Below are positions 1 to 53,268 of a stretch of 53,268 nt of DNA, one piece after another. The DNA is from an uncultured Sporosarcina sp. Lineage in GTDB: Bacteria > Bacillota > Bacilli > Bacillales_A > Planococcaceae. A model generated the notes under the pieces. It was not told where the DNA came from and did not search any database. It saw only the letters and a list, made by a program, of their open reading frames with translations. How positions within the stretch are numbered: the first letter of the stretch is position 1; each line of letters starts with the position of its first letter. The DNA is taken from NCBI GenBank assembly GCA_948469885.1, contig CAOKMT010000001.1, positions 150,187 through 203,454 of the forward strand, given 5' to 3'. The translations under genes and the position numbers were made by a program.

Positions 1-407
<407 letters not shown>

Positions 408-456
408 CTACCTTTCTTTTTTGAATTAATTCAATAATACCGCACTCGAAGCATTA

Positions 457-479
457 AAGCTATATATTAAATACATGTT
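457..479. promoter_or_regulatory. Probable NsrR operator upstream of hmp
   Basis: A 23-bp imperfect palindrome, AAGCTATATATT then AAATACATGTT, matches the remembered B. subtilis hmp-type NsrR site (AAGATGYATTT-N-AAATRCATCTT) at about 19 of 22 positions. It lies about 59 bp upstream of the hmp ATG. A possible hmp -10, TATTAT, is at 434-439 on the minus strand, which would put the palindrome over the -35. Operator identity is inferred from sequence and from the adjacent nsrR gene. Confidence 0.65.
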
Positions 480-562
480 TAAAGGGGATTCCTTTTTTAG
501 ACACATTTCTTTCACACAATTGCCACAGCGGCTATAATAGGATTGGAAAGTGCGGTGAAATT

Positions 563-1000
563 ATGCGTTTAACGATGTATACAGATTTTTCCTTACGAGT
601 TCTTTTGTATTTAGGCGTGCAAGGAAAGGAAAAATTATCGACTGTGCAAGAAATATCTGATGCGTACGGTATTTCGAAAAACCATTTGACGAAAGTGACA
701 CATGAATTGGGGAAGATGGGATTGGTCGAGACAATCCGTGGACGTGGCGGGGGAATTCGGTTAAATGTGGCACCTGACCAAATCAATATTGGAGAAACAG
801 TGAGAAAGACGGAAGATGATTTCCATCTTGTCGAATGTTTCAATTGCGAATTAAATCGATGTGTGATCACACCTGTCTGTCGTTTGAAAGGTGTCTTGCA
901 CGAAGCGCTGGATGCTTATTTCAAAGTGTTGGACAGTTATACATTGGCAGACTTTGTTGAAAACAATGAAAAGCTTGCCGCAATTTTGTTGGGCGAGTAG
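563..1000 (+). CDS. nsrR: Rrf2-family NO-sensing repressor NsrR
   Basis: A 145-aa Rrf2-type winged-helix regulator. The N-terminal HTH (residues about 10-65) holds the [14 protein letters not shown] recognition region. Cys92, Cys100 and Cys106 match the three 4Fe-4S ligands known in B. subtilis NsrR, and Asp8, the fourth ligand in Streptomyces NsrR, is also present; Cys95 is extra. Damage to the cluster by NO relieves repression of hmp and other genes. It diverges from hmp, the expected target. The ATG at 563 has a weak GGTG-type RBS. IscR or CymR, from the same family, are less likely given the cysteine spacing and the hmp neighbour. Confidence 0.9.
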
Positions 1001-1047
1001 TTGTGCTAAAATATTGTAGAAATAAGAATAGCGGGAGGAATTTTTTG

Positions 1048-1977
1048 ATGGGAAAAGTATTGGTTTTTGGGCATAAGAATCCTGATACCGATTCAATTAC
1101 GGCAGCGATTAGCTATGCATATTTAAAACAGCAATTAGGGATGGATGCGGAAGCGGTACGTCTCGGCGAAGTGACGAACGAGACGGCGTATGCACTGGAT
1201 CATTTCGGTTTTGAAGCCCCACGTTTCATTGAAAAGGCTGCGCCTGAAGCGACTCAAGTCATTTTGGTCGATCACAACGAAAAGCAGCAAAGTGTAGATG
1301 ATCTTGACGCAGTACAAGTGATCGAAGTGGTGGACCATCACCGGATCGCGAATTTTGAAACGAATGACCCACTCTATTACCGTGCAGAACCGGTCGGTTG
1401 TACAGCAACGATTTTAAACAAGTTATATAAAGAGAACAGCGTGGAAATTCCAAGCAATATTGCCGGTCTTATGCTGTCTGCGCTTATTTCGGATTCTTTG
1501 CTGTTCAAATCACCGACGTTTACAGAAGAAGATCGCCTTGCGGTGGAAGAATTAGCTGCCATTGCCGATGTGGATGCTGAAGTGTACGGTTTGGAAATGT
1601 TGAAAGCTGGCGCTGATTTGAGCGGTAAGACGTTGGAAGAGCTCATTTCTTTGGACGCAAAAGAATTTACATTGGAAGATGGGCTGAAAATTGAAATTGC
1701 GCAAGTGAATGCCGTCGATATCCAAGAAGTGATGCAACACCAGGAAAAGCTGGAAAAGATTATTGACGAAACGATCGAACGAAAAGAATTAGGTTTGTTC
1801 TTATTTGTCGTAACGGATATTATCAATAATGATTCCGTCGTCCTTGCACTTGGACAAGAAGCAGAACGTGCTTGTACTGCATTCAATGTATCGCTAACCG
1901 ATAATACAGCGATATTGAAAGGCGTCGTTTCTAGAAAGAAACAAATTGTTCCGGTATTAACAGAAGCATTGAAGTGA
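1048..1977 (+). CDS. ppaC: Manganese-dependent inorganic pyrophosphatase (family II)
   Basis: Hydrolyses pyrophosphate to two phosphates, pulling biosynthetic reactions forward. The chosen ATG at 1048 follows a GGGAGGA RBS and gives 309 aa, the length of the B. subtilis enzyme; an upstream in-frame start at 1003 lacks an RBS. The DHH phosphoesterase signature is visible: [10 protein letters not shown] (His9, Asp13, Asp15), a LVDHNE motif and VVDHHRI, all metal ligands. The C-terminal DHHA2 domain ends with a SRKKQIVP motif, which binds substrate in the family. It lies directly downstream of nsrR but is probably a separate transcription unit. A composite repeat sits between its stop codon and the next terminator. 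Confidence 0.95.
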
Positions 1978-2106
1978 AAACGAGACTGCCTGATTTTCGG
2001 GATCAAGCGCGATGACCCTTATTTGCCGTCAACCTTAAACGAATACTGACCTTAATGAGGGAGCAGAGTAGCAGAGTAAGAAATCCTGGGGCTGTCCAAT
2101 AAGCAG

Positions 2107-2301
2107 TTTAACTTGATTCAGCAGAAGTCCCCCACTTCGATAAGTGGCGGGATGAATGCTAAAATGCATTTAAAATCAGAGGGAGTTCAAACTCCCTGCT
2201 GATTCAAGTTAAGCCTCCGGCGGATGTCACAGATTTTCAGAGGAGCTTTTCGAGCGAGCTCGAAAAAAATCTGGACGCAATCACGCCGAGGCGCGATTGA
2301 T
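2107..2301 (+). repeat. Composite intergenic repeat, copy R1 (modules A + C)
   Basis: Module A (2110-2210, 101 bp) begins AACTTGATTCAGCAG and ends CTGCTGATTCAAGTT, a 15-bp terminal inverted repeat with one mismatch. Inside are three further arms: CCACTT/AAGTGG, AATGC/GCATT and GGGAGTT/ACTCCC. Module C (about 2212-2300) is a long imperfect hairpin built from GCCTCCGGCG/CGCCGAGGC and CAGATTTT/AAAATCTG. Near-identical sequence recurs at 22020 and 23420, and a diverged minus-strand copy is at 41446. There is no coding potential. This may be a MITE-like element; its function is unknown. Confidence 0.8.
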
Positions 2302-2306
2302 ATATG

Positions 2307-2344
2307 GAAGAAGAAAAGTAAAACCTTTTCTTCTTCTGTTTTTA
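2307..2344 (+). terminator. Rho-independent terminator downstream of ppaC and repeat R1
   Basis: An 11-bp perfect stem, GAAGAAGAAAA / TTTTCTTCTTC, has an 8-nt loop and is followed by TGTTTTTA. It is about 330 bp after the ppaC stop, with repeat R1 in between. Confidence 0.75.
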
Positions 2345-2689
2345 TTTCAAGTAATCTATAGAAAACCGGTAGAAAAGGTGACACCCCAACGGGAAAAGTA
2401 ATAGCCGAAGACCCTGTAAGCGCAAGGGGGAAGGCTAAGTGTGCTATGTCCTGTGGAGATGCCTTCCTGATCAACTTCGTGTTGGCTCGAGGCCAAGGCA
2501 GAGTCCGCGAAAAGGGAGCTGTTCTGGCGATTCTCGGTCTCTTAGACAACCCCTTTTAGATTTCGGTACACTTTAATGTTAAAAAACAAGTTTTTATAGC
2601 GGTCTCTTCGTTTCGGAGCAGTCCTTTTATTTGTCATTTGGCAAATCATACTTTAGGGGAGTGCACCGGGTCGAATTTGATTCATTATG
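2345..2689. other. Long gene-free stretch with a detached B module
   Basis: No ORF with an RBS is seen. Bases about 2428-2497 resemble the three-hairpin module B found in repeats R2 and R3: outer stem GAAGGC/GCCTTC, the GTCCTGTGG core, and a last hairpin CAACTTCGTGTTG. Bases 2506-2558 carry a weak long-range pairing, AAAAGGG with CCCCTTTT. The rest (2345-2427 and 2560-2689) shows nothing I can name. Confidence 0.45.
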
Positions 2690-4063
2690 TTATAACTCCA
2701 AAGGTTTTGTCGCCGGCCCTTCAAGAACCGAGCCGTCTTTTCTGAAACGGGAGCCGTGACATGGACAATCCCATGTTTCCTCAGCGTTATTCCATCTCGT
2801 TTTACACCCCATATGTGTGCATGTTGGTGCATCGAGGCGAGTTGTATAGCCGCTTGCCATCTCTTTGATAACCAGTCCTGTATTTTTTAACGTTTGAAGA
2901 AGAAGTGACCCGAATCCGGTCCGATCTGGTGCATACAGAGCGGTCGCCCGGTTCGTTCTTCCAATAATCTGATCGCTGATGATACGCGCACTGGCAAGTG
3001 AGTTGGACAACCCCCATTTTCTATTGCCTGTGCTTAAATAAACATAAGGCAACCCGGCGGAAATAGTGCCTGCATACGGAATCATATCGGGAGTTTGCGG
3101 ATCTTGGGCCGACCACCCGGTAATGAAGTCAGAAAGATTAAAGGTATTTTTGAGATCTGTATAAAGACGGTTGTAGTGTTCTTTTGTATTCCCTTCGAGG
3201 CCCGCTTTATGATTCGCACCTGATAAAAGAAAGTACGTGTTCCCGTCGATTTGAGCTGTGCGAATGGAGCGTTTGGGTGAATCGATCGATATGTATTGCC
3301 CTTGCAATGCCATATCGGCTTCCGCAGCAACGATATAAGAACGATCGACGGCCAGTTTCATAATTTGCATTCCTCGGAGCGCTTCAATTGGATAATGCGT
3401 ACTTAAAATCAGTTCGTTAAACCGGATTTCGTAATCCGATTTCAAATGGACGATACGCTTTTTTAAGTCCATCAATAAGACATCTGTATTTTCATAAATC
3501 CGAGCGCCGGCTTCTACTGCCATACGCGCCAATTTTTGCCCGAAGCGTACAGGGTGTATTTGGCATTCATCTTTTAACGTCAGTGTCGATTCAAGTGGTA
3601 GCGGCAACTCGGAATTTCTTCCGAATTCGCCGGGAATGCCAAGTTGTTCGTAAGCGCGCGCTTCGTGCCGAAGCAGTTCCGTCCCATGTTTCGTTTGGGA
3701 AAAAAGAATGGAGTCGGCCTTTTTTAATTCATCCTTATTGGCGAAAGATCTTCCGAATTGAAGGGCTTCTTCATTCACGTCATAATATAATTTAGCATCG
3801 GCTTGTCCATGCTTTTTTAATAGTTTCGCATAAATCAAATCATGCTGGGCTGTCAGTTTTCCTGTTGAATTTCCGGTAGCTCCTGCCAGAATGGTGTCTT
3901 TCTCAAGCAAAATGACATCTTTTCCTTCTTTGGCAAGAAAATAGGCGTTAGCGATTCCACTCAATCCTCCGCCGACGATACAGACATCACAATGGACATC
4001 TTGTTGAAGGGATGGGAAGTCATCACGGGGATACGCGGTTTGAAGCCATAATGATTTCGACAA
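2690..4063 (-). CDS. FAD-dependent oxidoreductase with C-terminal Rieske [2Fe-2S] domain (YhfW-like)
   Basis: A 457-aa protein of the DAO/glycine-oxidase-like flavoprotein fold fused to a Rieske domain, the architecture of B. subtilis YhfW. The N-terminal Rossmann motif is [18 protein letters not shown] followed by LLEKD (FAD binding, about residues 25-55). The C-terminal cluster-binding motifs are CTHMGC and CPCHGSRF. The cytoplasmic substrate is unknown. I chose the TTG at 4063 because GGAGG lies 8 nt upstream; the ATG at 4078 overlaps that RBS and would add five residues. It is monocistronic and ends in the gene-free stretch beside repeat R1. The family is certain; the reaction is not known. 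Confidence 0.85.
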
Positions 4064-4177
4064 TACAATAACCTCCATTTACTTTCTTCAATTTCATAGC
4101 AGGCATATCTATTGTTGCCTTAAATGGAAGGATTTATGAACAAGGTTTTGCCAATATTTGCGGACGGGATACAATCC

Positions 4178-4216
4178 AAAAAACAGGCACCTGAGCATAT
4201 GCGCAAGTGCCTGTTA
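4178..4216 (-). terminator. Terminator of the yceI gene
   Basis: On the minus strand ACAGGCAC pairs with GTGCCTGT around a loop containing GCGCATATGC, followed directly by TTTTTT. It lies 15 bp after the YceI stop codon. Confidence 0.8.
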
Positions 4217-4230
4217 GGTTCTTCGATTTG

Positions 4231-4755
4231 TTAAGCCGGGTTTGCTTGGAGGTCGATGTTGATCGTGATGTCGTCGCCTACGAGGACACCGCCTGTTTCA
4301 AGTGCTTGGTTCCATGTAAGGCCGAATGCTGCTCTAGAAATTTTTCCTTTCGCCTCGAACCCAACGACGTCGACACCCCATGGGTTTTTTCCTGAGCCTT
4401 CATATTCTGCTTGAAATGTCACCTTATCTGTTATGCCTTTAATCGTCATATCACCTGTTAAATCATATTGATTTTCACCTGTTTTTACGATATTTGTCGA
4501 GACAAAAGTAATATGTGGATACGCTTCCGCATCAAAAAAGTCTGCTGAACGAAGATGATTGTCACGATCTTCATTATTTGTATGAATTGTTGGGACGTCA
4601 ATTTTAAATTGGATATTGGCACTTGTTAGTTCTTCTGGATTCCCCTCAATCGTTCCTTCAACGCCCGAAAAACTTCCTTTTACTTTTGAAACCATCATAT
4701 GTCTTACTGAAAAGCCTACACTTGTATGTGAAGCATCTACATGCCATGTTGCCAT
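4231..4755 (-). CDS. YceI-family polyisoprenoid-binding-like protein
   Basis: A 174-aa lipocalin-like YceI domain protein starting MATWHVDASHTSVGFSVRHM. It contains the family hallmarks DASHT-x-GFSVRHM, GSFSGVEGTI, DVPTIHTNNEDRDNHLRSADFF and the C-terminal VGDDITINIDLQA. YceI proteins bind long amphipathic isoprenoids and are often stress-induced; in Gram-positives the role is unclear. There is no signal peptide, so it should be cytoplasmic. The ATG at 4755 follows GAGGAGG; the longer frame back to 4935 has no RBS. A near-consensus promoter bracketed by two palindromes lies upstream, so it is probably controlled by a MarR-type repressor. Confidence 0.9.
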   Translation of the reverse strand: MATWHVDASHTSVGFSVRHMMVSKVKGSFSGVEGTIEGNPEELTSANIQFKIDVPTIHTNNEDRDNHLRSADFFDAEAYPHITFVSTNIVKTGENQYDLTGDMTIKGITDKVTFQAEYEGSGKNPWGVDVVGFEAKGKISRAAFGLTWNQALETGGVLVGDDITINIDLQANPA

Positions 4756-4777
4756 TTTATTTCCTCCTCTATTATCA

Positions 4778-4832
4778 ATATCTTGAATTAAAGATATTAT
4801 TACTATAAGAGGTATATGTCTTGAAGTCAAGA
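4778..4832 (-). promoter_or_regulatory. yceI promoter with two palindromic operators
   Basis: Read on the minus strand, -35 TTGACT (4830-4825), a 17-nt spacer and -10 TATAGT (4807-4802). One palindrome, TCTTGA-CT-TCAAGA (4819-4832), covers the -35. A second, ATATCTTTAATTCAAGATAT (4778-4797), covers the expected start site. Centres are 38 bp apart. The half-site ATCTTGA/TCAAGAT resembles MarR-family operators such as that of MhqR (TATCTCGAATTCGAGATA from memory). The regulator itself is not encoded next door. Confidence 0.75.
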
Positions 4833-4973
4833 TAATTTCAGAAGATAGGAGAATAGTTCCATCGATTGTACGTACAATAGGTAAAACAACGTTTTGGGCC
4901 AAATATAACTTGTCAAAAGGTAGGATTCCAAGCATACTTATAGTGGTAAAAGGTTTGTAAAAGGAAGGATTGG

Positions 4974-5912
4974 ATGTGGATGTCTAAGCATCAATGGTTT
5001 CAAGAATTACAAGAAGAAATTAAACAAGGCATACTAAAAATAGATGAACCCTTAAGCAAATATACGATGACTAAACTTGGTGGGTCAGCGGATCTGCTTG
5101 CCATTCCTGCGACAATTGAAGAAACAGAAGCGGTTGTACAATATGCATCGCGAAACGGGATTCCGTTATTGCTGCTAGGCAATGGCTCGAATATGGTTGT
5201 CCGGGACGGCGGTGTTAGAGGTATTGTGCTCCATTTGTCTAAGTTGAATGAGATCAGCGTAGACGGCACTTCTATACATGCAGAAGGTGGGGCGGATATT
5301 ATTGATGTCTCAAGACGAGCAGCCGCCGAATCACTAACTGGATTGGAGTTCGCTTGCGGCATCCCCGGTTCAGTCGGTGGGGCGATGGCGATGAATGCTG
5401 GTGCTTACGGCGGAGAAATTAAAGACGTCGTTGTCCAGGTGACTGTCTTAACAAAAGAAGGCGAGCGACTTGTTTTAACAAAAGATGAGTTGGAGCTTGG
5501 GTATCGTCAAAGTATTATCACGAAAAGAGGCTACTACGTGTTGTCGGCCGACTTTGAATTGAAGTATGGCGACCAAGAAGCAATTGACGCGAAGGTAGCG
5601 GATTTGACATTTCAGCGGGAGTCCAGGCAACCTTTAGAGTTTCCTTCGGCGGGAAGTGTGTTTAAACGCCCACCCGGTTATTTTGCGGGGAAACTTATTC
5701 AAGATTGTGGGTTGCAAGGCAAAGGTTTTGGCGGGGCTGAAGTTTCCACGAAACATGCGGGCTTTATCGTCAATAAAAACAAGGCGACAGCTTCGGATTA
5801 CATTCAAACGATTGAAATGGTCAAAGCGACGGTGAAAAAAGAATTTGGCGTGGAGCTGGAGCTTGAAGTGAAAATTGTCGGAGAGGAAAAACCAAAGAAA
5901 GCTATTGAGTAG
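4974..5912 (+). CDS. murB: UDP-N-acetylenolpyruvoylglucosamine reductase
   Basis: Reduces UDP-GlcNAc-enolpyruvate to UDP-MurNAc with NADPH and bound FAD, the second committed step of peptidoglycan precursor synthesis. The 312-aa protein has the FAD-binding domain with KYTMTKLGGSADLLA, LLGNGSNMVVRDGGVRG and ACGIPGSVGGAMAMNAGAYG. The C-terminal domain has the catalytic Ser in FPSAGSVFKRP and the KHAGFIVN segment typical of this MurB type. The ATG at 4974 has AGGAAGG five bases upstream; the ATG at 4980 is an alternative. It stands alone here, divergent from yceI and convergent with the Usp gene. Confidence 0.95.
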   Translation: MWMSKHQWFQELQEEIKQGILKIDEPLSKYTMTKLGGSADLLAIPATIEETEAVVQYASRNGIPLLLLGNGSNMVVRDGGVRGIVLHLSKLNEISVDGTSIHAEGGADIIDVSRRAAAESLTGLEFACGIPGSVGGAMAMNAGAYGGEIKDVVVQVTVLTKEGERLVLTKDELELGYRQSIITKRGYYVLSADFELKYGDQEAIDAKVADLTFQRESRQPLEFPSAGSVFKRPPGYFAGKLIQDCGLQGKGFGGAEVSTKHAGFIVNKNKATASDYIQTIEMVKATVKKEFGVELELEVKIVGEEKPKKAIE

Positions 5913-6110
5913 GTTGATCTGCTTACCAGTATCCGGTTAGAAAATCATTGAAGCATCCCCTGTCTGCAAATGGTGGGATTCACAAGTAGTGGGCCATACA
6001 AAAGATAAAGGCGGCGCTGAAGTCGTAAGCTTAGCAGAAGTTATTAGGCTTATGGCAGGAAGCCGTCAGGAGCACAGGCGTGTTAAGCAGAGCGAGTTTT
6101 ACTTTAAACT

Positions 6111-6151
6111 AAAAAAAGTAGAGGAGGATTAAACGTCCTTCTCTACTTTTT
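6111..6151. terminator. Bidirectional terminator between murB and the KdpD-like Usp gene
   Basis: AAAAAGTAGAG pairs with CTCTACTTTTT, with an inner GAGGA/TCCTTC extension. There are A-runs on the left and T-runs on the right, so it can serve both converging genes. The region 5913-6110 before it holds no ORF or recognised element. Confidence 0.8.
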
Positions 6152-6178
6152 GTTGCCTTTTAGACAGCTTTATTTATA

Positions 6179-6850
6179 TTATTGCTGTTTATATTTAATT
6201 TCTGATGGGTCTGCAACCATATCATCTGCAATGTGCACTTGACACATTTTATGATTGCACATGAATTTGAAAATACCATTGTTGAAGTCCGTTCCGATCT
6301 CTTTAAAGAAAATGCCCTTATAGCAAGCTTCTTTTGATAAAGTAAACTCAACACGGTAACTGTTTCCATCTTTGACCAAGTATGCGCGGACACCTTTTTC
6401 AAACATGCCTTCGATTTCATCTTTGATGGCGCGTTCCACGGAAACGACGTGGAAATCTACGAAGGGAATTTCGCGCAGCAAGACGTTCATGAACGAACCT
6501 TTCGTAATTTCTTCCCATCTGCTTTGAGCGGTTTGCCCGATGACAATTTGGGTAATGTTATAGTGATCGGCAACTTCGGCTATGACTTTAGCGGAAGAAC
6601 GTTTTTCGTTATCACGAATGAGAAAATTATCGACATCTAATTCTTCGGCAAGTTCTTGCCAACGTTCGACATATTCGGTTTTTTCAGCGTCAAACTCGTC
6701 AAATGGAAGTGGATCTACTGTTAAAATGTACAACGGACAATCCATGATACTAGCCATTTTATGTCCTCTTCTAATGAGACGCTCGCCATTAGGACCGTAG
6801 TACACACAAACGAGAATGCTCTCGTCCATACGACTTTTCGTCATGCCCAT
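6179..6850 (-). CDS. Universal-stress-type protein with KdpD-like Usp domain and unknown C-terminal domain
   Basis: A 223-aa protein. Residues about 8-135 look like the Usp domain found inside KdpD sensor kinases: ILVCVYYGPNGERLIRRG near the start, IVIGQTAQSRWEEITKGS in the middle and PFVDFHVVSV at the end. The remaining 85 residues contain KEIGTDFNNGIFKFM and a CNHKMC motif, which I do not recognise. No kinase domain or membrane segment is present. The ATG at 6850 follows AAGAGGTG; a GTG at 6862 overlaps that RBS. It is divergent from the Mrp antiporter operon, which suggests a link with monovalent-cation homeostasis, but this is inference only. Confidence 0.7.
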   Translation of the reverse strand: MGMTKSRMDESILVCVYYGPNGERLIRRGHKMASIMDCPLYILTVDPLPFDEFDAEKTEYVERWQELAEELDVDNFLIRDNEKRSSAKVIAEVADHYNITQIVIGQTAQSRWEEITKGSFMNVLLREIPFVDFHVVSVERAIKDEIEGMFEKGVRAYLVKDGNSYRVEFTLSKEACYKGIFFKEIGTDFNNGIFKFMCNHKMCQVHIADDMVADPSEIKYKQQ

Positions 6851-6972
6851 GACGGTATTCACCTCTTAACTAATTATAGTCGATCCAGTATACTGAATGG
6901 GAAATACACATATGATTCGCGCAGACGCACCTTTTCAAGGAGCTTAAGAGTGCGATGGTGCCTGTTTTAGTG

Positions 6973-7073
6973 TATAATTTTCAGTATGATTCAGTTTACG
7001 CTTCAGCGAGTTGTACTGGGATCTTACGGCTGCTAAAGCCCTCTATGGCATCCTATTATGACGGCTGTTATAA
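6973..7073 (+). promoter_or_regulatory. Promoter and candidate structured leader (possible riboswitch) of the Mrp operon
   Basis: A TATAAT at 6973-6978 is the likely -10; the -35 is poor. The next 90 bases can fold into consecutive helices: P1 CAGTA/TACTG (6982-6986, 7014-7018) capped by CGC-ttca-GCG; P2 GGAT/ATCC (7019-7022, 7050-7053) enclosing GGC-tgctaaa-GCC; P3 TTATGAC-ggct-GTTATAA (7056-7073). The RBS of mrpA is about 60 nt further on. Sensing Na+ or another ion would fit the operon, but I could not match it to a riboswitch consensus with certainty. Confidence 0.4.
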
Positions 7074-7142
7074 CGTGAGTCAAGTCTTTCCAGAAAATAA
7101 TATTATTGCTTCAGAAATGTAGCACAGATGGGAGGTTTCAAT

Positions 7143-9554
7143 TTGTTAACAATTACGATGGCTATCTTCATCCCCTTCTTAGCTGCCATCTTTATTCCAT
7201 CCATTTATAAAGGAATCCCTCGTGTCAACATTGGTTGGTTCGTCTTAATTATTCCTGTGACATTGTTCATTATGTTAGCTCGCAACATCTCGGCTATCGC
7301 TGCTGGAGAAACATACATACAGACCATTCCATGGATTCCATCTGCCGGTATCTATTTCACTACATATCTTGATGGATTGAGTATGATTTTTGGTCTCCTG
7401 ATTACCGGTGTGGGAAGCCTCGTTATCTTATACTCCATTTATTATTTATCTGCTAGGGAATCATTAGCGCATTTTTATGTGTACTTATTGCTATTTATGG
7501 GTGCGATGCTCGGTGTTGTGTTTTCAGATAATATGATGGTGCTTTATGTGTTTTGGGAATTAACGAGCATTTCCTCGTTTCTATTGATTGCCTTTTGGTA
7601 CCACAGAAAACAATCTCGTTATGGTGCTCAAAAATCACTCCTCATTACGGTGACGGGCGGTATAGCAATGCTCGCCGGTTTTCTCATGTTGTATGCGATG
7701 ACGGGATCATTTAGCATTCGTGAAAATATTGCATCCGTCGGTGAATTGACGGGAGAAGCTCTATTTTTACCGGCCCTCCTTTTAGTGTTGGTTGGGGCAT
7801 TTACAAAATCCGCACAATTTCCATTCCATATTTGGTTGCCCGATGCGATGGAAGCACCGACGCCGGTCAGTGCTTATCTACACTCAGCCACGATGGTAAA
7901 AGCGGGAATTTATATTGTTGCTCGTTTTACGCCAGTGTTCGGCGGAGAACCTGTATGGTTTTACGCAGTGAGCGCAGTGGGGATTTTTACGTTATTCTGG
8001 GGCTCTTTAAACGCAGTCAGACAGACGGATTTAAAGGCGCTTCTCGCTTACTCCACAATTAGTCAACTCGGTCTCGTCATGAGTTTATTTGGTCTTGGTT
8101 CTGCTGCGCTTCATGCGGGCTATAGTGCGAACTCGGTTTTATACACGCAAGCGACGTTTGCGGCTTTGTTTCATCTTGTGAACCACTCTACTTTTAAAGG
8201 CGCACTTTTCATGATGGTAGGTATTGTCGATTTAAATGTTGGGACACGCGATGTTCGGAGGCTCGGGGGACTCATGTCATTGATGCCGTTCACGTTTACG
8301 ATAGCGGTCATCGGAAGTTTTTCAATGGCAGGTTTGCCGCCGTTCAACGGCTTTCTGAGTAAGGAAATGTTCTTCGAAGCGATGTTGACGTTGCGTCATC
8401 TTGAGTTTTTCTCAATCGGAACGTGGGGGACTTGGTTCCCAGTAATCGCTTGGATTGCGAGTGTATTTACATTTGTTTACAGTATGATTATTGTTTTTCA
8501 AACCTTTTTAGGTGAACATCAACCGGATCGACTGGATCGCAAAGCGCATGAAGCACCACCTGGTATGCTCATTGCACCTTCCATTTTAGCGCTCTTAGTC
8601 GTGACCATCTTCTTTTTTCCGAATATCATCGGACAATATTTGTTGCGCCCGGCGATGGCTTCGATTTATCCTTCACTTGCAGGAGAGATGGAATTGGCGC
8701 CTCGTATTTTGGCATGGCATGGAAAGGTTGACACACCGCTACTCATGACAGGCGGCGTCGTTATTCTCGGAATAATTTTGTATAGACTTTTACAGTATTG
8801 GCGGAACATTTATGAAATAGGCCCGTTTCGTTGGAATTTGGATGCTCTCTACAATGGCATGTTGTCATTTGCGGAAAGAAGTTCTTCTCTGTTGACGAAT
8901 TTTTATATGACGGGGGATCTACGTAATTACCTAAGTTATATTTTTGCATTCTTTCTTCTGGCAGTCGGCGGAAGTTTATGGTTCACGGGTGGTTTTTCAT
9001 TTGATATGTCGAATGACGCACCAATCGCGCTGAATGAATACATACTTGTCTTCGTGATGGCAGCGGCATGTGTGCTCATGCTATTCGTTCGGTCTCGAAT
9101 TACGGCCATATTACTGAATGGTGTGCTCGGTTATTCCATTGCCCTCTTTTTCGTGTTTTTCCGGGCTCCTGACTTAGCATTGACTCAAATTGTCGTAGAA
9201 ACAGTAACGACAGGGCTCTTTCTAGCATGCTTCTATTTTTTACCTGAGTGGAAGCGGGAAAAGTCAGCACAGCCTACAAAAATTTTCAATGGTCTTATTG
9301 CTGTGTCAGCAGGTGTTGTCGTGACGGTTATCGCACTTTCGGTACAAGGCAATAAAATGTTTGAATCTATTTCTGTGTACTTTGAAAATGCTTATGATCT
9401 TGCGGGCGGAAAGAATATCGTCAATACGATTTTAGGAGATTTTCGAGCATTCGATACGATGCTTGAAGTAGTCGTTCTTTTCATTGCAGGAATCGGTGTT
9501 TATACACTGGTTAAACTAAAGGCAAAAAAGGAGGAACGAGACGTTGAAGATTAA
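7143..9554 (+). CDS. mrpA: Mrp-type Na+/H+ antiporter subunit A
   Basis: The largest subunit (803 aa) of the seven-subunit Mrp cation/proton antiporter, related to complex I NuoL plus an MrpB-like C-terminal part. It is an integral membrane protein with about 20 helices. Recognisable motifs are YVFWELTSISSFLLI with the essential Glu, FPFHIWLPDAMEAPTPVSAYLHSATMVKAG, and SMAGLPPFNGFLSKE. The C-terminal third ends FRAPDLALTQIVVETVTT. TTG at 7143 is the start because GGGAGG lies seven bases upstream; the ATG at 7128 sits before that RBS. It is the first gene of the operon mrpABCDEFG and overlaps mrpB by 11 bp. Role: Na+ extrusion, pH and salt tolerance. Confidence 0.95.
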   Translation: MLTITMAIFIPFLAAIFIPSIYKGIPRVNIGWFVLIIPVTLFIMLARNISAIAAGETYIQTIPWIPSAGIYFTTYLDGLSMIFGLLITGVGSLVILYSIYYLSARESLAHFYVYLLLFMGAMLGVVFSDNMMVLYVFWELTSISSFLLIAFWYHRKQSRYGAQKSLLITVTGGIAMLAGFLMLYAMTGSFSIRENIASVGELTGEALFLPALLLVLVGAFTKSAQFPFHIWLPDAMEAPTPVSAYLHSATMVKAGIYIVARFTPVFGGEPVWFYAVSAVGIFTLFWGSLNAVRQTDLKALLAYSTISQLGLVMSLFGLGSAALHAGYSANSVLYTQATFAALFHLVNHSTFKGALFMMVGIVDLNVGTRDVRRLGGLMSLMPFTFTIAVIGSFSMAGLPPFNGFLSKEMFFEAMLTLRHLEFFSIGTWGTWFPVIAWIASVFTFVYSMIIVFQTFLGEHQPDRLDRKAHEAPPGMLIAPSILALLVVTIFFFPNIIGQYLLRPAMASIYPSLAGEMELAPRILAWHGKVDTPLLMTGGVVILGIILYRLLQYWRNIYEIGPFRWNLDALYNGMLSFAERSSSLLTNFYMTGDLRNYLSYIFAFFLLAVGGSLWFTGGFSFDMSNDAPIALNEYILVFVMAAACVLMLFVRSRITAILLNGVLGYSIALFFVFFRAPDLALTQIVVETVTTGLFLACFYFLPEWKREKSAQPTKIFNGLIAVSAGVVVTVIALSVQGNKMFESISVYFENAYDLAGGKNIVNTILGDFRAFDTMLEVVVLFIAGIGVYTLVKLKAKKEERDVED

Positions 9555-9966
9555 TGACGTCATTCTACAAACGGTGACGAAACTAGTCGTGTTTATCATC
9601 CTGACTTTCGGAGTGGAGTTGTTTTTCTCGGGGCACAATGATCCTGGAGGCGGCTTCATCGGCGGGCTCGTTCTTTCTTCCGCCTTAGTATTACTCTTTC
9701 TGGTTCATGATATCGAAACGGTGGAGAAGGGGATTCCGGTAGACTTTAAAAAAGTGGCGGCCGTCGGTGTTTTGTTTGTCGTCGGTACGGGCGTCGGAGC
9801 CGTCCTTTTTGGTGCCTCGTTTTTAAGCCAAGCATTTGGTCATTTTGAATTGCCGGTGTTTGGGAGTACAGAGTTAGCGACTGTCGTCCTTTTTGAGGCG
9901 GGTGTTGCGATGGCGGTCGTCGGGACGGTCGTCACAATTATGTTAAGTATTAGTGAGGATGTGTAG
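9544..9966 (+). CDS. mrpB: Mrp-type Na+/H+ antiporter subunit B
   Basis: A 140-aa membrane subunit with four predicted helices. The family segments FFSGHNDPGGGFIGGLV (residues about 28-44) and VLFEAGVAMAVVGTVVTIM near the end are visible. It starts with TTG at 9544 inside the end of mrpA after AAAAGGAGG, indicating translational coupling. Stop and mrpC start are two bases apart. It acts only as part of the hetero-oligomeric Mrp complex. Confidence 0.95.
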   Translation: MKINDVILQTVTKLVVFIILTFGVELFFSGHNDPGGGFIGGLVLSSALVLLFLVHDIETVEKGIPVDFKKVAAVGVLFVVGTGVGAVLFGASFLSQAFGHFELPVFGSTELATVVLFEAGVAMAVVGTVVTIMLSISEDV

Positions 9967-9968
9967 CT

Positions 9969-10307
9969 ATGGAAACGTTAATCACAATTCTTATCGGGGT
10001 TCTTGTAACCGTAGCCGTTTATTTGTTACTGTCCCGCAGTTTGATCCGCGTCATATTGGGCTCCGCGGTATTATCCCATGCTGTCCATTTGTTGTTGATG
10101 GTGATGGGTGGTTTGAAAAAAGGGAGCGTCCCCTTATTAGGAGAGCAGGCAGAAGCCTATACGGATGCGCTTCCACAAGCTTTGATTTTGACAGCGATTG
10201 TTATCAGTTTTGCGGTGTCCGCATTTTTGTTAGTGCTTGCCTATCGGACGTATAAGGAAACAGGGTTGGATGACCTTCATGAATTGCGAGGGTTTACAGA
10301 TGAATAA
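9969..10307 (+). CDS. mrpC: Mrp-type Na+/H+ antiporter subunit C
   Basis: A 112-aa, three-helix subunit homologous to NuoK of complex I. It has the segment RSLIRVILGSAVLSHAVHLLLM and the later DALPQALILTAIVISFAVSAF, both typical of MrpC/NuoK. The ATG at 9969 is preceded by GTGAGGATG at the mrpB end. Its stop overlaps the mrpD start by 8 bp. It is cotranscribed with mrpABDEFG. Confidence 0.95.
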   Translation: METLITILIGVLVTVAVYLLLSRSLIRVILGSAVLSHAVHLLLMVMGGLKKGSVPLLGEQAEAYTDALPQALILTAIVISFAVSAFLLVLAYRTYKETGLDDLHELRGFTDE

Positions 10308-11784
10308 TATCGTCGTCATGCCGATGGTCATTCCGTTGTTGATGGGCGTTATCCTTATTTTTTTACGTCCTTTTGTGAAAGCGCAAAGAGTGCTTAGTAT
10401 GGTGGCGATGATTGCTACGGTAATCGCCACGGTTTACATATTGAATCTAATTCAGTCGGATGGAATTTTACGTCTTGATTTTGGAGGATGGTTGCCTCCT
10501 TACGGTATTTTGTTCGTGGCAGATTCTTTTTCTACGTTGCTCGTTTTGACGACGGCGGTCGTGACTGCCATTATTCTGCTCTATTCCTTTTCATCAGTGG
10601 GACCAAGATATGAAAATATGTTTTTTTATCCATTCGTTCTGTTTCTAGTCGCGGGTGTGAATGGTTCATTTTTGACAGGAGATCTTTTTAACTTATTCGT
10701 TTGTTTTGAAGTCATGTTGTTGGCGTCATATGTACTCATTACACTCGGAGGAAGAAGAGTCCAACTGATTGAATCAATCAAATACGTTGTCATCAACGTG
10801 TTGTCGTCTTGGTTCTTCCTAGTAGGCATCGCCTATTTGTATGGAACGATCGGCACGTTGAATATGGCACATTTGTCTGTGCGCATTGCCGAAGTTGGAC
10901 AAGGTCCATTACTGACAGTTATCGGGATTATATTTTTACTCGTCTTCAGTTTGAAATCGGGCCTTTTACTTTACTTTTGGTTACCGGGTTCGTATAGTGC
11001 TCCGCCGACAGCGGTTGCGGCTTTATTCGGCGCATTGTTGACCAAAGTGGGCATATACGCGATGTTCCGTACATTTACATTGCTGTTTTATCATGAACCG
11101 CATATAACACATACGTTAATTGGAGTGATGGCGGCTATCACGATGGTTGGCGGCAGTCTCGGTGCAATCGCCTATGATGATGTTAGACAAATCGTTTCTT
11201 ATAATGTCGTCATTACAGTTGGTTTTATTCTCGTCGGTCTTGCCGTTTTTAATGAAGTGGCGATTATAGGTTCAATTTATTATCTTATCCACGATATGGT
11301 CGTGAAAGCGTTATTGTTCTTGCTGGCGGGAACGATGATTTATTTGACAGGAAAATCGAGGTTAGCGGATATGAGTGGTCTCATTCGAAATTATCCCGTA
11401 CTCGGATGGCTGTTTTTTATCACTACTTTATCGCTTGCGGGCATTCCGCCATTAAGCGGATTTATCGGGAAACTGTATATCGGTCAAGGGACGGTCGGTG
11501 CTGGGGCATATGTGTTACTTGCGATTGCTTTCCTTTCGGGCATGTTCGTGCTCTATTCGTTGTTACGTATTTTCATGAACTGCTTCTGGGGTGAAACGAT
11601 TATAAGCGAAGACGATGAACCTCCACTAAGGAATCGACTTTTGCTTCCGTGCGTGCTGCTCGGCATCGCAACATTTGTTTTAGGTGTAGGCGTGGAAGGC
11701 ATTTCTGATTATGTACGGGATGCGGCTTATACATTGATGAACCCTGAAGTGTATGTGGATGCTGTTTTGAATGATGAGAAGTAA
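10300..11784 (+). CDS. mrpD: Mrp-type Na+/H+ antiporter subunit D
   Basis: A 494-aa proton-channel subunit homologous to NuoM/NuoN, with about 14 helices. Visible motifs are LFNLFVCFEVMLLASYVLI with the conserved Glu, LLLYFWLPGSYSAPPTAVAA, ALLTKVGIYAMFR with the essential Lys, and LSLAGIPPLSGFIGK. The ATG at 10300 overlaps the end of mrpC. An in-frame ATG at 10237 lies inside mrpC and is rejected. The longest intergenic gap of the operon (34 bp) follows before mrpE. Confidence 0.95.
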   Translation: MNNIVVMPMVIPLLMGVILIFLRPFVKAQRVLSMVAMIATVIATVYILNLIQSDGILRLDFGGWLPPYGILFVADSFSTLLVLTTAVVTAIILLYSFSSVGPRYENMFFYPFVLFLVAGVNGSFLTGDLFNLFVCFEVMLLASYVLITLGGRRVQLIESIKYVVINVLSSWFFLVGIAYLYGTIGTLNMAHLSVRIAEVGQGPLLTVIGIIFLLVFSLKSGLLLYFWLPGSYSAPPTAVAALFGALLTKVGIYAMFRTFTLLFYHEPHITHTLIGVMAAITMVGGSLGAIAYDDVRQIVSYNVVITVGFILVGLAVFNEVAIIGSIYYLIHDMVVKALLFLLAGTMIYLTGKSRLADMSGLIRNYPVLGWLFFITTLSLAGIPPLSGFIGKLYIGQGTVGAGAYVLLAIAFLSGMFVLYSLLRIFMNCFWGETIISEDDEPPLRNRLLLPCVLLGIATFVLGVGVEGISDYVRDAAYTLMNPEVYVDAVLNDEK

Positions 11785-11818
11785 GATCGGCATTTTTACT
11801 GGAAAGTTGAGGTGAGCG

Positions 11819-12304
11819 TTGTTGGGAACGCAGTTGTTTTTAAATGTAATTATTGCATTTCTTTGGGTTTTATTGATGGATGAAGATGAATTTAGATTCA
11901 CTACATTTTTTGCCGGCTTTCTCGTCGGTGTCGGCATCCTGTTTCTCATGCATCGATTTTTTGGCACACGTTTTTATTTACGCCGGATGATTTCGACGAT
12001 TAAACTGCTCTTTGTATTCAACTGGGAATTGATTCAGTCAAGCATTCTTGTGCTGAAGCAAATTTTAAGTCCGAAACTGAAAATAGAACCCGGTATTTTC
12101 AGGTATGAGACGGTTTTGCGAAGCGATTTGGAAATCACGCTCATCTCGCTTTTGCTCACATTGACCCCGGGCTCGGTCGTGATGGAAGTGACGCCGGAAG
12201 GGGATGCGCTTTACGTTCATGCGATGGATGTTGAAAAGGAGCGGGGGGCTATTATAAGCCAACTGCAAAATTACGAGAAGGCGATTATGGAGGTGACCCG
12301 TTGA
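11819..12304 (+). CDS. mrpE: Mrp-type Na+/H+ antiporter subunit E
   Basis: A 161-aa subunit with two N-terminal helices (LFLNVIIAFLWVLLM; FTTFFAGFLVGVGILFLM) and a cytoplasmic domain containing LLFVFNWELIQSSILVLKQIL and SLLLTLTPGSVVMEV, hallmarks of MrpE. The start is TTG at 11819 (or the next TTG at 11822) after GAGGTG. The stop TGA shares one base with the mrpF ATG. Confidence 0.93.
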   Translation: MLGTQLFLNVIIAFLWVLLMDEDEFRFTTFFAGFLVGVGILFLMHRFFGTRFYLRRMISTIKLLFVFNWELIQSSILVLKQILSPKLKIEPGIFRYETVLRSDLEITLISLLLTLTPGSVVMEVTPEGDALYVHAMDVEKERGAIISQLQNYEKAIMEVTR

Positions 12305-12588
12305 TGATCCAGACGATGCTGACGATTGCGCTTGTGTTGTTTGCAATAACCATTACGATTGCAGTAATTAGAATCATACTGGGTCCTTCTATGCCGGATC
12401 GGGTGCTCGCGCTAGACGTTATTGGCGTGAATCTGATCGCTTCAATCGCTGTCTTTTCTGTCATTATGAAAACGAAAGCATTTTTGGAAGTCATTTTGAT
12501 TTTAGGAATTTTATCGTTTATCGGAACGATTGCGTATTCCAAATTTATAGAGAGGGGTGTTATCGTTGAGCGGAAGCGGGATCGGTGA
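12304..12588 (+). CDS. mrpF: Mrp-type Na+/H+ antiporter subunit F
   Basis: A 94-aa, three-helix subunit, the same length as B. subtilis MrpF. The segment RIILGPSMPDRVLALDVIG with its conserved Asp is diagnostic, followed by GILSFIGTIAYSKFIERG. GGAGGTG lies eight bases before the ATG at 12304; a TTG at 12301 is the alternative start. The 3' end overlaps mrpG by 23 bp. Confidence 0.95.
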   Translation: MIQTMLTIALVLFAITITIAVIRIILGPSMPDRVLALDVIGVNLIASIAVFSVIMKTKAFLEVILILGILSFIGTIAYSKFIERGVIVERKRDR

Positions 12589-12934
12589 ATTTATTGGCGC
12601 GCTGTTCATCTTGTCGGGGGCGACTATGAGTGTGATTAGCGTTTTTGGGCTTATCCGGTTGCCGGATGTTTACACACGGTCTCACGCAGCGACAAAAAGT
12701 TCAACACTCGCTGTTTTGTTGACGCTATTGGGAGCGTTCATTTATTTTCTGTTCAGCGAACAATTTGTCAGTGTCCGCCTCTTACTCGGAATTGTATTCG
12801 TCTTTTTAACGGCGCCGGTTGCAGGCCATTTGCTCGTCCGGTCCGCTTACCGAACGAAAGTTGAATTGGCGGACATTTCGGGAACGGATGATTTATACGA
12901 AGTTTTGCACGGAGAAGAAAATAGGACGAGCTAG
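12566..12934 (+). CDS. mrpG: Mrp-type Na+/H+ antiporter subunit G
   Basis: The last gene of the operon, 122 aa with three helices. It contains FILSGATMSVISVFGLIRLPD and DVYTRSHAATKSSTLAVLL, the MrpG/PhaG signature. TTG at 12566 is chosen because GAGGGGTG lies six bases upstream; a GTG at 12557 is part of that RBS. The stop codon lies inside the terminator stem, so transcription ends at once. Confidence 0.93.
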   Translation: MSGSGIGEFIGALFILSGATMSVISVFGLIRLPDVYTRSHAATKSSTLAVLLTLLGAFIYFLFSEQFVSVRLLLGIVFVFLTAPVAGHLLVRSAYRTKVELADISGTDDLYEVLHGEENRTS

Positions 12935-12963
12935 CCCGATTAGGCTAGCCGTCCTATTTTTTT
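12919..12963 (+). terminator. Terminator of the mrp operon
   Basis: AATAGGACGaGCTAGCC pairs with GGCTAGCcGTCCTATT around a 6-nt loop, followed by a run of T. It overlaps the mrpG stop codon. It may also act on the minus strand for the convergent Usp gene, which ends 26 bp away. Confidence 0.9.
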
Positions 12964-12988
12964 ATGGAAACGCTAAAACATCGTTTAT

Positions 12989-13408
12989 TTATTTTACAAT
13001 CATGACAGGGGCTTTTGTTTTTCTGGCCACTTTGTGGCTCACACTGCCAAGCACCATTTCCTGAAAAGAATTGAGTCCGCGGCTTCCGATGACGACGAGA
13101 TCGAAACCACCGCGATTTGCAAAGCTGACAATCGTTATGCCTGGGTCTCCTTGTTTGATAACAAGCTCATAGGCGATTCGTTTCTTTTCAAAAGTTCCTT
13201 TAATGGGTGCAAGTCGTTCTTGGTGTTTGAAATGGAGATCATCCGTTTCAATGTTGGGGATGAAATCAGTCCGTGTGCGGTCATAGTCCAGTACAAAAAG
13301 AATTTCAACATGTGCATTCGTATCCCAAGATGCAATTGCCGCGGCATGTTCAGCGGCCCGTTTGGAGTTTTCCGAACCGTCAACTGCGACAAGAATTCGT
13401 TTATACAT
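12989..13408 (-). CDS. Universal stress protein, UspA family
   Basis: A 139-aa single Usp domain. The start YKRILVAVDGSENSKRAAEH has the Asp and Ser typical of the nucleotide-binding fold. The C-terminal VVIGSRGLNSFQEMVLGSVS matches the ATP-binding G-x2-G-x9-G-S pattern, and the end KTKAPVMIVK is typical. The chosen ATG at 13408 follows GGAGGGG; an ATG at 13441 has no RBS. The function in this organism is unknown; the family supports survival under starvation and ion stress. A possible sigma-B-type promoter lies about 40 bp upstream of the start. It is the second Usp-type gene flanking the mrp operon. Confidence 0.88.
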   Translation of the reverse strand: MYKRILVAVDGSENSKRAAEHAAAIASWDTNAHVEILFVLDYDRTRTDFIPNIETDDLHFKHQERLAPIKGTFEKKRIAYELVIKQGDPGITIVSFANRGGFDLVVIGSRGLNSFQEMVLGSVSHKVARKTKAPVMIVK

Positions 13409-13450
13409 AAACTTCCCCTCCTTGTAGGAAGTGTTCTTCAAACAACCGAA

Positions 13451-13474
13451 AAACCCTTTTTTTCGACTTGAAAC
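13451..13474 (-). promoter_or_regulatory. Possible sigma-B promoter of the Usp gene
   Basis: On the minus strand GTTTCA (13474-13469), a 12-nt spacer and GGGTTT (13456-13451). The -35 and spacer fit sigma-B (GTTTAA-N12-15-GGGTAT); the -10 has one mismatch. It lies about 43 bp upstream of the Usp ATG. Confidence 0.4.
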
Positions 13475-13512
13475 AGCAGTAAAAAGACTGATTTTACAAA
13501 GAACTGACTCAT

Positions 13513-13592
13513 ATTCAAATATTGGTTTGATAGTACTTGCATCTTTAAACGGGCTTGCATATACTCATACTATAATCAAATGAATATTTGAA
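13513..13592 (+). promoter_or_regulatory. cadC promoter with two ArsR/CadC-type operators
   Basis: The promoter is TTGCAT (13537-13542), a 17-nt spacer and TATACT (13560-13565). Palindrome O1, ATTCAAATATTGGTTTGAT (13513-13531), ends just upstream of the -35. O2, AATCAAATGAATATTTGAAT (13573-13592), starts about where transcription should begin. Both have the ATCAAAT...ATTTGAAT arrangement known for CadC/CzrA-type repressors. Autoregulation of cadCA is inferred. Confidence 0.7.
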
Positions 13593-13605
13593 TGAGGTGA
13601 AAAAC

Positions 13606-13980
13606 ATGACAACAAAAGATATATATTGTGAAGTGGCAGGTGTTCATGAAGAAGTCGTGTTAAAAGTCCAAGATGCAATTCCGCAACTTGGAGAAACCGT
13701 TAAAATTTTCAAGGCACTTGCTGATGAAACGAGGTTAAAAATAGCCTATTCGCTTACGGTGGAGGAAGAGATGTGTGTGTGTGATGTCGCTGCGGTAATC
13801 GGTTCGTCTGTTGCAACAGCATCCCATCATTTACGATATCTACGCGATCATGCGTTGGCAAAGTCTAAGCGAAAAGGAAGAATGGTTTATTATTCGTTGG
13901 CGGACAATCACGTCCATCAACTCGTCACGATTGCACATGATCATGCGATTGAAGGTGATAAAGATGACCGCAATGGATAA
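13606..13980 (+). CDS. cadC: ArsR/SmtB-family metal-responsive repressor (CadC type)
   Basis: A 124-aa winged-helix repressor. The thiolate metal site of CadC is represented by Cys57 and Cys59 in EEMCVCDVAAVIG plus the N-terminal Cys8. The second N-terminal Cys of staphylococcal CadC is missing, with His14 nearby. The C-terminal helix has Asp100, His102, His111 and His113, resembling the Zn site of SmtB/CzrA. The recognition helix is VATASHHLRYLRDH. The ATG at 13606 follows GAGGTG. It overlaps cadA by 17 bp. Binding of Cd, Pb or Zn should release the operators upstream. Confidence 0.85.
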   Translation: MTTKDIYCEVAGVHEEVVLKVQDAIPQLGETVKIFKALADETRLKIAYSLTVEEEMCVCDVAAVIGSSVATASHHLRYLRDHALAKSKRKGRMVYYSLADNHVHQLVTIAHDHAIEGDKDDRNG

Positions 13981-16072
13981 ATCAGAATATCGGTTAGAAA
14001 ACTTATCATGTGCTAGCTGTGCTGCAAAATTCGAGAACAATATTAAAAATTTGTCATCCGTTGAGGAAGTCCAATTGAATTTCGGCGCTTCCAAACTAGC
14101 TGTCGTAGGAAATGCAACGGTCGAAGAGTTAGAAGCTGCTGGGGCATTCGATGGCATTAAAGTATTCCCGATAAATGAACGACGGCATGAACCGATCCTT
14201 CCATTTTATAAACGAAAAGAAAACGTCGTGAGTGCTTTGTCGCTTCTGTTTTTAATTGCGGGGACGATCACTTCTTTCCGTTATTCGGAAACGTATCCGC
14301 CAGCGATTGTTCTTTTTGCAATTGCAATCGTCATCGGTGGCGCTGGTATTTTCAAAGTGGGTTTGAAAAACTTAATACGGTTTGAATTCGATATGAAGAC
14401 ACTTATGACAATCGCTATTATTGGCGCGGCCATTATCGGCGAATGGCGTGAAGGGGCGATCATTGTTTTCCTTTTTGCAGTCAGTGAAGCACTTGAGGCG
14501 TATTCGATGAATAAAGCTCGTCAATCGATCCGCCTTTTGATGGATATCGCCCCGCCGTCAGCTGTTGTTAAAAGAGGCGTGGAAATGGTAGAACTACCGA
14601 CAGAATCGATTGTTAAAGGAGACATTTTAATCGTAAAACCTGGCGAGAAAATCGCAATGGATGGCGTTGTCTTGATCGGAAAATCGACTGTCAATCAAGC
14701 GGCAATCACTGGAGAGTCCGTTCCCGTTACAAAGCAGCAAGGCGATGAGGTTTTCGCGGGAACGATCAATGAAGAAGGTGCGCTTGAAGTGAAGGTGACG
14801 AAGCTGGTCGGAGATACGACTATCGCTAAAATCATCCATCTTGTCGAGGAAGCGCAAGCCGAAAAGGCACCTTCACAAAAATTCGTGGACCGTTTTGCGA
14901 AGTATTACACCCCCGCGATCATGGTATTGGCGCTTTGTATTGCAGTATTACCACCGTTGTTGGGCGGCGACTGGCAGACTTGGATTTATCAAGGGCTTGC
15001 TGTACTCGTCGTAGGATGTCCGTGCGCGCTCGTTGTTTCTACGCCGGTAGCCATTGTCACGGCAATCGGAAATGCCGCGCGTCAGGGTGTGCTTATAAAA
15101 GGTGGTATCCATTTAGAAGAAACAGGTCGGTTAAATGCGGTCGCATTCGACAAAACGGGTACGTTGACGAAAGGATATCCGGAAGTCATCAAGTTCATCA
15201 CGGCGGAAGGTTTTGAGAAAGAGCGATTGCTACGTGCGGTGGCAGCGGTCGAATCGCTTTCCCAACACCCATTGGCTAAAGCGATCGTGACTTATGCAAA
15301 CAGCAATGGGATTAAAAATGTCCATGCTTCTGATTTTCAGTCAGTCACAGGAAAAGGGGCTTATGGTACAGTAGAAGGAAGCACGACGTACATCGGTAGC
15401 ATTGAATGGGCAAAAGAGTTATGTACTTTGCCAGCGACGGCGTTGAAAGAGGCGGATCGTTTCCAGCGAGAGGGGAATTCGGTCATGGCCGTTGTCACGG
15501 ATACAAAATATAGTGGGCTCATCGCAGTCGCTGACCCAATACGTGAAGAAAGTAAAGCAGTGCTACAAAAATTGAAGGATATAGGCGTCCAACATACGGT
15601 TATGTTGACGGGGGATCACGTAGCAACGGCAAATGCGGTTGCAGTAGACCTCGGTTTAACGGACGTCCATGCAGGCTTGATGCCGGATGATAAATTGACG
15701 AAGATTCGGTTGTTAAGGGAACAGTACGGACGGGTCGCCATGGTGGGAGACGGCATTAATGATGCGCCGGCATTGGCGGCTTCATCGGTTGGTATTGCGA
15801 TGGGTGGCGCCGGAACAGACGCGGCTCTCGAAACGGCAGATATCGCTTTAATGGCTGATGACTTGGAGAAACTCCCTTATACAATTCGCTTAAGTCGAAA
15901 AACATTGCGAATTATTAAAGAAAATATTATGTTTGCATTAGGATTGAAAATAATAGCATTACTTCTCATAATTCCAGGATGGCTTACATTATGGATTGCC
16001 ATTTTCGCGGATATGGGTGCAACATTACTCGTTGTACTAAATTCGCTTCGGTTGTTACGTGTTCATAAGTAA
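13964..16072 (+). CDS. cadA: P1B-type heavy-metal-exporting ATPase (Cd/Zn/Pb)
   Basis: A 702-aa P-type ATPase that pumps divalent soft metals out of the cell. In order: an N-terminal metal-binding domain with CASC (Cys16, Cys19), membrane helices, the actuator motif ITGESVPV, the transmembrane CPC motif in VVGCPCALVVS, the phosphorylation site FDKTGTLTKG, SLSQHPLAKAI, MLTGD and MVGDGINDAPAL. The last helix holds FADMGATLLVVLN, whose Asp is typical of the Zn/Cd/Pb group and not the Cu group. The start at ATG 13964 (after GAAGGTG) is favoured over ATG 13973. It is cotranscribed with cadC. Confidence 0.93.
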   Translation: MTAMDKSEYRLENLSCASCAAKFENNIKNLSSVEEVQLNFGASKLAVVGNATVEELEAAGAFDGIKVFPINERRHEPILPFYKRKENVVSALSLLFLIAGTITSFRYSETYPPAIVLFAIAIVIGGAGIFKVGLKNLIRFEFDMKTLMTIAIIGAAIIGEWREGAIIVFLFAVSEALEAYSMNKARQSIRLLMDIAPPSAVVKRGVEMVELPTESIVKGDILIVKPGEKIAMDGVVLIGKSTVNQAAITGESVPVTKQQGDEVFAGTINEEGALEVKVTKLVGDTTIAKIIHLVEEAQAEKAPSQKFVDRFAKYYTPAIMVLALCIAVLPPLLGGDWQTWIYQGLAVLVVGCPCALVVSTPVAIVTAIGNAARQGVLIKGGIHLEETGRLNAVAFDKTGTLTKGYPEVIKFITAEGFEKERLLRAVAAVESLSQHPLAKAIVTYANSNGIKNVHASDFQSVTGKGAYGTVEGSTTYIGSIEWAKELCTLPATALKEADRFQREGNSVMAVVTDTKYSGLIAVADPIREESKAVLQKLKDIGVQHTVMLTGDHVATANAVAVDLGLTDVHAGLMPDDKLTKIRLLREQYGRVAMVGDGINDAPALAASSVGIAMGGAGTDAALETADIALMADDLEKLPYTIRLSRKTLRIIKENIMFALGLKIIALLLIIPGWLTLWIAIFADMGATLLVVLNSLRLLRVHK

Positions 16073-16077
16073 GCAGG

Positions 16078-16131
16078 GGGCCGTTCAGGAATTACAATAA
16101 CAAAATTTGATGGTTTTTGAACGGCCATTTA
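16078..16131 (+). other. Inverted repeat downstream of cadA
   Basis: GGGCCGTTCA and TGAACGGCC flank a spacer of about 28 nt, followed by ATTTAAA. The pairing is strong but the loop is long and there is no T-run, so it may be only a weak terminator. Confidence 0.35.
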
Positions 16132-16148
16132 AACGGAGGCGAATCTTG

Positions 16149-17273
16149 ATGCAGTTACAAGAATGGACGATGGAAGAGCAAGAGCAGCTCATCCATTTTA
16201 TGACGACGAATACTTGGCCTTACGACGGGCACACTCATCCAGGTCGTGACATCATTGAAAAAGCGATTGAAGAAGGTGGTTACGAGTCGGATGAAGTAAA
16301 AACGTTCTGGGTCGAAAACGAGAAAAATATAAAAGTGGGTATTGTGAAAATCTATGATTTACAAGAAGATATTCCGCTCTTCGATCTACGGATTGCAGAT
16401 CGATCCAGGGGGCAAGGGTACGGGCCGAAAGCACTTCGCCTCGTTGCAAAGTATGTTTTCGATCTGCCTGAGAAGAAAATCCGATTGGAAGGTCATACGA
16501 GGCAAGATAATCTTGCAATGCGGAAAACATTTGAACGTGCAGGCTTCGTGAAAGAAGCCCATTTGCGGAAAGCATGGTTTTCACCGAAGAAAAACTCCTA
16601 TTATGATGCGGTGACATATGGCATGACACGGGAAGACTTTTTGGAGGGGACGACGACACCCGTCGTTTGGGAAGATGATGAAAAGAAAGTCGAGCAGTCA
16701 TTACGCCGCTCCCTTGTAGAGGTTCCGGATACATTCGAGTCAGAACGACTTCTTATAAGAGCGCCTAAGCTTGAAGATGCACCGGAGTTGTGGAACGCCG
16801 TTCGACGTTCCCGGCAAGCACTTCAGCATTGGCTGCCGTGGGCGCGGAAGAACCTGCGCTTAGAAGATACGGAGGAGAATTTAAGGCAGGCGATTGCACA
16901 TTTTGTTACGCGGAAAGATTTCAGATTACACCTGTATTTAAAAGAAACGGAACAGTTCATTGGCGTCGCGGGATTGCATCGGGTAGATTGGACGATACCT
17001 AAATTTGAGATTGGATTTTGGCTCGATACATCCTTCGAGGGGAATGGTTATATGGTTGAGGCGGTTACCCGTCTTTCCGAGTTGGCTTTTCAAGACCTCG
17101 GTGCAAGGCGAGTGGAAGTGCGCTGCGATGAAAAGAATGCCAAAACTCGAAACGTTGCGGAACGAACGGGCTTTAAACTGGAAGGGATATTAAGAAATGA
17201 CTCTATTTCCGTGGACGGCTATTCTTTAAGAAATACGTGCATTTACGCAAAAACAGAGGAAGCAATCGAGTGA
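16149..17273 (+). CDS. Protein with two fused GNAT acetyltransferase domains
   Basis: A 374-aa protein made of two GNAT domains in tandem. The first (residues about 1-170) has the acetyl-CoA loop RSRGQGYGPKALRLV and the NLAMRKTFERAGFV segment. The second (about 195-370) starts FESERLLIRAPKLEDAPELW, like RimJ/RimL-type N-acetyltransferases, with FEGNGYMVEAVTRL and NVAERTGFKLEGILRN. They are linked by an acidic stretch (EDDEKKVEQS). The substrate is unknown; a peptide N-terminus or small amine is likely for the second domain. GGAGG precedes the ATG at 16149; the longer frame from 16107 has no RBS. It appears to be monocistronic. Confidence 0.8.
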   Translation: MQLQEWTMEEQEQLIHFMTTNTWPYDGHTHPGRDIIEKAIEEGGYESDEVKTFWVENEKNIKVGIVKIYDLQEDIPLFDLRIADRSRGQGYGPKALRLVAKYVFDLPEKKIRLEGHTRQDNLAMRKTFERAGFVKEAHLRKAWFSPKKNSYYDAVTYGMTREDFLEGTTTPVVWEDDEKKVEQSLRRSLVEVPDTFESERLLIRAPKLEDAPELWNAVRRSRQALQHWLPWARKNLRLEDTEENLRQAIAHFVTRKDFRLHLYLKETEQFIGVAGLHRVDWTIPKFEIGFWLDTSFEGNGYMVEAVTRLSELAFQDLGARRVEVRCDEKNAKTRNVAERTGFKLEGILRNDSISVDGYSLRNTCIYAKTEEAIE

Positions 17274-17281
17274 AGCGCAAG

Positions 17282-17317
17282 AAAGCCATCACTTTTTCAA
17301 GTGATAGCTAGTTTTTG
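17282..17317 (+). terminator. Terminator of the double-GNAT gene
   Basis: AGC-c-ATCACTT pairs with AAGTGAT-a-GCT around TTTC, followed by AGTTTTTG. Confidence 0.8.
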
Positions 17318-17328
17318 ATGTATTGGGT

Positions 17329-17478
17329 CTACCTTCGTCCCGTAAGAAGCTGGATGATGAAGATGATGCCTGCTACGACGAGAACTAAGTGAATGAGTCC
17401 ACCGCCAATTTTAAAGATAAGGCCTAATAACCAAAATGCAAACAAGACAACAATGATTAGCCAAAGAATTCTACCCAT
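17329..17478 (-). CDS. Small membrane protein, Lmo0937 family
   Basis: A 49-aa protein starting MGRILWLIIVVLFAFWLLGL, with a second hydrophobic segment LIHLVLVVAGIIFIIQLL and the end TGRR. This matches the small two-helix Lmo0937 (DUF5670) family known from Listeria and other Bacillales. AGAGGTG precedes the ATG with good spacing. A good sigma-B-type promoter lies upstream, which fits the stress-dependent expression I recall for the Listeria gene. The biochemical function is unknown. Confidence 0.85.
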   Translation of the reverse strand: MGRILWLIIVVLFAFWLLGLIFKIGGGLIHLVLVVAGIIFIIQLLTGRR

Positions 17479-17519
17479 CGGATTCACCTCTTCCACTCAT
17501 GCTTTATTGTAATTTAAAT

Positions 17520-17545
17520 TTACCCTGGAGATGGGCAAAGTAAAC
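17520..17545 (-). promoter_or_regulatory. Sigma-B-type promoter of the Lmo0937-family gene
   Basis: On the minus strand GTTTAC (17545-17540), a 14-nt spacer and GGGTAA (17525-17520). Each hexamer differs from the sigma-B consensus (GTTTAA/GGGTAT) at one position. The start codon is about 41 bp downstream. Confidence 0.7.
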
Positions 17546-17613
17546 AAAATGAGGGGAATTAGGCAAATCGATACAAAGGATTTTTATGTAATTACATACT
17601 GGAGGCGGTATTG

Positions 17614-18027
17614 ATGGCAACACCGGGTATGGAAGATTATATTGAACAAATCTATTTACAAATCGAGGAAAAAGGCGTGGCACGAGTGTCAGACGTGGCG
17701 GAAAATCTCGATGTCCTTCCGTCTTCTGTCACCAAAATGGTACAGCGACTGGATCGAGAAGGTTATGTCTATTATGAAAGATATAAAGGGCTTGAATTGA
17801 CGGAAAAAGGCATGACGTTTGGAAAGAAACTTGTGAAGCGTCACGATATATTAGAAGAATTTCTTCGGATCATCGGTGTCGATGAAGAAAACATTTATGG
17901 GGACGTGGAAGGGATTGAGCATCACTTAAGTTGGAATGCGATCGATCGGATTACGGATCTTGTGGAGGCGTTGGAACAGGACGGGGAATTCGTAAGGAAG
18001 TTGAAAAATAATCAGATACAAATGTAA
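17614..18027 (+). CDS. mntR: Manganese-responsive repressor MntR (DtxR family)
   Basis: A 137-aa metalloregulator that represses Mn(II) uptake genes when Mn is sufficient. All binuclear Mn ligands of B. subtilis MntR are at the same numbers: Asp8, Glu11, His77, Glu99, Glu102, His103. The N-terminal winged helix holds [17 protein letters not shown], and [15 protein letters not shown] is the dimer/metal segment. GGAGG precedes the start; a TTG one codon upstream (17611) is the alternative. No Mn transporter is adjacent. It is followed 13 bp later by cvfB, so the two may be cotranscribed. Confidence 0.95.
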
Positions 18028-18040
18028 AGGATGATGAAAG

Positions 18041-18895
18041 ATGGAATTGAAGTCGGGATATACGGCACAGTTGGAAGTGATTGGACAAGAAGGCTCGCGA
18101 TGGATTTTGGACGGCGAAAAGGAAAATATTATGATGAACGTTTCCGATGCGGACGAAAGTGTGCAGCCAGGTGATCGTGTACATGTCTTCCTCTACAAAA
18201 ATAGACGCAACGAATTGACTGCAACGATGCGCATGCCGAATATGACATGCGACACATATGGGTGGGCAACAGTCATTCGGATTGACCCCAGACAGGGCGT
18301 TTACGTCGATATCGGTTCTTCTTTTGAGGTGCTCGTAAATGGAGCAGACTTGCCGGCGATTCGTTCGCTATGGCCAATTTTGGGCGATGCGCTATATATG
18401 ACATTGCGGACGGATTTGGGTGGTGAGATTTTCGGGAGACTGGCGACTGAAGAGCGTGTGATGGACCGTTTTACCATCGCCGAGCCATCTTTATTCAATA
18501 AAAATTTGAAAGCACGTGCTTACCGGCTCTTACCGGTTGGGTCATTTATGTTGAGTGTTCCTGATTTGTACCGAATATTTATTCATAATACGGAGCAAGA
18601 AGGAGAGCCGCGCCTTGGAGAAGAAGTTGAAGTGCGCGTAATCGGCGTTCATGAGGATGGAACGTTAAACGGATCAATGCTTCCACGCGTTGAAGAGCGG
18701 TTAACGGGCGATGCTGAAGTGATCTTCAATTATTTGAACGATATCGGTGGAAAAATGCCGTTTACAGATAAATCATCCCCGGATGAGATTCAGGAAATGT
18801 TCAAAATGAGTAAAGGCGCGTTTAAACGTGCGCTTGGAAGATTGATGAGAGAGCGGAGAATTGTACAGGAAGATGGTTGGACAAAGCTCGTTTGA
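18041..18895 (+). CDS. cvfB: S1-domain RNA-binding protein CvfB (YitL)
   Basis: A 284-aa protein with the CvfB layout: three S1-like OB folds (about residues 1-60, 65-130 and 150-215) and a C-terminal winged helix (KMSKGAFKRALGRLMRERRI). GVYVDIGSSFEVLVNGADLP and LGEEVEVRVIGVHEDGTLNGS are S1-type strands. In staphylococci CvfB binds RNA and affects virulence gene expression; in other Bacillales its role is general RNA metabolism and not well defined. It is 13 bp downstream of mntR with an AAGGATGATGAAAG RBS region. Confidence 0.88.
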   Translation: MELKSGYTAQLEVIGQEGSRWILDGEKENIMMNVSDADESVQPGDRVHVFLYKNRRNELTATMRMPNMTCDTYGWATVIRIDPRQGVYVDIGSSFEVLVNGADLPAIRSLWPILGDALYMTLRTDLGGEIFGRLATEERVMDRFTIAEPSLFNKNLKARAYRLLPVGSFMLSVPDLYRIFIHNTEQEGEPRLGEEVEVRVIGVHEDGTLNGSMLPRVEERLTGDAEVIFNYLNDIGGKMPFTDKSSPDEIQEMFKMSKGAFKRALGRLMRERRIVQEDGWTKLV

Positions 18896-18960
18896 ATGTC
18901 TAAAGGGAACCTTATTTTTCTTGAATCGTACTAATGTGTAGACAGAAGGAGGTACCTTTT

Positions 18961-19848
18961 ATGAAACGTTTTATAGCGATGATGACTGCAATCGTTTTTG
19001 TTTTTGGCTTAGGATCGGCGAAAATAACCCAAGCGGAAGCCGTCGTCGATGAAAGGCTAGGTGTGCCGATCGTCGTATACGGTGCAAATTTATCGGATGC
19101 TGAGATGGAAAGTGTAAAACAAAGTTTGAAAGTTGAAGGTGAGGCAGAAGTCGAAGAAATCTTCGTCGATGGATCCGACCTTGTCACTTACATTAAAGAT
19201 AGCAATAGCAGTTCAAGAATGTACTCTTCCGCCAAAATTACAAGACAGGATGCGGGAAAAGGACTCGACATTTCGATTGTGACCCCAGATAACATTACAC
19301 AAGTGACGTCTGATATGTATGCGAATGCGATGCTGACAGCGGGGATTGAAGACGCCATCGTCGAAGTGGCAGCACCTAAAAAAGTGACAGGCCATTCGGC
19401 GCTTGTCGGTATCTACAAAGCTTATGAAGTAACGGGCGAAAATTTGGATACAGAGCGGACGGACGTTGCGAATGACGAATTGAATCTTGCGACTAAATTG
19501 GCGGAAGATGGCGATGTTGACAGCGCCAAAGTTTCAGAGTTACTCACGGAGTTAAAAAAGCAAATAGCTGAAAAGAATCCTGCGACAAAAGAAGAAGTTG
19601 AGCAAATCGTAACAGAGCAATTGCAAAAGCTTAACATTGAACTAAGTCCAGCTGATCGTCAACTGCTTATTGACTTGATGGATAAAATTCGAAATCTAGA
19701 CATCGACTTCGGAAAGTTATCGACACAACTCTCCGACATGAGCGATAAAATACGTGAGAAACTTGGTGAAATCGATCCAAGTTTTTGGGAAAAGGTGAAA
19801 GAATTTTTCTCGAACCTCGTAGATTCAATAACTTCATGGTTTAAATAA
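18961..19848 (+). CDS. Secreted DUF1002 protein (YpuA-like)
   Basis: A 295-aa protein with a signal peptide (MKRFIAMMTAIVFVFGLGSA, cleavage near TQAEA). The DUF1002 region follows, with VVYGANLSDAEMESVKQSL and TGHSALVGIYKAYEVTGENL. The C-terminal third is helical and charged, ending in an amphipathic FWEKVKEFFSNLVDSITSWF segment that may contact membrane. The function is unknown; B. subtilis YpuA is the nearest relative I recall. GGAGG stands eight bases before the ATG at 18961; the frame upstream to 18934 is not needed. Confidence 0.8.
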   Translation: MKRFIAMMTAIVFVFGLGSAKITQAEAVVDERLGVPIVVYGANLSDAEMESVKQSLKVEGEAEVEEIFVDGSDLVTYIKDSNSSSRMYSSAKITRQDAGKGLDISIVTPDNITQVTSDMYANAMLTAGIEDAIVEVAAPKKVTGHSALVGIYKAYEVTGENLDTERTDVANDELNLATKLAEDGDVDSAKVSELLTELKKQIAEKNPATKEEVEQIVTEQLQKLNIELSPADRQLLIDLMDKIRNLDIDFGKLSTQLSDMSDKIREKLGEIDPSFWEKVKEFFSNLVDSITSWFK

Positions 19849-20140
19849 TCATGGATGATTCTATATCGAAGCGATCAACTGTTAAATGAACGGGCGGAGG
19901 CAGGTGCTAAAACCATCTGACTTATGACAATACAGAGCGGCGCCAATACTCTTGCGTTATGAGGAATTCTTTATGTCAACAAACTGATGTAGTTTGGATC
20001 GCAAAAAATAGGGAAACCCAAGTATGTCTTCAATTGTGTCAAAGCTCTCGTATGAATATCAAATCACTGCGACGGGATGAAATGTCGTGATAAGGGTAAA
20101 TTATTTTGTATTCAAGGCAATGAATGGGAGGGACTCAATA
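19849..20140. other. Gene-free stretch before the dioxygenase gene
   Basis: No ORF, clear terminator or clear promoter is visible. A weak dyad, ATCAC-tgc-GAC ... GTC-GTGAT, lies at about 20066-20092. A short match to the hairpin repeat at 40717 (AGAGCGGCGCC, near 19936) may be a decayed copy. Confidence 0.3.
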
Positions 20141-21109
20141 ATGGAGTTAGCAGGGATTCACCATGTTTCTGCGATTACGGCTGATGCAGAGAAAAACTTT
20201 GAATTTTTCACACATATACTCGGAATGAGATTGGTGAAAAAAACAGTCAACCAAGACGCCACGTCGTCTTACCATCTTTTCTACGCGGATGCGGTCGGGA
20301 CACCGGGGACGGATATGACGTATTTTGACATTCCGAACGCCGGGGAAACTTATCCCGGTGTGTCGAGTATTAGCAATACCGCATTCCGGATTCAGTCAGA
20401 AGATGCGCTTTCGTTTTGGAGAAAAAGGTTTCAAACGTTCGGTGTCGAATATGAAGAAGTGAAAGAGAGATTCGGTCGTCCAACACTAAAGTTCCTTGAT
20501 CATGAAGGTTCGCGCCTGATGCTCATCGTGGATGACGGAGCGGGTGTTCCATACGGCGTCCCTTGGGAAAAAGAGGATATACCCGGGGAATTTGCGATTG
20601 TGGGGCTAGGCCCTGTCACACTGACGGTTCGAAAACCCGAATCGACGGTGAAAGTTCTCCGAGAAGTATTGAATTTTGCTGAGGTGGGGACATACCCGTC
20701 AAGCGTTGCCGGAATGCCGGACATCCGTGTGTTATCGACAGGACAAGGTGGACCTGCGGCGGAAGTCCATGTGGAAACCCGCACGGACTTGCCGATGGAA
20801 AGGCCAGGTCGCGGAAGTGTCCATCACGTCGCTTTTCGAGTGAAAACGATGGAGGAGTACGAGAAGTGGGATGAGCGATTAAAAAGACATGGGTTCACAA
20901 CGAGCGGACCTATCGATCGCTACTATTTCAAATCGATTTACTTCAGAGAACCGAATGGCATCCTTTACGAACTGGCGACAGATGAACCTGGCTTCGCGAC
21001 AGACGAGCCGCTTGACAGGCTCGGAGAAACATTGGCGTTGCCGCCGTTTCTGGAACCGAAACGCGATCAGATCGAAGCGTCGTTGCGCCCGATTAATACA
21101 AATGAATGA
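20141..21109 (+). CDS. Ring-cleaving dioxygenase (glyoxalase fold, MhqO/MhqA-like)
   Basis: A 322-aa protein with two vicinal-oxygen-chelate modules, starting MELAGIHHVSAITADAEKN. The metal ligands expected for the family are the His in GIHHVSAI, the His in GRGSVHHVAFRV and the Glu in REPNGILYELATD. Members cleave hydroquinone-type rings and protect against quinone electrophiles; in B. subtilis they are under MhqR or YodB control. GGGAGG precedes the ATG at 20141. The next gene, a small GNAT, starts 24 bp later, so a two-gene operon is likely. No MhqR palindrome was seen upstream. Confidence 0.85.
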   Translation: MELAGIHHVSAITADAEKNFEFFTHILGMRLVKKTVNQDATSSYHLFYADAVGTPGTDMTYFDIPNAGETYPGVSSISNTAFRIQSEDALSFWRKRFQTFGVEYEEVKERFGRPTLKFLDHEGSRLMLIVDDGAGVPYGVPWEKEDIPGEFAIVGLGPVTLTVRKPESTVKVLREVLNFAEVGTYPSSVAGMPDIRVLSTGQGGPAAEVHVETRTDLPMERPGRGSVHHVAFRVKTMEEYEKWDERLKRHGFTTSGPIDRYYFKSIYFREPNGILYELATDEPGFATDEPLDRLGETLALPPFLEPKRDQIEASLRPINTNE

Positions 21110-21133
21110 TCTATATTTGAAAGGAGTCAGTGC

Positions 21134-21418
21134 ATGATGGAATTCGAGTTTATTGAACTAGAAGGTGACGCATTCGCATTCCGCCACGTTGAAGATGGGA
21201 AAGTGTTGGCCGAAATCACTTGGACATTGCTTGGGGATGTGATGGCGGTCGATCATACATTTGTTTCCCCTGAACTGCGGGGCGGCGGCGTTGCCAAACA
21301 ATTGCTTGACCGTGCAGCGGCATATGCGAGAGAACAAGCATATAAAATAGAACCGATTTGTTCATACGTCGTGACGGCTTTTGAACGCTATGATGAATAT
21401 GATGATATTAAAGTGTGA
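21134..21418 (+). CDS. Small GNAT-like N-acetyltransferase (YjdJ type)
   Basis: A 94-aa short GNAT of the 'GCN5-related, GNAT-like' group (human GNAT domain-containing protein 1 / E. coli YjdJ type). The acetyl-CoA loop is SPELRGGGVAKQLLDRAA, and ICSYVVTAFERYDEYDD is the C-terminal hallmark with its catalytic-position Cys. AAAGGAG precedes the ATG. It is probably cotranscribed with the dioxygenase. The substrate is unknown. Confidence 0.85.
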   Translation: MMEFEFIELEGDAFAFRHVEDGKVLAEITWTLLGDVMAVDHTFVSPELRGGGVAKQLLDRAAAYAREQAYKIEPICSYVVTAFERYDEYDDIKV

Positions 21419-21423
21419 ACGAG

Positions 21424-21460
21424 CGGCAATCCGTATGTCTAAGGGCGGATTGCTTTTTTA
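21424..21460 (+). terminator. Terminator after the dioxygenase-GNAT pair
   Basis: GCAATCCG pairs with CGGATTGC around a 12-nt loop and is followed directly by TTTTTT. Confidence 0.85.
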
Positions 21461-21553
21461 GTTTTTGGGAAAAAAGAACAAATGTGATCGAAAAGTGAAA
21501 CCAAAAATAGGAGCTACCGTATAATATAGAGTAGAAAGGGAGGTTTGTTACGT

Positions 21554-22024
21554 ATGTCACGTACAGCGGAAAAAGTATTATCTATTATAAGTGCAGCATT
21601 TACAGCAATTACAATTGTAATGAGCTTTGTCGGATTAGCTTTTTGGAAAAATCTTACATCAGATCCAGCATGGCGCCGAGAAGTGGAAATGGAGTTATTG
21701 GCAGATCCGGAATTTACACCGGGAGATGTAGAGTTTATTTTTTCATTGCTTAACTTTTTCGAAGGGTTCTACTGGTTTATCATTATCGCATTAATTATTA
21801 GCTTTATTTTAACGATTGTTGGAATTGTCAATATTTGGAACAACAAAAAGCCGAAGCTGGCAGGAATTATGTTTATCGTTGCGGGATTGTTCGCAGGAAT
21901 TCTTACATTGACTTCAATTCTTTTGTATATTGCTGGTGTGCTTTGCTTTACAAGGAAACCCCCATTGTCCAATGATCGGGCGTTCACCGAAGAAAATTAC
22001 GACGGTACAATGCGGCCACTTTAA
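21554..22024 (+). CDS. DUF4064-type small integral membrane protein
   Basis: A 156-aa protein with an N-terminal helix (ILSIISAAFTAITIVMSFVG region, residues about 8-32) and three closely spaced helices at about 70-130 (FYWFIIIALIISFILTIVGI; LAGIMFIVAGLFAGILTLTS). A lumenal-type loop with acidic residues lies between. It resembles DUF4064 proteins of unknown role. GGGAGG stands ten bases before the ATG at 21554. The last codons and the TAA stop run into repeat R2 (TTTAACTTG), so the repeat supplies the stop codon and the native C-terminus may have been changed. Confidence 0.65.
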   Translation: MSRTAEKVLSIISAAFTAITIVMSFVGLAFWKNLTSDPAWRREVEMELLADPEFTPGDVEFIFSLLNFFEGFYWFIIIALIISFILTIVGIVNIWNNKKPKLAGIMFIVAGLFAGILTLTSILLYIAGVLCFTRKPPLSNDRAFTEENYDGTMRPL

Positions 22025-22331
22025 CTTGATTCAGCAGAAGTCCTCCACTTCCATAAGTGGCGGGATGAATGCTAAAATGCATTTAAAATCAGAGGGAGTT
22101 CAAACTCCCTGCTGATTCAAGTTCAAAGGAAGGCAACCTAAGTTCGCCACGTCCTGTGGCGACGGTTGCATGACCGACATCCCGTCGGCCCGCGGATGTC
22201 ACAGATTTTCAGAGGAGCTTAAGAAGGCAGTCTAAGACCGCGACTTCCTGTCGCAACGACTGCATGACCAACTTCCTGTTGGCCCCATGCTCGAAAAAAT
22301 CTGGACGCAATCACGCCGAGGCGCGATTGAT
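22020..22331 (+). repeat. Composite intergenic repeat, copy R2 (modules A, B1, C-left, B2, C-right)
   Basis: Module A is at 22023-22123 and is nearly identical to R1. Module B1 (about 22126-22190) folds as GCAACC/GGTTGC enclosing CGCCAC/GTGGCG, then CCGAC/GTCGG. The left half of C (GCGGATGTCACAGATTTTC) follows, then a second, different B module (22223-22285: GCAGTC/GACTGC, GCGAC/GTCGC, CCAAC/GTTGG), then the right half of C ending CGCCGAGGCGCGATTGAT. B2 is thus inserted in the loop of C. Confidence 0.85.
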
Positions 22332-22335
22332 CAAG

Positions 22336-22372
22336 AAAAAGGCGCTTTCCATTTCATGGAAGGCGCCTTTTT
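22336..22372. terminator. Bidirectional terminator after repeat R2
   Basis: A 12-bp stem, GGCGCTTTCCAT / ATGGAAGGCGCC (one G-T pair), has a 3-nt loop, with A5 before and T6 after. It serves the DUF4064 gene and the convergent GNAT gene. Confidence 0.85.
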
Positions 22373-22427
22373 TGAAATAATAATTGGATTCTTCCTCGGG
22401 TAGGTCCGTGGAAGGATAAGCAGGACA

Positions 22428-22907
22428 TTAAGTTTGCATATAGACATATTGCGCAGTTTCCACAGGATACCCCTCAAACGTTTCATCGAAGAGATCGAGT
22501 AGTTGAAAGCCGTGTTTTTCATAAAAAGCTCGGCCGATTTTATTGTTTCCATCTACATAAGCAAAGAGTTGGGTTGCATCAGCCAGCACGGTTAAGGTAG
22601 CTTGCAACAATTTTTCACCGTAGCCAGCTCGTTGAAAGGTCGGCAGGATATACATCGCAGTTATTTCAGCGTCTCCGTCTTCATCCACTTTCGTGAAGTT
22701 GGTAAAACCAATGGGGACACCTTCGTGTTCTACAATGAGTACGACCGTCTTCTCCATTCTTTTCAACAACATGATGTCCGCATAAGAGCGGTCGATATAG
22801 TGGGTTTGCGTTTCTTTCGGAAGGTTTCCATCGTCCATTTCTTCCCATGCTTGATAAACGATTTTACGCACGTAGGCGATATCTTCCGTTGTCATCGGTC
22901 GAATCAT
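22428..22907 (-). CDS. GNAT-family N-acetyltransferase
   Basis: A 159-aa GNAT, residues MIRPMTTEDIAYVRKIVYQA at the start. The acetyl-CoA-binding region is AMYILPTFQRAGYGEKLLQA (R/Q-x-x-G-x-G), followed by NNKIGRAFYEKHGFQLLDLF. GAGGTGACGAGG precedes the ATG. The substrate is not predictable. It is monocistronic, between two composite repeats on the other strand. Confidence 0.85.
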   Translation of the reverse strand: MIRPMTTEDIAYVRKIVYQAWEEMDDGNLPKETQTHYIDRSYADIMLLKRMEKTVVLIVEHEGVPIGFTNFTKVDEDGDAEITAMYILPTFQRAGYGEKLLQATLTVLADATQLFAYVDGNNKIGRAFYEKHGFQLLDLFDETFEGYPVETAQYVYMQT

Positions 22908-23018
22908 ATCCTCGTCACCTCAATCTGTCTTTTCGCTATCATATCAAATAACAAATATGAAAACTATCATAGCCTTGCAATGGAGAATATTGGATAACTC
23001 ATTCGGGATAGAAGGCAA

Positions 23019-23044
23019 GTTTCTAAACAATTCGAAACGGGTAT
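23019..23044 (+). promoter_or_regulatory. Sigma-B-type promoter of the YtxH-like gene
   Basis: GTTTCT (23019-23024), a 14-nt spacer and a perfect GGGTAT (23039-23044). The RBS AGGAGG (23075-23080) follows about 30 bases later. The match and spacing fit general-stress promoters of Bacillales, and sigB itself is in this window. Confidence 0.75.
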
Positions 23045-23090
23045 ACTACTCCCATAACAGTTTTTCGAAAAATCAGGAGGTATGATGAAA

Positions 23091-23417
23091 ATGGCGAAGA
23101 AAAAAAATAACGCTTTATTAATTGCGACATTAGTTGCCGGTGCGTATGCATATTTTAGTAAAAAAGAGAATCGTGACAAGGCGCAAGTTGCTTTCAACAA
23201 TGCGAAAAAGAAAGTGGAATCGTTTATCGAGCACCAAAAATTGGATCATGATGATAAAACAAAGACAGGTTATCCAGACCCGTACGATGTTCCAGACAAC
23301 AAGATGGTGAGCGAAGGTGCTCAGACGAGCGTCCATTATTACAACCAAGAAGTTGAAGATGATGTGGAAGTGTCCAAAGACACAGACGCTGATGGATTAT
23401 ATAATAAAAAAGGTTGA
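23091..23417 (+). CDS. YtxH-like general stress protein
   Basis: A 108-aa protein with a short N-terminal hydrophobic segment (NALLIATLVAGAYAYFSKKE), followed by a helical charged region (AQVAFNNAKKKVESFIEHQ) and an acidic tail. This is the general layout of YtxH-type stress proteins, though similarity is in layout more than in motifs. Three in-frame ATGs lie at 23082, 23085 and 23091; AGGAGG ends at 23080, so 23091 (10 nt) or 23085 (4 nt) is preferred. The sigma-B-type promoter directly upstream supports a general stress role. Repeat R3 starts just after the stop. Confidence 0.6.
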   Translation: MAKKKNNALLIATLVAGAYAYFSKKENRDKAQVAFNNAKKKVESFIEHQKLDHDDKTKTGYPDPYDVPDNKMVSEGAQTSVHYYNQEVEDDVEVSKDTDADGLYNKKG

Positions 23418-23419
23418 AG

Positions 23420-23637
23420 TTTAACTTGATTCAGCAGAAGTCCTCCACTTCCATAAGTGGCGGGATGAAAGCTAAAATGAATTTAAAATCAAAGGGAGTT
23501 CAAACTCCCTGCTGATTCAAGTTCAAAGGAAGGCAACCTAAGTTCGCCACGTCCTGTGGCGACGGTTGCATGACCGACATCCTGTCGGCCCCGAACTCGA
23601 AAAAGTCTGGACGCAATCACGCCGAGGCGCGATTGAT
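23420..23637 (+). repeat. Composite intergenic repeat, copy R3 (modules A, B3, C-right)
   Basis: Module A is at 23423-23523; B3 at about 23526-23592 differs from B1 of R2 essentially in one loop base (ATCCT for ATCCC). The right half of C ends CGCCGAGGCGCGATTGAT. The left half of C is missing. In module A the arm AATGC/GCATT is broken here (AAAGC, GAATT) while the other arms are kept. Confidence 0.85.
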
Positions 23638-23672
23638 AAAACTGTATATACCTTATTCAACTAAGAAATATG

Positions 23673-23704
23673 AAAAAACGCGTCTTTCATCGGCGCGTTT
23701 TTTT
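23673..23704 (+). terminator. Terminator after repeat R3
   Basis: AAAAAACGCG pairs with CGCGTTTTTTT around a loop of about 11 nt. It is the likely terminator of the YtxH-like gene, separated from it by R3. Confidence 0.75.
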
Positions 23705-23714
23705 ACGTTAAGAT

Positions 23715-23739
23715 GTTACTATTTTGTTTTTTAGGGTAT
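23715..23739 (+). promoter_or_regulatory. Possible sigma-B promoter of the AraC-type regulator
   Basis: GTTACT, a 13-nt spacer and GGGTAT. The -10 is perfect but the -35 has only GTT in common with consensus, in an AT-rich stretch. Confidence 0.3.
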
Positions 23740-23780
23740 GGGAAAATAATAAAACTTTGAGAAAAGGGGTGGGAACGTGA

Positions 23781-24593
23781 ATGAAAAAACAAAAAGGGAT
23801 TGAAAAAAAGTCGATCGCGCATAAAACTTTTCTGACTGAGATTAGTCAATCTGATCAGTATGAAAATCTGGAAAACTTTTTCGAAATGGAAGCAGAGCTA
23901 TTAGATCACCTTTATCAATTAAATAAGGAAGAAGCACAACGAATGGCAAGGCGCATCGTGACTCTTTTACTCAACCGTCCAGTGCAGGAAAAGCTAAAAA
24001 ATGTCCAATTATATTTAATTACGCTTTCAGCTATTGTCACAAGGCATTTAGAAAAATATCATTTAAAGGCTAGCAAGGCTTTTGCTTTCAATGACACGTG
24101 TAGTAGTTTGATCGAAAAGAAGTTAACGGAAGAAAATGCCACTAGCTTGGTGGATGAGCTCATTGAACTTTACTTGTATGTGCTCACCGAACGAAAACCA
24201 CCCGTCCTAAAGCATGAAACAGTCAATAATGCGATTTTATATATCGATGATGAGATTGAGTCGCCGCTAACTGTGGAAGGGATTGCTAACCAGTTCGACG
24301 TCAGTACAAGCCATTTATCTCGTATTTTTCATGAACATACGAGCATTACACTCGTCGAATATATAAATGTGAGAAAAGTTGAAGAGGCGCAGTATCATTT
24401 GCGATTTTCCGAAAAGAAAATTTCCGACATATCTGACCAGTTTCATTTTTGTAATCAAAGTTACTTTACGCGCATTTTTAAGAAATACACGGGCGAAACG
24501 CCAAGGCGCTTTCGTTATAATATGCGAAGTAATTATTTTCAATTTGCTCTTCCCGAGGAAGAAATTCAGTCGGCGGACGGTGAATCATTGTAA
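23781..24593 (+). CDS. AraC/XylS-family transcriptional regulator
   Basis: A 270-aa regulator. The C-terminal 100 residues are an AraC double helix-turn-helix: VEGIANQFDVSTSHLSRIFH (first HTH) and ISDISDQFHFCNQSYFTRIF then KKYTGETPRRFR (second HTH and family signature). The N-terminal 150 residues are helical without a cupin or periplasmic-binding fold that I can recognise; the ligand is unknown. GGGGTGGG precedes the ATG at 23781. It is followed by yidC, 57 bp away, without an obvious terminator. Confidence 0.8.
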   Translation: MKKQKGIEKKSIAHKTFLTEISQSDQYENLENFFEMEAELLDHLYQLNKEEAQRMARRIVTLLLNRPVQEKLKNVQLYLITLSAIVTRHLEKYHLKASKAFAFNDTCSSLIEKKLTEENATSLVDELIELYLYVLTERKPPVLKHETVNNAILYIDDEIESPLTVEGIANQFDVSTSHLSRIFHEHTSITLVEYINVRKVEEAQYHLRFSEKKISDISDQFHFCNQSYFTRIFKKYTGETPRRFRYNMRSNYFQFALPEEEIQSADGESL

Positions 24594-24650
24594 AAGGCTC
24601 TCTGTTTGTTGTATACTTTTCAGTAGTTTGAATTAGTGAAGGTGAATCTA

Positions 24651-25430
24651 TTGAAAAAGAAGATGGGTTTATTATCGATCGTCTTGACGACGGTTATATT
24701 TTTGAGCGGATGTGCCGGAATTGAAAATAAGGAAGGTACATTTTACAATTTGTTCGTGAAACCGATGGAATGGTTGCTCCATTACTTTAGCGACATGTTC
24801 AACGGTAGTTACGGTTTAGCGATCATCTTGATTACAGTGCTCATCAGGCTGCTGCTTATGCCGTTCATGCTTAAAAACTATAAGTCGCAGCAAGAAATGA
24901 AAGTGAAGATGGATGCCCTGCGCCCTGAGATGGAAGATATTCAAAAGAAGTTGAAAGTGGCGAAAGAGGCAGGGGATAAAGACGAGCAAATGAAGCTCCA
25001 GCAAGAAATGATGGGTCTTTATTCAAAGCATGGGGTCAATCCACTGAATATGGGTTGTCTTCCACTCATTATCCAAATGCCGATCATTATGGGGTTATAC
25101 TTTGCCATTCTTCATTCACCAGAAGTAAAAGCGCACCAATTCCTTTGGTTCAATTTAGGTGAACCCGACATGATTATGATGCTCATTGCGGGAGCTGTTT
25201 ACTTTGTGCAGGCACGCGTTTCCCTCTGGACGATGCCGGATCAGCAAAAGCAGCAAATGAAAATGTTCATTTATCTATCACCGATCATGATTATGTTCAT
25301 TTCGTTCAAAGCGGTCGCTGCTTTGCCGCTATATTGGGCAGTGGGCGGAATTTTGCTCATTATCCAAACGTATATCGGGCGTAAGTTATATTTCAAGGAA
25401 CCAGAACCGAATCCCGATACGGAAAAATAA
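24651..25430 (+). CDS. yidC: Membrane protein insertase YidC/Oxa1 (lipoprotein form)
   Basis: A 259-aa insertase that places proteins into the cytoplasmic membrane with or without Sec. The lipoprotein signal ends LSGC with Cys21. The five-helix core includes the groove Arg in ITVLIRLLLMPF, a charged hairpin (QQEMKVKMDALRPEMEDIQK), and GVNPLNMGCLPLIIQMPIIM typical of the family. TTG at 24651 is chosen because GAAGGTG lies six bases upstream; the GTG at 24636 precedes it. It could be either of the two paralogues usual in Bacillales; the tail is short, and no MifM-like leader was seen. Confidence 0.93.
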   Translation: MKKKMGLLSIVLTTVIFLSGCAGIENKEGTFYNLFVKPMEWLLHYFSDMFNGSYGLAIILITVLIRLLLMPFMLKNYKSQQEMKVKMDALRPEMEDIQKKLKVAKEAGDKDEQMKLQQEMMGLYSKHGVNPLNMGCLPLIIQMPIIMGLYFAILHSPEVKAHQFLWFNLGEPDMIMMLIAGAVYFVQARVSLWTMPDQQKQQMKMFIYLSPIMIMFISFKAVAALPLYWAVGGILLIIQTYIGRKLYFKEPEPNPDTEK

Positions 25431-25453
25431 ACGCAGTGGGTGAAATGAAACGA

Positions 25454-25479
25454 GGCCGAAGAGAAATCTTCGGCTTTTT
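25454..25479 (+). terminator. Terminator of yidC
   Basis: GCCGAAGA-GAAA-TCTTCGGC, a tight hairpin with a GAAA loop, is followed by TTTTT. It ends at the RBS of the next small gene. Confidence 0.9.
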
Positions 25480-25492
25480 GGAGGTTATGTCC

Positions 25493-25741
25493 ATGCAAAC
25501 AAAATGGTTGTTCATCGTGGGGATTGCTGTTGCAGTCATCGCGTCGTTCTACTACGTCATACAGCTCGATCTAGGAATGGCAGTCCTTTCCATGGTTGCT
25601 CTTTTTGCGTTGACCAATGCAATGCGGGCAAAGTCATTTCATGCCCAAGGAATGGTGCGGGAGGCGAGATGGATGCGGATGTTATCGATTTTTTTCGGCA
25701 TCGCATTCATCGTTCTATTCATTGTTACCGTTGTCACTTGA
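25493..25741 (+). CDS. Small membrane protein of unknown function
   Basis: An 82-aa protein with three hydrophobic segments: WLFIVGIAVAVIASFYYVI, GMAVLSMVALFALTNAM and MLSIFFGIAFIVLFIVTVV, with a short basic loop (RAKSFHAQGMVREARWMR) before the last. It resembles uncharacterised YtpI-like proteins; I do not recognise a function. GGAGG stands eight bases before the ATG at 25493. It follows the yidC terminator and precedes the carboxypeptidase gene by 34 bp. Confidence 0.7.
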   Translation: MQTKWLFIVGIAVAVIASFYYVIQLDLGMAVLSMVALFALTNAMRAKSFHAQGMVREARWMRMLSIFFGIAFIVLFIVTVVT

Positions 25742-25775
25742 AAATAAAGAGACATTGTGAAAAGGAAGGCTGCAT

Positions 25776-26627
25776 ATGCAAAGGAATAAAAAAGTAAAAT
25801 ACCGATCAGATCGAAAACGAAAAGGGAAAAAAGTCGCCCTTAGCCTTGCTGTTGTGGGGATTATTTTAGCCGCCCTCGTCGCTTGGGTCGGATGGCATGA
25901 CTGGGACGTCAGGAAAAGTATGACCAAGCTGGGAGAGGCGATCGGCTTAGACGACCAACGAGCGGGAGAAACGAAGAGGGAGGATGAGCAACCCGAAGAT
26001 GATCTGCACGAAGCAGGCGGTTTAGAGGAAGGACAGCCCCCAGAAGAAGATAACGATGTTGTGAAAGATAGCGGAGGATACATAGAGGGCATGGAATTGC
26101 CGGAAGAACCTACTTACGTAGATGGAATTCTCATTGCCAATAAAGAGTACCCCCTCCCATCCACTTATGCGCCGGGAGAAGATCCTGAGGCACGTAAGGC
26201 TTTCGATGAAATGGCGGCAGAAGCGACATTATCCAACTTCAACTTGACTGCATTCAGTACGTACCGTTCATTTGACTATCAAAAGGAATTATACGATCGC
26301 TATGTCGCGCGTGACGGAAAAGAGGCGGCAGACCGATATAGCGCCCGCCCTGGCTATTCGGAGCACCAAACAGGACTTGCTTTTGATATCGGTGAAGTAA
26401 ATTATGAGCAACACTGGGCTTCATCGGATTTCGGGGAGACGGAAGCAGGGAAATGGATTGCGGCAAACGCCCATCGCTTCGGCTTCATTATGCGCTACCC
26501 GTTAGGTAAAGAAGAAGTTACCGGGTATATGCATGAGTCTTGGCATTTTCGATACGTCGGCACAGAAATCGCCAAGGAAATTTTTGAGAAGAATATAACA
26601 CTTGAAGAGTATGTAGGACTCAAATGA
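25776..26627 (+). CDS. D-alanyl-D-alanine carboxypeptidase, VanY/M15B family
   Basis: A 283-aa extracytoplasmic peptidase with an N-terminal membrane anchor (VALSLAVVGIILAALVAWVG), an acidic low-complexity linker and a C-terminal M15B domain. Zn and active-site motifs are ARPGYSEHQTGLAFDIG (His, Asp) and MHESWHFRYVG (Glu, His). It trims terminal D-Ala or links from peptidoglycan stem peptides; LdcB-type L,D/D,D-activity is possible. GGAAGG precedes the ATG. A strong terminator follows. Confidence 0.88.
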   Translation: MQRNKKVKYRSDRKRKGKKVALSLAVVGIILAALVAWVGWHDWDVRKSMTKLGEAIGLDDQRAGETKREDEQPEDDLHEAGGLEEGQPPEEDNDVVKDSGGYIEGMELPEEPTYVDGILIANKEYPLPSTYAPGEDPEARKAFDEMAAEATLSNFNLTAFSTYRSFDYQKELYDRYVARDGKEAADRYSARPGYSEHQTGLAFDIGEVNYEQHWASSDFGETEAGKWIAANAHRFGFIMRYPLGKEEVTGYMHESWHFRYVGTEIAKEIFEKNITLEEYVGLK

Positions 26628-26658
26628 AAAAACACCGAGAGAGTCATCGGTGTTCCAG

Positions 26659-26707
26659 ACTGTAGACAAACTTGAAAAACATTCGAGTTTGTCTGCAGTT
26701 TTTTTAT
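26659..26707 (+). terminator. Terminator of the VanY-type gene
   Basis: A 14-bp stem, ACTGTAGACAAACT / AGTTTGTCTGCAGT (one G-T pair), is followed by a T-run. A smaller hairpin, ACACCG/CGGTGT, precedes it at about 26632-26653. Confidence 0.9.
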
Positions 26708-26730
26708 AATAAAACGCTTATAAAACAAAA

Positions 26731-28182
26731 TCATAAAATTGGCGAGATCAGATTGGCAATCGATTCTTTCAAGCGGATGGTCATGGAACGCGCCTTATAC
26801 ATATTTAACGTTAGTTCCGTGGACAGTAATAAGTCCTGTTCAAAAAGTTCTGCTAGTTCGTGGGAAGTTTCTCGATCATAAATAAATGCATTCACTTCAA
26901 AATTCAACTTGAAACTTCGCACGTCAATATTCGCCGTTCCAACAGTTGACACTTCATCATCGATTACAATTTTTTTGGCATGAAGAAAGCCATTATCATA
27001 AATGAAAATTCTAGCGCCAGCTTTCAACAAATACCCAACGTTTGAATAGGTGGCCCAATAGACAAATAGGTGATCCGGTTTGTTCGGGATCATGATGCGG
27101 ACATCGACACCTGACAAACAAGCGATGCGCAGTGCATCAACAAAACTGACATCCGGAATAAAATAAGGTGTTTGGATATAGATATACTTTTTTGCCCGGC
27201 TGATCATTTTCAAGTAGCCATCTTTGATCTGTTCCCACTCGGAATCGGGTCCACTTGAAACAATTTGCATGCTGACTGAGCCTTTACGTGGAATCGCTGG
27301 GAAATAGCTGTCTGCATATTCAATATCTTGGTTTGCAGAGGCTTGGTTCCAGTCCAAGATGAATCGCGTTTGAAGCGGATGAAGCGCACTCCCTTCAATA
27401 CGCAAATGTGTATCGCGCCAGTAGCCGAATTTTTTGTTCAGACCAAGGTATTCATCCCCGATATTGAATCCACCAATATAACCGATCCGTCCATCGATCA
27501 CGGTAATTTTACGATGGTTCCGATAATTTAACCGGGGATTAATAAGTGGAAGGATGGAAGGAAAGAAAGCTTCCACTTGTCCACCATGTTGGATCAATTC
27601 TTTAAAATGACGTTTCCTCAAACTTCTGGAACCCATATCATCATACAATAATCGTACTTGCACACCTTGCTGTGCTTTGCGAATGAGCACGTCCAAAATC
27701 CGTTTGCCGAGCGTGTCAAGTCTAATAATATAATATTGAATATGAATATGATCTTTGGCTCTTTCAAGATCTTGAAGCAGTGCGTTGAATTTTTCTTCTC
27801 CATCATTGAAGATTTCGACGGCATTATCTTGTGTCAAGACCGCATCATTATTCCGCAAATGTAAGTAGATCATATCTTTGTAATACTCGGTCTCTTTGTT
27901 GCGAAATTCTAATGAATTTTCTTCTATGGATGCAATTTGGTAATCGATGAGCTGATCGATACCGATCTTGCTACGGCCTTCCCATCTGAAAAGATGTTTT
28001 TCTCTCAGTCGTCTTCCCAACATCAAGTAAATGAAAAAACCGAAAAAAGGGATGAAAAACAGTACGAGCAACCATGCCCACGTTGAAGTGGCGTCTCGAC
28101 GTTCTAGGAAAATAAGTGCGATTGCCAGAAAGATATTTAATATGAGAATAGCAGTTACCGAAAAACTAATGAATTCCGTCAT
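26731..28182 (-). CDS. cls: Cardiolipin synthase (phospholipase D family)
   Basis: A 483-aa membrane enzyme that joins two phosphatidylglycerols to make cardiolipin. Two N-terminal helices (FSVTAILILNIFLAIALIFL; WAWLLVLFFIPFFGFFIYLM) are followed by two PLD motifs, HRKITVIDGRIGYIGGFN and HAKKIVIDDEVSTVGTANID. Length and layout match Bacillus ClsA. The ATG at 28182 follows GGGAGGCGCC. A likely minus-strand -10, TATACT, stands about 35 bp upstream. It is convergent with the VanY gene. Confidence 0.93.
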   Translation of the reverse strand: MTEFISFSVTAILILNIFLAIALIFLERRDATSTWAWLLVLFFIPFFGFFIYLMLGRRLREKHLFRWEGRSKIGIDQLIDYQIASIEENSLEFRNKETEYYKDMIYLHLRNNDAVLTQDNAVEIFNDGEEKFNALLQDLERAKDHIHIQYYIIRLDTLGKRILDVLIRKAQQGVQVRLLYDDMGSRSLRKRHFKELIQHGGQVEAFFPSILPLINPRLNYRNHRKITVIDGRIGYIGGFNIGDEYLGLNKKFGYWRDTHLRIEGSALHPLQTRFILDWNQASANQDIEYADSYFPAIPRKGSVSMQIVSSGPDSEWEQIKDGYLKMISRAKKYIYIQTPYFIPDVSFVDALRIACLSGVDVRIMIPNKPDHLFVYWATYSNVGYLLKAGARIFIYDNGFLHAKKIVIDDEVSTVGTANIDVRSFKLNFEVNAFIYDRETSHELAELFEQDLLLSTELTLNMYKARSMTIRLKESIANLISPIL

Positions 28183-28334
28183 AGGCGCCTCCCGATACGA
28201 ATACTTCTAGTATATATAGTATAGCTGATTACATGCAGCTAATTGAAGGAAAGGCATGTGAATGTTTTCTTTAGCTGCCAATTCCGTCTCGATGTCATTG
28301 CGTTCACTGCTTGTATTCCTCCCCCTGGCGACGG

Positions 28335-28499
28335 TTTAACTTGTTTTCGTAATATTTAGGGCGACAGGTAGGAGCAAAAGTCCCGCATGTTCCGTGGTAA
28401 CAGTTGTATGAAACATATCTTGTTGGTCCTAACCACGGCTGTTACAGATTTTTTCGGGGGGATGAGAAATCTGGAATCAATTACGCCGAGACATAATTG
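28335..28499 (+). repeat. Degraded composite repeat, copy R5
   Basis: It starts with the family's TTTAACTTG, then diverges. Bases about 28375-28431 resemble module B (GTTCCGTGGTAACAG..., ATCTTGTTGGTCC), and 28437-28499 resemble module C (GTTACAGATTTT ... AAATCTGGAATCAATTACGCCGAG). The terminal inverted repeat of module A is not recoverable. It lies between cls and tcyP. The remaining bases 28183-28334 and 28500-28605 show nothing else. Confidence 0.6.
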
Positions 28500-28605
28500 G
28501 GGCCAGCTGAAGAATGGGTCACGTGCGGCGTTCTCCTTCCAGCAAGGAAAGGCGTGTACACTTGTTACTATGCTTACAGTATGACATACGTCGTGAAGTC
28601 TAATT

Positions 28606-28641
28606 AAATACCTACTTGACCACTAGGTATTTATGATATAA
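28606..28641 (+). promoter_or_regulatory. tcyP promoter with a 9-bp dyad over the -35
   Basis: AAATACCTA (28606-28614), a 9-nt spacer and TAGGTATTT (28624-28632) form a perfect inverted repeat. The -35 TTGACC (28616-28621) is inside it, followed by TATAAACT as the -10 region. In B. subtilis tcyP is repressed by the Rrf2 protein CymR; whether this dyad is a CymR site is inference. Confidence 0.6.
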
Positions 28642-28677
28642 ACTTTGAGATAACTTGATATATGAGGAGTGAATCAC

Positions 28678-30066
28678 TTGGATACGTTTTTCCTATTATT
28701 AAATATTGCAGGATTGCTACTGCTTGTAGGTATTCTATATATAATGAACCGAAAGAAAGTTTCGTTTTCGAAACGGGTTTTTACGGGTCTGGGGCTCGGT
28801 ATAGTTTACGGAATTATTTTGCACTTCGCTTATGGAACAGATTCTACCATTTTACAAGACTCTGTTCCATGGTTTAATTTGATTGGTGTCGGCTATGTGA
28901 AGTTACTTCAAATGATTGTTATGCCTCTCGTCTTCATCTCCATTTTGACGGCGTTTACGAAAGTGACGATCGGCAAAAATTTTGGTAAGATGGCTGGCAT
29001 GATTTTGGGCATTCTCATCGGGACGACGGCGATTGCTGCAGTCATCGGGATTTGTGCCTCACTTTTATTCGGATTAGATGCCTCCGAAATCGTCCAAGGA
29101 GAAGCGGAACAATCGCGTGGAGTATCAATAGAAACAACGGCAGAAGGAGTTGCGGATCGCGCATTGCCGGAACAGCTAATTGACTTACTACCTGCCAACC
29201 CGTTTCTCGATTTTACAGGGGCACGTCCTACCTCTACTATCGGGGTTGTTATTTTCGCAGCGTTTCTTGGATTCGCCTATTTGACTCTTTTACGGCGGGA
29301 ACCTGACAACGCAGCCACCGTGAAAAAAGGAATCGATGCTGTGTACGCGCTTGTTATGGGCATCGTCCGCATCGTTTTACGATTGACGCCTTACGGAATT
29401 TTGGCGATCATCGCACGCACGGTTGCGACATCCGATTTTGGGGCTATTTACAGTTTAGGGAAATTTGTGCTTGCTTCATATGTCGCGCTTGCTGTCATGT
29501 TCGGCATTCACTTGCTTATCTTGGCGCTTTCCGGTCTGAATCCGTTGACGTATGTGAAAAAAGCGGGAGACGCTTTGTTATTTGCTTTTTCTTCGCGATC
29601 AAGCGCGGGGACGTTGCCACTTAACATTCGCACGCAGACAGACCGACTCGGTGTCCCTGACGGGGTTGCAAACTTTGCAGGATCGTTCGGATTGTCGATT
29701 GGCCAGAATGGGTGCGCGGGCATTTATCCGGCGATGCTTGCCGTGATGATTGCACCATCGGTTGGTCAGCCACTAGATGCCCAATTCATTGTCACATTGA
29801 TTGTCATTGTTGCGATAAGTTCGTTTGGCGTTGCAGGGGTCGGTGGGGGCGCAACATTTGCAGCGATTCTTGTCCTCTCTGCTCTCAACTTGCCAATTGC
29901 GCTAGCAGGTCTTCTTATCTCAGTCGAGCCGCTAATCGACATGGGACGCACAGCAGTCAATGTGAGCGGTTCAATGACAGCGGGCGTGACGACAGCGCGC
30001 ATCAACGGAGAGTTGGATACAGAAATGTATAATGGCCCGATCGATGATGGAGCGTTGGAAGTGTAA
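28678..30066 (+). CDS. tcyP: L-cystine/Na+ or H+ symporter TcyP
   Basis: A 462-aa dicarboxylate/amino acid:cation symporter (DAACS family) specialised for cystine uptake. It has 8-10 helices and the family motifs VKLLQMIVMPLVFISI, the serine-rich loop FSSRSSAGTLPLNI, GQNGCAGIYPAMLAVM, and FGVAGVGGGATFAAILVLSA with the substrate-site region ISVEPLIDMGRTAVNV. TTG at 28678 is chosen because GAGGAG lies eight bases upstream; the GTG at 28669 overlaps that RBS. Length equals B. subtilis TcyP (about 463). Confidence 0.9.
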   Translation: MDTFFLLLNIAGLLLLVGILYIMNRKKVSFSKRVFTGLGLGIVYGIILHFAYGTDSTILQDSVPWFNLIGVGYVKLLQMIVMPLVFISILTAFTKVTIGKNFGKMAGMILGILIGTTAIAAVIGICASLLFGLDASEIVQGEAEQSRGVSIETTAEGVADRALPEQLIDLLPANPFLDFTGARPTSTIGVVIFAAFLGFAYLTLLRREPDNAATVKKGIDAVYALVMGIVRIVLRLTPYGILAIIARTVATSDFGAIYSLGKFVLASYVALAVMFGIHLLILALSGLNPLTYVKKAGDALLFAFSSRSSAGTLPLNIRTQTDRLGVPDGVANFAGSFGLSIGQNGCAGIYPAMLAVMIAPSVGQPLDAQFIVTLIVIVAISSFGVAGVGGGATFAAILVLSALNLPIALAGLLISVEPLIDMGRTAVNVSGSMTAGVTTARINGELDTEMYNGPIDDGALEV

Positions 30067-30083
30067 TCAATTTTATGGCTAAG

Positions 30084-30130
30084 AAAAAAGGAGGAGGTGA
30101 TCGTGAAAAATCACCCCCTCCTTTTATTTT
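30084..30130. terminator. Bidirectional terminator between tcyP and the MFS gene
   Basis: GGAGGAGGTGAT pairs with ATCACCCCCTCC around CGTGAAAA. It is preceded by AAAAAA and followed by TTTTATTTT. Confidence 0.9.
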
Positions 30131-30134
30131 GCGC

Positions 30135-31295
30135 CTATGAATGGCGCAATGATTTATTTGAAGTTTTAAATGCGAAAATCAAAGCAATCGAAAGGACTGC
30201 TAAAATAGCGGAAAGGAAATACATATTTCCAGCTTCTTTTGTGAAAACCCATGTGAAGAAAAGGGGGCCGATAATTCTTCCCATATTGTCCATAGAATAT
30301 GTCATACCGGCAGCTGTCCCGTATTTTCCACCAGATTCTTTCGTTGTCAAGGAGACGAGAACCGTCCTAGCAAGTGCATTGCCAGCGGTAAAGACACTCA
30401 GTGCCACGCCAGCATAAATGAGGCTTGACGTGAACGGAAGAAGAAGGAGTCCTAAGGCAGTTACGAGTTGTGCGCCAATCAACCACTTTGTTTCGGTTCC
30501 ATTTTTCACCCGACGCACGACACCCCCTTGTATTGCGGCATCGACGAAACCACTCACCATGAACAAATAGCCGAGTTGAAGCGGCGTAATTTGGATTTTA
30601 TCGATTTGAAACAGTTGGAACGTCGCCTCTATACCCGCAAGCAAGAAGGTAACGGAGAAGGAAAAGAGAAATAAATAACGGACCCTGTATTGCCAGAGAG
30701 TCGATCCCCCTCGTGGAAGAATGGCGCGCTTTGTTGCATCTCCACGCTTTTCAGGTTCTTTTAAAATAATACTTGCATATACAAGCAGTAAAATGATCAA
30801 AATACCTGATGAAATGTATGGCAACCGGAGCGATACATCACCGAGCACGCCACCGATCGCTGGCCCGAAAATGAAACCGAGCCCAATGGACATGCCCATC
30901 AATCCCATATATGTATTACGGTTTTCTTCATCTGTCATATCGGCAACAAACCCAGTCACTGCCGTATACAATGCCCCTGAGAAGAATCCTCCAACGATGC
31001 GTGACGCATAGAGCATCGGCAAATTATCCATAAATAGTGCAAATAAGAAAAAGCTTGAACTAAATCCAAGAAGTCCAATTAAGATCAATTTTTTACGTCC
31101 CGTTCGATCAGACAATGCCCCCCATAATGGCGCAGTGAAAAAGGAAGCGAGCGCATAGATGGTCAATAAACCGCCAACATGGATCTCGGAAAACCCTTGC
31201 TGGAGAATCACTTCAGGCAAAATCGGAATAATAATACCGAAACCAAGATAAACAAAAAATTGGACAGACATAAGAAGTAAAATAGCTTTTTTCAT
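30135..31295 (-). CDS. MFS transporter, drug:H+ antiporter type
   Basis: A 386-aa, 12-helix major facilitator. Motif A is GALSDRTGRKKLILIG in loop 2-3, and the antiporter motif C region is MGMSIGLGFIFGPAIGGVLG in helix 5, typical of DHA1 exporters such as NorA or TetA relatives. The substrate is unknown. The start MKKAILLLMSVQFFVYLGFG is preceded only by a weak AGCAGG, so expression may be low. It is convergent with tcyP; upstream lies the 21-bp tandem repeat. Confidence 0.85.
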   Translation of the reverse strand: MKKAILLLMSVQFFVYLGFGIIIPILPEVILQQGFSEIHVGGLLTIYALASFFTAPLWGALSDRTGRKKLILIGLLGFSSSFFLFALFMDNLPMLYASRIVGGFFSGALYTAVTGFVADMTDEENRNTYMGLMGMSIGLGFIFGPAIGGVLGDVSLRLPYISSGILIILLLVYASIILKEPEKRGDATKRAILPRGGSTLWQYRVRYLFLFSFSVTFLLAGIEATFQLFQIDKIQITPLQLGYLFMVSGFVDAAIQGGVVRRVKNGTETKWLIGAQLVTALGLLLLPFTSSLIYAGVALSVFTAGNALARTVLVSLTTKESGGKYGTAAGMTYSMDNMGRIIGPLFFTWVFTKEAGNMYFLSAILAVLSIALIFAFKTSNKSLRHS

Positions 31296-31386
31296 GTATT
31301 AACCTGCTTTCTTAAAGAATCGCTCTTTCCATTCTACTCTGTGCAATGGATTCCGACAACGGAAAAGGGGGCGCTCTGGGCGTTCG

Positions 31387-31615
31387 GCGCCTAAACATGC
31401 TGTTTAGCGCCCAAAGCATCGGTTCCGCCGCCCAAAGTCAGTCATTCCGCGCCCAAAGCAGGGGTTGCCGCGCCCAAAGTCAGTCATTCCACGCCCAAAG
31501 CATCGGTTGTAGCGCCCAAAGTCTGTCACCCCACGCCTAAAGCAGCGTTACGGCGCCCAAAGTCAGTCATTCCACGCCCAAAGCAGCGGTTGCAGCGCCC
31601 AAGGCCTGGCTCCCC
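31387..31615. repeat. Tandem repeat of eleven about 21-bp units with alternating A/B types
   Basis: Units starting with (A/G)CGCC(C/T)AAAG begin at 31387, 31407, 31428, 31449, 31470, 31491, 31512, 31533, 31553, 31574 and 31595. Steps are 21 bp except two of 20. Odd units continue CA(T/G)CGGTT, even ones TCAGTCATTCC, giving a 42-bp higher-order period. A 64-codon frame (31346-31540) runs through it but has no RBS and is broken by the 20-bp step. It is probably non-coding. Confidence 0.9.
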
Positions 31616-31858
31616 GTCCTCTATATACGAAATTCCGTCTATAAAACGATCCACAAACAGGCACACTAAATGTTTTTTGAATAAAAATGTGTAAAAACTT
31701 GACGAAATGGAAAATCTGTAACAGAATTGAAAGATTTGAAAACGTTTGGAAGTGGTATACTGGAAGTAACAGTGCATTAGAATGGTTTTTATGAAAGTGA
31801 AACTTTTTTCGTTTACGTTCGTCATAATGACTATAAGAGAAAGGTCGAGGTGGAAAAG

Positions 31859-32002
31859 ATGGCTAAAGAAATGGATTTGAAAAAAATCATCTCCAACTTG
31901 GCAAAATTAGGTGTTTCGGCTACGATGACGAAATCCCGTCTCGAAATGCTGAAAGCCCTTGCGCCGCCTGTTCATGACCCACAGATTCAATCCCAATCAT
32001 AA
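31859..32002 (+). CDS. Small 47-aa protein of unknown function
   Basis: Begins MAKEMDLKKIISNLAKLGVS and ends with a proline-rich, polar tail. It has no membrane segment or cysteine, and the first 35 residues could form amphipathic helices. GAGGTG stands six bases before the ATG. An extended -10 (TGGTATACT, about 31753-31761) lies about 100 bp upstream, and a strong terminator follows. Codon use looks normal. I do not recognise the family; the regulatory signals on both sides support a real gene. Confidence 0.65.
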   Translation: MAKEMDLKKIISNLAKLGVSATMTKSRLEMLKALAPPVHDPQIQSQS

Positions 32003-32037
32003 GGTAAGGACCAACTTGAAGATTGACCCATTATAAT

Positions 32038-32077
32038 AAAAGCTCCGACAGAAATAAAAACTCTGTCGGAGCTTTTT
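32038..32077. terminator. Bidirectional terminator between the 47-aa gene and rodA
   Basis: AGCTCCGACAGA pairs perfectly with TCTGTCGGAGCT (12 bp) around AATAAAAAC, with A's before and T6 after. Confidence 0.92.
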
Positions 32078-32083
32078 TGTCAT

Positions 32084-33265
32084 TCACTCTTCATCGTCGT
32101 CCGTGCCAAACATATACGTACGGTGGTGGAACTTCATACTGAAAATCAGACCAATTGCGAGCATATTACTCATAAGCGAACTTCCTCCGTAACTGATGAA
32201 AGGAAGTGGAATTCCAGTAATCGGGAGTAATTGTATGCTCATGCCGATGTTTTCAAATACGTGGAACGTAATCATTGCGATAACGCCTGTGCATACATAA
32301 AGGCTGAAAAGATCTTTCAATTCAAGTGCAATTTTTGTTAAGTGGTAAATAAGGATGAAAAATAAGCTAATGACGATACATGAACCGATGAATCCATACT
32401 CTTCACCGATCACACTAAAGATGAAATCGGTATGGTTTTCAGGAATATACACTTCACGCCCTTGAAACCCTTTGCCGGACATACCGCCCGAACCGATGGC
32501 TGTCATGGCTGTGATTAAATTGTATCCTTCATCGGAAGGGTAAGAGTATGGATCAAGCCACGAGTAAACCCTTTTGAACTGATAACGGTCGAAACCGAGG
32601 ACGTCTTCCATGAAATCTTGCGCATAAAGCGCCATCCACAATAAGCCAATACCGGCTGTCGCACCCGCTGTAAAAAGCGGTAAAAGAATTTTCCATGAAA
32701 TACCGGCTACTAAAATAACTGCTGCCGTGATCGATAGAAATACGAGCGATGTACCGAGGTCAGGCTGTTCCATGATGAAAATAAGGGGAACGACCAATAC
32801 GAATAAGATTTTACCAAGAAGTTGAAAATCCGTCTTCAAGGTTCTGTCTTCGATCACTTCATTATGCTTGCTGACTAACCTTGCCATTCCAAGAATGAAA
32901 AACGTCTTGATGAACTCGGAAGGTTGAATCGTCCCGATTACGGGAAGGTTAAGCCATCTTTTTGCACCGAGTCGAGCTTCGGCAATTTCCGCAGGGGCAA
33001 AGTGAAGGAAGACGAGAAGAAAAACGCCGAAGCCATATAAATACCATGATACTTTTTTGTACTGTTCCGGTTCAAAATACATCGCCATTGCGACAATAAT
33101 AGAGCCAATCACATACCATTGTACTTGTGAAAGAACGAAGTTGGTCGGGTGTCGCCCTGTCGTTTGCGCAGAAGCAATCGCAAATAAGCTAATGATACAA
33201 AATAGCAGTAATATGAAAGCGAGCGTCCAGTCAAAACGGTCCGCTGGTTTGTTTGATAGTTTCAT
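32084..33265 (-). CDS. rodA: SEDS peptidoglycan polymerase RodA
   Basis: A 393-aa, ten-helix glycosyltransferase that polymerises lipid II during cell elongation, working with a class B PBP. Motifs: RWLNLPVIGTIQPSEFIKTF, MEQPDLGTSLVF, the catalytic-site loop VYIPENHTDFIFSVIGEEYG with its essential Asp, and ITGIPLPFISYGGSSLMSNM. Length equals B. subtilis RodA (393), favouring RodA over FtsW. AAAGGTGAG stands nine bases before the ATG. It is divergent from ddl-murF, making a cell-wall cluster; in B. subtilis rodA is elsewhere (from memory). Confidence 0.9.
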   Translation of the reverse strand: MKLSNKPADRFDWTLAFILLLFCIISLFAIASAQTTGRHPTNFVLSQVQWYVIGSIIVAMAMYFEPEQYKKVSWYLYGFGVFLLVFLHFAPAEIAEARLGAKRWLNLPVIGTIQPSEFIKTFFILGMARLVSKHNEVIEDRTLKTDFQLLGKILFVLVVPLIFIMEQPDLGTSLVFLSITAAVILVAGISWKILLPLFTAGATAGIGLLWMALYAQDFMEDVLGFDRYQFKRVYSWLDPYSYPSDEGYNLITAMTAIGSGGMSGKGFQGREVYIPENHTDFIFSVIGEEYGFIGSCIVISLFFILIYHLTKIALELKDLFSLYVCTGVIAMITFHVFENIGMSIQLLPITGIPLPFISYGGSSLMSNMLAIGLIFSMKFHHRTYMFGTDDDEE

Positions 33266-33450
33266 AATATTTTACTCACCTTTGGTTTAATATAACTCAT
33301 AGTATACAGCAAACTGGACGCCTCTGCTTGAGAAGAAGTTGCGTTATCCAATGTGACGAACTGTTTATTTTTCGGTAATTCGTTCATGTAAGTGGTCCAC
33401 CCATGGTAAACTAGAGACACAAAACCAAAAGAACGGTGAGGGGAATTATA

Positions 33451-34521
33451 GTGAAAAAAAGATTAGGTTTAGTGTACGGTGGAAAGTCGGCAGAACATGA
33501 AGTGTCCTTATCCACTGCACGTGCAGTCATACAAGCGGTCGACTTCAATCGGTATGAAGTCATTCCGATTTATATTACGTACGAGGGTGAATGGAGAAAA
33601 GGTCAACCGCTTGAAGAGCCAGTTGATACAATCGAGGCGTTGCGTCTGAAAGGTAACGGCACGAATGCGCCAGATCGGATTCACGATTTCCTAAATGACA
33701 AAGTGGGCATGCCAGATGTCGTGTTCCCGCTTCTCCACGGAACAAATGGAGAAGACGGCACTGTCCAAGGATTATTTGAAGTGATGAATATACCGTATGT
33801 CGGCAACGGCGTTCTCGCTTCCGCTGCAGGGATGGATAAAGTATCCATGAAGCAATTATTTGCACAAGTTGGACTCCACCAAGTTCCTTATGTTCATTTC
33901 ATCAGAAGTGAGTGGCACGAGGAACGTGAACAGTTGCTCGAACAGATGGAACGGGAGCTCGGCTGGCCGATGTTCGTCAAACCGGCTAACTTAGGTTCAA
34001 GCGTAGGCATTAGTAAAGCAACGGATCGGGATAGTTTAATAGCCGCAGTCGACGTAGCGTTGAAATTTGATCGGCGTATTATCGTTGAGCAAGGGGTCGT
34101 CGCGCGTGAGATCGAATTAGGCGTGAAAGGAAATGACGAACCGGCCTGTTCGGTTCCGGGCGAAATCAAACCGGTCGCTTCATTTTATGATTACGAAGCG
34201 AAATATAAAGATGGCAACACAGAGCTGATCATTCCAGCTGTTGTGACTTCTGAAGTGCAAGAGACGATGGAAGATATGGCGATTCGTGCGTTTAAAGTAC
34301 TGGATTGTGCAGGGCTTGTGCGTGCCGACTTCTTTGTAACAGATCAAGATGAAGTGCTTATTAACGAAGTGAATACGATGCCAGGGTTTACGCCAACGAG
34401 CATGTTTCCGTTGTTATGGCAAAAAACGGGTGTAGCGTATTCCGCGCTTATTGACGAATTGATCGGCTTGGCATTCGAACGCCATGCGGAAAAGCAACAA
34501 ATACAATATAAAATGGATTGA
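33451..34521 (+). CDS. ddl: D-alanine--D-alanine ligase
   Basis: Makes the D-Ala-D-Ala dipeptide for peptidoglycan precursors using ATP. The 356-aa ATP-grasp enzyme has GGKSAEHEVSL at the N-terminus, LHGTNGEDGTVQG, MFVKPANLGSSVGISKA, a DYEAKYKDG omega-loop-type segment and INEVNTMPGFTPTSMFP. The Tyr in the DYEAKY loop is the residue associated with D-Ala (not D-lactate) specificity. GTG at 33451 follows GAGGGGAA; the GTG at 33436 precedes that RBS. It is followed 11 bp later by murF. Confidence 0.95.
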   Translation: MKKRLGLVYGGKSAEHEVSLSTARAVIQAVDFNRYEVIPIYITYEGEWRKGQPLEEPVDTIEALRLKGNGTNAPDRIHDFLNDKVGMPDVVFPLLHGTNGEDGTVQGLFEVMNIPYVGNGVLASAAGMDKVSMKQLFAQVGLHQVPYVHFIRSEWHEEREQLLEQMERELGWPMFVKPANLGSSVGISKATDRDSLIAAVDVALKFDRRIIVEQGVVAREIELGVKGNDEPACSVPGEIKPVASFYDYEAKYKDGNTELIIPAVVTSEVQETMEDMAIRAFKVLDCAGLVRADFFVTDQDEVLINEVNTMPGFTPTSMFPLLWQKTGVAYSALIDELIGLAFERHAEKQQIQYKMD

Positions 34522-34532
34522 GGGAATTTGAA

Positions 34533-35915
34533 GTGAAACAACAGTTGACGACAATTGCCGGTTGGTTGCAAGCCCAAGGGCAGCATATGGAAAATGTGAC
34601 AGTCGACGGTGTCTCAATCGACTCTCGAACAGTGAAGAAAGGCGATTTGTTTATCCCGTTTAGAGGTGAACAAGTGAACGGCCACCGCTATGTAGCGAGT
34701 GCGATTGAAAAAGGGGCTGTCGCATCTTTATGGATGAAAGATGAGCCGGACGCTCCGACAGATGTGCCGCTCATTTTTGTCGATGATCCCGAAATGGCTC
34801 TTCAAGAAATGGCGCGTACTTATCGTGACACACTTCCATGTACCGTAATCGGCATTACTGGCTCCAACGGAAAAACGTCTACAAAAGACTTGGTTGCGAG
34901 TGTTTTGGCACCTTATTTTATTGTCCAAAAGACGGAAGGCAACTTCAATAATGAGCTCGGCTTGCCTTTGACGATTTTGTCGTTGGATGAAAAGACGGAA
35001 TATGCCATTCTCGAAATGGGGATGAGCGGTTTTGGAGAAATTTCATTTTTATCGAAACTGGCGAAGCCGGATTATGCCATCATTACGAATATCGGTGAAG
35101 CCCATATGCAAGATCTTGGTTCTCGTGAAGGCATTGCGGAGGCAAAGTTTGAAATTATCGATGGGCTCGCGCAGGGCGGCAAGCTTTTCTACGATGGGGA
35201 CGAACCGCTTTTACAATCGCTTGTGGCACAAAAGAATATGGTGAAAGCTGTGTCCTTTGGTTATGATGGCAAAAACGATTTGTCTCTTGAAACAGTTGAA
35301 TCAACAGATGAAGGGAGCCGCTTTACGGTCCGTGGCTTGTTGAACGGTACATTTACCATTCCTGTTTACGGGGCGCATCAAGTGAAAAATGCACTTGCTG
35401 CTATTTTGATTGCGCATGAAGTTTCGACCACGGCGCATCATATAGGAGAAGCGCTTAAGAATGCCGTGTTGACGGATATGCGGATGCAACCGATCGTCTC
35501 TAAAAACGGCGTGTTGTTCATCAATGATGCGTATAATGCCGCGCCGACATCCATGCGTGCGGCACTTCAATTCATGGATGAGACCAATTTGCGGGAGAAG
35601 AAATGGCTTGTACTCGGAGATATGCTTGAGCTAGGAGCGGAAGAGCAAGGCTATCATGAATCGCTCGCTGGACAAATCGGCAAGATGAAGTTGGAAGGAA
35701 TCTTATTGTACGGACAGCGTATGAAATGGCTTTACGACGTTCTCAAACAGCAGGAGAAAGAACTAAGTCTGGTCTGGTCGGCGGACGATATCCAGCCGAT
35801 CGTGGAAGCGATCCGAAAAGGTGCGGACGAAGAATCTGTCGTTTTACTGAAAGGCTCGCGGGGGATGAAGTTGGAACGGGTTGTGGAAGTTTTCCTTGAA
35901 GGACCCGGCGCATGA
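34533..35915 (+). CDS. murF: UDP-MurNAc-tripeptide--D-alanyl-D-alanine ligase
   Basis: Adds the D-Ala-D-Ala made by Ddl to UDP-MurNAc-tripeptide, completing the cytoplasmic pentapeptide precursor. The 460-aa Mur ligase shows VSIDSRTVKKGDLFIPFRG at the N-terminus, the ATP loop GITGSNGKTSTKDLV, EMGMSGFGEI, NIGEAHMQDLGS and FINDAYNAAPTSM. GTG at 34533 is chosen after AGGGA; a TTG at 34518 lies upstream of that RBS. It is coupled to ddl and overlaps the following esterase gene by 4 bp (ATGA). Confidence 0.95.
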   Translation: MKQQLTTIAGWLQAQGQHMENVTVDGVSIDSRTVKKGDLFIPFRGEQVNGHRYVASAIEKGAVASLWMKDEPDAPTDVPLIFVDDPEMALQEMARTYRDTLPCTVIGITGSNGKTSTKDLVASVLAPYFIVQKTEGNFNNELGLPLTILSLDEKTEYAILEMGMSGFGEISFLSKLAKPDYAIITNIGEAHMQDLGSREGIAEAKFEIIDGLAQGGKLFYDGDEPLLQSLVAQKNMVKAVSFGYDGKNDLSLETVESTDEGSRFTVRGLLNGTFTIPVYGAHQVKNALAAILIAHEVSTTAHHIGEALKNAVLTDMRMQPIVSKNGVLFINDAYNAAPTSMRAALQFMDETNLREKKWLVLGDMLELGAEEQGYHESLAGQIGKMKLEGILLYGQRMKWLYDVLKQQEKELSLVWSADDIQPIVEAIRKGADEESVVLLKGSRGMKLERVVEVFLEGPGA

Positions 35916-36622
35916 AAACAGGGGTTTTGTTCATCCACGGATTTACGGGCGGCACATACGAAGTACAGCCGCTCGTCACATTCGTAAAAAGTCATACGGA
36001 TTGGCTTGTGGAAGTGCCAACATTGCCGGGACATGGCGTGACACTCGACCTTCGTCATATGTCCGCCGAGTCGTGGATGATGGAGGCGGAGCAAGCGATT
36101 CAAAGATTGCGACGGAAAGTTGACCGGGTAATCGTCGTCGGCTTTTCTATGGGTGGCTTGATCGCCATGTACTTGACGATGCGCTATCCTGTTGACAAAC
36201 TTGTCCTGCTCAGTGCCGCAGCGAAATATATAAGCCCGCGCATCCTGCTGAAAGATTTACAAACAGTGTTGACAGAATCGGTGATGAAAAGGTACAAGCC
36301 GACGATGTTTGCTCATTTATTCCAATACAAATTGACGAATACACCGCTTCGGGCGACATTTGAATTTTTACGGATCGTCAAAATGGTGGAACCTTACTAC
36401 GGGCAAATCAAAGTTCCTGCTTGTATCGTGCAAGGTGAAAAAGATCCGATTGTCCCATTTTCCACTGCTGCCCATCTGTATGAAAATCTTGGTTCATCTA
36501 CGAAGAGGCTCATCACCTCGCCTTTTGCGAAACATCATATTTGTTATAGCGACGATTGTGACGACTGGTTCGAAGAAGTGCTTCAATTCATGCAGCCGGA
36601 CGAAGCGACTGTGATCGGTTGA
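35912..36622 (+). CDS. Alpha/beta-hydrolase, carboxylesterase (Est30-like)
   Basis: A 236-aa serine hydrolase. The oxyanion strand is VLFIHGFTGG, the nucleophile elbow is GFSMGG (Ser79), and the acid is in QGEKDPIVPF. The His is probably in FAKHHICYSDD. It resembles small monoacylglycerol/carboxylesterases such as Geobacillus Est30. It overlaps murF by ATGA and is thus translationally coupled to a cell-wall operon, but a role in wall synthesis is not implied by the family. Confidence 0.85.
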   Translation: MKTGVLFIHGFTGGTYEVQPLVTFVKSHTDWLVEVPTLPGHGVTLDLRHMSAESWMMEAEQAIQRLRRKVDRVIVVGFSMGGLIAMYLTMRYPVDKLVLLSAAAKYISPRILLKDLQTVLTESVMKRYKPTMFAHLFQYKLTNTPLRATFEFLRIVKMVEPYYGQIKVPACIVQGEKDPIVPFSTAAHLYENLGSSTKRLITSPFAKHHICYSDDCDDWFEEVLQFMQPDEATVIG

Positions 36623-36703
36623 TCCGAGGACTATTAGCGTAGGGATGTTAAGGAAATGGACGAGCACTTTCGTCATCGAATTGAATAGACTGAAGCGCTT
36701 TGA

Positions 36704-36792
36704 TTGCAGGGACGGTTTTTACATGGTACAATCTGTTGAGCATTGGATACATTTACACAGGACTCTTCATTCGAGGAAGAGTGCTTTTTTTT
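36704..36792 (+). promoter_or_regulatory. Promoter followed at once by a terminator, upstream of cshA
   Basis: TTGCAG (36704-36709), a 17-nt spacer and TACAAT (36727-36732) form a good sigma-A promoter. Only about 30 nt after the expected start, ACTCTTC-attcga-G-GAAGAGT (36762-36782) is followed by GC and eight T's. The predicted product is a roughly 50-nt RNA or an attenuated cshA leader. Confidence 0.5.
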
Positions 36793-36936
36793 GAATAAAA
36801 CGGTTTGCTCATCTATTACGGATTGTCTGTCCGTTGACCGAACCGCTCGGCAAAGACCGGGTTTTCCCATTCAACCATACCCTCAGATGCGTACGACACA
36901 GCGTAGAGAGAATGCAAAATATCGGAAACGTTCCCT

Positions 36937-36993
36937 TTGACAGGCTCGAATTTGCCGCGCTTTCATTTGAAAATGTAACCAATTGTCAAATGA
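36937..36993 (+). promoter_or_regulatory. Probable cshA promoter and dyad before the RBS
   Basis: TTGACA (36937-36942), 18 nt and TTTCAT (36961-36966). The perfect inverted repeat TCATTTGA (36963-36970) / TCAAATGA (36986-36993) covers the start-site region and ends 8 nt before AAAGGAG. Bases 36793-36936 hold nothing recognised. Confidence 0.45.
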
Positions 36994-37015
36994 AGAAAAA
37001 GGAGATTGAAAAGTT

Positions 37016-38518
37016 TTGACTAAATTTTCAGAGCTGAATATCAGTGAATTAACACAAAATGCTTTAAGCCGGATGGGGTTTGAGGAAGCAACGCCTATCC
37101 AAGAAGGTACAATTACCCTTGGTATGGAAGGGCGGGACATCATCGGTCAAGCCCAGACAGGTACGGGGAAGACTGCGGCATTCGGTGTTCCAATTATAGA
37201 AAAAGTCGATACAAGTAATAAAGCGGTACAAGCGCTTGTCATTGCGCCTACACGCGAATTGGCAATACAAGTTTCCGAAGAGATTTATCGGATCGGTTAC
37301 GGAAAACGCGCTCGTGTACTTTCTGTTTATGGTGGACAGGAAATCGGACGCCAAATTCGTGCCCTACGTAACAACCCACAAATTATCGTCGGTACGCCAG
37401 GACGCTTACTTGACCATATCAAACGTAAAACATTGAAGTTGGATCACGTTAAAACGCTCGTCCTTGATGAAGCGGATGAAATGTTGAACATGGGCTTCAT
37501 TGAAGATATCAATGCGATCATGGCAAGTGTTCCAGACGAGCGTCAGACGCTTCTGTTCTCCGCTACAATGCCAGCGCCAATCCGTAAAATTGCGGAAACA
37601 TTCATGAACAATCCTGAAATTGTTAAAATCAAGTCAAAAGCAATGACGGTTGAAAATATTGACCAATACTTTGTAAAAGCGCAAGAACGCGAAAAGTTTG
37701 ATATTCTGTCCCGTTTGCTTAATGTTCACCAACCAGAACTCGCGATTGTATTTGGACGTACGAAACGCCGGGTTGACGAACTTGCACATGCTTTGAGCAT
37801 TCGTGGTTATTTGGCAGAAGGGATTCACGGAGATTTGACGCAAGCGAAACGGATGTCTGTTCTTCGTCAGTTCAAAGACAATAAAATTGACGTTCTTGTC
37901 GCGACGGATGTTGCGGCACGTGGCCTTGACATTTCTGGCGTAACACATGTATACAACTTCGATATTCCGCAAGATCCGGAAAGTTATGTACACCGGATTG
38001 GTCGGACGGGGCGCGCAGGTAAAAGTGGAATGGCGATTACTTTTGTGACGCCACGCGAAATGGGTTATTTACGTATTGTTGAGGAAACGACGAAAAAGCG
38101 TATGACGCCACTCGTGCCACCATCCTCGGATGAAGCACTCATCGGCCAACAACGGTTGGCGGTTGAACAGCTCACTGAAATCATCAAAAAGAACGAATTG
38201 AATGAATACATGCAACTGGCAGCAGAAATGCTTGAAAACTTCGACGCAACAGAAGTCGTTGCAGCTGCGCTCAAAAATATGACGCGCGAGCCGGACGATA
38301 CCCCGGTGAAAATTACGGAAGAACGTCCATTACCGATGAGAAGAAGCAGTCAAAATCGCGGTAGTGGAGGCCGTGGTGGTTATCGTGGCAACCGTGGCAA
38401 TCAGCGCGGTGGACGTCCATCATCACGTGGAGGCCGTGGAAGTGGCGGTTCCCGACGTGGACGCGAAGGCGGATCACGCGGCGGAAGCAGTCGTTCCCGT
38501 AGCCGTTCTGAAAGATAA
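37016..38518 (+). CDS. cshA: DEAD-box ATP-dependent RNA helicase CshA
   Basis: A 500-aa helicase that unwinds RNA, acting in mRNA decay (degradosome) and ribosome assembly in Bacillales. All motifs are present: Q-motif [37 protein letters not shown] ([13 protein letters not shown]), [22 protein letters not shown] and HRIGRTGR. The C-terminal 75 residues are rich in Arg and Gly (RGG-like), suited to RNA binding. TTG at 37016 is the start, after AAAGGAG. The long leader with a promoter-terminator pair suggests regulation at the RNA level. Confidence 0.95.
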
Positions 38519-38533
38519 TAACTTATACAACAA

Positions 38534-38569
38534 GGCCGAGAAGTGCAAAATGCGCTTCTCGGTTTTTTT
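38534..38569 (+). terminator. Terminator of cshA
   Basis: CCGAGAAG pairs with CTTCTCGG around TGCAAAATGCG, followed by seven T's. Confidence 0.92.
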
Positions 38570-38632
38570 GCTTAAAGGGAAACATTTTAACTTTACGTTC
38601 GTATAGAATAGAAGAAGGAAGAGGTGTTGATT

Positions 38633-39112
38633 ATGAGAGAACAACCGGTGAACCAAATTTCGGAAAAGGGATTGCGCGTATGGCGGTTGTACGGCATAAT
38701 GCAAACGGTTCTTATTTTGCTGCTCGCTATCGGAACTGGCGTTTTGGTGTACATATTTGACGGACCGTGGTGGATTTATGCAATTGCAGCAGGAGCCGTT
38801 TTGTTATACGCTTATCTGTTCATTTATTTATTTCCAAAAATTAAATGGTTGCGTTGGCGTTATGAAGTGCGGGAATCTGAAATAGAACTCCAATATGGAA
38901 TTTTCATTGTGAAGCGAACGCTGATTCCGATGGTTCGCGTCCAACACGTCGACACTTCTCAAGGCCCCATATTACGAAAATATAATTTAGCGGGCATCAG
39001 TATTTCAACCGCGGCAACGAATCATATGATTCCTGCGCTCGTGATGGAAGAGGCGGATGAGCTGAGGAGTAGAATTTCTACGCTCGCGAGGGTGGCGGAA
39101 GATGATGTCTAA
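38633..39112 (+). CDS. ydbS: Bacterial PH-domain membrane protein YdbS
   Basis: A 159-aa protein with two helices (YGIMQTVLILLLAIGTGVLV; WIYAIAAGAVLLYAYLFIYL), followed by a bPH2 (DUF304) domain: IELQYGIFIVKRTLIPMVRV, QHVDTSQGPILRKYNLAGIS and a TAATNHMIPAL stretch. In B. subtilis YdbS and YdbT are linked to resistance to certain antimicrobial compounds from Bacillus competitors (as I recall, to amylocyclicin); the mechanism is unclear. AAGAGGTG stands six bases before the ATG. It overlaps ydbT by 11 bp. Confidence 0.85.
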   Translation: MREQPVNQISEKGLRVWRLYGIMQTVLILLLAIGTGVLVYIFDGPWWIYAIAAGAVLLYAYLFIYLFPKIKWLRWRYEVRESEIELQYGIFIVKRTLIPMVRVQHVDTSQGPILRKYNLAGISISTAATNHMIPALVMEEADELRSRISTLARVAEDDV

Positions 39113-40613
39113 TACACGCTATAAATTACATTGGGTGACAGCGATCATTTCAGTATTGAAGACGCTGAAAGAAATGATCATCCCGCTCGTCGTTCTCGTT
39201 TTTGCGAATGGTCTCAATGACACGGGAAAATGGTATTTGGATTATTTGACGTTTATCATTTTCGGTTTACTTATTGTCACTTTTTTAATAACAGGACTTA
39301 TTAAATGGAAACGTTTTGTTTATTGGTTTGAAGATGAGGAATTGCGGATCGAATACGGGTTGTTTGTAAAGAAAAAACGTTACATCCCTTTTGATAGGAT
39401 TCAAAGTCTTGACTATACGGAAGGCATTTTACACAGACCGCTCAATTTGGTGAAAGTGAAGGTGGAAACTGCTGGGGGATCGGCTTCTTTGAAAGCCGAA
39501 GCAGAATTGACGGCGATTACAAAAGAAGAAGCAGACAGGATTGAAATGGAAATCGCAGAAGCGAAGAAGCGGAGACAGAGCCATCTCCATACGGCCGATG
39601 AACAACCGACGGAATTGTTGGAGGTGGAAGAGAAAGTACAAGCGAAGCCTGTTTTTAGCTTGGCGGGAAAAGATTTACTCATTTTGGCGACAACTTCGGG
39701 AGGAATCGGTTTAATTTTATCGGGGGCTGCCATTTTTGTTTCACAGTTTGCGGATCTATTGCCACTCGGTTGGATGTACGAGGAAATTTCGGGATTTATT
39801 AAATACGGATTTTTACTCATTGCGCTTATCATTTTTCTCGTTTTGCTCGTCGTTTGGGGTATTTCAGTCGCGATGACTTTTTTCGCGTATTATGGTTTTA
39901 CAGTAATGTTGGAGAATGACGATATTGTCATTACACGTGGACTTATTGAGAAGAAGCGAGCGACAGTGCCATTGAATCGGGTGCAAAGTGTGCGGATTGT
40001 AGAAAATCCATTCCGGCAACTTTTCGGATACGCCAATGTCGTTATTGATAACGCGGGTGGTGGACTTGGGGAAGGTGCGGTCATCAATTTATTTCCTCTT
40101 GTGAAAAAGAAAGAAATTGATGGCCCATTGAAAGAGATTTTTCCGGACCTGATCACCAAAGATCCGTCTGGAAAAATCCCGAACCGCGGCAAGCGCCATT
40201 ATTATCGTATCGATTATCTATGGATGCTCCCTGCGATTGCGGCACTCACATACTTTTTCTTTCCGTACGGGCTTTTTTCTTTCCTTATCATACCGGTTGT
40301 CGTTCTTTTCGGGTTATGGCAACATCGCTCTGCCGCGTATGAGATTGCAGATAATCAGCTGACATTGCGGTTTAGAAGATTTAGTTTGCAAACGGCTTAT
40401 ATGACGAAGAAAAGGATCCAGTCGATCGAGATGAAGCAAAACTATTTTCATCGTAAAAATAGCGTCGCTACTATATCAGCACGTGTGAAATCGGGTGTCG
40501 GAGCGTTTGACGCCCAAGTGAGGCATATGGAAGAAAAGGAAGCAGAACGAATTCTTGAATGGTATGAGCCCTCGTCATCTGAAAGGAAAGGTGAAGAGTC
40601 AGGAATGGTTTGA
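39102..40613 (+). CDS. ydbT: Bacterial PH-domain membrane protein YdbT
   Basis: A 503-aa membrane protein with several helices and three bPH2 repeats (about residues 65-130, 260-330 and 405-475). Each has the pattern of a 'Y/F-x-I-x-x-G-L-x-x-K/R' strand followed by an R-I/V-Q-S motif: FDRIQSLDYTEGILHRPLNL, LNRVQSVRIVENPFRQLFGY and KKRIQSIEMKQNYFHRKNSV. A charged cytoplasmic linker holds KKRRQSHLHTADEQPTELLE. It pairs with YdbS, likely as a membrane complex. ATG at 39102 or 39105 is possible. The stop is followed by a convergent intergenic region with several inverted repeats. Confidence 0.85.
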   Translation: MMSNTRYKLHWVTAIISVLKTLKEMIIPLVVLVFANGLNDTGKWYLDYLTFIIFGLLIVTFLITGLIKWKRFVYWFEDEELRIEYGLFVKKKRYIPFDRIQSLDYTEGILHRPLNLVKVKVETAGGSASLKAEAELTAITKEEADRIEMEIAEAKKRRQSHLHTADEQPTELLEVEEKVQAKPVFSLAGKDLLILATTSGGIGLILSGAAIFVSQFADLLPLGWMYEEISGFIKYGFLLIALIIFLVLLVVWGISVAMTFFAYYGFTVMLENDDIVITRGLIEKKRATVPLNRVQSVRIVENPFRQLFGYANVVIDNAGGGLGEGAVINLFPLVKKKEIDGPLKEIFPDLITKDPSGKIPNRGKRHYYRIDYLWMLPAIAALTYFFFPYGLFSFLIIPVVVLFGLWQHRSAAYEIADNQLTLRFRRFSLQTAYMTKKRIQSIEMKQNYFHRKNSVATISARVKSGVGAFDAQVRHMEEKEAERILEWYEPSSSERKGEESGMV

Positions 40614-40625
40614 AGCGGCGGGCAT

Positions 40626-40697
40626 TATATTTTCATTATTACAAATGAAAATATATCGGAGAAAAAAGGAAGCCACTGAAAAATCTCCATTTTTCAG
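40626..40697. other. Two AT-rich perfect inverted repeats after ydbT
   Basis: TATATTTTCAT (40626-40636) pairs with ATGAAAATATA (40645-40655). CTGAAAAAT (40676-40684) pairs with ATTTTTCAG (40689-40697) around CTCC. Neither has a long T-run, but together they may terminate ydbT. Confidence 0.45.
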
Positions 40698-40716
40698 AAG
40701 TAACTAGTTAATTGGG

Positions 40717-40812
40717 GTGCAGAGCGGCGCCTCCTAAGGGGCAGACGAAGCGGTAAGACCAGCAGGAAAAAACTTGGTTTACAGCGGGTGCTTGCCCCTA
40801 GCGCCGGAGTGG
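40717..40812 (+). repeat. Bacillales-type GC-rich hairpin repeat
   Basis: The sequence around GCAGAGCGGCGCCTCCTAAG ... TTGCCCCTAGCGCCGGAG resembles a widespread intergenic repeat of Bacillaceae (remembered consensus AGCGGCGACTCCTGCGGG...). It folds with CGGCGC/GCGCCG and AGGGGCA/TTGCCCCT as an outer stem. It lies between the convergent ydbT and rhomboid genes. Next to it, CATCAGTTGG/CCAACTGATG (about 40812-40841) is a perfect 10-bp dyad over the rhomboid stop codon. Confidence 0.6.
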
Positions 40813-40814
40813 CA

Positions 40815-41426
40815 TCAGTTGGAACGATTACGCCAACTGATGATTCGTTTCGGGTTGAAATAACTAAGACCGATCAGAAATCCAACAATCAGTCCAGTAA
40901 TATGTGCCGTCGCATTAATGTACGGCTGGATGAATGTCATGACGAGACTGACGACGATGATAGGTAGAATGACTTGGCGTAACTGAGGCATCGTATTCCG
41001 CGTATAGTAAATTAACGCCCCGTATGCCCCGAAAATACCAAAAATCGCCCCGCTTGCTCCAAGATGCTGGTAGAAAGGATCTTGTAAAAAAAACGTTGCT
41101 ACATTTGCGAAAATGCCAGAAAGCATATAAAGAGTAAAGAATCGCATTTTGCCAGTTATTTTTTCCAACTCGGGACCGAATACGAACAAGCAAAACATAT
41201 TAAATAATATGTGCATGATGCCACCATGCAAAAACATGGGCGTCACCAAGCGCCACCAGTCGCCATCCGAAATTAAGTAATTGATGCCGATTCCTACGTA
41301 CAGTACTTGCGAACCGATAATCGGTAAGGACGTGACGATGAAAATTGCAATATTGAGTGCAAGAAAGATCGACACAACTGGATAAAAACGAATGTATTCG
41401 GAAAAACTTTCTCTACGGATAAACAT
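40815..41426 (-). CDS. ydcA: Rhomboid-family intramembrane serine protease (YdcA-like)
   Basis: A 203-aa, six-helix rhomboid. The catalytic Ser126 is in GASGAIFG and the partner His175 in NATAHITGLIVGFLIG. The helix-2 region HGGIMHILFNMFCLFVFG with His and Asn of the oxyanion site, and the W-R motif (DGDWWRLVTPMFLH), are typical. The substrate is unknown. The ATG at 41426 follows GAGGTG. Composite repeat R4 ends about 20 bp upstream of the start codon, so the repeat would be transcribed as its leader. Synteny with B. subtilis ydcA supports the name. Confidence 0.9.
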   Translation of the reverse strand: MFIRRESFSEYIRFYPVVSIFLALNIAIFIVTSLPIIGSQVLYVGIGINYLISDGDWWRLVTPMFLHGGIMHILFNMFCLFVFGPELEKITGKMRFFTLYMLSGIFANVATFFLQDPFYQHLGASGAIFGIFGAYGALIYYTRNTMPQLRQVILPIIVVSLVMTFIQPYINATAHITGLIVGFLIGLSYFNPKRIISWRNRSN

Positions 41427-41445
41427 TTTTTCACCTCAATCACTC

Positions 41446-41637
41446 TATCAATTACGCCTCGGCATGATTGCGTCCGGATTTTTTCGAGCTAGCTTGAAAA
41501 GCTTCCCTTAAAAATCCGTGACATCCACCGGAGGCATCATCTTTGTTCAGCTAGAGGTTGAACACCTGCTGAACAGGAAGCACAACTGCATTCATCTCGC
41601 CACCGTAGAAGTGGGAGTTTTCTGCTGAAGGAAGATA
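41446..41637 (-). repeat. Diverged composite repeat, copy R4 (modules A + C) on the minus strand
   Basis: On the minus strand it starts TTCAGCAGAAAACTCCCACTT, with the hairpin CCACTT(C)...GGTGG and GATGAATGC preserved, followed by TTCAGCAGGTGTTCAACC. Module C then reads GATGCCTCCGGTGGATGTCA ... AAAAAATCCGGACGCAATCA ... GCCGAGGCGTAATTGAT. Compensatory changes are seen in C: CGGATT/AATCCG replaces CAGATT/AATCTG of the other copies. Confidence 0.75.
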
Positions 41638-41685
41638 AACCTATTATACATATTTTCAGCTTGGAATGGGAAGGAGAGGAATTCC

Positions 41686-42039
41686 GTGATTTCAGGAATC
41701 GGCTTAGATATCGTAGAGCTTGATCGCATTGAAAAATTAGATGCCAGATCAGAAAAATTCCGAAACCGTTTATTAACTGAGACAGAACTAAAAATTTATA
41801 AATCTCTCAAAGGGAGCCGGCGCACGGAATTTCTTGCAGGGCGTTTTGCGGGAAAGGAAGCTTTTGCGAAAGCGCGTGGCACAGGCATTGGTGCATCTTG
41901 CAACTTTGTTGATATCGAAATCGTTCCCGATAGGAAAGGCAAACCAGTTCTACACTTTAAAGGAGTCGCCGTTTCGGGATTTATCTCGATTACGCATACG
42001 CAAACAGTGGCAGCTGCCCAAGTAATTCTGCAAGCATAA
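41686..42039 (+). CDS. acpS: Holo-[acyl-carrier-protein] synthase
   Basis: Transfers 4'-phosphopantetheine from CoA to ACP, activating fatty acid synthesis. The 117-aa protein shows both family motifs: GIGLDIVELDRIE (Mg-binding Asp) and FLAGRFAGKEAFAKARGTGI (Glu and Lys), and it ends with FISITHTQTVAAAQVIL. GTG at 41686 follows GGAGAGGAA. A long perfect hairpin follows its stop codon. Confidence 0.95.
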   Translation: MISGIGLDIVELDRIEKLDARSEKFRNRLLTETELKIYKSLKGSRRTEFLAGRFAGKEAFAKARGTGIGASCNFVDIEIVPDRKGKPVLHFKGVAVSGFISITHTQTVAAAQVILQA

Positions 42040-42045
42040 TCCCGA

Positions 42046-42090
42046 ATCCTTTCTCATAAGATGATTTACCTGATTGAAATGAGAAAGGAT
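42046..42090 (+). promoter_or_regulatory. 12-bp perfect hairpin that covers the ydcC ribosome-binding site
   Basis: ATCCTTTCTCAT (42046-42057) pairs with ATGAGAAAGGAT (42079-42090) across 21 nt. The right arm contains the AAAGGAT RBS of the following TTG start at 42099. There is no T-run. It could act as a weak terminator for acpS or limit translation of the lipoprotein. Confidence 0.55.
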
Positions 42091-42098
42091 GAACTTAT

Positions 42099-43133
42099 TT
42101 GCGAAGCCGGATATTTGCACTTTTGTTAGTTGTAGTCGTAATTGCTCTTGCTGCATGTGGATCACCATCGAAAGAAGATGTGATGAAGAAGCTAAGCGGA
42201 AAATGGAATGACTCGAAGGGGTACGAACTAGATGCAACGATGGAAATCAAGACTGGGGCAGAACCGAGATTGTACGATGTAGAAGTGTGGCATACCAAAC
42301 CTGATTTTTATCGTGTACATGTGTCGCAGGAAGGAAAAAAAGATTCTCAAATGATCGTTCGAAATGAAGACGGCGTGTTTGTTGTCACACCATCACTCGG
42401 TAAAACATATACTTTCCAAAGTGATTGGCCGGCACAAAATAGTCAAGCGTACTTGATCGGTGCCTTGGCAGAGGATATTAAAGTAGATAAAAATGCGACA
42501 ATGACAGAAAAAGAAAAAACGTATGTCTTTGAGACGGAAACGAGAAACAATCATAAAAAGGTTTTGCCTAAACAACAGATTCACATCGATAAAAAGACTT
42601 TGCTTCCAAAGCATGTGTCTGTCTTGGATGAAACAGGTGAAGAGCAAATCCGCATTTCCTTTAATAAGATAACACTCGGCACTGAAAGAAAAGCGTCGGA
42701 TTATAATGTGGAAGAAGCGAATAGTGAAGAGGCTACGCCAGAAGAAGAACCTGCGGCAGAAGAAGAGTCTGATGCGAATGAAAAAGAAAGTGACGAGCAG
42801 TTCAATACGTACTATCCGACAGTTGAATGGCAAGATGTCACGCTTCTTGAAGAAGAGACCGTGAAAACAGAAAATGGTCTACGTTCGTTCATGACATTCG
42901 GTGGAGAGAAAGAATATACAATTATTCAAGAGCGTGCAGTACAATCTGAAAGCACATTGCCAGTCTCCATGGAAGGCGACCCGGTTGACCTTGGATTTAC
43001 AGTTGCTGCACTAACGGAGAATTCGATGCGTTGGGAAAGTGATGGTGTTTCTTTTTTCCTTGCATCCAAAATGTTGACGCCGGATGAAATGATTGAAGTA
43101 GCGACATCCATGTCAGCAGGTGAAATGAAGTAA
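42099..43133 (+). CDS. ydcC: LolA-like outer-surface lipoprotein (YdcC-like)
   Basis: A 344-aa lipoprotein: signal RSRIFALLLVVVVIALAAC with lipobox LAAC. The mature part has the LolA/DUF4367-like beta fold (ATMEIKTGAEPRLYDVEVWH; QIHIDKKTLLPKHVSVLDET). An acidic low-complexity insert (residues about 203-235, many Glu) separates it from a C-terminal DUF4367-type region with EEETVKTENGLRSFMTFGGE. It is anchored outside the cytoplasmic membrane; the role is unknown, and in B. subtilis the homologue is upstream of alr as here. The start is TTG at 42099 after AAAGGAT, which is inside a hairpin. Confidence 0.85.
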   Translation: MRSRIFALLLVVVVIALAACGSPSKEDVMKKLSGKWNDSKGYELDATMEIKTGAEPRLYDVEVWHTKPDFYRVHVSQEGKKDSQMIVRNEDGVFVVTPSLGKTYTFQSDWPAQNSQAYLIGALAEDIKVDKNATMTEKEKTYVFETETRNNHKKVLPKQQIHIDKKTLLPKHVSVLDETGEEQIRISFNKITLGTERKASDYNVEEANSEEATPEEEPAAEEESDANEKESDEQFNTYYPTVEWQDVTLLEEETVKTENGLRSFMTFGGEKEYTIIQERAVQSESTLPVSMEGDPVDLGFTVAALTENSMRWESDGVSFFLASKMLTPDEMIEVATSMSAGEMK

Positions 43134-43230
43134 TATTGGTTGACATAGGCAGTGCGGAAAAACAATAATTTGAACGACCCCCACATCATAGAATGAAAAT
43201 CACATCACACCAAAAAACGAGGCGAAAGCT

Positions 43231-44352
43231 GTGGAAAGTACGACATGTTATCGTCCGACAAAGGCGATTATCAATTTAGAAGCAATCAAAGAAAACGTGA
43301 AATCTTTAAAAGAATATGTAGGTAACAAAACAGCGGTCATCGCCGTTGTAAAAGCGGATGGCTATGGACACGGAGATGTAGAAGTGGCGCGTGCGGCTAT
43401 TGAAGCAGGAGCGGAAATGGTCGCAGTCGCAACCCCTGAAGAAGCATTACGGCTTAGAGGAGCGGGAATTCGTACCGGGATTCTCGTTCTCGCTCCATCC
43501 CCTGTATCTTTTGTGAAAAAAGCGGCAAGACTGGAGATAACGCTCGCTGTATCTGAGGCGGATTGGTTAGAGGAAGCGCTTCAAGAAGAGAAGGCGTTCG
43601 AAAACCCTTTAAAAATCCATATAAAAGCGGATTGTGGCATGGGACGAACGGGCTTGCGTGATAAAAAGGCACTGCAGATGCTTATGAATGTCGTGGCAAG
43701 ATCTGAGCACGTCGTTGTTGATGGCATGTTCATGCAGTTTTCTTGTGCGGACGAGAGGGATCGAAATCATACGGTGGAACAGTACGATCGATTTATGGAG
43801 CTTGTCGCTGTTTTAAAGGAAAAGCCAAGGCTTTTACATGTTTCAAATAGTGCCGGAGCTCTCCTGTACCCGGAATTTGCTATGGATGCTGTACGTGTTG
43901 GAATTGGATTATATGGGATCGCGCCTTCCGCATATGTCGAGGAGAACCTCCCATTTCCGCTTAAAAAGGCTTTAACGCTTGAAACAGAGCTTTCTTTTGT
44001 GAAGCATCTGGAAAAAGGGAGTACCATCAGTTACGGTTCGACTTATCAATCTTCGGAGGCAGAATGGATCGGAACCATCCCGATCGGATATGCGGATGGT
44101 CTGCAAAGAGGTCTCCGAGGACAGGGAGTGTTGATCGCTGGCGAACGTGCACCGATCGTCGGAACGATTTGTATGGATCAATGCATGATAAAACTGCCTA
44201 AAGAGATGAATGTGGGAGAAAAAGTAACGCTAATCGGTAAACAAGGCGCTGAAGAAGTTAGGGTGGAGGAATGGGCGGAGCGATTGGATACAATTGCTTA
44301 TGAAATCCCGGTCTTACTAACGAAACGGGTCCCAAGAGTGTATTCAAATTGA
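43231..44352 (+). CDS. alr: Alanine racemase
   Basis: Interconverts L- and D-alanine with PLP, supplying D-Ala to Ddl and MurF nearby. The 373-aa enzyme has the PLP lysine in VVKADGYGHG (Lys41), an Arg/His segment CGMGRTGLRD, LHVSNSAGAL, RVGIGLYGI, the catalytic Tyr region STISYGSTYQS and TICMDQCMIKLP. GTG at 43231 follows GAGGCG. It lies directly before the toxin-antitoxin pair, as in B. subtilis. Confidence 0.95.
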   Translation: MESTTCYRPTKAIINLEAIKENVKSLKEYVGNKTAVIAVVKADGYGHGDVEVARAAIEAGAEMVAVATPEEALRLRGAGIRTGILVLAPSPVSFVKKAARLEITLAVSEADWLEEALQEEKAFENPLKIHIKADCGMGRTGLRDKKALQMLMNVVARSEHVVVDGMFMQFSCADERDRNHTVEQYDRFMELVAVLKEKPRLLHVSNSAGALLYPEFAMDAVRVGIGLYGIAPSAYVEENLPFPLKKALTLETELSFVKHLEKGSTISYGSTYQSSEAEWIGTIPIGYADGLQRGLRGQGVLIAGERAPIVGTICMDQCMIKLPKEMNVGEKVTLIGKQGAEEVRVEEWAERLDTIAYEIPVLLTKRVPRVYSN

Positions 44353-44420
44353 AAGGTGGTTTAATTTTTCCTCTGGCGCAGTTGTGCTCCCCAAAAATCG
44401 AGTGAAAATGGAGAGGGAAT

Positions 44421-44507
44421 ATGCACGTCGGCAAAACGTACAAATTTTGCGGAATTTTGTCTATCTATTTCCTTCTATGTCTTCTCATTGTCGACATTCA
44501 ATGGTAA
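44421..44507 (+). CDS. Possible 28-aa hydrophobic peptide upstream of the mazEF-type pair
   Basis: The frame starts MHVGKTYKFCGILSIYFLL, followed by CLLIVDIQW, and consists of a short basic head and one potential membrane helix. GAGAGGG lies 3 nt before the ATG, which is tight. The end overlaps the likely ndoAI promoter region (TTGTCG ... TAGAAT). It may be chance. Confidence 0.2.
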   Translation: MHVGKTYKFCGILSIYFLLCLLIVDIQW

Positions 44508-44555
44508 GATAGAATTGTAGCAAAATGAGTGAACGGGTTTGTTGGAGGTGCTGAC

Positions 44556-44837
44556 GTGCGTACTGATAAAAATAGTAGAGAAGTCATTGTGAAGATTCCG
44601 AAACGGATGCTGAACGAAAATGAACATACGGTCGTCCATCAGGAGCCGGAGCGCGGTGATTTTGTGTATATTTCGACAAAAAGATACGAAACGGCCTATG
44701 AGCCGGACGCGATAAGAGAAGCGATGATGCAAGGATACGTCGAAATGTCGCAAATAAATTTAAAAATTGCCATGGAATGCTTACATGTTGAGTATGAAGC
44801 CCAGCACACGGTGGAACGTCTCGTAAGCGGAGGATGA
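44556..44837 (+). CDS. ndoAI: Antitoxin EndoAI (MazE-type, ribbon-helix-helix)
   Basis: A 93-aa antitoxin, the length of B. subtilis YdcD. The N-terminal ribbon-helix-helix region ([20 protein letters not shown]) should bind DNA; the C-terminal helix ([20 protein letters not shown]) should bind the toxin. GTG at 44556 follows GGAGGTG; an ATG at 44529 in frame has no RBS. It neutralises the EndoA RNase and probably autoregulates the operon. The toxin gene begins 4 bp after its stop. Confidence 0.92.
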
Positions 44838-44841
44838 AAAT

Positions 44842-45192
44842 TTGGCGATAAAACGTGGAGACGTCTTTTTTGCAGACCTGTCACCGGTCGTTGGTTCAGA
44901 ACAGGGAGGGACTAGACCAGTTCTGGTTATACAGAACGACATAGGAAATCGGTTTAGTCCGACAGTCATTATTGCGGCTATCACAGCGCAAATACAAAAA
45001 GCAAAATTGCCGACACATGTTGAAATCGATGCGAAACGATATGACTTCGAGCGGGATTCAGTTATCCTGCTCGAACAAGTTCGCACGATCGACAAGTCGC
45101 GGCTTACAGATAAAATTACACACCTAGACGAAACTTTGATGGAGCAGGTCGATCAAGCGCTAGAAATAAGTTTCGGCCTCATCAAATTTTAA
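44842..45192 (+). CDS. ndoA: mRNA interferase EndoA (MazF-type toxin)
   Basis: A 116-aa ribonuclease that in B. subtilis cuts single-stranded RNA at UACAU. The start [20 protein letters not shown], the [12 protein letters not shown] motif with its catalytic Arg, and the PTVIIAAIT and [13 protein letters not shown] segments with the Thr are those of MazF. TTG at 44842 follows GGAGG, suggesting limited translation relative to the antitoxin. A terminator separates it from the sigma-B operon. Confidence 0.95.
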
Positions 45193-45207
45193 TAATACAT
45201 ATAAAAG

Positions 45208-45244
45208 AAACACTGCAGGCGTTTTATCTGTGGTGTTTTTTTAA
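45208..45244 (+). terminator. Terminator of ndoAI-ndoA
   Basis: AACACTGCAG pairs with CTGTGGTGTT (two G-T pairs) around a 9-nt loop and is followed by a run of T. Confidence 0.8.
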
Positions 45245-45261
45245 TTATATGACAAAATGAA

Positions 45262-45289
45262 TGAACTCTCACACTGAATCCGATACAAT
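45262..45289 (+). promoter_or_regulatory. Sigma-A-type promoter of the rsbR-sigB operon
   Basis: TGAACT (45262-45267), a 16-nt spacer and TACAAT (45284-45289), about 49 bp before the rsbR ATG. It corresponds to the housekeeping promoter of the B. subtilis operon. Confidence 0.55.
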
Positions 45290-45337
45290 AGAGGAACAAG
45301 TATGAGCAGAAGAGTAAGGAGGATTACGTAACTAATC

Positions 45338-46168
45338 ATGAGAAAGAAAATAGCTGAAAGTATCCAGGAGCACATGGATGAGATAATAGACCAATGGCAA
45401 GAGCAAATGCAGGAAGAAAAAGGGGAGCTTTTCTTTCAATATATGTCAAGTGAGGTCGTTGATAAGACAAGCCGCCAATTCGCCGAACTGATGACTTCAA
45501 ATTTATTGGAAAGTGAAACGATCAATGAGGAAAAGCTGACAGACTTTGCAGAGAAAGTCGTCCGTTTCAGCTGGTCCATTAAATTCGTCAATAAAGCAAT
45601 TGACCGTTTCGGCCAAATTGCTTTCAATATATTGATTGAAGAAAAAGTGATTCACACGTCCGAGATAAAGGCTTATATGGACATTTACTTTGAGTGGATC
45701 AACCCATTGCGAGACAGTATCGTTGAAGCATATTCTATTGAATGGGAACGAACAGTGAACTTACAAAAAATCGCTTTACAAGAACTGTCCGCGTCCCTCA
45801 TTCCGGTTTTTGAAAAGATTTCTGTCATGCCTCTCGTTGGCACAATCGATACGGAGCGTGCGAAACTTATCATGGAGAACTTACTAGAAGGTGTTGTTAA
45901 ACAACGATCGGAAGTTGTGCTGCTCGACATTACAGGCGTCCCTGTTGTTGATACGATGGTGGCTCACCACATTATCCAAGCTGCGGATGCCGTCCGGCTG
46001 ATTGGAGCGAAATGCATGCTCGTAGGCATACGACCGGAAATCGCCCAAACAATCGTGACGCTCGGTATCGATTTAAATGATTTTACAACAACGAGTACCT
46101 TACAGCGTGGAATGCAGGAGGCTCTTAAACTGACGAATCGCAAAATAGTGGAGGGAGAATCTTTATGA
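45338..46168 (+). CDS. rsbR: Stressosome co-antagonist RsbR
   Basis: A 276-aa stressosome protein that with RsbS sequesters RsbT. The N-terminal 150 residues are the non-heme globin-like sensor domain; residues about 152-268 are a STAS domain. The two RsbT phosphorylation threonines appear as Thr172 ([15 protein letters not shown]) and Thr206 ([10 protein letters not shown]), equivalent to Thr171 and Thr205 of B. subtilis RsbRA. The ATG is the first in frame, but the strong GGAGG lies 15 nt upstream, longer than usual. The 3' end overlaps rsbS by 4 bp (ATGA). Confidence 0.93.
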
Positions 46169-46527
46169 ACATGCGCATCCCGATTTTAAAACTAGGCGAA
46201 ACATTGATTGTGTCGATTCAGTGGGAACTCGACGATCAGACGGCAATTCAATTTCAAGAGGACTTATTGAATAAAATGCATGCGACAACTGCTAGAGGTG
46301 TGTTAATTGATTTAACGCCGATCGATTTTATCGATTCGTTTATCGCAAAAGTATTAGGCGATGTCATTAATATGTCAAGGTTGATGGGAGCGAAAGTGGT
46401 TATTACTGGCATCCAACCTGCCGTGGCAATTACCCTTATCGAGTTAGGCATTCGATTGGAAAATGTCATGACAGCGCTTGATCTTGAAAACGGATTGGAT
46501 AAATTGCATAAAGAATTGGAGGACTGA
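46165..46527 (+). CDS. rsbS: Stressosome scaffold/antagonist RsbS
   Basis: A 120-aa single STAS domain. The RsbT target serine is Ser58 in [16 protein letters not shown], matching Ser59 of B. subtilis. With RsbR it forms the stressosome core that binds RsbT until both are phosphorylated. ATGA overlap with rsbR and a two-base gap to rsbT indicate coupled translation and fixed stoichiometry. Confidence 0.95.
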
Positions 46528-46529
46528 AT

Positions 46530-46931
46530 ATGGATTACCGGTCTTCTGTTGAGATTTACACGGAGTGGGACATTGTCGCCGCCCGTCAGCTCGGTCGAAA
46601 TGAAGCGAGGAAAATTGGCTTCGGTACTGTTGACCAAGCCCGTATTACGACAGCAATTAGTGAGTTGGCTCGAAATATTTATTTATATGCAGGAAAAGGA
46701 AAAATTGAAATAGAACGCTTATATGAGAATGGCGTATTCGGTATATTGATCATTGCGTCGGATCAAGGCCCTGGCATTGCTGATATGAGAAAGGTAATGA
46801 GTGATGGATTTACGACTTCCGGCGGACTTGGTGCCGGAATGCCGGGGGTTCGCCGGTTAATGGACGAGTTTAATGTTGAGTCGGAACTTAATGTAGGGAC
46901 AACAATTACTGCTGTAAAATGGCTTCGATAA
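46530..46931 (+). CDS. rsbT: Serine/threonine kinase and RsbU activator RsbT
   Basis: A 133-aa GHKL-type kinase. The N-box is TAISELARNIYLYAGKG, G1 is ASDQGPGI and G2 is GGLGAGMPGVRRLMDEF. It phosphorylates RsbR and RsbS under stress, is released, and then activates the phosphatase RsbU. GGAGG at the rsbS end is its RBS. Confidence 0.95.
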   Translation: MDYRSSVEIYTEWDIVAARQLGRNEARKIGFGTVDQARITTAISELARNIYLYAGKGKIEIERLYENGVFGILIIASDQGPGIADMRKVMSDGFTTSGGLGAGMPGVRRLMDEFNVESELNVGTTITAVKWLR

Positions 46932-46946
46932 GGGGGGATGTAGCTG

Positions 46947-47957
46947 GTGCTAGAAGTAAAAAGGAAATATAAAGAAATGGTAAGTCAGTATGTCAACAGT
47001 CAAAGTGAAATGGACTTGTATTCGGGCCATAAACTGAGTAGGCAGTTCATTGAGAAAGAAATTTCTCCAGAAGAAGTTATTGGGATTCATAAAAGAACAC
47101 TGAAAGAGTTATTTCCAGAAATGGATGAAAAGATTAGTCATTCATTTGATTTTCTGATTGAAGTGATGATTCATTATGGGCTTGCTTTACAAGAGCACCA
47201 GAGCTTAATTAGGAAACAAGAAGAGCACGAAATGGAAATGAACATTGCTGCCAAGGTGCAAGATACTTTACTTAAAACGAAAGTACCTAATTTTAAAGGG
47301 CTGGATATCGGATTTGTATCGGTTCCGGCGAAGCAAATGAGCGGGGACTATGCTTATTTTGTGAGCGACGAACAGAGTTACGCAAGTGTGGCGGTTGCAG
47401 ATGTGATTGGCAAAGGAATCCCAGCCGCGTTATGCATGTCAATGATTAAGTTCGGGATGGATAGTATGCAGGCGGAGCGTTCAAGTCCGCGACTCGTTCT
47501 CGATATCGTCAATCGGATTGTCGAAGAAAGCGTTGATGATTCTATGTTCATTTCGATGTTTTATGGCAAATACGATGCAAAAGACTCGGCATTCTCTTAC
47601 GCTTCCGCAGGACACGAACCAGCCCTTTTGTATAAAGCGGATGAAGAAAAGTTCGTGGAGTTGGATGCAAAAGGTTTGTTACTAGGTGTACAGTCGAATG
47701 TTCTATATGAAGAGCGGACTGTCCATTTGGCAGACGGGGATTTTATTGCCATGTTGACAGACGGCGTGACCGAAGTGCGGACAGAAGAAGGATTTATCGA
47801 TGAAGATTTAATAAAAGAACTCTTGTGGAAAGTTAAAGATGAACCATCTCAAATCATGGCAGATACGGTTTATCGTCATCTTGGGGAGATGCAGAACTTT
47901 CAATTGCGAGATGACTTTACGATCATTATATTAAAAAAAGAAGATAAAAAGGTTTAA
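46947..47957 (+). CDS. rsbU: PP2C-type phosphatase RsbU
   Basis: A 336-aa phosphatase of the SpoIIE/PPM group that dephosphorylates RsbV. Residues about 1-85 form the helical RsbT-binding domain (QYVNSQSEMDLYSGHKLSRQ). The catalytic domain has AKQMSGDYAYFV, VADVIGKGIPAALCMS, YASAGHEPALLY, AMLTDGVTEVR and RDDFTIIIL with the metal-binding Asp residues. GTG or TTG codons exist near the start; the listed start follows GGGGGATGTAG. A possible sigma-B promoter begins at its stop codon. Confidence 0.95.
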   Translation: MLEVKRKYKEMVSQYVNSQSEMDLYSGHKLSRQFIEKEISPEEVIGIHKRTLKELFPEMDEKISHSFDFLIEVMIHYGLALQEHQSLIRKQEEHEMEMNIAAKVQDTLLKTKVPNFKGLDIGFVSVPAKQMSGDYAYFVSDEQSYASVAVADVIGKGIPAALCMSMIKFGMDSMQAERSSPRLVLDIVNRIVEESVDDSMFISMFYGKYDAKDSAFSYASAGHEPALLYKADEEKFVELDAKGLLLGVQSNVLYEERTVHLADGDFIAMLTDGVTEVRTEEGFIDEDLIKELLWKVKDEPSQIMADTVYRHLGEMQNFQLRDDFTIIILKKEDKKV

Positions 47958-47977
47958 ACCTTGTTTAAAAGTGGTAG
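47952..47977 (+). promoter_or_regulatory. Possible internal sigma-B promoter before rsbV
   Basis: A perfect -35 GTTTAA (47952-47957, overlapping the rsbU stop), a 14-nt spacer and TGGTAG (47972-47977), which keeps GGTA of GGGTAT. The position matches the autoregulatory promoter of B. subtilis. The weak -10 leaves doubt. A palindrome, GGTTTAAACC, overlaps the -35. Confidence 0.4.
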
Positions 47978-48025
47978 AGAGTTAGTAGGTTATTAATGAT
48001 ATTTAAGAAAATTCGGGGTGTGGAA

Positions 48026-48367
48026 ATGAATTTACAAGTAGAATTGTTGGAAAAGGACAGTGTTCAATATTTTAAAGTAGTGGGCGAGATTGATGCTTTC
48101 ACAGCACCGATTTTAAAAGAGCGTCTAGAGCCTATGCAGAAAGTAAAAGGACTTCAAGCGGCAATTGACTTATCTAATGTTGATTATATAGATAGTACAG
48201 GGTTAGGTGTTTTCGTAGGTTTCTATAAAGCGTTGAAACAGAACGAAGGCCACATGAAAATTACTGGTGTGAATGCGCGGCTGAAAAGGTTGTTTGAAAT
48301 TACAGGGCTTGACGATATTATGGATATTGAAGCGGAAGAAGGTGGAGACGGCGATGCAACCGTATGA
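48026..48367 (+). CDS. rsbV: Anti-anti-sigma factor RsbV
   Basis: A 113-aa STAS-domain protein. The regulatory serine is Ser57 in VDYIDSTGLGVFVGF (Ser56 in B. subtilis). Unphosphorylated RsbV binds RsbW and frees sigma-B. GGGGTG precedes the ATG at 48026; the frame upstream from 47996 lacks an RBS. It overlaps rsbW by 14 bp. Confidence 0.95.
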   Translation: MNLQVELLEKDSVQYFKVVGEIDAFTAPILKERLEPMQKVKGLQAAIDLSNVDYIDSTGLGVFVGFYKALKQNEGHMKITGVNARLKRLFEITGLDDIMDIEAEEGGDGDATV

Positions 48368-48824
48368 TTACATTGAATTAAAGGTGCCTGCTAAAGCACA
48401 ATATATTGGGGTAGCCCGTCTCACAATTTCTGGCCTCGCGAGCCGGCTTGGATTTTCGTATGACGAGATTGAAGATTTGAAGATCGCTTCGAGTGAAGCG
48501 GTGACAAATGCAGTTCAGCATGCGTATCAAGATGAGGAATCAGGCGAAGTAATTGTGGGATGTGCACTTTTTGAAGACAAGATTGAAATTATGATCGCGG
48601 ATCATGGTCAAAGTTTTGATTTTGAGGAAACGAAAAAACTTGTTGGTCCTTATAATGATCAAGAAGAAGGACAGTTTCTACGAGAAGGCGGTCTTGGACT
48701 TTACTTGATGGAAACGCTTATGGATGAAGTAAAAGTATATCACGAGGAGGGCGTAACGGTCTTCATGACAAAATATCTTGGCGGAGAGCGGGTGGATAAT
48801 GATGTCGAAACAATCTCCTCCTAG
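48354..48824 (+). CDS. rsbW: Anti-sigma-B factor and serine kinase RsbW
   Basis: A 156-aa GHKL kinase. N-box: IASSEAVTNAVQHAYQDEES; G1: IADHGQSFD; G2: REGGLGLYLMETLMDEV. It binds sigma-B and holds it inactive, and phosphorylates RsbV. The ATG at 48354 lies inside rsbV after GGTGGAGACG, and the 3' end overlaps sigB by 23 bp, so rsbV, rsbW and sigB are translationally coupled. Confidence 0.95.
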   Translation: MQPYDYIELKVPAKAQYIGVARLTISGLASRLGFSYDEIEDLKIASSEAVTNAVQHAYQDEESGEVIVGCALFEDKIEIMIADHGQSFDFEETKKLVGPYNDQEEGQFLREGGLGLYLMETLMDEVKVYHEEGVTVFMTKYLGGERVDNDVETISS

Positions 48825-49584
48825 AGCAGGTACGAAAGAAGAGGTACTTCGTTGGATTCAGCAATACCAAGAGACGAAAGACGAAGAAGCACAGACAAAT
48901 CTTGTGCTTCATTACGAACGTCTCGTTCAATCACTTGCCCGTAAATATTCGAATGGTAAGCCTTATCACGAAGATCTCGTGCAAGTAGGTATGCTTGGTT
49001 TGCTGGGTGCGATAAGGCGATACGATCCGAAATACGGAAGAAGTTTCGAAGCATTCGCTGTCCCGACGATTATAGGTGAAATTAAAAGATTCATGCGTGA
49101 TAAAACGTGGGCGATCCATGTACCTCGACGTATTAAAGAACTTGGACCGAAAATAAAGGCGACTGTTGAAACGTTGACGGTTGAGATGCAACGTTCTCCC
49201 CTCGTTCATGAAATTGCGGAGTATTTGGATGTTGGAGAAGATGACGTGCTGGAAGCGATGGAGATGAGTCGTAGCTATCAAGCACTTTCCATGGATCATG
49301 CTTTGGAAGCTGATTCGGAAGGTGGGACGGTCACTCTTTTCGATTTGATTGGATCGCAAGATGAGGGTTATGAAACAACAGACCAACGTTTGCTTGTTGC
49401 TGATGCGCTCGTCGTTCTATCCGAACGTGAAAAGCAAATTATTCAATATACATATATTGAGCAATTGAGTCAAAAAGAAGCCGGTGATCGATTGGGCATC
49501 TCACAAATGCATGTCTCAAGATTGCAACGAAAAGCGATTAAAAAGTTACAAGAAGCAATTTCGGCTAATGGCGGTGCATCATAG
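48802..49584 (+). CDS. sigB: General stress sigma factor sigma-B
   Basis: A 260-aa sigma factor of group 3. Region 2 includes HEDLVQVGMLGLLGAIRRYD and SFEAFAVPTIIGEIKRFMRD; region 3 has RTKELGPK-type residues (VPRRIKELGPKIK); region 4 ends with the HTH SQKEAGDRLGISQMHVSRLQ. These match B. subtilis SigB closely. It directs RNA polymerase to GTTTAA-N12-15-GGGTAT promoters, several candidates for which lie in this window. Two consecutive ATGs (48799, 48802) are possible; GGTGG spacing favours the second. It overlaps rsbX by one base. Confidence 0.96.
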   Translation: MSKQSPPRAGTKEEVLRWIQQYQETKDEEAQTNLVLHYERLVQSLARKYSNGKPYHEDLVQVGMLGLLGAIRRYDPKYGRSFEAFAVPTIIGEIKRFMRDKTWAIHVPRRIKELGPKIKATVETLTVEMQRSPLVHEIAEYLDVGEDDVLEAMEMSRSYQALSMDHALEADSEGGTVTLFDLIGSQDEGYETTDQRLLVADALVVLSEREKQIIQYTYIEQLSQKEAGDRLGISQMHVSRLQRKAIKKLQEAISANGGAS

Positions 49585-50180
49585 TGGAAGCGATTCGAAC
49601 TGAAGAAGTGGAAGCATATGTCTATCAGAAAGCGAAGTCAGGCAACCAGGAATCAGGAGATACGTACTTTGTCCACTCCGAAGAGGATTATTCATTGTTT
49701 GCGATTGCTGATGGGCTTGGGAGTGGTCCCATTGCTCGCCAGTCCGCCGAAATCATTCCGACCGTATTGAAGAAACATCACGATGAGTCGCTTGATGAAC
49801 TATTAAGCCGTTGCAATGAATATATGATTCAAAAGCGCGGTGCCGCTGTTGCAATTGTGAAATTCGACTACGTGAAGAAAACAGTTCAGTATAGCTGCGT
49901 TGGAAATGTCCGCTTTTACATGCTTCACAACAGAGAGAAGATGATTTATCCATTACCTGTCATGGGGTACTTATCTGGTAAACCACAAAAGTTAAGGACG
50001 CAAGAATATCCTTACGGTGCAGGAGATTTATTTATTATGCATTCCGATGGTGTTGCGCTCCGGAGTCCGAAATCTTTGCTAAAGGAAAGCCCAGGGCCTT
50101 GTGAACTTTACCAAAACATTACAAACCTTATTGAATATGCAGATGATGCCACATTCATCGTAGGAAACTTGCTTCCTTGA
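49584..50180 (+). CDS. rsbX: PP2C-type phosphatase RsbX (feedback regulator)
   Basis: A 198-aa phosphatase that dephosphorylates RsbS and RsbR, resetting the stressosome. Motifs: FAIADGLGSGPIARQSAEI, AAVAIVKFDYVKKTVQYSCV, NVRFYML and LFIMHSDGVALR. The GTG start overlaps the sigB stop (TAGTG) with GGCGGTG upstream. It is the last gene of the operon, with the terminator overlapping its stop codon. Confidence 0.92.
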   Translation: MEAIRTEEVEAYVYQKAKSGNQESGDTYFVHSEEDYSLFAIADGLGSGPIARQSAEIIPTVLKKHHDESLDELLSRCNEYMIQKRGAAVAIVKFDYVKKTVQYSCVGNVRFYMLHNREKMIYPLPVMGYLSGKPQKLRTQEYPYGAGDLFIMHSDGVALRSPKSLLKESPGPCELYQNITNLIEYADDATFIVGNLLP

Positions 50181-50199
50181 AAGAGGAGCAGGTTTTTTT
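50168..50199 (+). terminator. Terminator of the sigB operon
   Basis: CTTGCTTC pairs with GGAGCAGG (two G-T pairs), followed by seven T's. The stem begins inside rsbX. Confidence 0.75.
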
Positions 50200-50244
50200 G
50201 TACTTATGTTAAAATAGAGAGTAAGTAGAAAGGATGATTGCCTA

Positions 50245-52401
50245 GTGGAGCATGTATTGAAAGTGACTGCTGAAAGAGCGAGTGTTCACATTCGCCAGGT
50301 TGAAAAAGTTATTGCATTGCTTGATGAAGGGAATACGGTTCCGTTTATTGCCAGATACCGGAAAGAAGCAACAGGTTCATTGGACGAAGTACAAATTAAA
50401 ACGATTGAAGATGCCTATACGTACGTGAAAGGATTAGAGCAGCGAAAAGAAGAAGTGCTTCGTATTATCGAGGAACAAGGAAAATTGGATGATGCCTTGA
50501 AAAAAGCAATCCAAGAAGCGACCGTTCTCCAACGGGTTGAGGACTTGTATCGGCCTTTCATGCAAAAAAGACGAACGCGTGCATCGAAAGCCAAAGAAAA
50601 AGGCCTAGAACCGTTGGCAGATGTACTATTGTCATTTTCCGACGTAGCGCCCGAACAATTAGCACAATCTTTTGTTAGCGAAGAAAAAGAAGTCGAAACG
50701 GTTGAAGAGGCACTTGCTGGAGCACGGGACATTATTGCGGAAAGTTTTGCGGATGATGCAGCGCTGCGTGAAAAAATCCGAAAACTGACATGGTCGAATG
50801 GCTACATTGTTTCAACTATCCGCAAAGATGCAGAAGATCCACGGAAAGTATTCGGGATTTATTATGAGTACGAAGAACCGTTGAAAAAAATTGTTCCTCA
50901 CCGTACGCTTGCGATGAACCGAGGAGAAAAAGAAGATGTTTTAAGAGTAGGCATCCGGTTTCCAGAGGAGCGGATTATTGGGGAAATGGAGCGAGAGTTC
51001 ATCCGGAAATCTCATTCACCTTCAGCTGCCCAAGTAGAGGAAGCGATTTTAGATTCATTTAAAAGATTGATCGCCCCTTCCATTGAACGGGAAATACGAT
51101 CCGCTTTGACAGAAAAAGCGGAGGAGCAAGCCATTCATGTTTTTTCCGAAAACTTGAAGAGCCTTCTGCTTCAGCCACCATTAAAAGGAAGGATGGTTCT
51201 TGGGGTAGATCCTGCTTTCCGGACGGGATGCAAACTTGCGATAGTCGATGAAACGGGAAAGCTGCTTGAAGTATCCGTTATTTACCCGCATCCGCCGAAA
51301 CAGCAAAAGGACAAGTCGAAGCGTGCAATTTTGGAAGTATTGAACAAATACCCGATTACAATTATTGCCATTGGAAATGGAACCGCTTCGCGCGAGACAG
51401 AGTTATTCATCTCTGAATGTTTAAAAGAAGTGGAGCGCGATGTATCTTATGTCATTGTAAACGAAGCAGGCGCGAGTGTTTATTCCGCATCCGAACAGGC
51501 ACGTGACGAATTTCCTGAACTGCAAGTCGAAGAACGAAGTGCCGTTTCGATTGCCCGTAGATTACAGGATCCTTTGTCGGAACTTGTGAAAATCGATCCA
51601 GGCTCTGTCGGCGTAGGACAATATCAACATGACGTAGCGAAGAAAAGACTGAACGAATCTTTATCATTTGTTGTGGAAACGGCAGTGAATCGAGTCGGCG
51701 TGAACGTAAACACAGCTTCTTCTTCTTTGCTTCAGTACGTGGCAGGTCTTTCTAAAGCGGTAGCAGAAAATGTCGTGAAGTCACGGGAAGAGAATGGGCT
51801 TTATACAAAAAGAAATGAATTGAAAAAAGTGCCACGGCTTGGGGCGAAAACATATGAACAGGCGATCGGTTTCCTGCGTATCGCTGATGCAACGAATCCG
51901 TTCGATTCAACAGGAATCCACCCGGAAAGCTATCAGGTTGCAGAAAAATTATTGGAAAAGGCTGGCGTTCGTAAAGAATCATTAGGGAAAAAAGAAACAG
52001 CAGATGCGCTGGCTATCCTTGATGTCAAAGAACTTGCAATTGAACTAGACGTGGGTGAAGTGACATTAAAAGATATTATTGAAACGCTAAGAAGGCCAAA
52101 CCGGGATCCGCGGGATGACTACCCACAACCATTATTGAAGGCAGACGTACTTGATATTAAAGATTTATATGAAGGATTGGAAATGCAAGGTACTGTCCGA
52201 AATGTTGTCGACTTCGGTGCTTTCATTGATATTGGTGTGTCAGAAGATGGTCTTGTGCATATTTCAAAACTGAAAAAAGGATTTGTCAAACATCCGCTAG
52301 ATGTTGTCGCCTCAGGCGATATTGTGACGGTGTGGATAGAAGCTGTCGATAAAGAAAAAGGACGCATTTCTTTAACAATGATCCCGCCAGCCAAGAAATG
52401 A
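50245..52401 (+). CDS. tex: Tex-family RNA-binding transcription accessory protein
   Basis: A 718-aa protein with the full Tex layout: N-terminal helical domain (PFIARYRKEATGSLDEVQIK), YqgF/RNase-H-like domain (MVLGVDPAFRTGCKLAIVDE; VIVNEAGASVYSASEQARDE), helix-hairpin-helix domains (VGVNVNTASSSLLQYVAGLS; LKKVPRLGAKTYEQAIGFLR) and a C-terminal S1 domain (LEMQGTVRNVVDFGAFIDIG ... DGLVHISKL). It binds nucleic acids and affects transcription and tolerance to stress or toxic proteins; its exact activity is unsettled. GTG at 50245 follows AAAGGATG. sprT begins 18 bp after its stop. Confidence 0.93.
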   Translation: MEHVLKVTAERASVHIRQVEKVIALLDEGNTVPFIARYRKEATGSLDEVQIKTIEDAYTYVKGLEQRKEEVLRIIEEQGKLDDALKKAIQEATVLQRVEDLYRPFMQKRRTRASKAKEKGLEPLADVLLSFSDVAPEQLAQSFVSEEKEVETVEEALAGARDIIAESFADDAALREKIRKLTWSNGYIVSTIRKDAEDPRKVFGIYYEYEEPLKKIVPHRTLAMNRGEKEDVLRVGIRFPEERIIGEMEREFIRKSHSPSAAQVEEAILDSFKRLIAPSIEREIRSALTEKAEEQAIHVFSENLKSLLLQPPLKGRMVLGVDPAFRTGCKLAIVDETGKLLEVSVIYPHPPKQQKDKSKRAILEVLNKYPITIIAIGNGTASRETELFISECLKEVERDVSYVIVNEAGASVYSASEQARDEFPELQVEERSAVSIARRLQDPLSELVKIDPGSVGVGQYQHDVAKKRLNESLSFVVETAVNRVGVNVNTASSSLLQYVAGLSKAVAENVVKSREENGLYTKRNELKKVPRLGAKTYEQAIGFLRIADATNPFDSTGIHPESYQVAEKLLEKAGVRKESLGKKETADALAILDVKELAIELDVGEVTLKDIIETLRRPNRDPRDDYPQPLLKADVLDIKDLYEGLEMQGTVRNVVDFGAFIDIGVSEDGLVHISKLKKGFVKHPLDVVASGDIVTVWIEAVDKEKGRISLTMIPPAKK

Positions 52402-52419
52402 ACGGGAGGTTGTATGTAG

Positions 52420-52884
52420 ATGGGCGACGATGAATTGCAGCAACTCATCGAAAAAACATCCCTTCATGTATTCAGGAAACCTTTTATTCATGTGGCACGA
52501 TTTAATGGAAGGCTAAGGACGACCGGAGGAAGGTATATGCTTAACGACCATTCGATTGAAATCAATCCATTGGTATTGAAAATGCATGGGATGGAAGAAC
52601 TCATCGGCGTTATCCAGCATGAGCTATGCCACTATCATCTTCATAGAGAAGGAAGAGGGTACCAACATCGAGACGCAGATTTTCGCAAGCTTTTAAAAGA
52701 AACATCATCCCCACGTTATTGCAAACCGCTTTCAGTGGGAAATAAAAAGCGAGATAATGTACATCTATATAAATGCAAAGAATGCAATTTGCTTTACACA
52801 AGACAAAGGAAAATGGATGTAAGGAAATACAGGTGTGGAAAGTGCAAGGGAGTTATTATGGAAGTACGCAACAGTGAAGACTGA
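52420..52884 (+). CDS. SprT-like metalloprotease-fold protein (YdcK)
   Basis: A 154-aa SprT-family protein. The zincin motif QHELCHYHLHREG supplies His67, Glu68 and His71. The C-terminal zinc ribbon has two CxxC pairs: CKECNLLYTRQRK and YRCGKCKG. Bacterial SprT-like proteins are little studied; the eukaryotic relative Spartan cleaves DNA-protein crosslinks. GGAGG lies before the ATG. It is cotranscribed with tex. Confidence 0.9.
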   Translation: MGDDELQQLIEKTSLHVFRKPFIHVARFNGRLRTTGGRYMLNDHSIEINPLVLKMHGMEELIGVIQHELCHYHLHREGRGYQHRDADFRKLLKETSSPRYCKPLSVGNKKRDNVHLYKCKECNLLYTRQRKMDVRKYRCGKCKGVIMEVRNSED

Positions 52885-52885
52885 A

Positions 52886-52942
52886 AAAAGAGATTCCACA
52901 AGTCAGGTATTAGTGACTTGCGGAATCTCCTTTAGTTTTATA
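52886..52942 (+). terminator. Terminator of tex-sprT
   Basis: GAGATTCC-a-CAAGTCA pairs with TGACTTG-c-GGAATCTC around an 8-nt loop, followed by CTTTAGTTTTAT. Confidence 0.8.
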
Positions 52943-53091
52943 GAAAAGTGAAAGCTTCTTACTATAATAAGCATATCAATTTTAATACAAAGAATAGGGT
53001 AGTTCTTAAGAAATAAAGTGTAATGCATCTGTCGATAAGGCACAGTGTTATTGACTGGATTTCATACAGATAAAAAGTTTTTGAAAAAGGG

Positions 53092-53202
53092 TTGACCGGA
53101 GAAGGATTTTTGGCTATACTTTAAAAGGTCGATTGAGCAACCGACAAAAAGATCGAGGAATCGACAAAAAGCTTGCAGAAACAATTCCATGTATGCTACA
53201 AT
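53092..53202 (+). promoter_or_regulatory. Two tandem promoters of the tRNA gene(s)
   Basis: P1 is TTGACC (53092-53097), 17 nt, TATACT (53115-53120), preceded by an A/T-rich stretch AAAAAGTTTTTGAAAAAGGG. P2 is TTGCAG (53173-53178), 18 nt, TACAAT (53197-53202). Between them an imperfect direct repeat of about 21 bp contains CCGACAAAAAGATC and TCGACAAAAAGCTT. Bases 52943-53091 show no gene. Confidence 0.7.
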
Positions 53203-53216
53203 ATCATTTCAGTTAT

Positions 53217-53268
53217 GGCCCCTTGGTCAAGCGGTTAAGACACCGCCCTTTCACGGCGGTAACACGGG
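53217..53268 (+). tRNA. tRNA-Glu (anticodon TTC), 5' part, cut by window edge
   Basis: GGCCCCTTGGTCAAGCGGTT opens the acceptor stem and D arm. The anticodon arm is CCGCC-CTTTCAC-GGCGG with TTC in the anticodon position, as in Bacillales tRNA-Glu. The T arm and 3' acceptor lie beyond the window, probably followed by other tRNAs. Confidence 0.93.

What the first reader, a model, noticed from the sequence alone, without database searches (positions are those of the whole stretch)
22126..22285. Three-hairpin repeat module (B) with compensatory base changes between copies
Two B modules within R2 share a loop and spacing pattern but differ in their stems in a paired way. Outer stem GCAACC/GGTTGC becomes GCAGTC/GACTGC; inner CGCCAC/GTGGCG becomes GCGAC/GTCGC; last hairpin CCGAC/GTCGG becomes CCAAC/GTTGG. 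The loops keep (T/C)CCTGT. A further copy (R3, 23526-23592) and a detached one (2428-2497, outer stem GAAGGC/GCCTTC) follow the same plan. Covariation seen directly in the sequence implies selection on, or copying that depends on, an RNA or single-strand DNA fold. I know of no named family that matches.
Basis: seen in the sequence. Interest (0 to 1): 0.7.

Follow-up and report, generated by a model that had tools for sequence, protein, structure and literature searches.

The report
Mobile hairpin nested inside structured RNAs
The repeat is a copy of Bacillaceae-1, a catalogued bacterial RNA motif of unknown function, and genome comparison suggests that it is a tiny mobile hairpin that settles in the loops and at the ends of other folded RNAs, including itself.

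Summary
Covariation is overwhelming: 15 of 17 pairs change on both sides over 48 aligned copies; 0 of 500 shuffles reach the covariation score.

Comparison points to a small non-autonomous mobile hairpin. The home genome has 40 copies over cut-off. Empty and filled sites are visible in the P12 hairpin of one genome's only RNase P RNA, in the 2-nt gap between tRNA-Ile and 5S, and in the UCCU loop of an older B. Of 111 hits in loci outside the home family, 57 lie within 400 nt of tRNA, 5S or 16S genes, 55 in sense; 32 end within 3 nt of a mature 5' end.

In the window three of four copies ride in a composite 'T-element' (no Rfam match) placed between stop codon and terminator. G-U pairs are no commoner than A·C mismatches (18 vs 22), so RNA-level selection alone explains the stems poorly.

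How it moves is inferred; an RNA intermediate is my favourite. A 2022 paper on this motif was not readable here.

The parts
22122..22191 (+). B copy 1 (Bacillaceae-1), at site (i) of composite R2, after the A hairpin
   Evidence: RF01690 69.8 bits at 22122-22188
22216..22285 (+). B copy 2 (Bacillaceae-1), at site (ii), the apical loop of the R2 core hairpin
   Evidence: RF01690 68.7 bits at 22216-22282; empty site in R1
23522..23591 (+). B copy 3 (Bacillaceae-1) in composite R3
   Evidence: RF01690 73.5 bits at 23522-23588
2419..2488 (+). B copy 4, decayed, inside an unrelated host repeat (E2-like, about 2370-2540)
   Evidence: RF01690 38.9 bits at 2419-2485; same host layout in L015
22021..22331 (+). 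composite R2 (T-element): A hairpin, B1, X, B2, T end hairpin; starts on the stop codon of ORF 21545-22024
   Evidence: module blastn, sequence, ten orthologous intervals without it
22341..22373 (+). terminator-like hairpin with T run of the upstream gene, downstream of R2
   Evidence: sequence; similar hairpins follow the stop directly in the orthologues (by eye)
23421..23637 (+). composite R3 (T-element): A, B3, T
2108..2301 (+). composite R1: T-element with A, X and T but no B (empty reference)
41447..41640 (-). diverged T-element without B, upstream of a minus-strand start codon

Best explanation
The B module is Bacillaceae-1 (RF01690), and it behaves as a small (about 65 nt) non-autonomous mobile element that acts as a folded single strand. 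Shown by comparison: it is dispersed, it occurs at sites that are empty in relatives, it sits in hairpin loops, in spacers and at mature ends of structured RNAs and inside other B copies, nearly always in the RNA's sense. Loops (RUCCUG) and linkers (AAGGA, CUAAG, AACG) are kept while stems are free as long as they stay Watson-Crick. In this genome it was amplified mostly by riding in a larger structured repeat (the T-element) that sits in mRNA untranslated regions. Inferred: a B-containing RNA is joined to, or copied end-to-end with, another RNA (for instance by reverse-transcriptase template jumping between RNA ends), and the copy recombines into the locus; most insertions that keep the host RNA working are those in loops and spacers.
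For: RF01690 match and 43 matches, 40 over cut-off, in this genome. Empty/filled sites: G054's only rnpB (1 match) carries B in the P12 hairpin, G341 and G298 lack it; tRNA-Ile CCA-TA-5S in G428 against CCA-B-5S in G409; in the tRNA-Val/tRNA-Met spacer L357 (G373) has a second B in the UCCU loop of the B that 8 relatives have alone (placed by eye, MAFFT put the gap elsewhere). Further nesting by eye in L043, L045, L053 and L371. Orientation: B with the T-element 131 same, 2 opposite; B with the nearest tRNA/5S/16S 55 sense, 2 antisense, both 16S. 32 of 111 hits, in 8 families, end within 3 nt of a mature 5' end: 22 tRNA, 6 5S, 4 16S. 8 of the 39 hits with a sense tRNA within 120 nt upstream are followed, at or within 4 nt of the model end, by a 23-33 nt repeat (at most 1 mismatch) of that tRNA's 3' end from the T-loop on.
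Against: No movement was observed, only comparison. Copies are not independent: 8 of the 32 flush cases are orthologues or near-orthologues in one genus. Sense bias and flush ends in tRNA/5S operons could partly reflect survival, since antisense or internal insertions may be lost. B lies antisense in some E2 host repeats (L292-L296, L307) and 5' of 16S (L321, L323). 54 of 111 hits have none of the sought RNAs within 400 nt. No enzyme was identified. Rare G-U is unexpected for a purely RNA-level constraint.
Confidence: 0.75

Rival explanations
1. DNA-level copying: replication stalls at hairpins, the nascent strand switches template onto another B copy and back, which inserts B without any enzyme of its own and also rewrites one stem arm from the other.
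For: Stems are Watson-Crick with G-U (18) no commoner than A-C (22) in 1824 cells, against 6.7% G-U in 4174 standard tRNA pairs of the fetched loci (Fisher p 1e-25); nested insertions with small losses and no clear target duplication; template switching is proposed to create and maintain RNA hairpins (PMC8794818, passages seen).
Against: Does not predict the near-absolute sense orientation (131:2, 55:2), because an inverted hairpin folds as well; loops are almost never inverted (AGGAY in 2 of 114 and 3 of 75 rows), although switching inverts loops; loops and linkers are conserved across families.
Confidence: 0.3
2. A classical transposase acting on hairpins in single-stranded DNA (IS200/IS605 or RAYT type) moves B and the T-element in trans.
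For: Hairpin ends, no visible target duplication at R2, many small copies.
Against: No PF01797 match in the home genome (88% complete) although it has 40 B copies; same-genus genomes G007, G010, G015, G016, G019 also have none but 8-21 B copies, while G001, G012, G018 have one and no B.
Confidence: 0.12
3. Not mobile by itself: an old functional RNA (rRNA/tRNA spacer element or sRNA) kept by selection and spread only by riding in other repeats.
For: Rfam lists it as sRNA; it abuts mature 5' ends of stable RNAs in 8 families; compensatory changes also occur at orthologous sites (second hairpin of L337 against L339).
Against: Occurs in unrelated hosts (T-element, E2, E3, rnpB, tRNA spacers, itself) and is absent from the same site in relatives; 59 of 261 genomes of the order show none (strict filters).
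Confidence: 0.13
4. CsrA-binding sRNA read from the reverse complement (Gardner and Eldai 2014), which exposes AGGA loops.
For: Reverse-complement loops match the CsrA motif (PMC4333381, passages); some copies 5' of 16S are antisense (L321, L323).
Against: Sense with tRNA/5S in 47 of 47 nearest-RNA cases and with 8 of 10 16S cases; the motif strand is the RNA strand of rnpB.
Confidence: 0.05

Closest known systems
Bacillaceae-1 RNA, Rfam RF01690 (Weinberg 2010, PMC2864571; table entry seen)
   Same: Sequence and fold over the whole model, all four copies
   Different: Filed as an sRNA of unknown function; here it looks like a mobile hairpin. Rows in composites, rnpB and nested copies were not found described in the passages I could read. 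[quoted passage not shown] that it reports rRNA-linked copies and reverse-complement expression upstream of 16S is recalled.
Fungal and sponge mitochondrial double-hairpin / repetitive hairpin-forming elements (PMC2800124, passages)
   Same: Short hairpin units, dispersed, in tandem, inserted in rRNA at length-variable sites without being removed from the transcript
   Different: Organelle, different sequence; here conserved loops, strict sense bias, a whole bacterial order
Rickettsia palindromic elements; repeats in cyanobacterial rnpB (recalled)
   Same: Small palindromic units inside genes, including RNA genes
   Different: Unrelated sequence; those also enter open reading frames; not compared here by sequence
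5S rRNA expansion segments (PMC7812874, passages)
   Same: Extra hairpins in stable RNAs that spread between strains
   Different: B sits mostly beside 5S, not inside it; no link to RF01690 made there in the passages seen

Membership tests
Bacillaceae-1 RNA (RF01690) | Covariance-model score at or above 35 bits | tested here: met
   73.5, 69.8, 68.7, 38.9 bits
Bacillaceae-1 RNA (RF01690) | Two hairpins with RUCCU-type loops | tested here: met
   Alignments; loop counts
Bacillaceae-1 RNA (RF01690) | Association with rRNA operons (recalled) | tested here: inconclusive
   Seen in other families, not around the window copies
Bacillaceae-1 RNA (RF01690) | Independent sRNA transcript | not testable with these tools
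   no expression data here
Mobile hairpin elements (mitochondrial DHE/RHE type; works like) | Many dispersed non-coding copies | tested here: met
   63 matches in G014
Mobile hairpin elements (mitochondrial DHE/RHE type; works like) | Sites empty in relatives | tested here: met
   with 96
Mobile hairpin elements (mitochondrial DHE/RHE type; works like) | Insertion in loops or variable parts of RNA genes | tested here: met
   rnpB P12
Mobile hairpin elements (mitochondrial DHE/RHE type; works like) | Sequence homology to those elements | not tested
   no such comparison was run
IS200/IS605-derived MITE | Y1 transposase available in the genome | tested here: not met
   no PF01797 match in G000, which is 88% complete
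CsrA-binding sRNA (reverse complement) | Minus strand is the functional RNA | tested here: inconclusive
   orientation speaks against it; no binding test possible

The most novel reading that the evidence does not exclude
Bacillaceae-1 is a retro-mobile RNA parasite of structured RNAs: its transcript is joined end-to-end to mature or cleaved stable RNAs (3' hairpin to a 5' end, 5' side to a CCA end or an open loop), copied into DNA and recombined in, giving sense, scar-poor, nested insertions in tRNA and rRNA operons, RNase P RNA and itself.
Probability: 0.3. Interest if true: 0.85.

Novelty: new variant of a known kind. Interest (0 to 1): 0.6.

Why it matters
It would turn a much-annotated 'sRNA of unknown function' into a mobile element, explain why copies scatter over intergenic regions, tRNA and rRNA operons, and provide a bacterial counterpart of mitochondrial hairpin elements with a dense fossil record of insertions. 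It also gives a natural test of how perfect stems persist: by RNA selection, by DNA folding, or by copying one arm from the other.

Tried and rejected
Y1 transposase as mover: no match in the home genome and no link with copy number. Cargo of plasmids or phages: the R2 composite has no match in either collection at blastn sensitivity. A pseudoknot between the conserved 5' AGGA and the UCCU loops: AGGA is missing in a large part of rows whose loops are unchanged, so no support; no formal test was run. CsrA sponge: disfavoured by orientation. B inside 5S rRNA (L200, L218): seen by eye only; Rfam finds no 5S there at E 0.01 and about 14 nt of 5S seem lost, so I do not count it. Other Rfam families for the composite: only sub-threshold matches. 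A wider stem count on T hairpins failed for lack of parsed rows (2 only). Literature: searches found no paper that calls Bacillaceae-1 mobile; this covers open-licence papers only, and of the 11 papers naming the motif I saw passages of six.

Rows dropped before counts: for the 111-hit set I left out duplicate loci (L213, L380, L382) and added L073, L081, L083, L086; tRNA, 5S, 16S start and 23S start were sought there by ARAGORN and single-sequence nhmmer, not rnpB. Loci were fetched because they held B or the T end, so proportions describe these loci, not whole genomes; for 100 of the Planococcaceae loci only and 58 of the others were alignments made. Of 116 T ends, 20 at locus edges and 3 far from genes were set aside. 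The outermost of 17 pairs was left out of the G-U count.

Full report
What is in the window. The two B modules of the finding are Bacillaceae-1 RNAs (RF01690), as are the R3 copy and the detached copy. Copies 1-3 lie in a larger composite that I call the T-element: an A hairpin (TTAAC..GTTAA stem with inner hairpins), a core that starts GCCTCCGGCGGATGTCAC, a hairpin, and a right end hairpin CAATYRCGCC..GGCGYRATTGAT. R1 (2108-2301) and the minus-strand copy at 41447-41640 are T-elements without B. Site (i), after the A stem, and site (ii), the apical loop of the core, hold B in R2; R3 holds one B. The fourth B sits in a different host repeat (E2-like), the same layout as in L015.

Is it more than chance. 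Yes. Searches (48 copies; 114 copies; 72 distinct copies) give covariation scores of 0.50, 0.50 and 0.66 against shuffle means of 0.17, 0.17 and 0.19, with 0 of 500 shuffles as high each time. Weaker measures were reached by some shuffles (see observation check).

Where it lives. The home genome has 43 matches, 40 over cut-off; RF01690 is matched in 36 of 61 relatives, 202 of 261 genomes of the order in 17 of 19 genera, and 67 of 299 genomes drawn from the class. The window's genus is probably Sporosarcina: G020, of the same genus, has a contig of 489760 bases, the length of a Sporosarcina sp. HYO08 record (inference).

It moves, judged by empty and filled sites. (a) G054 has one RNase P RNA match, and it carries B within the P12 hairpin on the same strand, with the rest of the class A model aligned end to end at 268 bits; G341 and G298 of the same family have short P12 tips. 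(b) In G428 tRNA-Ile and 5S are separated by two bases; in G409 B occupies exactly that gap, from CCA to the 5S start. (c) Eight genomes of one genus have B between tRNA-Val and tRNA-Met; in G373 that B carries another B in its UCCU loop (I placed the junction by eye, since MAFFT split it otherwise). (d) The R2 and R3 composites are absent from ten orthologous intervals: an nhmmer scan of these finds no T end in them (the one clear match lies at the edge of L414, outside the intervals) and one B, in L415, where a different composite was inserted.

It nests. In this genome B copies interrupt B copies in L043, L045 and L053, and another double hairpin (M) interrupts the B loop in L008, L029, L036, L048, L050, L053, L054 and L058 (by eye). 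Six of 41 model matches in named genomes are 133-139 nt long for this kind of reason. Nested and tandem B occur in other families (L371, L345).

It is oriented. Of 205 profile pieces in Planococcaceae loci, 131 have a T end within 350 nt downstream in the same orientation, 2 in the opposite one, and 72 none; pieces split by M are counted twice. Of 111 hits in loci of other families, 57 lie within 400 nt of a tRNA, 5S or 16S; the nearest is sense in 55 (42 tRNA, 8 16S, 5 5S) and antisense in 2, both 16S. In 32 (22 tRNA, 6 5S, 4 16S; 8 families) the last pair of the 3' hairpin is within 3 nt of the mature 5' end. The T-element itself is biased: 52 sense and 13 antisense between co-directional genes, 18 divergent, 10 convergent, of 93 classed. 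Exceptions: B is antisense to E2 repeats in L292-L296 and L307.

A second signature. Of 39 hits with a sense tRNA within 120 nt upstream, 8 (in G046, G054, G437, G408, G368) are followed, at or within 4 nt of the model end, by a 23-33 nt repeat (one mismatch allowed) of the 3' end of that tRNA-Asp or tRNA-Lys, starting in the T-loop. It may be a target duplication or a B in the T-loop of a lost second tRNA copy.

RNA or DNA fold. In 114 copies and 16 pairs: 1769 Watson-Crick cells, 18 G-U, 22 A-C, 15 other mismatches. In the other families, helices 1 and 2 have 765, 7, 13 and 4. tRNA stems in the fetched loci have 280 G-U among 4174 standard pairs (ARAGORN brackets list standard pairs only, so A-C in tRNA was not measured). 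Either the stems are read as DNA or on both strands, or one arm is refreshed from the other, as proposed for template switching (PMC8794818, passages). But loops are hardly ever inverted, so the loop sequence in sense is itself constrained.

How it most likely works. Shown: family, fold, dispersal, empty/filled sites, nesting, sense bias, flush ends. Inferred: a B-bearing RNA joined or copied end-to-end with other RNAs and then recombined in. This fits flush junctions to CCA ends and mature 5' ends; survival of harmless insertions can explain part of it. No enzyme was found. Y1 transposases are absent from the home genome and do not follow copy number.

What is known. Weinberg 2010 lists the motif; Gardner and Eldai 2014 suggest CsrA binding by the reverse complement and note that the strand was uncertain; BSGatlas lists 8 copies in B. 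subtilis; a review lists it among abundant sRNAs. Gonzalez-Tortuero 2022 was seen only as a citation; its rRNA link is recalled. So rRNA proximity is not new; mobility, nesting, the rnpB insertion and the composite are not described in what I could read.

Verdict. Known family, new behaviour: a bacterial mobile hairpin comparable in kind to mitochondrial double-hairpin elements. Interest 0.6; mobile-hairpin reading 0.75.

Noticed in passing
window 2108-2301, 22021-22331, 23421-23637, 41447-41640: T-element: a structured repeat family of Planococcaceae without Rfam match; 42 cores without B align with conserved ends; its 5' GCCUC is complementary to GAGGC in its 3' hairpin (by eye).
   Followed up: partly
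T end hairpins in all fetched loci: One inner pair is A-C on the + strand 30 times and G-T never, as if the minus strand formed the wobble; the 30 may stem from few lineages.
   Followed up: no
L048:6033-6309, L053:3110-3450, L123 and others: Module M, a double hairpin (GTGCCTTAATTTC.. and ATCGAACCCTTCGCTGTTCGAT), found inside the B inner loop.
   Followed up: partly
L200, L218, L220: 5S-like sequences with two extra inserts, one of them B, in two families; not called 5S by Rfam.
   Followed up: partly
L345:1333-1570 (G309): Tandem array of truncated B copies with a 56-nt period beside a gene's terminator.
   Followed up: no
L015, L292-L311: Widespread host repeat E2 (GACTCCTGCGGGA..CCCGCGGAAAGCG) carrying B in either orientation.
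   Followed up: no
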